Position numbers and translations under genes: made by a program. Shown in pieces: positions 1 to 28,690 of a stretch of DNA of 28,690 nucleotides; position 1 is the stretch's first letter; each line of letters opens with the position of its first letter. This stretch comes from a virus, in the IMG/VR virus record IMGVR_UViG_3300034198_014098, positions 1 to 28,690 of that record; one strand, 5' to 3'. The notes beneath the pieces were generated by a model. The model did not search any database, was not told the origin of the DNA, and saw only the letters and a program-made list of their open reading frames with translations.

Positions 1-984
1 AAGGATTTCTCCCCAATTGTCGATGGTCCAATCGTTGGCTTGGATTTTTGTTCCCAAGCCCGGGACAATCGCCGTTCCAGTGCCATAACCGCCCGCGCCG
101 TATCCGCCAACGCCGTAGCCGGTGCTGGTGATAGGGGCGCCAGCCCCATAGCTGTAAATGTAATAGACATTCCCGCCGTTAATCGAGGCGGTCGCGTTCA
201 GTGTCGCCTGACTTCCTGCGATAATTGTGAATGAGTTGGTTGTGAGGCCAGACTCTTGAACAAGGTAATTGCCGTAAATAGTTATGCCGCCGACGGATGT
301 GGAAATCAGGCATGGGTAGGTATCCCCCGCCATAAAGCCATGATTAGGCAGCGTCACGGTCACAGTGCTGGTCCCAACCATGGTCTGGAAGGACGCAATG
401 TCAAATGAAGATGTGCCAACAGTCGGGTAAATAGGGTTACCAAAGAGATCTACAGCTTGGATTTCATATGTCGATGGGCCCGGATTAATAATTGGGTATA
501 GGCCAAACAGGATTACACCACCGATACTGATATGAGTCTGTATATAAACAGAGTCATACGGCGTGATGCCCGTGCTAACGGAGTCTGTCATTAAGAAAAG
601 ATTGGATGAAAGCCCTGTCGTGGACACCCCTACTCGAGGAGATGCCGCGCTGGTGAAGCCTGAGGTCGGAGTAATTTCTACTTTCTGTCCGCTAGTGATC
701 ACGCTGAGTTGGGCGTGAGTTATACTGGAGTCAAGAAAGTTTTCAGTCCCGACGGCTAAGTGCGTCTGAGCGTTGGTGTCCTCCCAACCAAGGAGGGCCC
801 GAACTTTGGCCGGGAACTGGGTGGGGAAGAACTTGGTCCACCCGCCAAGCTTTTGGATCAGCCCAAGGCCATTCCGATCGGGGATGAACCGCACAAGATC
901 ACAGGCCGAAATCCCGGTCTCGTTGAGCGCCGGAGTTTCGTTGACGTCCACACCCGGCTTTAGCTTTACGGAGGCATGGGGCAT
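1..984 (-). CDS. Tail/stabilisation-like virion protein, C-terminus missing
   Basis: An open frame of 328 codons without a stop runs off the left edge, so the C-terminus lies outside the window. The ATG at 984 follows GAGGTAAGCCACC, which contains a Shine-Dalgarno match, and starts 6 nt after the stop of the upstream gene. The N-terminus (MPHASVKLKPGVDVNETPAL, then a KLGGW motif near residue 45) resembles a family common in uncultured podovirus-like phages, usually placed with tail or head-stabilisation proteins similar in role to P22 gp10; this is recognition by eye. Around residues 200-250 a small beta domain carries a TVTVTLPNHGF motif that resembles domains in two other virion proteins here. 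A Gly/Tyr-rich stretch (GYGVGGYGAGGYG) follows near residues 290-305. It closes the visible late operon and probably belongs to the tail or neck. The exact role is uncertain. Confidence 0.75.
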   Translation of the reverse strand, partial: MPHASVKLKPGVDVNETPALNETGISACDLVRFIPDRNGLGLIQKLGGWTKFFPTQFPAKVRALLGWEDTNAQTHLAVGTENFLDSSITHAQLSVITSGQKVEITPTSGFTSAASPRVGVSTTGLSSNLFLMTDSVSTGITPYDSVYIQTHISIGGVILFGLYPIINPGPSTYEIQAVDLFGNPIYPTVGTSSFDIASFQTMVGTSTVTVTLPNHGFMAGDTYPCLISTSVGGITIYGNYLVQESGLTTNSFTIIAGSQATLNATASINGGNVYYIYSYGAGAPITSTGYGVGGYGAGGYGTGTAIVPGLGTKIQANDWTIDNWGEIL

Positions 985-990
985 GGTGGC

Positions 991-1764
991 TTACCTCGTG
1001 GGCGTGGCTGCGGGAGAGGTGGAAAGCGACGACCATGCGGAGGCCGCGAACTTCTTCCGATACTCTTCCTGTATAGCAGATTGCTTGAGAACCTGATACT
1101 GCCCCTCGTATGACTGCGCCATCGCGGGGTCATCGCTCATTCGCCCAAAGTTGCGCTGATAGGCGCTGATGTAGATCAGGCTGGCCATGATCAAGAGATC
1201 TGGCAGATACGTGCTGATGAATGTCGTCTTGGTCGCCGCATTGGCGGTGTTTGCGAATTGATATAGTGTCGGAAGGCGCTGCGTGCCTGTGATCGAAAGG
1301 GGGTACGGCTGGTCAGGGTATGGGCCGAAAACGATATTGTTATAAAGTGCTCCCCCAGTCGCCGCATCTCCGCCAATCATGGCGAAAAAGACAGGCAGCC
1401 CCACATAGGAGGGGTCTCCATATATATTCTGCAAATATTCCTTGGACACGGGCAAAATGGGAATTTTGGAAGTTCCAGCCATAACCCTTAAAGTGTCAAT
1501 AGTCACGAAATCGCTGGTCGAGATACGCAGGGCGTTGGAACCCAAGGTGAGGGAATATGTGCTTTTCTCCGTCACGGACGGCAAAAGGTCGAGGTCCCTC
1601 TGGATGCGAAGCTCGGCATAATTCAGCATCTGGGGGACAAGAGTGTTGAATGCGTCATCGACGCCGCTCACAACACCGCTGACGGTTTGCGTTTCCACGA
1701 CGGCCATTGTGGCAATCTGCGTGATGTACCCATTGTAGGTAAGGGCCGTCGTGTTCACGGTCAT
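991..1764 (-). CDS. Putative head-tail adaptor (second adaptor-like protein)
   Basis: This 257-aa protein lies between the glycosyltransferase fusion and the partial tail protein, with 6-nt gaps on both sides. Its N-terminal helix carries the pattern NYAELRIQRDLDLL near residues 45-60, which matches the 'AE-RI-REL' signature of phage adaptor proteins of the SU10/P22 gp4 kind that bind below the portal. A beta-rich centre and a C-terminal helical part containing YLPDLLIMASLIYIS fit the same family. The ATG at 1764 is preceded by AAGGAAT at a long spacing of about 10 nt. A different adaptor-like protein is encoded at 6869-7561, so this one could instead form a second ring of the neck. Family assignment is by pattern recognition; function is inferred. 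Confidence 0.65.
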   Translation of the reverse strand: MTVNTTALTYNGYITQIATMAVVETQTVSGVVSGVDDAFNTLVPQMLNYAELRIQRDLDLLPSVTEKSTYSLTLGSNALRISTSDFVTIDTLRVMAGTSKIPILPVSKEYLQNIYGDPSYVGLPVFFAMIGGDAATGGALYNNIVFGPYPDQPYPLSITGTQRLPTLYQFANTANAATKTTFISTYLPDLLIMASLIYISAYQRNFGRMSDDPAMAQSYEGQYQVLKQSAIQEEYRKKFAASAWSSLSTSPAATPTR

Positions 1765-1770
1765 GGGCGA

Positions 1771-3387
1771 TTATTCCTTGTCGATTTCACCATCTTCTAG
1801 CAAAGTGGTGCCGCCTTGTCCAAGGTGCTGTCTCATCATCTTCATGTTGGACGCGAACCGCTCGTTGTGTGGCTCCAGATCAAGCGCAATTTGCCCATGC
1901 CGAATGGCCTCGTCCTTCAGGTTGAGATACCACGCCGCGACACTGGCATAATCGTGGGGCATGGCGCCCCAAACCTCTGGGTCCACCGTGTAGACCCACT
2001 CCCGCTGCTCAATCGCCAGTGCCGACATCATGGCGGAATAGCACTCCGCCCACTGTTGCCGCTGATAAGCCAGCTTGCCGATTTCGCACCAAGGCTCGCG
2101 CGTGCCGGGGGCCTCGATCACACCCAGTCGCGCATGCTTGATGGCGTTATCCCAGTCACCAAGTTCGTTGTAGCTACGCGCCATGACGCGGTAGGCATAA
2201 CACCGCTCATTAGGCCAGTTCGCCCCGGGCAGGTTTAGATACCGCTGGCACTCCTCAATCGCACGTCCCCATTGGCTATGGAAGGATAGTTCCCGGGCAT
2301 AGTAGAAGGCATTGCGAGGGTCGTGCGGGTCTTCTTTTACCGACATCTCAAGGAGCGGCAGATACTGGCCACGGCTCTTGGCTGGATCTGGCTTGTGGAT
2401 CACCAGCAGCATGTCAGTCTGGGCGTACTGCTCCTCAATTCCATAGGGAACGGGGTATTCGTGGCAGGGATGCAGCCAGCGATACCCTCGGCGGGCGTGG
2501 ATTTTTTCGTAGTAAAATATGATCCCGACACCCCAGTCGAACTTGTACTTCAGGCGGGTGGTGCCATTTTGCCACACTCGCTCGATTTCCTCGCGCCATC
2601 CGGGTTGCAGTTCCTCGTCGAGGTCCAAGCTGACGCAAATGTCGATGTTTTTGGGAATGAGTGCCAAGGCCGCATTGCGTGCATCGTCAAAACGCCAAGG
2701 TACCACATGAATTTCATGGACTGCCGCACCGGCACTCCGCGCCATGGCGATGGTGCCGTCGGTGCTGCCGGTGTCGGCAATAAGGATCATGTCGGCGCTT
2801 TCTGCGGACTTGCAAAATCTCTCCACAAACATTTCTTCATTTTTGGAGATTGCGTAAACGCAGATTTTCAACGGGATAGGTTTGTTTCCAAAAAGGTATA
2901 CACCAATTTCGCCATCAACAGCGCCGTGCAAAGGCTCTCCGAAGGCTTTGCGGAAAGACTCTTCGGTCCAGTTGTCAGTGACATGCGCCTCATGGGGATT
3001 GCCTTCGTAGGGGCCTTGAGGGTAATGCCCAATCGGGATGCTGACGATCACATAGTCTGCTACCGATCGCAAGAAGCTTAAAACACTCTTAGCCTCTTCG
3101 ACCGCCATGTGTTCAAGGATGTCTCCCGCGATGGCCACATCCCACCGCTTGGCGGTGTTCTTTGTGGTCCACTCTCGGATGTCCGACACCGCTATGGTGT
3201 TGTACAGGCTTTTTAGGCCGTACTCTTCAATGTACGGCTCCCAAATCTCGACACCATCCCACTGGACATCAGGAAAGAGCTTGGCATAGGTTCCGCTGCC
3301 AGCCCCGACGTCGAGGCCAGTCTTTGGCTTTATCGCAGACATCCACCTTTGGATCTGCGCCTTCCCGGAACCTGAACTGAATGGCAT
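1771..3387 (-). CDS. Methyltransferase-glycosyltransferase-TPR fusion protein
   Basis: This 538-aa protein has three parts. Residues 1-165 look like a class I SAM-dependent methyltransferase: DVGAGSG at 26-32 is the SAM-binding loop and GDILEHM at 88-94 the motif after strand 4. Residues 172-330 are a GT-A glycosyltransferase (family 2 type): KNEE near 182-185, DTGSTDGT at 205-212 and the metal-binding DLDEE at 255-259. Residues 340-535 are helical repeats of TPR type. The frame is open to an ATG at 3504, but the ATG at 3387 has AGAGGA seven nt upstream, and the SAM domain begins just after it. The upstream 117 nt contain a strong hairpin, so 3387 is preferred. It follows the collagen-like fibre gene and could modify that fibre or a host surface sugar. 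The substrate is unknown. Confidence 0.85.
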   Translation of the reverse strand: MPFSSGSGKAQIQRWMSAIKPKTGLDVGAGSGTYAKLFPDVQWDGVEIWEPYIEEYGLKSLYNTIAVSDIREWTTKNTAKRWDVAIAGDILEHMAVEEAKSVLSFLRSVADYVIVSIPIGHYPQGPYEGNPHEAHVTDNWTEESFRKAFGEPLHGAVDGEIGVYLFGNKPIPLKICVYAISKNEEMFVERFCKSAESADMILIADTGSTDGTIAMARSAGAAVHEIHVVPWRFDDARNAALALIPKNIDICVSLDLDEELQPGWREEIERVWQNGTTRLKYKFDWGVGIIFYYEKIHARRGYRWLHPCHEYPVPYGIEEQYAQTDMLLVIHKPDPAKSRGQYLPLLEMSVKEDPHDPRNAFYYARELSFHSQWGRAIEECQRYLNLPGANWPNERCYAYRVMARSYNELGDWDNAIKHARLGVIEAPGTREPWCEIGKLAYQRQQWAECYSAMMSALAIEQREWVYTVDPEVWGAMPHDYASVAAWYLNLKDEAIRHGQIALDLEPHNERFASNMKMMRQHLGQGGTTLLEDGEIDKE

Positions 3388-3575
3388 AAAATATCCTCTG
3401 TGATAGACGGCCTTAAAAGGCCGTCCTACCGACGTACCATGGACCCGCGCCATGGCGCAATACCGACCGCGCGCTGAAGTCGGCGTAACTGCGGGGCAGT
3501 ACACACCCCGAAGGGCTCAGTCGGAATTTTTGCCCGCGTTCGTGTTACTTCGCTTTCTTAAAAAATTAACTGCCA
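3388..3575. other. Intergenic leader with hairpin and palindrome
   Basis: This 188-bp gap separates the fibre gene from the methyltransferase-glycosyltransferase gene, where most neighbours are 2-15 nt apart. It holds a 9-bp-arm inverted repeat (GACGGCCTT AA AAGGCCGTC, 3406-3425), a perfect 12-bp palindrome GCGCCATGGCGC (3447-3458), and a short CCCTTCGGGG stem. No run of T follows the 3406-3425 hairpin on either strand, so a classic terminator is not evident. It lies about 18 nt before the chosen start codon and could control translation or stabilise a processed end. No convincing promoter was found. Confidence 0.6.
3406..3425. repeat. Inverted repeat upstream of the glycosyltransferase fusion
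   Basis: Perfect inverted repeat with 9-nt arms and a 2-nt centre (in practice a 7-bp stem with a 6-nt loop). It ends 18 nt before the preferred ATG at 3387 and 9 nt before the AGAGGA ribosome binding site. The missing U-tract argues against intrinsic termination; a leader hairpin is more likely. Confidence 0.6.
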
Positions 3576-6128
3576 TTAAGCAGACCTCATAACAAGAACA
3601 AGCGCAGTCATTGGTGTTCCAGCGGTAATTGTGGCAGACGTAATGTTAAAAATACGCAGTGTAACTTCACCGGCTACAAGCACAGTGCCATCGGAGTTGT
3701 ACGTCGTTGATTTGGATACAAATGGTTGGTAAATTAGTGCTAATGGGTACAAATTTGCTGTGCGTGAAAAAACACAAAAATCGCCCAACACGGCTCCCGT
3801 CGCTGTAATAGTGTAATCGGTATAGCTATTTGCCGGAACGCTAGGGGTAAGGATCGAACTAAAACGGCCAATACCTTGTAACACAGGATTGAATGTGGGC
3901 GATGCCGACTGAACCCAAACACCGCCAGATGTAGTTTGAATGGCAAAAGGCGTGACCGTTGCGTTGGTATTATCCGAAATTATTGGATTTCCGAAAGCCG
4001 TTCCGCCGTTCGACCCCGTGACAGCAATCGGTGTGGTGCAATACCTAATCGAGGTGAGTGATGTGGTATAAATTTGCCCCAAAGTTGGTGCAACTCCTAG
4101 ATTACACCGTGAAATACGTACGCCAGCAGCATCAATTGAGGAGTCTGGGTAAGTAGTTCTAAGCCCGATGTTTCCGCCCGCAATTACACATGAAGAAACC
4201 CAAACTTTGCCGCCAGCCGAACAACTTACTGTATCGTTGTACACTGACCCTATCATAGTACGTGTGGCGTTGAGTGTACCACCGCCCGACCCCTGCCAGA
4301 TAAGGGAGCCCGTTTGCCCACCCCCGAGATACGATTGGTAGGTAGCAATATTTGCGTAGTTAAATGTGCGCAAAACCATTTCGCCTGTTCCGGCGACAAC
4401 ACAATATTGGCGGAGATAAATCTCGCTTCCTGCATCTTTCGCAAATAGCATAACGTGCCCAGTGGTTTGGCTAGCTATTCCGTTATATGATATGCCAACA
4501 TAGTAGAGGTTAATTTTAGACCCCCCAGTAGCGTTCATAAAACCTTCTTGGTTAACCCCATCCCATCCTGCTTGGGCGGCTCGAATGGTGCATTTAGGAA
4601 CTACAAGTAGGTTAGGGGTTAAATTCAGAGTCGTAACGGGGTCTGGCGCTGTGAAAGCTGTCAGGGCCACGCCGCCCATGCGGATATACGTAGTGAACGA
4701 AAGCCTATCACCAGCAATAGTATTCACGATCATGCCGCTATTTAGGGCATCTGCCCCACCATTGCCTTGAACGTTCTGCCCACCGACAGCAAACCCCGAG
4801 GCCACGCGCGCGGGTAAGGCCGAGGAAAGCGCGATATTTGCCAGATAAACACCACCGGCAAAAACCGAAAATGTAGCAGTGGGAACCGAAACATACCCGG
4901 TACCGCCGCTGGTTACCGTTACACCTGTCACAACGCCGCCGCTCATGACCGGTACGGCCGTGGCTTCAGTAAAGCCCGAGCCAGAGCCCCCACCCGAGAA
5001 AGAAATTGTGGGTATGTAGCCGCCGAAATAAAGACCTCCAGTAGCCACTGGAACCGTTAGCACAGCTCCGCCCCCGATAGTCACAGTACCAGCCGTTGCT
5101 GCTGTTTCGTTTTGATTTGCAAAGGTCGCACCAGTGATGGGTAATAGATCCGGAATAGCTGTTGCGCGAACATCCAAGAACCGGGCGTTTGTGACCTCTA
5201 CATAGGTCGAAACATTGTGGAGCCCGTCCGCGATCTGGAGATAAAGTTCACCGCCTTCTTCGACGTAATGGCCCCGCGCGCTGATCCACTTGGCCATCGC
5301 TTGGAGGTTATCACCCGCAGTCGGGTTGCAAACCAACGCAACGCTCTGGCCAGCCTTAATCACCATCTGCGCGTTCGCGTTGTAGGCTGCCAGTGCCGCA
5401 GCGGAAGGCGTGGTGTATTCCAAGACGTACACAAAATTATTAAGGACATCAGCGATGTACACTGGAGACACGGCATTGGCTCCGGTGGGTACGTAGCTTG
5501 TGGGGCCAGCCGGACCCGTAGATCCTGTAGGCCCCTGAGGCCCCTGAGGCCCAGCCGCAGTCGAGGCGGCTCCGGTGGGGCCGGTTCCCCCTGTGAGGCC
5601 CGTAGGGCCAGTCATACCCGTAGGGCCAGTGGCTCCCGTGGCACCCACACCGGGGCCCGTAGGTCCTGCATTACCGGTAGGGCCTGTGGGACCAGTGCCG
5701 GTCGGGCCGGTTGGGCCAATGCCGGTAGCGCCCGTAGGTCCTGCATTACCGGTAGGGCCTGTGGGACCAGTGCCGGTCGGGCCGGTCGGGCCAGCAATGG
5801 AGGAGATGGGGCCTGTCGGGCCCGTGGGGCCAGTGCCTGTTGGGCCCGTAGGTCCTGTAGCCCCAGTGCCTGTCGGGCCTGTAGGACCACTTGCTGGGCC
5901 TGTTGGGCCGACGCCGCCTGTCGGGCCAGTGGCGCCTGTCGGGCCCGCTACGGTAGAGGCGCTGCCATTTGGCCCAGTGGGGCCTGTCGGGCCGGTCGGC
6001 GCGATGATAGTCGCCGCCACAGCCTCAGCCGTTGTCCGCTTGGAGACACCAGCCTGCACAATTTCCAACTGCTCCGTCCCGTCAAGGGAGGTCGCAAGGG
6101 GAAGCTGAGGTATAGTAATGTTCGCCAT
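3576..6128 (-). CDS. Collagen-like tail fibre / receptor-binding protein
   Basis: This 850-aa protein starts with a short conserved phage fibre N-terminus (residues 1-40, [20 protein letters not shown]) that likely anchors it to the tail. Residues 44-210 are collagen-like Gly-X-Y repeats dominated by Gly-Pro-Thr, with small interruptions, forming a predicted triple helix. From about 217 on the protein is beta-rich. Residues 370-430 carry a Gly-rich module with GGGSGSGF and [10 protein letters not shown], of a type often repeated in phage fibres, and roughly 600-780 has irregular repeats (for example VRISRCNLG) suggestive of a beta-helix. The ATG at 6128 lies 2 nt after the previous stop, suggesting translational coupling. 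The chain is probably trimeric and binds the host surface. A beta-helix could also carry depolymerase activity, but no catalytic residues were identified. Confidence 0.88.
5655..5786. repeat. 75-bp in-frame tandem duplication in collagen-like region
   Basis: Bases 5655-5711 (57 bp) are repeated exactly at 5730-5786, an offset of 75 bp or 25 codons. The repeat therefore adds whole Gly-X-Y triplets plus one interruption and keeps the frame. It looks like a recent duplication by slippage or recombination inside the fibre gene. Confidence 0.9.
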
Positions 6129-6130
6129 TG

Positions 6131-6865
6131 TCAGATCCCTGTCTGCGGAATTTGATTGAAGCCAAGCGGCAGCCCGATGTGCGCCGTCACCATTAACATA
6201 GTATCGGTCATGAGGGGCCCTGCCGGTATAGCGGTATTGGTCTGATAGGTAAACTGCGTACCCGTCGTCACGGTGATGCTGTAGGCGCCGCTTGCGTGAC
6301 TATTCAATAATCCTTCAACGGAGATTTGATCATCCGTCATAAGGCCATGAGGGGAGCCGAACGTCACAGTAACGGTGGCGTCACCATTGGAAAACACCGA
6401 CAGCGGCGAGAGGGTTACGTGGTAATGATTTTTGCCCTCAAGCGGCATGATGGCATTCTGGTCTAGGTCTCCCGGCACGCCGATCGGTTGCGTCACTCGG
6501 TTCTGCTGGTTTTCGGTAATCAAATGAGTGTTGCCGGGAACGGGGATACCAGTGAAAAAGTCGATCTTGGTCGGCCCTGACGCCGTGCGATAATCCGTCT
6601 CGGCGACCCTAAAATCTTGCACGCGAGGGTTAAGGATTGGCACAGGATCCGCCGGAACCACAATAGCCCTTTGCTGCTGCTGCGGGTCGTCCAGACAGGT
6701 GTTGCAGACCAAAATGCGAATGTTCTGCATCGTGGCCCCGCGCCAATCAAACTGCCACTGCAAGTTATCGTGATTATAGCGGAAGCCGCAACGGTCGCAG
6801 ATCGCATGCGCCCGAGGGTTGCTCGAACTTGTGGATGCCCGTCCGGAACGAGAGGCGTAGGCCAT
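6131..6865 (-). CDS. Zinc-ribbon virion-associated protein
   Basis: This 244-aa protein has an N-terminal four-cysteine zinc ribbon: C23-x2-C26 (CDRCGFRY) and C54-x2-C57 (CNTCLDD). Residues 60-155 include a conserved-looking linker with several prolines. Residues 160-230 form a small beta domain with [18 protein letters not shown], which resembles the FCCH-like domains seen in many phage tail proteins. Proteins with this zinc-ribbon start are common beside adaptor and fibre genes in uncultured phages, but their role is not known. The gene is 2-3 nt from both neighbours, the adaptor upstream and the fibre downstream, so a role in the neck or in fibre attachment is inferred. The ATG at 6865 has AGGACCTGAATT upstream, a moderate ribosome binding site. 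Confidence 0.8.
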
Positions 6866-6868
6866 AAT

Positions 6869-7561
6869 TCAGGTCCTAAAGTAACCGGAGATCATCGGTG
6901 AAATGTACTGCGCCGCAGTTTCAACGTTCTGTTGCGTTGCAATGAGATACGCCTCGTCCGCAAGCGGCTTCAGCATGGCCGACTTTTCCGGTGCCCAGAT
7001 AAGAGAGAGACGCTGCGCCAAGCCATAGGCAAAAGCCTCAAGGAAATAGAGCGGCAAATCTAGCGTCTGGCCGTTTGTGAAGTTGGCGTCTTCGACTTGC
7101 CTGACGCAATAATACTTCAGGAAGGTCTGGTTGCCGTCGGGGACGGGCCAGAGCGTCACGGTTGGGTTCAGGAGGCGGTCGGCCCAGAAGACAGTCGGAA
7201 AGCCTTGCTGGGACTTGTTGGGGTAGGAGGCATATTCGCTGCGACTAACCGGCAAGATCAGGCGATCGGTAAAAGTGCCATCACCATTATCAGTAGAGAT
7301 GTAGGCGTCCAGCATGACGATGACACTGGGATCGTAGTTGTAGGTGGTGACACCCTCAATCAGGGGTGTCGTGACCAACTCAACCTTCCAAAGGTTTACA
7401 CCCTCCGAAGACCACCGCCCCAAAAGTAGGTTCGACGCCATGCGCGCCGACTCCATGTACTCTTGTGTCAGCGCCGTGCTGCGGACGCCGCATAGATTGA
7501 AGGCGTAGAGCGTAATCTCGCCTAGAGATGGATTGTAGGCGTAGGTGCCGCTGGTCGTCAT
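6869..7561 (-). CDS. Head-tail adaptor, P22 gp4-like
   Basis: This 230-aa protein resembles the P22 gp4 tail accessory family: an N-terminal helical segment (SLGEITLYAFNLCGVRSTAL), then SNLLLGRWSSEGVNLWKVE near residues 46-64, a beta-rich centre with LWPVPDGNQTFLKYY, and a helical C-terminus. Family members bind as a ring beneath the portal and stabilise the filled head. The ATG at 7561 has GCAGGA seven nt upstream. It sits 3 nt before the zinc-ribbon gene and 42 nt after the preceding structural gene, in the expected neck position. The family assignment is by pattern and context and was not searched. Confidence 0.75.
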   Translation of the reverse strand: MTTSGTYAYNPSLGEITLYAFNLCGVRSTALTQEYMESARMASNLLLGRWSSEGVNLWKVELVTTPLIEGVTTYNYDPSVIVMLDAYISTDNGDGTFTDRLILPVSRSEYASYPNKSQQGFPTVFWADRLLNPTVTLWPVPDGNQTFLKYYCVRQVEDANFTNGQTLDLPLYFLEAFAYGLAQRLSLIWAPEKSAMLKPLADEAYLIATQQNVETAAQYISPMISGYFRT

Positions 7562-7603
7562 AAATCCTGCCTTCCGGGGGCTATTACGCTTTTTTAGGCG
7601 ATA

Positions 7604-8356
7604 TTAGAGAGCGCCTTCATTCTTCACCAGCACACCCTCACCGAAAGCTCCGACGGCGTAAGTGCCTGCGCTCGTGGCAACTTTGAACTGGATGTCCGTT
7701 TTTTCATTGTAACTCAGGGGGTAGTAGCGATGGATATCCAAAATGCTGATAAATGGGCTTTGAGCGATCGCAAGGGTAATGCCCCCATTGGTTTGCTGGT
7801 TTGTAAATGTCAGGTAGTTGCTAGATGTATAAGGATTGCTTGCAAACATATTAATTCTGCTAACATAATAAGTGTAACCCGCAGGAACTGTATAAATTGC
7901 CATCTGGGTCTTGCCGACGCCGACGTTGATTTGGGCGTAGGTGGTGCCACCATTTTTGGCTGTAACAATGCCAGCGGGACTCCCGGCGGTAACAACCATG
8001 GAGTTGATGCGGAGGTAGGAATTGACGGTGCTGACGCCGGTCGTGCCGTTAAGCGCGACAATCTCGAAAATAATATTGTACCCAGCATCAAGCCCATTGA
8101 TCAGGACGCTAACGGCGGTGTCTGAGGCCGAGGCGCTTGCCAAAGTCATGATCACTGCGGAACCGGGGAAGGCGTAAGCCGAGACGTTCTCCCACACGGC
8201 ATAATTGCCAGTACTGACAGAGGTCTGATACCCGAAGACATTAACGACGCTGTGCCCCGTGATCTGCCCACGAGAAACCTGAAGCTCAAAGGGCTCGTGG
8301 AGGCCGGTCCGGGTGATCGACGGCATGACAACGCCAGTGGTCGTGAATGCGCTCAT
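7604..8356 (-). CDS. Beta-rich virion structural protein, function unknown
   Basis: This 250-aa protein is low in charge, rich in Ser, Thr, Val, Ala and Gly, and predicted to be mostly beta strands. The segment from about residue 27 (SRGQITGHSVVNVFGYQTSV) resembles a structural protein seen in many marine and uncultured phages, located between the capsid and neck genes. The middle (residues 115-180) has alternating strands around AIYTVPAGYTYYVSRINMFA. The ATG at 8356 is preceded by AGAGGG at suitable spacing; an internal ATG ten codons later has no comparable site. It may be a head-surface or neck protein. No enzymatic motif is visible. Confidence 0.7.
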   Translation of the reverse strand: MSAFTTTGVVMPSITRTGLHEPFELQVSRGQITGHSVVNVFGYQTSVSTGNYAVWENVSAYAFPGSAVIMTLASASASDTAVSVLINGLDAGYNIIFEIVALNGTTGVSTVNSYLRINSMVVTAGSPAGIVTAKNGGTTYAQINVGVGKTQMAIYTVPAGYTYYVSRINMFASNPYTSSNYLTFTNQQTNGGITLAIAQSPFISILDIHRYYPLSYNEKTDIQFKVATSAGTYAVGAFGEGVLVKNEGAL

Positions 8357-8472
8357 TTTACAGCCCTCTTACGTTTTTGCCGCCTTGGCGTTCGCTGCCT
8401 AAGTTTATCTTACTGGATTGCATCGCGGGAGTCCAGTGACGCGGGGCCGTGGAGGTCTACCTGCTAATCAGC

Positions 8473-8528
8473 TTTGCTGCCAAATGGCCTTTTCAGCACT
8501 TTTGCTGCCAAATGGCCTTTTCAGCACT
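8473..8528. repeat. Perfect 28-bp tandem duplication at the end of a small gene
   Basis: The 28-bp units 8473-8500 and 8501-8528 are identical (each begins TTTGCTGCCAAATGGCC and ends TTTTCAGCACT). The right-hand copy overlaps the last codons and stop of the 89-aa gene; the other copy lies just downstream of it. Each unit can fold with TGCTG and CAGCA as outer arms, so in minus-strand RNA there would be two identical small stem-loops after the stop codon. Confidence 0.95.
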
Positions 8529-8790
8529 TCACATCCCACCGCTTCAAAGCCAAATTTATCCGGCTGTTAGGATCGTGAGCGGTTTTGGCGGATGTCAGCC
8601 TCTCTTTCATGCCGCACATACGGCTGCGGAAGTTGTCGCGCCGCGATGCGGCCTCGTCGCTGTGCGCTGCCTCATGCGACGAAACGGGCTTCTTGATATC
8701 ATGCCCCTCCGCGCGCAGAGCCGCTCGGCCCTTGTCGTTAAGGCCACCACTTGCAGACTGGCCTTCTTTACGTTGCCATGTATCAGACAT
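8521..8790 (-). CDS. Small conserved phage protein (DUF6321-like)
   Basis: This 89-aa protein has the pattern KEGQSASGGLNDKGR at the N-terminus, then FRSRMCGMK and TSAKTAHDPNSRINLALKRW near the C-terminus. I recognise this as the DUF6321-type small phage protein, whose members share a GG-N-KGR start, an F-R-M-GM centre and a D-SRIN-AL-W end. The function is unknown. The frame is open further upstream, but the ATG at 8790 has GGAGG six nt before it and begins at the family's usual N-terminus. It is the first gene after the terminator at 8804-8831, which implies its own promoter or read-through. The stop codon lies in a 28-bp tandem repeat. Confidence 0.8.
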   Translation of the reverse strand: MSDTWQRKEGQSASGGLNDKGRAALRAEGHDIKKPVSSHEAAHSDEAASRRDNFRSRMCGMKERLTSAKTAHDPNSRINLALKRWDVKC

Positions 8791-8803
8791 TTTGCCTCCG
8801 ATG

Positions 8804-8831
8804 GCAAAACGGGGGCCGTTGGGCCCCCGTT
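8804..8831 (-). terminator. Rho-independent terminator after the head module
   Basis: Read on the minus strand: AACGGGGGCC, loop CAAC, GGCCCCCGTT, then a short T run (CGTTTTGCC). The 10-bp GC-rich stem lies 25 nt after the stop of the 95-aa gene. It would separate the capsid group from the neck and tail group. The T run is short, so read-through is plausible. Confidence 0.8.
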
Positions 8832-8855
8832 CGCTTTTCACACTAGGAGATGGGA

Positions 8856-9143
8856 TCAGTCCATTTCCATGTCGAGCTTGCGGCCCTTGGGGGCCGTGCC
8901 AGAGCGAGCCGACGAGAACGGGCTCGACTCGCAAGAGCCACCGCTCTTGCGGGCCATGCGGCCTGCGTGGTGCATAGCCTTATCGCCCTCGGCCTTCATG
9001 CCCTTGGCGCGACCACCGCGCTTACGGGCCTCTGCCGCGCCGAAGATGCTTTCGGCATCAGCGTTGCGACGACCGGGCTTGGTGGTGATGTCTTTTGCGG
9101 CCTCGTTGACGCCGCCAGTTTCACGATGCTTACGACCCTTCAT
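8856..9143 (-). CDS. Small basic Gly-Gly-motif protein
   Basis: This 95-aa protein is rich in Lys, Arg, Gly and Ala, with ARKRGGRAKGMK near residues 39-50 and HHAGRMARKSGG near 58-69, ending in an acidic KLDMEMD tail. The KRGGRAK and KSGG motifs match those of the 523-aa protein at 13821-15392, so the two are likely related by function or by a shared short signal. It lies between the 175-aa head protein (12-nt gap) and a terminator. The ATG at 9143 has GGGAG 7 nt upstream. A DNA-binding or internal head role would suit its charge, but nothing proves this. Homologs of similar composition occur in uncultured phages as hypotheticals. Confidence 0.7.
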   Translation of the reverse strand: MKGRKHRETGGVNEAAKDITTKPGRRNADAESIFGAAEARKRGGRAKGMKAEGDKAMHHAGRMARKSGGSCESSPFSSARSGTAPKGRKLDMEMD

Positions 9144-9155
9144 GGGGAGTCTCCC

Positions 9156-9683
9156 TTACGGTACGAGGTTGATGCCCTGAACATAGCGAACCGTGAGGTA
9201 TCCTACGCCAGTGCCCGTGTTGCTGTTAGTGACCACCACCTGAACGTCAGTGTTGCCGACATCAATCCAGTTGTTGATCTGGGTGGTCGCAGTACCGGGC
9301 GTAGCCACAATTCGACCCAAAGCACTGCCATCAACCGCGCCCGCAGTGGTAAGAGCCGTAGCGGAGACTGTGGTGCCCACGCCAAAGGTCTTTGCGGCGC
9401 CAGTCCAAGCCGCGCTGATCAGAGTGTCAATCGCAACGATCTGGCTCTGCGCGGGGATGACAATGGTTGTAGCTGCGTTGCTGGCCTGCGTAATCTTCAC
9501 CGTCTGCGCCATGACGGCATAGCCGACATTGGCCGTGCCCGAAGTCTCGCCGACACCGGCAAGAAAGCCGGTGCCGTCAGACTTTGAGACGTTGCCCGCG
9601 AGAAGCGGGCCGGTGAAGGTGCTGCCCGGAAAAATCGGGCTGCCGCTGGACTGGGGGTATTGCCCGCCATTAACTTCCGACAT
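9156..9683 (-). CDS. Probable head decoration / head-associated protein
   Basis: This 175-aa protein is beta-rich, with few charged residues and many Thr, Val, Ala and Gly. The start is flexible (SEVNGGQYPQSSGSPIFPG) and the C-terminal part (WIDVGNTDVQVVVTNS, then TGVGYLTVRYVQG) reads like a compact beta barrel. It follows the major capsid gene by 24 nt, and the ATG at 9683 has GAGGAG at good spacing. Small, abundant, beta-rich proteins next to the capsid gene are often decoration or cement proteins; this is context inference. A head spike or fibre is an alternative. Confidence 0.6.
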   Translation of the reverse strand: MSEVNGGQYPQSSGSPIFPGSTFTGPLLAGNVSKSDGTGFLAGVGETSGTANVGYAVMAQTVKITQASNAATTIVIPAQSQIVAIDTLISAAWTGAAKTFGVGTTVSATALTTAGAVDGSALGRIVATPGTATTQINNWIDVGNTDVQVVVTNSNTGTGVGYLTVRYVQGINLVP

Positions 9684-9707
9684 GTTGGTTCTCCTCTATG
9701 CCAGAGA

Positions 9708-10622
9708 TTACGAGGTCGGGAACGAACCGAACAGCGAGCGCCAGTTGTAGTAGCCAAAGCTGTAACGCTCATAGCCCTTGACCAGCAAGTTGTCGGTGAC
9801 GAAATCAACCTGCATGTCGGTCTCGAACTTGATGCGCTCCATGTACGACAGGCCGTCGATGTTGGTGAGCAGGAACCAAGCGTAAGGCGAAGTGAAGAAA
9901 TCGTTCACCATGTAACCTTCAGGCAGACCGCCCGAAGTTGACATGATGGCGTTCACATCGTTGTCCGACGTACCCGGGCGAAGTTCCGTCTTGGTCAGGC
10001 GGATCGCAACGGGCTCAAGCTGCGCCGGGACGACGAGCTTGCGAGCGCGGGCAAAGACCTTCAGGCCAGCCTGATCCTTGAAGTTCGTGCGAACCGAGAT
10101 CATGCTGTTCAGCAGGGTGGCCTCGTTGAGGTCAACCTGAACCGTCGGAGTGTTTGCGACCGTGCCGCCGTCGATCGGGTGCGAAGCCGAGCAAAGCGCC
10201 ACGCCGTCACCGCCGACAGAGGCATTGTAGGTCTGGGCCGTGTTGAAGATGTTCGCGCCGTAGATTTCCTTGGTCTGCTGGAACGACTCAACCAGACCGA
10301 GGTTCGACGGGTGGAACTGCGTCTTGTACAGGTTGTCATCAATGGCCTTGCGCGTGATGGCATAACCCAGCGCAATTTCATTGTGTTCTTGGTTGTACAT
10401 GAAACGCTCACCAGCGCCGTTGTCGAATGACGTCTGAGCGCCTTCCGACTTCAACTGTGCGAGGCCGAGGTAACGCATTTCGGCGGTACGCTCCAGAGCC
10501 ATCTTCGAGTCATGCTTGGTGAACAGCTTGTCGTACTGAGACGGGATCATCTCGTACTTGCCTTCAACCCCACGGAGGCCCGGGAGCAGAAGGTCCTTAA
10601 TTGCTGAAAGATTAACAGCCAT
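9708..10622 (-). CDS. Major capsid protein, Mu gpT-like (HK97 fold)
   Basis: This 304-aa protein fits the family of Mu major head subunit gpT in length and pattern. Residues 1-60 have an N-terminal arm and helix (SAIKDLLLPGLRGVEGKYEM). The centre has YAITRKAIDDNLY, then an alpha/beta region with NFKDQAGLKVFARARKLVVP near residues 180-200, and the C-terminus has LVKGYERYSFGYYNWRSLFG. The family adopts the HK97 capsid fold. The ATG at 10622 is preceded by GGAGTAAGGTAAA. The gene follows the 299-aa head protein by 14 nt and precedes the decoration candidate, the usual arrangement. No protease gene is visible nearby, and the N-terminal region is short, consistent with a separate scaffold (12331-13170). 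Confidence 0.87.
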   Translation of the reverse strand: MAVNLSAIKDLLLPGLRGVEGKYEMIPSQYDKLFTKHDSKMALERTAEMRYLGLAQLKSEGAQTSFDNGAGERFMYNQEHNEIALGYAITRKAIDDNLYKTQFHPSNLGLVESFQQTKEIYGANIFNTAQTYNASVGGDGVALCSASHPIDGGTVANTPTVQVDLNEATLLNSMISVRTNFKDQAGLKVFARARKLVVPAQLEPVAIRLTKTELRPGTSDNDVNAIMSTSGGLPEGYMVNDFFTSPYAWFLLTNIDGLSYMERIKFETDMQVDFVTDNLLVKGYERYSFGYYNWRSLFGSFPTS

Positions 10623-10636
10623 TTTACCTTACTCCC

Positions 10637-11536
10637 TTAAATGCCAGCGCCGGGGCGGTTGGGCATCGCGTTGTTGAAGCCCACGACGATCTTGTTGTAG
10701 GCCGAGGCATAGTCACTGCCGTTGTTGAAGCTCGCGAGCGGGCTGGTCGTCTGACCGGCAGAGAACCCGAGAATACCAACCACGCGGAAGGGCAGGTAGG
10801 CGCTGCTCCCCTGCGTGTACTGATCCGCGAAGTAGGTGGACAGACCATTGGCAGTGTTGCCATTGGCTTCACCCGTGTTGGTGTAGTCGTTGTAGTTAAA
10901 GCCGATGTTCTGGCCGACAGCGGCGATACCGACTGCCGTGGCGGTCGTATTGCTGTTGCCAGTCTGGACAACGAACTGGGCATTCGGATCGGTGATGCAG
11001 TAGGCGGTGACGTCGCCGTTGGCATCCGAACCGGGCCAGTAGTTGCCCCAGACCGTGCGCTTCTGCGAGGTCGAGAGGTACTTGCAGCCAGTGAAGACGC
11101 CAGCGATCGGAATGTACACCGCGCCCGAGACGGTCACTGCGTTAGTGGCAATCGTCTGGAAGGGAACGTTGAACGTGACGGTCGTGGTCGAGGCTGTTGC
11201 CACGGTCCAGCTACCATTCAGCGGGCTGTTCGTGGTGGCGAGGCCCGAGATAACCAACACCGAGCCGACAGCCGGTGCGGTCGTGGCGGTAAAGGTGATC
11301 GTGGCAACGCCAGCGGTCACAACTACGTTGGTGATCGCGAGGGCAGCCGGAGCCGAAGCCTGAGTGATGTAGCCGGTGCCAACACCAGTCGTGTTGGTCG
11401 CCTGAATGACAGGGTCATTGAAAAAGATCGGGGTCGTGTTGGACGACGAAATGACAAGCGCAACCTGCTCATAGGTCGGCAGAGAGCCGGTCCCCTGAAA
11501 CTGCGCGAAGCCATTGGGCGCAAAGGTATTGGCCAT
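10637..11536 (-). CDS. Capsid-adjacent virion protein with inserted beta domain
   Basis: This 299-aa protein begins MANTFAPNGFAQFQGTG, a start I recognise from a family of phage head proteins encoded just upstream of the capsid gene. The usual body is SSSNTTPIFFNDPVIQ near the N-terminus and FRVVGILGFS near the C-terminus. Residues 60-140 look like an inserted beta domain with VATITFTATTAPAVGSVLVI, similar to domains in two other virion proteins of this phage. The ATG at 11536 has AAGGAG ten nt upstream; the frame extends 18 codons further up, but those lack a ribosome site and look non-coding. It probably decorates or stabilises the capsid. It is the first gene after the likely promoter at 11634-11661. 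Confidence 0.72.
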   Translation of the reverse strand: MANTFAPNGFAQFQGTGSLPTYEQVALVISSSNTTPIFFNDPVIQATNTTGVGTGYITQASAPAALAITNVVVTAGVATITFTATTAPAVGSVLVISGLATTNSPLNGSWTVATASTTTVTFNVPFQTIATNAVTVSGAVYIPIAGVFTGCKYLSTSQKRTVWGNYWPGSDANGDVTAYCITDPNAQFVVQTGNSNTTATAVGIAAVGQNIGFNYNDYTNTGEANGNTANGLSTYFADQYTQGSSAYLPFRVVGILGFSAGQTTSPLASFNNGSDYASAYNKIVVGFNNAMPNRPGAGI

Positions 11537-11633
11537 GGTGGGACTCCTTGGGGGATGATCTTCATCGCGCAGCGGGGCGAATTTGACCAAATCAAAGGCT
11601 TAATTCCCACAACGGGGGGAACCTGAGTATGCA

Positions 11634-11661
11634 TTTACATGCTTTTAAGGTGTGAAGTCAA
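11634..11661 (-). promoter_or_regulatory. Putative sigma70-like promoter for the capsid genes
   Basis: On the minus strand TTGACT (plus 11656-11661), a 16-nt spacer and TGTAAA (plus 11634-11639) resemble -35 and -10 elements. It lies about 100 nt before the 299-aa head gene and directly after a terminator, where a new start site is needed to express capsid strongly. The -10 match is imperfect. A small inverted repeat (GCAT TTAC ATGC, 11631-11642) overlaps the -10. Confidence 0.45.
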
Positions 11662-11667
11662 CATATG

Positions 11668-11692
11668 AAAAGGGCGCCCCGCAAGGCGCCCC
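11668..11692 (-). terminator. Rho-independent terminator after the 206-aa gene
   Basis: A GGGCGCC stem with a 6-nt loop (CCGCAA on the plus strand) is followed on the minus strand by CTTTTC, 7-30 nt after the stop of the 206-aa gene. The plus strand also reads CCTTTAATTT, so it could work in both directions. It separates the scaffold group from the capsid group. Confidence 0.75.
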
Positions 11693-11698
11693 TTTAAT

Positions 11699-12319
11699 TT
11701 AATCCCGAGGGATCGGAATTGGCTCGTAAGAGCGCCCAACTTTAACAAGAGAGGAGTCTTTATTGCTGCGCTCAAACTGCCCCTGCGGCGATGCGGCAAG
11801 CTGGTCTTCCTTCGCGCGAACCTGACTGCGCGCCCGACGGGCTTCAGCCTGACGAGATGCCTCGCTGATCTCCGAGGGACGCTCCATCAGGACCATGCCC
11901 TTGCGCTCGATACTGGCATAGCTATTGTTATTGGGCATGTATTCGGGATGGCGCGAAGCCGGGACTGGTTCCCAGCCCTTCATCTGCAACTGCACCTGAT
12001 ACGAGGCATTTTCCTCATTAAGCAGCGTGCGGCGCTTCCACTCATATTCCCATCCAGCCGGGATGACGCGGGGATCGACGTAGAATTCATCAATACCGTC
12101 GTCATCCACGTTGATGTGATCACGGATTTCGGCAGCGCGACGAGCGGCGCGAACGCGAGGATCTTCTTCGCGAATTTCCGGACGAATTTCGGCGCGCTGA
12201 ATTGGCTGCATAATCACTTCCGCTTCGGCGGGGATGGTGGCTGCTGCAACGTCGGCGGCATGCTGGATTGCTTCTTCTCGGAGCCCCTTGGGGCGTCCGC
12301 GCAGGGTGTTCTGTTCCAT
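11699..12319 (-). CDS. Conserved phage protein of head region, function unknown
   Basis: This 206-aa protein has a highly charged N-terminal half (residues 1-75, many Glu and Arg), then a conserved-looking core: VIPAGWEYEWKRR near residues 85-97, MKGWEPVPASRHPEYMP near 113-129, and IERKGMVLMERP near 137-148. A charged helical tail follows. This core is familiar from hypothetical proteins near the scaffold and capsid genes of many uncultured phages; no function is known to me. It lies 11 nt after the scaffold gene and just before a terminator. The ATG at 12319 has AAGGAAACTGAAG upstream. A role in head assembly is inferred from position only. Confidence 0.75.
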   Translation of the reverse strand: MEQNTLRGRPKGLREEAIQHAADVAAATIPAEAEVIMQPIQRAEIRPEIREEDPRVRAARRAAEIRDHINVDDDGIDEFYVDPRVIPAGWEYEWKRRTLLNEENASYQVQLQMKGWEPVPASRHPEYMPNNNSYASIERKGMVLMERPSEISEASRQAEARRARSQVRAKEDQLAASPQGQFERSNKDSSLVKVGRSYEPIPIPRD

Positions 12320-12330
12320 CTTCAGTTTCC

Positions 12331-13170
12331 TTAGTTCATCTTGCCTTCGCGCTTCAGCGCGAGCTTGTTGGCTGCGTATTCCTTGACCGACATGCCCATC
12401 ATCTGGGCCATCTCACGCTCTTGAGCGGAAAGCGTCACGGTGTTTCCGCTTCCACCTGTGCCCGAGCCCGAACGGCTGACGGGTGCTGCGGGTGGAGCGC
12501 GGTTCCCACTGCGAGGCTGAGGCGCGCCGGAAATCCCCAAAACGCCTTCGACTGACTCAAAATAACGGTCAGAGTCAGGCGTGATGCCATCGGCCACAGC
12601 GATCTGGTGGGCTGCGACCATCTTTGCGTAGAGATTGCCTGAGGCATACTCAGGGTGGCGCCGCACCCAGTCAGCCGAGCGGGGTGTCAGTTGGCTGGCG
12701 AGAGCCTCTACGGGATCATTGGGGGAGAAGCGCGGCTCTTGCACCCGAGGTGCCTCTTGCAGCGCCTGACGGCCCTGCTCAAGTTGCAGGAGCTTGGCAG
12801 AACTATCCGACAGTGACGTCTGGTACTCGACCACGGCGTCAAAATCATTGTGGGCCATTGCCGCCTTCAGGTTCTCCTTGAGGATTTCCTGCTGCTGGCG
12901 CACAGTCTCGATCGCGTTGTTGACGAGGTGCATGTTGCTGTCTTGCACTTCGTTCTGAGCCGAATATGCTGTCTTCGCATATTCCTGCATTTGCTGCTCC
13001 GCAGCCATGCGGGCCTGACGTTCACGATCAAGCTGCTCGCGCAGTGACTCGATGCCGTCCTCGGCGGTTTCAATTTTCGGCTTTTCAGCCTCAATGATGA
13101 CTTCTTCCTCGGGGGCGAGATCGGTCAGTTCGAGGACTTCAACGTCAATATTTTCGTCGTTATCGGTCAT
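12331..13170 (-). CDS. Capsid scaffolding protein (putative)
   Basis: This 279-aa protein has the classic layout of a phage scaffold. It has a very acidic N-terminus (residues 1-40, VEVLELTDLAPEEEVIIEAE), a long Glu/Gln-rich coiled-coil region (45-150, LREQLDRERQARMAAEQQM), a Pro/Gly/Ser-rich linker (218-248), and a basic C-terminus (VKEYAANKLALKREGKMN) of the type that binds capsid protein. It sits upstream of the capsid genes and 10 nt after the GroES-like gene. The ATG at 13170 has AAGGATTAGAAA before it. No protease motif is visible. Scaffold proteins diverge quickly in sequence, so the call rests on layout and position. Confidence 0.75.
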   Translation of the reverse strand: MTDNDENIDVEVLELTDLAPEEEVIIEAEKPKIETAEDGIESLREQLDRERQARMAAEQQMQEYAKTAYSAQNEVQDSNMHLVNNAIETVRQQQEILKENLKAAMAHNDFDAVVEYQTSLSDSSAKLLQLEQGRQALQEAPRVQEPRFSPNDPVEALASQLTPRSADWVRRHPEYASGNLYAKMVAAHQIAVADGITPDSDRYFESVEGVLGISGAPQPRSGNRAPPAAPVSRSGSGTGGSGNTVTLSAQEREMAQMMGMSVKEYAANKLALKREGKMN

Positions 13171-13180
13171 TTTCTAATCC

Positions 13181-13573
13181 TTACCAAACGCAGTCGGGGT
13201 TTGAGACTCGGCCACGGATATTGTTGTCGTCGATGACACGGCAATTCACGCCGTTGACGTTGATCGACCACCCGTCGGAGGGGCGGTAGATAACCCAATC
13301 GTGAAGGTCGATTTCCATGCCCTTGAACCAGTTACCACTGGGGTCATCAAATGCAATCGGGCCCTTCTTGATGACAAGGGCGGCTTTAGACTGGAACTTG
13401 TCTTCGTCACGGTACTTGTCGGTCAGGATAATGCCCGACTTGGTCTTCTCCGGGCGGATGTAGATCGCGAGAAGGACTTGGTTATTGAAAATTTCGATAT
13501 CACTAATATCGCCGAGACTTGCGAGGAGTTCCTCCTTCGGGTCCACGGCATGCTCCATAAACATCTGAGGCAT
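13181..13573 (-). CDS. GroES-like co-chaperonin
   Basis: This 130-aa protein has a GroES (Cpn10) fold pattern: the strand with QVLLAIYIRPEKTKSGIILT near residues 31-50 corresponds to the GroES N-terminal motif and the start of the mobile loop. It is followed by KAALVIKKGP near 63-72, WFKGMEIDLHDWVIYRPSDG near 82-101, and a final strand. GroES of bacteria is about 97 aa, so this has an N-terminal extension of about 28 aa and a longer C-terminus. Phage co-chaperonins such as T4 gp31 replace host GroES so that large capsid proteins fit in GroEL. Its position next to the scaffold and capsid genes suits that role. The ATG at 13573 has AAAGGTAGAAGC upstream. Confidence 0.85.
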   Translation of the reverse strand: MPQMFMEHAVDPKEELLASLGDISDIEIFNNQVLLAIYIRPEKTKSGIILTDKYRDEDKFQSKAALVIKKGPIAFDDPSGNWFKGMEIDLHDWVIYRPSDGWSINVNGVNCRVIDDNNIRGRVSNPDCVW

Positions 13574-13577
13574 GCTT

Positions 13578-13775
13578 CTACCTTTCTGACAGCACTGTGT
13601 TCACCTCCTCAAACATGCCGAGGACGGTGCGCAGGCCCTGAATGCGGCCCACTTCGTGTTTGTATTGCGCAATGTCAGTGATTGCCATGCCGACACATAG
13701 ATTTTCCGCTATTCTCGACAATTCGGTATCAATCATCTTGGTGAGTTCGTGTTGGAATAGATTATTATAGTTCAT
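13578..13775 (-). CDS. Small helical conserved phage protein
   Basis: This 65-aa protein is predicted to be two or three helices, with ELTKMIDTELSRIAENL near residues 10-26 and YKHEVGRIQGLRTVLGMFEE near 38-57. The GRIQGLR pattern is shared with small hypothetical proteins often encoded beside GroES-like genes in phages. The function is unknown. The start is uncertain: the ATG at 13775 directly follows the U-tract of the terminator at 13779-13807, and no Shine-Dalgarno sequence fits before it. A second ATG at 13736 also has a poor site. A TATAAT lies just inside the frame (minus strand, 13764-13769). It ends 5 nt before the GroES-like gene. Confidence 0.7.
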   Translation of the reverse strand: MNYNNLFQHELTKMIDTELSRIAENLCVGMAITDIAQYKHEVGRIQGLRTVLGMFEEVNTVLSER

Positions 13776-13778
13776 AAG

Positions 13779-13807
13779 AAAAAAGGCGGTGGGAGCTACC
13801 CACCGCC
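13779..13807 (-). terminator. Strong rho-independent terminator after the 523-aa gene
   Basis: On the minus strand GGCGGTGGG, loop TAGCT, CCCACCGCC is followed by TTTTTTCTT. The perfect 9-bp GC-rich stem and six-T run make this the clearest terminator in the window. It lies 14 nt after the stop codon of the 523-aa gene and splits the portal group from the GroES and scaffold group. Confidence 0.92.
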
Positions 13808-13820
13808 ACTCCGCCAGTGT

Positions 13821-15392
13821 TTACTTTTTGGACTTTTGCAGGTCGATCTTTTCCAGCCGACCCTCGCCAGTGCCAGAGCCAGCCGTCATGTGAACCGTGC
13901 GCCCGCCGCGCTTGCGTCCCATAGGCATCGGCGGAGGCGCTCCAGCGCCCGGAGGCGGCATCGGAGGGCCCGGAGGCGGCATGCCAGCACCCGGAGGCAT
14001 GGGAGGACCACCAGCGGGCGGCATGCTGACCGGGATGGGCATGCCGGAAGGTCCAGCCAGACCCGGCGGCGGTGCGCCCATGCCGTCAGCCGAGGGCTTC
14101 TGGGCAATCACGATATTGACGTTGACCTTGCCCTTGGCGCGTCCACCATCCTTGCGGGCCATGCGACCGCCTGTCGGGCGAGTGCCTTGGGCGCTGCCAT
14201 CCATGGACAGGCTGCCGCCGCGCTTTTTTGCAGCACCGACTGCGGGTACGGCTTGGGCTGGGCCAGCGTCATTATCCTTGTCTTTAAACAACCCCATCTG
14301 GCTGGCCAAATACAAGGGCACGAGGGTTTCAAGCATTCCGCCGCCCTCCTTATGAATGCGACCGCCCGCCTTACGGGCAGCGCGTCCACCGCTCTTTTTC
14401 GCAGCACCGACTGCGGGTACGGCTTGCGGCTGACGCCCATCTTTGTCGTTGCCCACGGCACCACGGAGCAAATCGCCAGCAGCGCCGTAAATAGCCTTTG
14501 TGAGGCCTCCGCCAAAGCCCACGCCTCCAAGCACATTACCGATTGTACCACCCAGATCCTTGCCGGTGCGGCCACCCTTCTTCAGCTTCAAGTTTTCGTG
14601 CTTGCCGCCATGCTCGGCATTTTCATGCTGGCGGAATGCCTTCTTGATCAGCTTCTTGTCCTGCGCGAGGTCGGTGTTGCCGCCGCGCTTGAACCCGTAG
14701 GGGGTTGTTTCCTGCTCGTAGCCCTTCTTCGGAATGGGCTCGTAGGGCTCGTAGGAGATGTCCTTACCCTTCGGCTTGGGCGTAGGGCGCGGGGCAGGGC
14801 GCGGCGCGGGGGCCGGGGCCTTCTTCTTCGCGTCTGCGGTCATATCCATGCCGCTGTCATCGTAGTCGCCGTCCATGTCACCGCCGTAAGCCTTTTTGGC
14901 TCGGCCACCCTTCTTCAGGCCTGCGGTGCGGGCCATGCGGGAGTCGTTTGCGGGCATTGACATCCGCCCGCCATCCATGCGCTTGGCGCGGCCACCCTTC
15001 TTCATGCCAGTCTCGTCATCGCTAAAATCGCGATTGTCAGCAGTGCTGGCGGTGCCGCCTGAAGCAAAAGCCCCGACATGCTTGATGCCTTCGCGCTTTT
15101 CGTTGGCCCCACGGACATCGCGGTTGATCAGCTTGTCGGCAGTCAGGCTGCCGCCGCTCTTGCGCTGGGCTCGACCGGCATTGCGCTTGGCCTTGGGGCC
15201 CTCTGCTTCCAGAACCTTGCCGCCGCGCTTAAACTGCCGACGCGAGAGCGGGCGTGCGCCCGTCTTGACGTCTGCATGCTCAAGGGGGGCTGGGGTGAAA
15301 TCACAGGCGTCGATCGCCCCCGTGGACCCGGCAAGCATGCGACCAATCTTGGCCTTCATGGCTTTGCGGGCGCTCTTGGAAAGTTCAGACAT
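13821..15392 (-). CDS. Gly-Gly-motif repeat protein, basic, Pro-rich C-terminus
   Basis: This 523-aa protein is Lys/Arg/Gly-rich and carries more than a dozen short motifs of the type [KR]-x-GG-[RKST]: FKRGGKV, RKSGGSL, KKGGRAKRMDGG, LKKGGRAKKAYGG, KKSGGRAARKAGGR, KRGGSLSMDG, RKDGGRAK and KRGGRTV among them. The last 90 residues include a Pro/Gly/Met-rich stretch (about residues 430-490) before a final KRGGR. A repeat QAVPAVGAAKK-x-GG occurs twice, 57 residues apart. The ATG at 15392 has GGAG eight nt upstream; the ATGs 4 and 11 codons earlier do not. It lies between the 1405-aa gene and a strong terminator. The function is unknown; a virion-internal protein is the best guess. Confidence 0.75.
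   Translation of the reverse strand: MSELSKSARKAMKAKIGRMLAGSTGAIDACDFTPAPLEHADVKTGARPLSRRQFKRGGKVLEAEGPKAKRNAGRAQRKSGGSLTADKLINRDVRGANEKREGIKHVGAFASGGTASTADNRDFSDDETGMKKGGRAKRMDGGRMSMPANDSRMARTAGLKKGGRAKKAYGGDMDGDYDDSGMDMTADAKKKAPAPAPRPAPRPTPKPKGKDISYEPYEPIPKKGYEQETTPYGFKRGGNTDLAQDKKLIKKAFRQHENAEHGGKHENLKLKKGGRTGKDLGGTIGNVLGGVGFGGGLTKAIYGAAGDLLRGAVGNDKDGRQPQAVPAVGAAKKSGGRAARKAGGRIHKEGGGMLETLVPLYLASQMGLFKDKDNDAGPAQAVPAVGAAKKRGGSLSMDGSAQGTRPTGGRMARKDGGRAKGKVNVNIVIAQKPSADGMGAPPPGLAGPSGMPIPVSMPPAGGPPMPPGAGMPPPGPPMPPPGAGAPPPMPMGRKRGGRTVHMTAGSGTGEGRLEKIDLQKSKK
14230..14426. repeat. 26-bp direct repeat 171 bp apart inside the Gly-Gly protein gene
   Basis: Bases 14230-14255 and 14401-14426 are identical (both begin GCAGCACCGACTGCGGGTAC). 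The offset is 171 bp, exactly 57 codons, and both encode QAVPAVGAA. It marks an internal duplication of a segment of the Gly-Gly-motif protein, with the sequence between the copies diverged. Confidence 0.9.
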
Positions 15393-15458
15393 CGGCGTCT
15401 CCATTACAGCCGAGAAAGATGGCACTCAGCTAATGCCAAAAAATGGTTGATTTTGCAA

Positions 15459-18400
15459 TCAAGAACGCTTTTTGGCTTTCATGGCGACAGTCACCGCGCG
15501 ATCCACGGCAGCACCGCCCTTGTTCAGGCCGTATTCCTTCTGGCGCTCCAAGCCTTGCTGGATGCTTTCGCGCATACGCTGGTTGATTGGCTGCTGCTGT
15601 TTCTGTTCCTCGAAAAGCTTGCGCGCAGTGCTGCGCCCCATGGGATCAAGGGAATACGGGTGGACAATCTGACCGCCGACAGCAGGCTTGCCAAGCATTT
15701 TCTCGATAACGTCAGGCATGACGTAGTGGCGCTGCGCCAGAGGGACGTCGCCAAAATACTCGCCATGCGTGGGCCCGGTGTAGGTGGAATGTGTGAAAGA
15801 TGGCTCGTGACCAGAACCTTCCGCAGAAAGGCGTACAACGCGATGTCCAAACATGTTCCCAGAAACGCCCTTAACATCTGGGTCTGAGATCGCTGCACGC
15901 GTCACGCCGACTGCCGGAAAGCCTGCATCGCGCCAAGTTGATTTGTCCATGTGCTTGACAATGGAGCTACGGTGAGCGCCCGGAAGGCTTCTAGCGAACT
16001 CGCTTGCCGCTTTAGCGTTCAGGATACCGGGCCAATTTGCCATCAATTCAATAGCTTTTGCCTTGATTTTTGGCACCGCATGCTTGCCCGCACGCAGATC
16101 TTCATCAAATCTTTCGGCATCCTTGTGGCTAATTTCGCTGCCCGGAATTTGCGCCAAAAGGGCATCAATCATGTTGTGCGAGGAGTCCACCGCGCGTGGT
16201 CCCATTGGGGAGTAGACGCCGTACACAGGCCCCTTCTTTGAGGCTTCTTGGATGATTTTCTTGATTGCCGTAGTGTGGCCTGCGGCGTTTGCCCAAACCT
16301 GCCCCTTGTTGGGCTCCAGCATGTACTTTGGGCCCGCATGCAAATCGACCGGCCAAGCCAATTCTTTTTTGTTAATGTGCGTCAGGCGTCCAAGGTTGGA
16401 GCGATCGCCACCAAGGTTAATGAGCGTGCCGCCCTCGCCTTCTTTGACAAGGTCATCCCAAGAGCGGTGCCGCTTCTCAAGGGGTTCTACCCCGGGGATC
16501 GGAACGATTGTTGGGTCAACATCCGCGACATCATGGGGCTGTTTCACACCGTAAAAGCTGCCCGTGCCCGTTTGCCCCGACATAGGGGTCTTTAGCCTTT
16601 TTGAGATCCGCAGGGCCTCGCGAACCTTTTCTGGATCGTCCGAAAAGGGGCTGGCAGTGCGCTGCAAAGCCTCGCGAACTCTATCCATGTCCGGGCTGCC
16701 ACCGTCGCGAAAATGCTCATGCACCTCGTCGTCGCCAAGTCCATTCATGCCTATTGAGTGCATGATACGGCCCACATGGTGCGAGCGCATGAAGGCGTGG
16801 GGATCTTTAATTTCCCCACCAGTCGCAGCATGCTGCATGGCATGCATAACATCGTCGTGTGTAGTCTCCTCGTTGCCAGCCTTGTCCCACACCGCATGAT
16901 GGGCAAGGTGCTGGTAGTAAGGATCAAGATGCTCGGGCAGCGATAGGTTCATTGCCTCCTGCCGCCCCGCCAGCCGGTTAACGGCCTCAACACCCCCTGC
17001 GCCGCCCTTCTTGGCAATGTACTTTCCGGCCTCGCTGGTCGGACGCCCGGTGTGGAGGATGATTTGGCGGGCATCGAGCGTGGGCTGGTCTCCGCGCCCC
17101 ATCAACGAGGCAAAAAAGCCCGACTTGCTAGGGCCAATGCCGCGAATGTTTTTTGTAAACGCGCGCCACTCGTCTGGCGTACTGACTTTTTCTCGGCCAG
17201 CATGAATGAGTTCCGACACTTGCTTTTCGCTGCCCGGAAGGTTTTCGGCAGCCCATGTCAAGGCATCGGGGATATCCGTCTGGTGACGACCGAAGGGGGC
17301 CATAACCTGAATGGCGTTTTTTATTGCCTCGTGATGTACTTGCCCATGCTGGGCAGCGTCAAGGTAGGCCTGACCGGCGGGCGAATGCAGCCACTCACCA
17401 AAAGCGCCCTCGGGACGAATTTTGCCTTCCATTTCCTCGGGCAGATGCAGGCCAGCCTTCCGGACGCGATCAACGTCTGCGGCGCGGCGCTGAATGCTGG
17501 AACGCGTGATCGTGTAGGCTTTAATCAAGTCTCGGGCCGACAACCCCTCGCGCCCAGCGCGCTCCGCAATCCGATCCATAAAGTTGCCAAAATTGACAAC
17601 ATGCGATGGGATTTCTTTTAGGTCACCAAGGTCGTGCTGAACTTCGTGCAGCGGGCGCCAAGCCCAGTCAGAAATGTGCTGCGTCTCGTCGTCTTTGTGG
17701 TCTTCCTCAACTTCGCCACCCTGTTTGTAGGCAGGGAAGCCATTTTTGAGGATGCTCTCACGCATTTCAGGCGTAATTGGAAGGGAGTGCAGGCGCGTCT
17801 CGCGGGTCTGGCTTTCCCCTTTTTCATTGCTGGCAGGGACCGTAAGGCTTTCGCTGCCAATCTTGGCTTCAGATCCATGCATTTTGGCAAGACGAGCAAG
17901 GCGCTTCAGCAAAATATTGTCGTAAAAATCCTTCATCCCCTCGCCGCCGGAGCGAAGGTCGGTGCCCTCTAGGCGGTGGATATAATCATTGGGCTCAGTG
18001 GCGAGTAGGCGCTGAGTAATGTCTTTGCCAAAAAGCTGCTCAAGTTCGTCAGGAGTCGCTTTTTTACTCAAAACAACTTGGCCGTTATGGCCCTTTCCCT
18101 GCACAAGGCCCTCCCTGCCGGGAATAGGCATATATTCTAGCGCGCTGATATGCTTTTCAAGCCCGTACCGATCAGCCTGCTCCTGCCCCGGCGTAATAAG
18201 CATTTTGTCGTAGCCGCCCGCCGCTGCCTCGTGCAGGGCGCGCTTCATAAGCAAATCGGCCCAATTCTTAGTCTTTGCAATCAACGGATGATGCGGGACG
18301 CGCTCGCCTTTGGACGTATGCTCAAAGTCAAGATGTGGTTTCGAAGCAGTGTCGTTTACAGCCTCTGACCGGGTGGCGTGATCGTAAACATACTTGCCGG

Positions 18401-19676
18401 TGTCGGTGTCAAAAACACTCCACGGGCGACCGGGGTCATAAGTTCCATGCTTACGGGCGTCCTGCCCCCAGTCACTTTGAGCTTCGTCTACGTGCAGGGC
18501 GCGCTCGCCATTTGGTAAATTGCGATCCATGAGGCGTAGGTGACCAAGAACATTGGGGCGATCAAAGTGACCACTTTCGTAAGCGGGTGCGCTGCCATGA
18601 AGATAATATTGCCCCTTTTCATCCCAACCATGCTCGGCTGAGGGGCTAAGGCCCATGTCTCGCATTTCATGAATATATGCGGGAGGACTGCCATAGTCCC
18701 CGTCCTCATTTGCCTTTAGCCGACGCTCAGCGTCTTCGTAGGAAATCGGGCTGCCCATTTTATGGGCGGCTCGGACGTTTTTCATCGCCTTTTTCATGCG
18801 CAAAAGCTCAAGATGAACTTTCTCGCGCTTGTCCTCAAAATTAGGTGCATGCATAGTGATTTCGCGATAGTTTTCGCCTCCCGGGAGTTTTATCCGGGGC
18901 TCCATTTCGCGAAAACGCTCCCACGCAGTGTTGCCACTGCCCTCGCGAGTAACTTCTTCACCCACTTCAGGCATGCGGGACTGAAAATGCTCCGCAAGCT
19001 GTTGGCGGCTGACCTTGGGCGCCTTGCCGAAAGCCTGCTCGACACCCGATGCCTGCATTTCGTCAGGCTTCACGTCGCGATTGGCCAGCATGCCCAGCAT
19101 CTGCTCTGGAGAGCCCGACTCCTGCGGCAGGGCCGCAGCTTGACGGGCACCTTGGCTGTAGAACTTAGGCGCAGCCTCACCGCCATCGGCAAAATGCCTT
19201 GTATATGAAGCGTGGACTCCATTTGGAATAAACCCATGAGGAGCATTTGCATTAATGCCGAAATTACCCCCCCACAATGGAACATTTACGCCATAATTGG
19301 TTCCACCACCAAAAGTATGGTTGGCGTTTAAGTTTGCATTTCCAAGATGATAATTAGCACCTGCAGTAATTTGATCAGGAGTGATTCCGCGCCCATGCCC
19401 AGACAGCGAAACAGATGCCCTGTCATTCACAGGATAGTTCAAATTGTAATTTGATCCGGTTTCACTACCATACTGAGCTTGACCATGGACATTGCTCAAA
19501 ATGTCGCGAATTGACGTTACAATATCATCAGGCGTACTAGTCTCACCGCCATCGGCACGCATCAAGGGGACGCCGTCCGTCGGCATGTCCACACTCGCAA
19601 AGCCCGGGTCGATCTTGGACCCAATGGCTTTGGCGACCATGATGGCACGCTTAATGGCGGATGGCGTGGTCTTCAT
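15459..19676 (-). CDS. Large multidomain (polyvalent-type) virion-associated protein
   Basis: This 1405-aa protein follows the portal gene with an ATGA overlap. Residues 1-60 are a helical lead. Residues 75-162 alternate polar and hydrophobic residues in short Gly/Asn/Tyr-rich strands (ITAGANYHLGNANLNANHTF) and end in Phe, like outer-membrane barrel hairpins. Residues 265-650 form a domain known from phage and plasmid polyvalent proteins, with NVLGHLRLMDR, HVDEAQSDW near 396-403, YDKMLITPGQ and GGEGMKDFYDN. About 670-960 is helical with GIGPSKSGFFASLMGR, a possible helix-hairpin-helix. About 1060-1340 is a further alpha/beta domain with YSPMGPRAVDSSHNMI. Gly-Gly motifs (ADGGE, KQGGEV, ATGGEI, RDGGS, NKGGAA) lie at domain edges. 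Likely packaged or ejected; activity unknown. No lysozyme or RNA polymerase signature was found. Confidence 0.75.
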   Translation of the reverse strand: MKTTPSAIKRAIMVAKAIGSKIDPGFASVDMPTDGVPLMRADGGETSTPDDIVTSIRDILSNVHGQAQYGSETGSNYNLNYPVNDRASVSLSGHGRGITPDQITAGANYHLGNANLNANHTFGGGTNYGVNVPLWGGNFGINANAPHGFIPNGVHASYTRHFADGGEAAPKFYSQGARQAAALPQESGSPEQMLGMLANRDVKPDEMQASGVEQAFGKAPKVSRQQLAEHFQSRMPEVGEEVTREGSGNTAWERFREMEPRIKLPGGENYREITMHAPNFEDKREKVHLELLRMKKAMKNVRAAHKMGSPISYEDAERRLKANEDGDYGSPPAYIHEMRDMGLSPSAEHGWDEKGQYYLHGSAPAYESGHFDRPNVLGHLRLMDRNLPNGERALHVDEAQSDWGQDARKHGTYDPGRPWSVFDTDTGKYVYDHATRSEAVNDTASKPHLDFEHTSKGERVPHHPLIAKTKNWADLLMKRALHEAAAGGYDKMLITPGQEQADRYGLEKHISALEYMPIPGREGLVQGKGHNGQVVLSKKATPDELEQLFGKDITQRLLATEPNDYIHRLEGTDLRSGGEGMKDFYDNILLKRLARLAKMHGSEAKIGSESLTVPASNEKGESQTRETRLHSLPITPEMRESILKNGFPAYKQGGEVEEDHKDDETQHISDWAWRPLHEVQHDLGDLKEIPSHVVNFGNFMDRIAERAGREGLSARDLIKAYTITRSSIQRRAADVDRVRKAGLHLPEEMEGKIRPEGAFGEWLHSPAGQAYLDAAQHGQVHHEAIKNAIQVMAPFGRHQTDIPDALTWAAENLPGSEKQVSELIHAGREKVSTPDEWRAFTKNIRGIGPSKSGFFASLMGRGDQPTLDARQIILHTGRPTSEAGKYIAKKGGAGGVEAVNRLAGRQEAMNLSLPEHLDPYYQHLAHHAVWDKAGNEETTHDDVMHAMQHAATGGEIKDPHAFMRSHHVGRIMHSIGMNGLGDDEVHEHFRDGGSPDMDRVREALQRTASPFSDDPEKVREALRISKRLKTPMSGQTGTGSFYGVKQPHDVADVDPTIVPIPGVEPLEKRHRSWDDLVKEGEGGTLINLGGDRSNLGRLTHINKKELAWPVDLHAGPKYMLEPNKGQVWANAAGHTTAIKKIIQEASKKGPVYGVYSPMGPRAVDSSHNMIDALLAQIPGSEISHKDAERFDEDLRAGKHAVPKIKAKAIELMANWPGILNAKAASEFARSLPGAHRSSIVKHMDKSTWRDAGFPAVGVTRAAISDPDVKGVSGNMFGHRVVRLSAEGSGHEPSFTHSTYTGPTHGEYFGDVPLAQRHYVMPDVIEKMLGKPAVGGQIVHPYSLDPMGRSTARKLFEEQKQQQPINQRMRESIQQGLERQKEYGLNKGGAAVDRAVTVAMKAKKRS

Positions 19677-21979
19677 TCGCCAATTTCCTTCTTGATGTCA
19701 CCAAGAGACGACTCGGCTTCTTCAACTGCCTCAGGGTGCGTGATGATATCGCGGGCAAGCTGCATAAGCTGCACGCGCTCACGAGACTGGCGATCAAGGT
19801 CGCGGTTGCGATCCTCAGTCTGGCTGTCCTGATGCTTGAGTGTCATGCCCATGCGGCGCGTTTCAGTATCGAGGGCCTGAAGCTTAAGCTTTTCGACCTC
19901 AAGCGGCGATGGGCCTTCGGGGGCTTGCAGGCCACCTTCCTGCTTGGGCGCAAAGGCGCCTTGCTGAATTTTGGCCTGCGTCTCTGCCATCTTCGCCTGC
20001 GCTACGGTCATCTTGGCATTGGCCATGATGGAGTCGTTCTTCATCTTAGCTTCGGCTTGCAGAAGTTCTGGCGGCGGCTGCTGCTGGGCATTTTGCGGCG
20101 CAAAGAACTGCGACGGGTTTGACCAGCCAATGGTCTGCAAGGCAGCCGTGTCGATCGCAATCGGATCGTACATGGCGGGGTTTGCTTGCTGAAGCTGCTT
20201 CAGGGCCATGATCTTCATGACGCGCTGCCCGTGCGAGGCGGTGTTTGGGTCAGCCTGCGGCACAAGGTTGCAGTTGTCGAGCGCGCGGAGAAAATTCTCC
20301 TCGTCCCACTTGGCTGCGGGCCGGTTGTTTCGCTGCCAGAATGCTGTCGGGTGGTCGCGGAAGCAGTCGCGCATAAGCTGGAATTCTTCCGCTTGGGCCG
20401 CATGCATGCGCTTGTGGACCGAGTCCAGAACCTTTGTGGCCTGCTCGATCAGCGCCAGAGTGGTCCCAACTGGGGCATCGGCGCGGCCCTCTCCGACTTG
20501 AAGCTCGGACGTACCGCCGATACGCATGCCGGTCGTGGCCATGTTATCGACAAGCTGCATCAGGGCCATGTTAGGTGGCTGGTACGGCAGGGGCATGATG
20601 GCGTCACGGATCGGCAGGCCACCCGTCTTAACCAGAGCGCCGCCACCCGGCGGCACGCGGAAGATGTTGGTGTTCTGGCGGGCGCCCGTGTCTGCCATCA
20701 GGAACCCGGGGAAGTTTGAATACATGCCCGCGTCGAGCATCTCGCGCCACGCAGCCGTGATGGCATTGGTGGTGTTCCCGAGAATATTCAGAAGGCCGAT
20801 ATCGTAAAAACCAAGGCCCGGGACGAACGTGTACTTGACGAATGTCCTGCATGCCTCGGGAAGTTCGCGGTCTTCTGGCTCGCGATAATTACGGACAATT
20901 GAAAGAATTTCACGCGATGAAACGTCGATTGTGACCCGGTAGGGGACCTCAAGACCAGAAGGTTTGCCCTTGTGCTTATGCTCAAAACCCTTGAGGTCCA
21001 ATTCGCAATAGCACTCGTAGATTTCGCGGTCGCGATCGTCCATCGTGCCCGACTCAGCGGCAATGCCCTGCGTCTCCTTTTCCTGACGCTGGAAGGCATC
21101 AAGCTTTTGGGGCTGGGGCGTGCCGAGCGAGATGTCTCGGTAGACGCCGAGGATCTGTAGGCGGCGCATGATCGACGGACGCATCATCGAGCGATGCGTC
21201 ACGCGGCGGGCATTAGCCAAGTCGGTGGCGGAATTGTTGACGATCAGGTCATCCGCATCAACGGTTTCGGATACCGGGCGGTTGCGCAGCGGGCAGAAGT
21301 ACACCTTTTTGAAGGCGGTGCCGCCAAAGCCGAGCATCAGCAACATGCGATCGGTATCGGGATAGTACTCGGTTGCCGTCGAGGTGAGGTAGTGGTTGAA
21401 GTCGCGCTCAAGGGCATTGGCAAGCTGGTCTTCGACTAGTTCAGCGCTATTGTCGTCGTTGCGGATCTTAACCGGGCCGTCGGTGGGCAGCAGTTCCGAC
21501 CGGGCATTTGCCTGAAAGCGCAGGACTGCCTCAAGCAGTAGCGGGTGACGAACCTTGGACATACCCTCGACTGGGGCCCCGTCGGAGGCGCCAGACACAC
21601 CCGGAAGTTCTACCTTAAGGCCAAGGAGGCGCACGCCGTCGGCGCGGTCCTTGATCCAATCCTTGCGGGACTCGATATCTTCATCAATGCCGCGCAGCAA
21701 ATCTTCCGAAATGCGAGTGCGGTCCATGCTGTCGATCTTATCGACAAGGTTCTCAAACCATTCCTCGCCCTCATTCTCAACGTTGGGGACAAGGGACTGG
21801 CCGTCCATGGAGATGGTCACGGATCCGTCGTCATGCTCGATTTGGATGACGTTTCCGGCCTCGTCTTCACTCAGTTTGTCGTCTTCGGGTGCCGCATCCT
21901 CAATGTGGATGTCGTCAAGGTCGCTGGGCTCACCGGCTGGGCCCTGCCGAAGGTTCATGGGGGCGAGGCCTGCGCGCAT
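19673..21979 (-). CDS. Portal protein, P22-like
   Basis: This 768-aa protein has the size and layout of P22-type portals. It has an acidic N-terminal region (residues 20-90), then SKVRHPLLLEAVLRFQANAR near 140-160, MLLMLGFGGTAFKKVYF near 210-226, a long core including VKYTFVPGLGFYDIGLLNIL near 390-410, and a Gln/Glu-rich helical barrel at the C-terminus (about 640-768). It forms the ring through which DNA enters and leaves the head. Its place between terminase and the virion-internal protein is as expected. The ATG at 21979 is 4 nt after the previous stop, with GAAGGAAG about 12 nt upstream; an ATG seven codons later has no site. The gene overlaps the 1405-aa gene by 4 nt, suggesting coupled translation. 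Confidence 0.85.
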   Translation of the reverse strand: MRAGLAPMNLRQGPAGEPSDLDDIHIEDAAPEDDKLSEDEAGNVIQIEHDDGSVTISMDGQSLVPNVENEGEEWFENLVDKIDSMDRTRISEDLLRGIDEDIESRKDWIKDRADGVRLLGLKVELPGVSGASDGAPVEGMSKVRHPLLLEAVLRFQANARSELLPTDGPVKIRNDDNSAELVEDQLANALERDFNHYLTSTATEYYPDTDRMLLMLGFGGTAFKKVYFCPLRNRPVSETVDADDLIVNNSATDLANARRVTHRSMMRPSIMRRLQILGVYRDISLGTPQPQKLDAFQRQEKETQGIAAESGTMDDRDREIYECYCELDLKGFEHKHKGKPSGLEVPYRVTIDVSSREILSIVRNYREPEDRELPEACRTFVKYTFVPGLGFYDIGLLNILGNTTNAITAAWREMLDAGMYSNFPGFLMADTGARQNTNIFRVPPGGGALVKTGGLPIRDAIMPLPYQPPNMALMQLVDNMATTGMRIGGTSELQVGEGRADAPVGTTLALIEQATKVLDSVHKRMHAAQAEEFQLMRDCFRDHPTAFWQRNNRPAAKWDEENFLRALDNCNLVPQADPNTASHGQRVMKIMALKQLQQANPAMYDPIAIDTAALQTIGWSNPSQFFAPQNAQQQPPPELLQAEAKMKNDSIMANAKMTVAQAKMAETQAKIQQGAFAPKQEGGLQAPEGPSPLEVEKLKLQALDTETRRMGMTLKHQDSQTEDRNRDLDRQSRERVQLMQLARDIITHPEAVEEAESSLGDIKKEIGE

Positions 21980-21983
21980 ACCG

Positions 21984-22190
21984 TCAATCTTCCTTCAAAA
22001 TCGAGTCAGACAGGCATTCCATCTCTTCGATGAACAATTCCATGCCTTCCTTGGCTGCGGAATTATCATCTTTTGCCTTGATGGTATAGGTCCGTTCGTG
22101 GTCAAAGGGCGCAACGCCCGTCACTTCGACTGCATACATCATATTTCCGAGGTCTTCGACCCAGCACTGGCACAAAATCTGAGCATCCAT
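21984..22190 (-). CDS. Small conserved protein between terminase and portal
   Basis: This 68-aa acidic protein has a beta-rich start and a C-terminal helix. The pattern is YAVEVTGVAPFDHERTYTIK near residues 19-38, then AKDDNSAAKEGMELFIEE. Short proteins of this shape are frequent between the large terminase and portal genes of uncultured phages. No function is known to me. It ends 4 nt before the portal gene and starts 13 nt after the large terminase stop; GGGGAG in the gap is a fair ribosome binding site. Confidence 0.72.
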   Translation of the reverse strand: MDAQILCQCWVEDLGNMMYAVEVTGVAPFDHERTYTIKAKDDNSAAKEGMELFIEEMECLSDSILKED

Positions 22191-22203
22191 ACAAAATCTC
22201 CCC

Positions 22204-23925
22204 TCAAACCGAATAAAGTGGGGCTGGGTCGTTCCCGGGATACCCCAAAAGTGAATTTTCGCTGTCTCTTATCTCGCTTGCCCGCTCAAGCATGCCAAGA
22301 TCGCGCAAGTGGCGTATGGCCATGGACACGGTGTCGACCAAGTCGTCGTGCTTGCCCTTCGGAAACTGACCAACTTGCGTAATTACCTCTTGTGACCACG
22401 TAAAATCGGGCGAAAAAACCATGCCTTCAGAAAAAATGTGCTGAATAGAGTACAGTCGGCTCAATTTATCCATGCTTTTGGGGTCGGAAAGCTGCACGGC
22501 CCACCTAGAACCCGAATAAAGTCGCCGTAATTCCTGCGACACGGATATACCGGCTGCTTTATTTTCAATAATTAACTTATCAACTTTCATTCTTTTACAT
22601 GTATTGGCTACTTCGGTCGTCAATTCGTGGAATTCCAAGCGTTTCTGCCATGCATGCATGAGCATGACCTTTGGCGCGCCGTTGTTGTGCATCTCGAAGC
22701 GGTCAAGGGACTTGCCATCCTTGGCAAATGTCCGCGTAGCCTTGTTCATCGTGCTGCCAGAGAACACGCCCCAGACTGATAGGGCCGAATAGTCGTTGGC
22801 GGTGTTGAGGGTGTAGGCCGTGTCCAAGGACGCGATGATGAAATCCATCGGGGGGTAGACTGACTCCTCCCACATGTTCCACCAGTCGAGCTTGATGACG
22901 CCGCCGCCAGCAGGCTCAGGGCGCTGCTGAAGCTGCCCCGCAGAGCCGTAGGGGCCAAGAGCCCGCTCAAGGCGCTCAACCTCCCTGTCGCCAAAGCGCT
23001 CGGGCCAGAGGAGTGTGCCTTCGCGCCGCCCCAGTTCGTTCTCTGCGTCCCGGTTAACGGGCACGCGCTCGCCTGTGTCGGTAACCTTAACAAGAGGCTC
23101 ATCCTCGTCGTCGCAGCCGCGAGGATCTTCCCAGCCAATGACGGTCGAAGAGTGCCGCCGCCACTCGTAGCGCATAGGCAGGCAGAGGTGCGTCCACTCA
23201 CCCCGGTCATCATTTTCCAAAATGTGTCCGGTCAAATCGTTTTCAGCCAGACGCTGCTGTATGACGATCATGGCCCCAGTCTTCTGGTCGTTCAGGCGGG
23301 TACTCATTGTCCCGTCCCACCAGTCGATCGTGGCTTGAATGTTGGCGTCAGAAAATGCCTCGTTAGCCGCGTTCGCGTCATCGACCACGATGATCGAGCC
23401 GCCCTCGCCCGTTACGGCGGCGCCGACGGAGGTGATCAGGCGTTCACCATTTTGATCGTTTGAGAAGCGTGACTTAGTGTTTTGGTCGGAGTTCAAACGA
23501 AACCGCTCGCCCCAATACTTTTGATACCACGGGCTCTCGATCAGCTTGCGGCACTTGACGCTGTCGCGAAGCACAAGTTGGTTGGCGTAGGACGCCATCA
23601 GAAACTGGACCTGAGGCCCGGAAGTCGGGGATTTGTTGGGCTGGGCCCAAGTCCACGCCGGGAAGGCCACCGAAGTAATGGACGACTTCCCCATACGCGG
23701 GGGAATGTTGATCAGGAGCCTCTTGATGTCGCCATCGACGACAGCCTGCAAATGTTCAGCCACAGCCTCGATAGGCCAGCCATCCTTCCAGTCAGACGCG
23801 TCGATGTACGGCCAAGCGTCCCGCAGGAACATGTACAGGCTACTTTCGTAGTCGTACTTTTCCAGTTCCGCCATCTGCTTGGCAGCGTCGATGATCCTGC
23901 CGTCGAACTCGACGAGTTTGGTCAC
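22204..23925 (-). CDS. terL: Terminase large subunit
   Basis: This 573-aa packaging motor and nuclease cuts and pumps DNA through the portal. The ATPase domain has Walker A IPPRMGKSS at residues 74-82, Walker B SIIVVDD at 177-183, and the coupling motif QQRLAENDLTG at 223-233. The C-terminal RNase H-like nuclease has ASLDTAYT with Asp368, LIIENKAAG with Glu454, and KHDDLVDTV with Asp527, Asp528 and Asp531, so all expected acidic residues are present. The length is typical. The start is GTG at 23925, overlapping the preceding stop as GTGA, with GGAAGGAAG upstream. It lies in the usual place between the small-terminase candidate and the portal. Whether packaging is headful or cos cannot be told from this sequence. 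Confidence 0.96.
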   Translation of the reverse strand: MTKLVEFDGRIIDAAKQMAELEKYDYESSLYMFLRDAWPYIDASDWKDGWPIEAVAEHLQAVVDGDIKRLLINIPPRMGKSSITSVAFPAWTWAQPNKSPTSGPQVQFLMASYANQLVLRDSVKCRKLIESPWYQKYWGERFRLNSDQNTKSRFSNDQNGERLITSVGAAVTGEGGSIIVVDDANAANEAFSDANIQATIDWWDGTMSTRLNDQKTGAMIVIQQRLAENDLTGHILENDDRGEWTHLCLPMRYEWRRHSSTVIGWEDPRGCDDEDEPLVKVTDTGERVPVNRDAENELGRREGTLLWPERFGDREVERLERALGPYGSAGQLQQRPEPAGGGVIKLDWWNMWEESVYPPMDFIIASLDTAYTLNTANDYSALSVWGVFSGSTMNKATRTFAKDGKSLDRFEMHNNGAPKVMLMHAWQKRLEFHELTTEVANTCKRMKVDKLIIENKAAGISVSQELRRLYSGSRWAVQLSDPKSMDKLSRLYSIQHIFSEGMVFSPDFTWSQEVITQVGQFPKGKHDDLVDTVSMAIRHLRDLGMLERASEIRDSENSLLGYPGNDPAPLYSV

Positions 23926-24143
23926 CCAAACTTCCTTCCGGCCCAGATCAAGCCATCGACGGTCGGTTTCAATTCCAACCCCATGTGGACAGCCACGCGC
24001 TCAACCGGCATGTCAGTAGAGGCGCAATACCGGAACAAATCCTTCAACCGCGCCTCATGCTCGCGTGCGAGTCGATTTTTTTTCAGGACATTCTGAAGCT
24101 TCCTGTTGGCTTTGTCGCTCTCGACCTGATCTACTTTAATCAC
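23922..24143 (-). CDS. Small protein between terminase subunits, function unknown
   Basis: This 73-aa basic, helical protein has two Lys/Arg-rich helices (DKANRKLQNVLKKNRLAREH near residues 10-29) and a C-terminal part (MPVERVAVHMGLELKPTVDG) that could be a short helix-turn-helix. It starts with GTG inside a GTGA overlap with the upstream gene and ends in a GTGA overlap with the large terminase, so all three are likely co-translated. A helper of the terminase or a DNA-site reader is possible from context. I do not recognise a family. Confidence 0.68.
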   Translation of the reverse strand: MIKVDQVESDKANRKLQNVLKKNRLAREHEARLKDLFRYCASTDMPVERVAVHMGLELKPTVDGLIWAGRKFG

Positions 24144-24703
24144 ACTGTATCCCCATTAGATTGATCTTCTATCTGTACGTAATCTGCCTGCGGAATTTTG
24201 GACTGCTGGTCAACGACGACATCCTCCACCGCCTCAATCAGCACGGACGCCATGACGGAACGCAATGCCTCGCGCTGTTCCTCGGTCATGTCGTAGGGGC
24301 TAAGGGTCGTGGTGGCGATGTCGATCGCATTATTATTGGCATCGAGCAGCTTATGCTCAGACCGCTCCGAAAATGCGTCGGGGGCCAGACGCGACAGCAT
24401 GAACTTACCCGCCGCCACGCACTGCTTGTGGCCGGGGTCGAGGGCAATATCGCCCATCACTCCAGCTATCTGGCCCACAAGCGAGGTATTTCCAACCGCG
24501 TAGTCATCGTCGTAATATTTATCGAGCGTGGCGGCAGACATACCCACGATCTTGGCAATGCGGTCCTTGGGCAAGCCGCTGGCGCGGCAGCGCTCAATGA
24601 TGGCCCCGATCGCGGGGCTCACTGCGTGGTGCGCCTTGTTGGTGCGGCCAATGGCGGCAAGGACAGGGCTTTTTGGGGGAATGGGATCTCTAGCCATGGC
24701 CAT
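24140..24703 (-). CDS. Putative terminase small subunit
   Basis: This 187-aa protein has a helix-turn-helix near residues 44-67 (LPKDRIAKIVGMSAATLDKY) followed by helices containing AGKFMLSRLAPDAFSER. This is the arrangement of a small-terminase family in which an 'IA--IGIS--TL-K-Y' DNA-binding motif precedes an oligomerisation region. Its place as the first gene of the late operon, two genes before the large terminase, supports the call. The N-terminus is ambiguous: ATGs at 24703 and 24697, neither with a clear ribosome binding site. The upstream side is the A/T-rich origin-like region. It likely binds the packaging site on phage DNA. Confidence 0.75.
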   Translation of the reverse strand: MAMARDPIPPKSPVLAAIGRTNKAHHAVSPAIGAIIERCRASGLPKDRIAKIVGMSAATLDKYYDDDYAVGNTSLVGQIAGVMGDIALDPGHKQCVAAGKFMLSRLAPDAFSERSEHKLLDANNNAIDIATTTLSPYDMTEEQREALRSVMASVLIEAVEDVVVDQQSKIPQADYVQIEDQSNGDTV

Positions 24704-24825
24704 TATTTAGCGCGTGGGGGGATGGAGTGGTAGTGGGAAAATTCATGCCCGCAGATTAGTAAATTTGTCGATTTGCGGATTTTTGGGGAATTTTTTTGGA
24801 AAATTTGTAGGTCGGTTTTTTTCAC

Positions 24826-24893
24826 GATTTTTTGACGAATTTTTTGACGAATTTTTTTTGGGAATTTTTTTTGGGAATTTTTTTGGATTTTTT
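24826..24893. repeat. A/T-rich 12-14 bp repeats, candidate unwinding element
   Basis: Units are 24834-24845 and 24846-24859 (GACGAA plus six or eight T), 24860-24872 and 24873-24884 (GGGAA plus seven or eight T), and 24885-24893 (GGA plus T6), with a lead unit at 24826. A five-unit imperfect tandem array with one A/T-rich strand bias resembles the 13-mer repeats beside DnaA boxes in bacterial origins. Confidence 0.8.
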
Positions 24894-24950
24894 GGGGGTG
24901 TGCGGATTTTCGATGCAGCCACCTACGGTGTCTAGTGTTGCCTATTGTCA

Positions 24951-24967
24951 AGGGGGGTCACCCCCCT
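24951..24967. repeat. GC-rich hairpin next to the origin repeats
   Basis: AGGGGGG, loop TCA, CCCCCCT: a perfect 7-bp stem. On the minus strand TTGACA overlaps its downstream edge. It has no T run on either side, so a classic terminator is unlikely; it may be a structural element of the origin or a processing hairpin. Confidence 0.7.
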
Positions 24968-24976
24968 ATCCGGATT

Positions 24977-25090
24977 TATTTATCCACAGGTAAACTGCGC
25001 GTTAACTAAATGACCTTAACATATTTATCCACAGGTAAACTGCGCGTTAACTAAATGACCTTAACATATTTATCCACAGGTAATCTGCGC
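24977..25090. repeat. 45-bp direct repeats with three perfect DnaA boxes
   Basis: TATTTATCCACAGG occurs at 24977, 25022 and 25067, exactly 45 bp apart. Each contains the consensus DnaA box TTATCCACA (24980-24988, 25025-25033, 25070-25078). The first two units continue identically with TAAACTGCGCGTTAACTAAA and TGACC and contain the inverted pair GTTAA-N10-TTAAC. The third unit diverges after the box, with TAAT for TAAA, and turns into a hairpin. 45 bp is close to four helical turns, so boxes would lie on nearly the same face of the DNA. Confidence 0.92.
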
Positions 25091-25100
25091 GGGGCGCAGA
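25084..25100. repeat. GC hairpin at the end of the DnaA-box array
   Basis: TCTGCGC, loop GGG, GCGCAGA: a perfect 7-bp stem that begins where the third 45-bp unit loses similarity to the others. It lies 59 nt beyond the stop of the 57-aa gene on the minus strand, without a T run, so termination is uncertain. Confidence 0.65.
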
Positions 25101-25158
25101 CGCGACGATGCCCCCGGCGCGGTGGGCGTCGAGGGCATGCGTGCGGTAGGGGGTTGGG

Positions 25159-25332
25159 TTACTCGGCGATGATGCCCTGCTCGATCAGGTCCCGAGCGGT
25201 GCGCCCGAACCATCCCTGCAACTGGTAGGCGAGCCCGGTGTCGTGGAGGTGCTGCCAAGCCTCGACCAGTTGCTCGTGGTCGTCGGTGTCGATCCAGCCC
25301 TCTGCGAGCCCGGTGGCGGTGTAGTTGTCCAT
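25159..25332 (-). CDS. 57-aa conserved phage protein
   Basis: This short gene (57 codons) encodes MDNYTATGLAEGWIDTDDHE, then VEAWQHLHDTGLAYQLQGWF and GRTARDLIEQGIIAE. I recognise the pattern 'AWQ-L-DTG--W-LQG-(F/W)GR-A--LI--G' from small hypothetical proteins of many actinophages and proteobacterial phages. The function is unknown. The start overlaps the upstream stop by 1 nt (TGATG), so the genes are translationally coupled. Both neighbouring early genes share its high GC content and GC-ending codons, and a longer frame on the same strand in another phase (25070-25339) is Arg/Pro/His-rich and is a shadow. Confidence 0.85.
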   Translation of the reverse strand: MDNYTATGLAEGWIDTDDHEQLVEAWQHLHDTGLAYQLQGWFGRTARDLIEQGIIAE

Positions 25333-25565
25333 CAGTCAAACCCTCCCATCATGCTGAGGTCCTCAGCCATGCTGACCAGACCGTCGAAGTCCTCATCTGG
25401 CCCCAGCACATCGATCAGGGTCAGCACCGCATCGAGCGGGATGTCGTTGTAGTCGGCGATGTCCACGAGGTACTCGTAGCGGCTGTCGCAGCCGTCCTCC
25501 TCGTAACGTGCGAGGGGGATGGTGCGCTCGGCGTTGATGCGGGCGATGATCTTGTCAGTGGTCAT
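25332..25565 (-). CDS. 77-aa acidic phage protein
   Basis: This 77-aa protein is strongly acidic with two likely helical parts. It starts MTTDKIIARINAERTIPLAR, then DSRYEYLVDIADYNDIPLDA near residues 28-47, and ends in LSMMGGFD. No family is recognised. The frame is open further upstream, but the ATG at 25565 has GAGGA nearby (GAGGATACTAAC), follows the previous stop by 1 nt (TAACATG), and starts a sensible protein, while the upstream extension is Arg/Pro-rich. Its gene is coupled by TGATG to the 57-aa gene. Small acidic early proteins of phages are often DNA mimics or inhibitors of host proteins; no such role can be shown here. Confidence 0.75.
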   Translation of the reverse strand: MTTDKIIARINAERTIPLARYEEDGCDSRYEYLVDIADYNDIPLDAVLTLIDVLGPDEDFDGLVSMAEDLSMMGGFD

Positions 25566-25566
25566 G

Positions 25567-26199
25567 TTAGTATCCTCGTGCGATGCGGTAGGTGATGGCG
25601 TATCCGCCATGATCACGGCGGCTCTGCGCCTTGTGTCCGAGGGCCTTGAGTGCCTCAACGCGGGCGTAGGCCTCGCGGTAGGTCTTGGCGCGCTCGCGCT
25701 TGATCGGTGCCTCCGAGGCGCGCTCTTGCAGCGGCTGGCCGTGGACCCGGCCGCGCAGGTCATCGAGGTCGGCGGCGTCGGCGCGGACGCGCTCGGCCAT
25801 GCGGCGGAGGCTTATGTGGACACGCTCGACGGCGTCATCGAAGGACGTGTAGCGCGGCTGCGTGGCCTCGTACTCGGCGCGGTCCATGAACTTGGTGACG
25901 TATTCTGGGCGGCCGTACTTGTCGCGCAGGCCGGTGCGGACCTCGACGGCCACCTTGCTGATCTCGCCCTCGGCCTTGGCCTGCTGCCCGTCTGCGAACT
26001 TGATCATGGCGGCCACGGTGCCGACGTTGACGGCGGTGTCCAGTTCCAGCGGAAGCTGGTCGCTGCCGCCGCAGGTGCCGTTGAAGAAGCCGTACTCGGT
26101 GGTGTAGCCGTGCTTGGCGATCATGCCGGTCTTGACGTGGACGGCCTGACGGCGGCCGCAGGCTTGGCAGGTGCCGGTGTGGGTGGAAGCGGTGGTCAT
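25567..26199 (-). CDS. Zinc-finger-like early phage protein
   Basis: This 210-aa protein starts with a likely zinc site: C11-x2-C14 (CQACGRRQ), H30 in KHGYTTEYGFFNG, and C43 in GTCGG. The pattern 'C-C-R---H-GY---G-F-G-C-G----PLE' is familiar from many phage hypotheticals. The rest (residues 70-175) is highly charged and helical, and the C-terminus (YREAYARVEALKALGHKAQS and later YRIARGY) looks like a separate small fold. The ATG at 26199 has GGAG 10 nt upstream; an ATG 20 codons earlier would be in the promoter region. It is the first gene of the GC-rich early trio transcribed away from the divergent region. Nucleic-acid binding is a fair guess. Confidence 0.78.
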   Translation of the reverse strand: MTTASTHTGTCQACGRRQAVHVKTGMIAKHGYTTEYGFFNGTCGGSDQLPLELDTAVNVGTVAAMIKFADGQQAKAEGEISKVAVEVRTGLRDKYGRPEYVTKFMDRAEYEATQPRYTSFDDAVERVHISLRRMAERVRADAADLDDLRGRVHGQPLQERASEAPIKRERAKTYREAYARVEALKALGHKAQSRRDHGGYAITYRIARGY

Positions 26200-26492
26200 G
26201 TCGGTGTCTCCGTTGCGTTCTGTCACCCTGTCTACAGCATAATTAGCGTAATGCAACACCTAATTCGCACCCTGTCATTACGTTAATTAACTTTTCGTAA
26301 AGCCCTGATTTGAAAAGAATTTTGGTTGGTGGCTGTAAGCTGTTTTTTGGGTTGCACAACGTCACCTCGTCACCTCGATGTGCAATGTCTATTAACACAC
26401 AGGTAAAGCAGATTTAATTTGCAAATTAGAAAAAACTTCTTATCACCAAATCTCCGAAACAATCTAATCACTATCATATCAGGACTAAATGT
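26200..26492. promoter_or_regulatory. Divergent regulatory region between early gene sets
   Basis: This 293-bp region separates the minus-strand trio from the plus-strand run and must hold promoters for both. It contains CACCCTGTC twice (26224-26232, 26268-26276; 44 bp apart), the palindrome GTTAATTAAC (26282-26291) inside TTACG...CGTAA arms (26278-26300), an inverted repeat TTGCACA...TGTGCAA (26352-26385), and ACACAGGTAAA at 26397-26407, resembling the origin repeats. A Shine-Dalgarno (CAGGA) precedes the ATG at 26493. No -35/-10 pair stands out clearly on either strand, so exact promoters are left uncalled. Confidence 0.6.
26352..26385. repeat. Inverted repeat enclosing an 8-bp direct repeat
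   Basis: TTGCACA (26352-26358) and TGTGCAA (26379-26385) are exact inverse complements 20 nt apart. Between them CGTCACCT occurs twice back to back (26360-26367, 26368-26375). The arrangement resembles an operator with two half-sites and a looped centre. Confidence 0.8.
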
Positions 26493-26846
26493 ATGAAAAC
26501 ATTGGAATATGCCTCTATCGGTGAAGCTCGTGTCGCACGTAAGCTAGTCAGCGAGATATTAGATCGCGGCTACTTCGTGAACGTCTTCGACGGCGAGGCA
26601 GTCACCATCAGGCGATGCGACAGCGCTGCTCGCATCATCGGTGCCCTTGGCACGACTGGGGAGGATACCATCACGGCAATCATCCCGGGCAGCGGCAGGA
26701 AGTTCAACTTCCTCCTCGTATGGGGCAACGATGCGAGCGGCGATGAACTGATCGCCGACTGCACAGACACCGAGTTGGCGATCGAAATCTGCGAGGCCGC
26801 ATATGGCCGAGAGCCCGCCAAGCGCTCAGTCGTCAGGATCCGGTGA
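26493..26846 (+). CDS. 117-aa early phage protein, function unknown
   Basis: This 117-aa protein has a mixed alpha/beta pattern: a helix with EARVARKLVSEILDRGYFVN near residues 11-30, a strand segment VFDGEAVTIRR, and a core NFLLVWGNDASGDELIADCT near 72-91. The pattern 'D-C-VSV-DG--------I---L--TD-D-L----------VWGN-G-D-I-D' is familiar from many phage hypotheticals, but no function is known to me. It opens the plus-strand early run, with CAGGA nine nt before the ATG and an 82-nt gap to the next gene. Confidence 0.78.
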   Translation: MKTLEYASIGEARVARKLVSEILDRGYFVNVFDGEAVTIRRCDSAARIIGALGTTGEDTITAIIPGSGRKFNFLLVWGNDASGDELIADCTDTELAIEICEAAYGREPAKRSVVRIR

Positions 26847-26865
26847 GATTATTTTTGTACATGGG

Positions 26866-26897
26866 TTGACGAGATGACATCTGGTTACTAAATGACA
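26866..26897 (+). promoter_or_regulatory. Weak putative promoter with origin-like motif
   Basis: TTGACG (26866-26871) is followed after 17 nt by TAAATG (26889-26894), a weak -10. ACTAAATGAC (26887-26896) matches the origin repeats exactly (for example 25005-25014), and ATGACAT occurs twice around it. It lies 32 nt before the next start codon, so transcription from here would give a short leader. Sequence support is weak. Confidence 0.3.
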
Positions 26898-26928
26898 TTC
26901 AGACGAAACGAGTTAAGGAGATTACGAC

Positions 26929-27240
26929 ATGGACAACGTCACGTACAACAAGCCTCTGGTCCGCATCGTCAAGGTTTTGCGCCGCGCCATGCTGGCGGGT
27001 GAGGTCAACTATTATGCATCGTATCATATCGAGATGAGCCTTGAGGATGGCCGCGTATTCCGTCACTTCCACGACTTTCGTGGCTGGGCCATCTTCACCG
27101 ATGTTGACGGCACGATCTCCCTTATCAGCCGTGCCCTACAGGCACGAGCAAGCGCCCTCCGCCTTCTGGCGGAAGTCAAGAAGGGCATCGACGAAGATGA
27201 CATCTACGCCCTCAATAGCGACCTTTGGCACGAGATTTAA
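26929..27240 (+). CDS. 103-aa early phage protein, function unknown
   Basis: This 103-aa protein has a beta-rich centre (YHIEMSLEDGRVFRHFHDFR near residues 32-51) flanked by basic helices (VRIVKVLRRAML; LQARASALRLLAEVKKGIDE near 70-89). No family is recognised. It has an excellent ribosome site (AAGGAG, 10 nt before the ATG) and follows the weak promoter candidate at 26866-26897. It is followed after 1 nt by a 26-aa membrane-peptide candidate. Confidence 0.72.
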   Translation: MDNVTYNKPLVRIVKVLRRAMLAGEVNYYASYHIEMSLEDGRVFRHFHDFRGWAIFTDVDGTISLISRALQARASALRLLAEVKKGIDEDDIYALNSDLWHEI

Positions 27241-27241
27241 C

Positions 27242-27322
27242 GTGCAAGAGAATTACACATACATTCTGTGCATCACCATCATTATCATCGGCCTACTTTG
27301 CGCCATATTTGAGGAAATCTGA
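27242..27322 (+). CDS. Candidate 26-aa single-span membrane peptide
   Basis: Starting at GTG 27242, 1 nt after the previous stop, a 26-codon frame encodes a peptide with one hydrophobic span (YILCITIIIIGLLCAIF) and acidic ends, ending FEEI. Its stop is 1 nt before the next ATG (TGACATG), so it fits snugly between two genes. A GAGA lies 9 nt upstream. Short hydrophobic frames can occur by chance; the tight spacing on both sides and the clean span are the reasons for including it. Confidence 0.45.
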   Translation: MQENYTYILCITIIIIGLLCAIFEEI

Positions 27323-27323
27323 C

Positions 27324-27626
27324 ATGACCAACGACATCATCGACACTATCGACCGCCTTGGCCAGATCAAGGCCCAGATCGCCGACCTTCAGGCGATCGA
27401 GAAGTCCCTCTCCGAGCAGCTTAAGGCTCAGGGCCTCGGCAGCTACGAGGGCGGCCTGTTCCGTGCCACCGTCATGGAGGTTGGCTCGCGCCACACTCTC
27501 GACGCCAAGGCAGCGGAGCAGAAGCTCCTCGAAATGGGTGTCACCCACCAGTGGATGACCGCCCACCGCAAGACCGTCAGCGGCTACACCTGCGTCAAGG
27601 TTTCCGCTCGCCGCACCGCCAACTGA
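27324..27626 (+). CDS. 100-aa conserved early phage protein
   Basis: This 100-aa protein has an N-terminal helical hairpin (IDRLGQIKAQIADLQAIEKS near residues 9-28, then a short turn), then GSYEGGLFRATVMEV and SRHTLDAKAAEQKLLEMG, ending in basic strands (VKVSARRTAN). The pattern 'L---K--I--L------L---G-----EG--FRATV----R--LD' is common in phage hypotheticals. The function is unknown. The longer frame starting at 27225 would overlap the preceding two genes; the ATG at 27324 has GAGGAAATCTGAC upstream. Confidence 0.76.
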   Translation: MTNDIIDTIDRLGQIKAQIADLQAIEKSLSEQLKAQGLGSYEGGLFRATVMEVGSRHTLDAKAAEQKLLEMGVTHQWMTAHRKTVSGYTCVKVSARRTAN

Positions 27627-27651
27627 TCCATAAATTAAGGAGTTATTAATC

Positions 27652-27918
27652 ATGACCGACACCAACAACACCCCGGATATCATCTCGACCAAGGGCATGA
27701 TTGTCGCCAAGATCGGATACCAGAGCTTCCTGATCCCCATAAATAAGGTACCAGCCTTCCTTGGCATCATGTCCGACACGGTTGCGATCGACTATATTTA
27801 CGTTGATGACAAGCGTGTTGACTTTGTGCTGGACCGCCAAACCCCGCTGGAGATTGGCATGCCTGCATCTACCATCTTCGCCCACAAGCCCGAGCTGAAG
27901 GCGGAAGGCTCCGAGTGA
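27652..27918 (+). CDS. 88-aa early phage protein, function unknown
   Basis: This 88-aa acidic protein has alternating hydrophobic strands (STKGMIVAKIGYQSFLIPIN near residues 12-31; YIYVDDKRVDFVLDR) and a flexible C-terminus. No family is recognised. AAGGAG precedes the ATG by 10-11 nt. It overlaps the next gene as GTGA, so the two are coupled. Convergent or opposite frames over the same bases are shadows. Confidence 0.68.
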   Translation: MTDTNNTPDIISTKGMIVAKIGYQSFLIPINKVPAFLGIMSDTVAIDYIYVDDKRVDFVLDRQTPLEIGMPASTIFAHKPELKAEGSE

Positions 27919-28124
27919 CAGCCGAAGAGTACAAACTCTTCCTCGCAAGGCACGGCCTCCGTCAAGCTGACGGGGGCTGGCTTTGTGGCAAGACGCTTCG
28001 CCAGTCTCACAACTGGACGCGGGACGGTGTGCCTGTCGCCTGCTCCCTCCTGCTGACTGCATACGACGAGGGTTTACTACCCCTAAGCTGGTTCTTCGAC
28101 CACATTACCGAGCCTGTGCCTTAG
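27915..28124 (+). CDS. Small degenerate XRE-like helix-turn-helix protein
   Basis: This 69-aa protein starts with GTG inside a GTGA overlap with the preceding gene. The pattern EEYKLFLARHGLRQADGGWL, then SHNWTRDGVP and LLLTAYDEGLL, parallels short XRE/Cro-type proteins, with a 'GL-Q-----LG-S--TV--W--G--P' pattern, although the recognition helix region (CGKTLRQSHNW) is poorly conserved. It may be a Cro-like regulator or an inactive relative. Its stop codon overlaps the stop of the minus-strand gene (28121) by 4 nt, so the two genes converge tail to tail. Confidence 0.6.
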   Translation: MTAEEYKLFLARHGLRQADGGWLCGKTLRQSHNWTRDGVPVACSLLLTAYDEGLLPLSWFFDHITEPVP

Positions 28125-28675
28125 ATTTTTGGCCTTGCCTCGAACAGGTTCACCTGCCCGATATCGTCAATATCATCATCCAGATTGGCAAGGCTCGTTG
28201 AGATCGCCCTCAGCGGGTCTTCTTTGCGTGTATCCACACGAACAACTTCGGCGCCGGGAAAAGCCAGCTTGGCCATCAGCAGGTCCTGATGCGCCTCAAA
28301 CAGCTTCGCCACCTCCCCCAGCGACACGACCACCGCCTTCCTACCTCCCAGAGACGCCCTCAGGGCCTCCTCTGACGTCTTCACGACCACGAGGGTAGTC
28401 CCACACCCCAGAACCGTCTCCCACTGCTCTGCGGGCCTCTGAGAGGCTCCTATGGCCAATGCATGTCTGTTAAGGGCGGCCCACCCCTTCGCCATGCGGC
28501 TACACTCGTTCTTCACCTCCGCCAGATCTCCAAGCTCAATCGCCTTCTGGGTCAGGAACCTCTGACGATCAAACTTCTCCCTGAGGTCGGCTGGCGCAAG
28601 GAGACGCAGCATTCCGGCACCCCAATGATCTTCGTGGGCCTCCGCCACCATCTTCAGGTCCTCGATGGCCTCCAT
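28121..28675 (-). CDS. Conserved phage protein, possibly extending past the right edge
   Basis: This 184-aa protein is helical and charged in its first half (RLLAPADLREKFDRQRFLTQ near residues 24-43, then RMAKGWAALNRHAL near 60-73) and alpha/beta in the second half (TTLVVVKTSEEALRASLGGR; FEAHQDLLMAKLAFPGAEVV). I recognise the two parts from small hypotheticals of alphaproteobacterial prophages and phages, which supports such a host. The function is unknown. The frame stays open from the ATG at 28675 to the right edge, so the true start may lie beyond the window. It meets the plus-strand run tail to tail with a 4-nt overlap of stop codons. Confidence 0.75.
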   Translation of the reverse strand: MEAIEDLKMVAEAHEDHWGAGMLRLLAPADLREKFDRQRFLTQKAIELGDLAEVKNECSRMAKGWAALNRHALAIGASQRPAEQWETVLGCGTTLVVVKTSEEALRASLGGRKAVVVSLGEVAKLFEAHQDLLMAKLAFPGAEVVRVDTRKEDPLRAISTSLANLDDDIDDIGQVNLFEARPKI

Positions 28676-28690
28676 TCCAGAGATATGCGT

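Follow-up and report, generated by a model that had tools for sequence, protein, structure and literature searches.

Three DnaA boxes beside a conserved element that precedes terminase in an uncultivated tailed phage: a possible terminus or packaging region

The 28,690-base stretch analysed here (the window) is a fragment from an uncultivated tailed phage, whose own genome is incomplete. Its terminase genes lie to the left of a non-coding gap of 455 bp (24704-25158), with conserved small genes on the right (Table 1). Comparison with relatives revealed no conserved ORF in this gap, in agreement with the preliminary description, which had seen no convincing gene there. The same description had late and early transcription units meeting at this point; however, the flanking genes on both sides lie on the minus strand, so no divergent units meet at the gap. 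Searching viral contigs with the small terminase, or scanning them for the exact repeat, recovered the same phage and nothing else, and a scan of a genome collection returned three MAG contigs and no clear host.

Table 1. Genes and sequence features in and around the non-coding gap (window coordinates)
Feature	Position	Strand	Basis or remark
Terminase large subunit gene (TerL)	22204-23925	-	phrog_38, E 9e-82; query for finding relatives
Probable small terminase gene, encoding an HTH protein and adjoining TerL on its upstream side	24140-24703	-	Position; relatives in 11/13 compared contigs; profile matches weak
A/T-rich T-tract repeat array, 29% GC	24780-24899		Consists of about six TTTTTTGGGAA-type units, most of them spaced by 11-14
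Conserved element core; genome cut predicted in or beside it	24876-24966	+	nhmmer profile match, E 8.6e-12, with a near-identical contig of the window among the profile seeds
GC palindrome GGGGGG-TCA-CCCCCC (G-run block)	24952-24966		Sequence and comparison of relatives
45-bp direct repeat (two complete copies; the third limited to its first ~25 bp)	24977-25091	+	Sequence repeat
DnaA box 1 (TTATCCACA)	24980-24988	+	Exact consensus match
GTTAA-N10-TTAAC copy 1	25001-25020		Sequence
DnaA box 2 (TTATCCACA)	25025-25033	+	Exact consensus match
GTTAA-N10-TTAAC copy 2	25046-25065		Sequence
DnaA box 3 (TTATCCACA)	25070-25078	+	Exact consensus match
GC hairpin CTGCGC-GGG-GCGCAG	25085-25099		Sequence
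Small gene, DUF7417, right border of gap	25159-25332	-	Kept in four compared relatives

The three DnaA boxes of the gap, exactly 45 bp apart, are the only matches to TTWTNCACA in the whole window, for which a first-order Markov model predicts 0.13 exact boxes. Most of the features initially proposed were recovered at this locus: the three perfect boxes on one strand, the direct repeat carrying GTTAA-N10-TTAAC, and the two perfect GC hairpins. The A/T-rich array was found as well, although with about six units at a spacing of mostly 11-14 instead of five repeats of 12-14 bp. Because the boxes sit inside a 45-bp direct repeat (with identical copies at 24977-25021 and 25022-25066, and a third copy matching over its first ~25 bp only), they represent one box that was copied, and their number is therefore not independent evidence. 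The initial identification of the sites as DnaA boxes is well supported by the perfect consensus, by several relatives having arrays in this position, and by the manner in which the array units of relatives degenerate, with CACA being kept and position 5 being variable, as in DnaA boxes. The array in the window is predicted to bind DnaA.

Using TerL as the query, 80 related loci were found, and a profile built from the sequence to the left of the box arrays revealed an element of ~90 nt in most TerL relatives with enough upstream sequence, always in a single orientation and about 0.7-5.8 kb upstream of TerL. A packaging site is expected to be conserved and to keep its position next to terminase, and the element does both in these relatives. 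The right flank of the element is clade-specific. It carries DnaA boxes in the window and in L005-L008, L022, L054, L059, L066, L070/L071 and L158, and in the remaining relatives the element is kept next to other short repeats or hairpins that are not DnaA boxes. In several TerL relatives the DnaA-box arrays lie upstream of TerL in the same orientation as in the window, often with 11-bp spacing (TTATCCACAGG). On the TerL tree, the presence of boxes requires four gains or losses, at least three of which are backed by well-supported branches. The element is the constant part of the locus and the DnaA boxes are its variable flank; the T-tract array is not conserved in other clades. No such element was seen in the stretches read of the TerL-related isolates CRP-901, MW202675 and POR1, and HTVC027P has no boxes upstream of TerL.

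The exchange of short repeats at one and the same place beside the element could also mean that the sites in the window are small-terminase sites (cosB- or pac-like repeats), which would resemble the DnaA box without binding DnaA. The clade-specific repeats count for this explanation, because they are expected if the sites follow the terminase. However, an exact DnaA consensus is improbable by chance at the expectation given above, it recurs in many TerL clusters, and the units degenerate like DnaA boxes, so that small-terminase sites seem an improbable explanation of the array. In other clades (e.g. L041, L019, L031, L044 and L049), the right flank holds GTAACGTTAC palindromes, GAACAAAGC repeats and TGCACCGCAGC units, and in L158 the DnaA boxes are mixed with TGCACCGCA-type units. 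The G-run block of the element core varies too: its second run consists of C in some clades (GGGGGGTCACCCCCC) but of G in others (GGGGGGGTGCCGGGGGG), which looks like an inversion of one half.

The region had first been interpreted as a DnaA-dependent phage origin, in which DnaA would bind the three boxes and melt the T-tract array, and the helicase would load. Plasmid and chromosome origins (oriC, RK2 oriV, P1 oriR) combine DnaA boxes with A/T-rich repeats, and the window likewise has perfect boxes with an A/T-rich array nearby in a non-coding gap, although relatives lack this A/T-rich array. Box arrays elsewhere also adjoin the primase-polymerase gene, in 14 of 120 contigs among the matches listed. 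Unlike in those origins, the boxes of the window have no adjoining initiator gene, are not conserved in relatives, and are accompanied by a separate iteron array. The preliminary description had proposed looking for conserved boxes in related contigs and for a skew switch at the boxes. Many relatives in fact keep the element without boxes, and the GC-skew minima of six circular relatives do not lie at the element, although skew is weak evidence in phages and gets little weight as an origin test, because it follows gene direction.

A better origin candidate lies in the early region. A second contig of this phage, G013 (IMGVR_UViG_3300032271_001304, also L098), matches the window at 99.9% over 16,441 bp and extends 1.8 kb beyond the window end. 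At 17074-17318 it carries an iteron array with ten copies of GCTGAAG/CTTCAGC in about 240 bp plus an A/T-rich stretch, which corresponds to about 29323-29567 in window coordinates, beyond the window end and ~4.3 kb from the boxes. Seven of the eight near-complete genomes likewise have 10-13-bp units densely arrayed in the early region beyond the primase-polymerase gene, and these units are clade-specific in the relatives (e.g. GGCGGAGGTA/TACTTCCGCC or CACGGAAGTC). The primase-polymerase itself is encoded in 8 of 10 near-complete relatives, and in G002 (in which the conserved frames of the early ORFs were chosen by comparison) it is fused to an AAA_25/RepA-like helicase domain. Replication more likely starts at the iterons, which may constitute the origin of this phage group. 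With such a candidate elsewhere and with relatives keeping the element without boxes, the claim of an origin at the boxes appears unlikely to hold.

The relation between box arrays and terminase was also examined in at least 120 viral contigs that were gathered by paired boxes alone (TTATCCACA-NN-TTATCCACA). Among the matches listed, the array was located upstream of TerL in 46 of the 47 contigs with TerL within 4 kb (the exception being an array that overlaps the called TerL start by 19 bp), and these TerLs formed 13 clusters at 40% identity, although related phages in such counts are not independent and the link was first noticed in the same contig set as was counted. When ten neighbouring proteins were scanned, the terminase families matched were phrog_38 and phrog_2 among the matches listed. 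G/C runs, within the same listed matches, were enriched within 80 bp on the TerL side of the array (13 vs 2.9 expected) and not on its far side (3 vs 3.0 expected). Moreover, 8 of 54 whole contigs among the matches listed had the array at most 100 bp from a contig end (1.5 expected, p about 1e-4), and about nine TerL-side contigs end at the hairpin beside the element. This clustering is support rather than proof, because contig ends may reflect sequencing trouble at hairpins. DnaA-box arrays were further noted in the phage records PQ006418, PQ007401 and PQ006258 (4.7-5.6 kb only), one of them under an annotated replication initiator gene.

A location almost always upstream of terminase, as observed among the matches listed, is also the place of a promoter, and DnaA is also a transcription factor. 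The array might in that case belong to a DnaA-regulated promoter of the terminase operon, or else titrate host DnaA. However, two to five boxes are few for titration, and in T7-like phages (see below) the arrays belong to the terminal repeat instead of preceding terminase, so that we regard either function as very improbable.

Isolates were also searched with a box array, and the positions of exact boxes were counted per genome. Nearly all of these boxes were located at genome ends: in Shigella phage A7, all eight lie inside the 177-bp terminal repeat; in phiEap-1 and ZK1, 10 of 11 and 12 of 13 lie within about 200 bp and about 300 bp of the two ends, respectively; in T5-like Spc35, 10 of 11 lie in the terminal repeats; and in Arthrobacter phage EvePickles, both fall in the last 80 bp of the 53.4-kb linear record. 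The T7-like ends (Berlinvirus A7, Eapunavirus phiEap-1 and T7) resemble the window in having a short repeat array by a G/C-run block, less than about 200 bp from their end. The terminal arrays of A7 and phiEap-1 carry TTATCCACA boxes as in the window, with some phiEap-1 units reading CCTAAAG-TTATCCACA in reverse complement. Unlike in the window, however, TerL of these phages is transcribed toward the terminal repeat and does not lie downstream of it, and at the end of reference T7 there are CCTAAAG repeats together with a C-run/G-run palindrome, while the only box of T7 is located elsewhere. The right end of EvePickles and its kin follows the same order and orientation as the window (TGTGGATAA array, G-rich block, record end, small and then large terminase), although EvePickles is an unrelated phage of another host, its spacing and G-rich block differ, and its end is that given by the record. 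In Lactococcus phage phiL47 (NC_023574), the array is internal (24411-24716); it falls in a 2.2-kb non-coding gap flanked by divergent genes, has boxes on either strand, and may be a true origin. The open-access literature yielded nothing on DnaA boxes at the ends of T7-like phages or beside terminase genes.

The injection stop signal of T5 has been described as containing non-coding repeats, palindromes and DnaA boxes (PMC13250531). The window presents the same set of features, and the terminal repeats of T5-like phages carry box arrays, as seen in Spc35. The region could in that case be an entry brake, at which repeats, palindromes and boxes near the end would hold the DNA partway in injection. 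However, Spc35 differs from the window in that its array is buried kilobases deep in a 9.6-kb repeat, with pre-early genes on either side and no terminase next to it. Two-step DNA transfer is, to our knowledge, limited to T5-like phages, and we give such a brake little chance of being the main function here.

On balance, the region is probably, though by no means certainly, a terminus or packaging element of a tailed phage, with a DnaA-binding array near one genome end. This reading fits the observed boxes and the element that is fixed in position and orientation upstream of TerL while boxes occur in some clades only, and it leaves replication to the separate iteron array conserved in the same phage and most of its near-complete relatives. 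It also fits the concentration of exact boxes at the ends of isolates, the corresponding arrangement in EvePickles and, among the matches listed, the arrays upstream of TerL in many clusters, the G/C runs on the TerL side only and the arrays near contig ends. Against it stand the T7-like TerL direction, the internal array of phiL47, the TerL-related isolates without the element, and contig ends that may represent sequencing dropout at hairpins; moreover, genome ends in this phage group are predictions from sequence. Several relatives assemble as circles, and a circular assembly cannot reveal a direct terminal repeat.

In the terminus arrangement, the conserved GC-palindromic element immediately ahead of the terminase genes would serve for recognition and probably for cleavage, with a short array of host-DnaA boxes bordering it on its terminase-distal side. 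Once terminase has recognised the region, the cut would fall within or next to the conserved sequence to the left of the G-run (about 24880-24950), so that the box array would end up no more than about 200 bp from one end of the packaged genome. Bound DnaA would then most likely act at the genome end. It might assist packaging there as an accessory factor from the host, brake the entering DNA, as proposed for T5 (PMC13250531), or work on the joined ends at an early stage of infection.

DnaA boxes in a phage are commonly taken as the sign of an origin. In the sequences compared here, arrays of such boxes adjoin terminase genes or occur at genome ends in several unrelated groups, T7-like and T5-like phages among them. 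It is conceivable, if doubtful, that host DnaA is a general factor that has been recruited repeatedly at the ends of unrelated tailed phages. It would then act at the terminus, in packaging, in DNA entry or in the joining of ends, instead of initiating replication at an origin. If so, one explanation would cover both the DnaA boxes in the injection stop signal of T5 and the end repeats of T7-like phages, and origin calls from DnaA boxes alone would often be wrong in phages. Both DnaA binding and its role are directly testable in those T7-like and T5-like phages that infect E. coli or its relatives.

As a binder of the array, a stand-alone DnaA-domain protein was considered and rejected, since it was seen in G006 and G007 only, and in both of these the element is free of boxes. 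This 95-aa protein has a DnaA box-binding domain (PF08299) with the motif GRDHTTV and is encoded at L090:8736-9023 (plus strand; equal to G006:28736-29023) and also at G007:8372-8545, with its gene directly downstream of the primase-polymerase/helicase gene.
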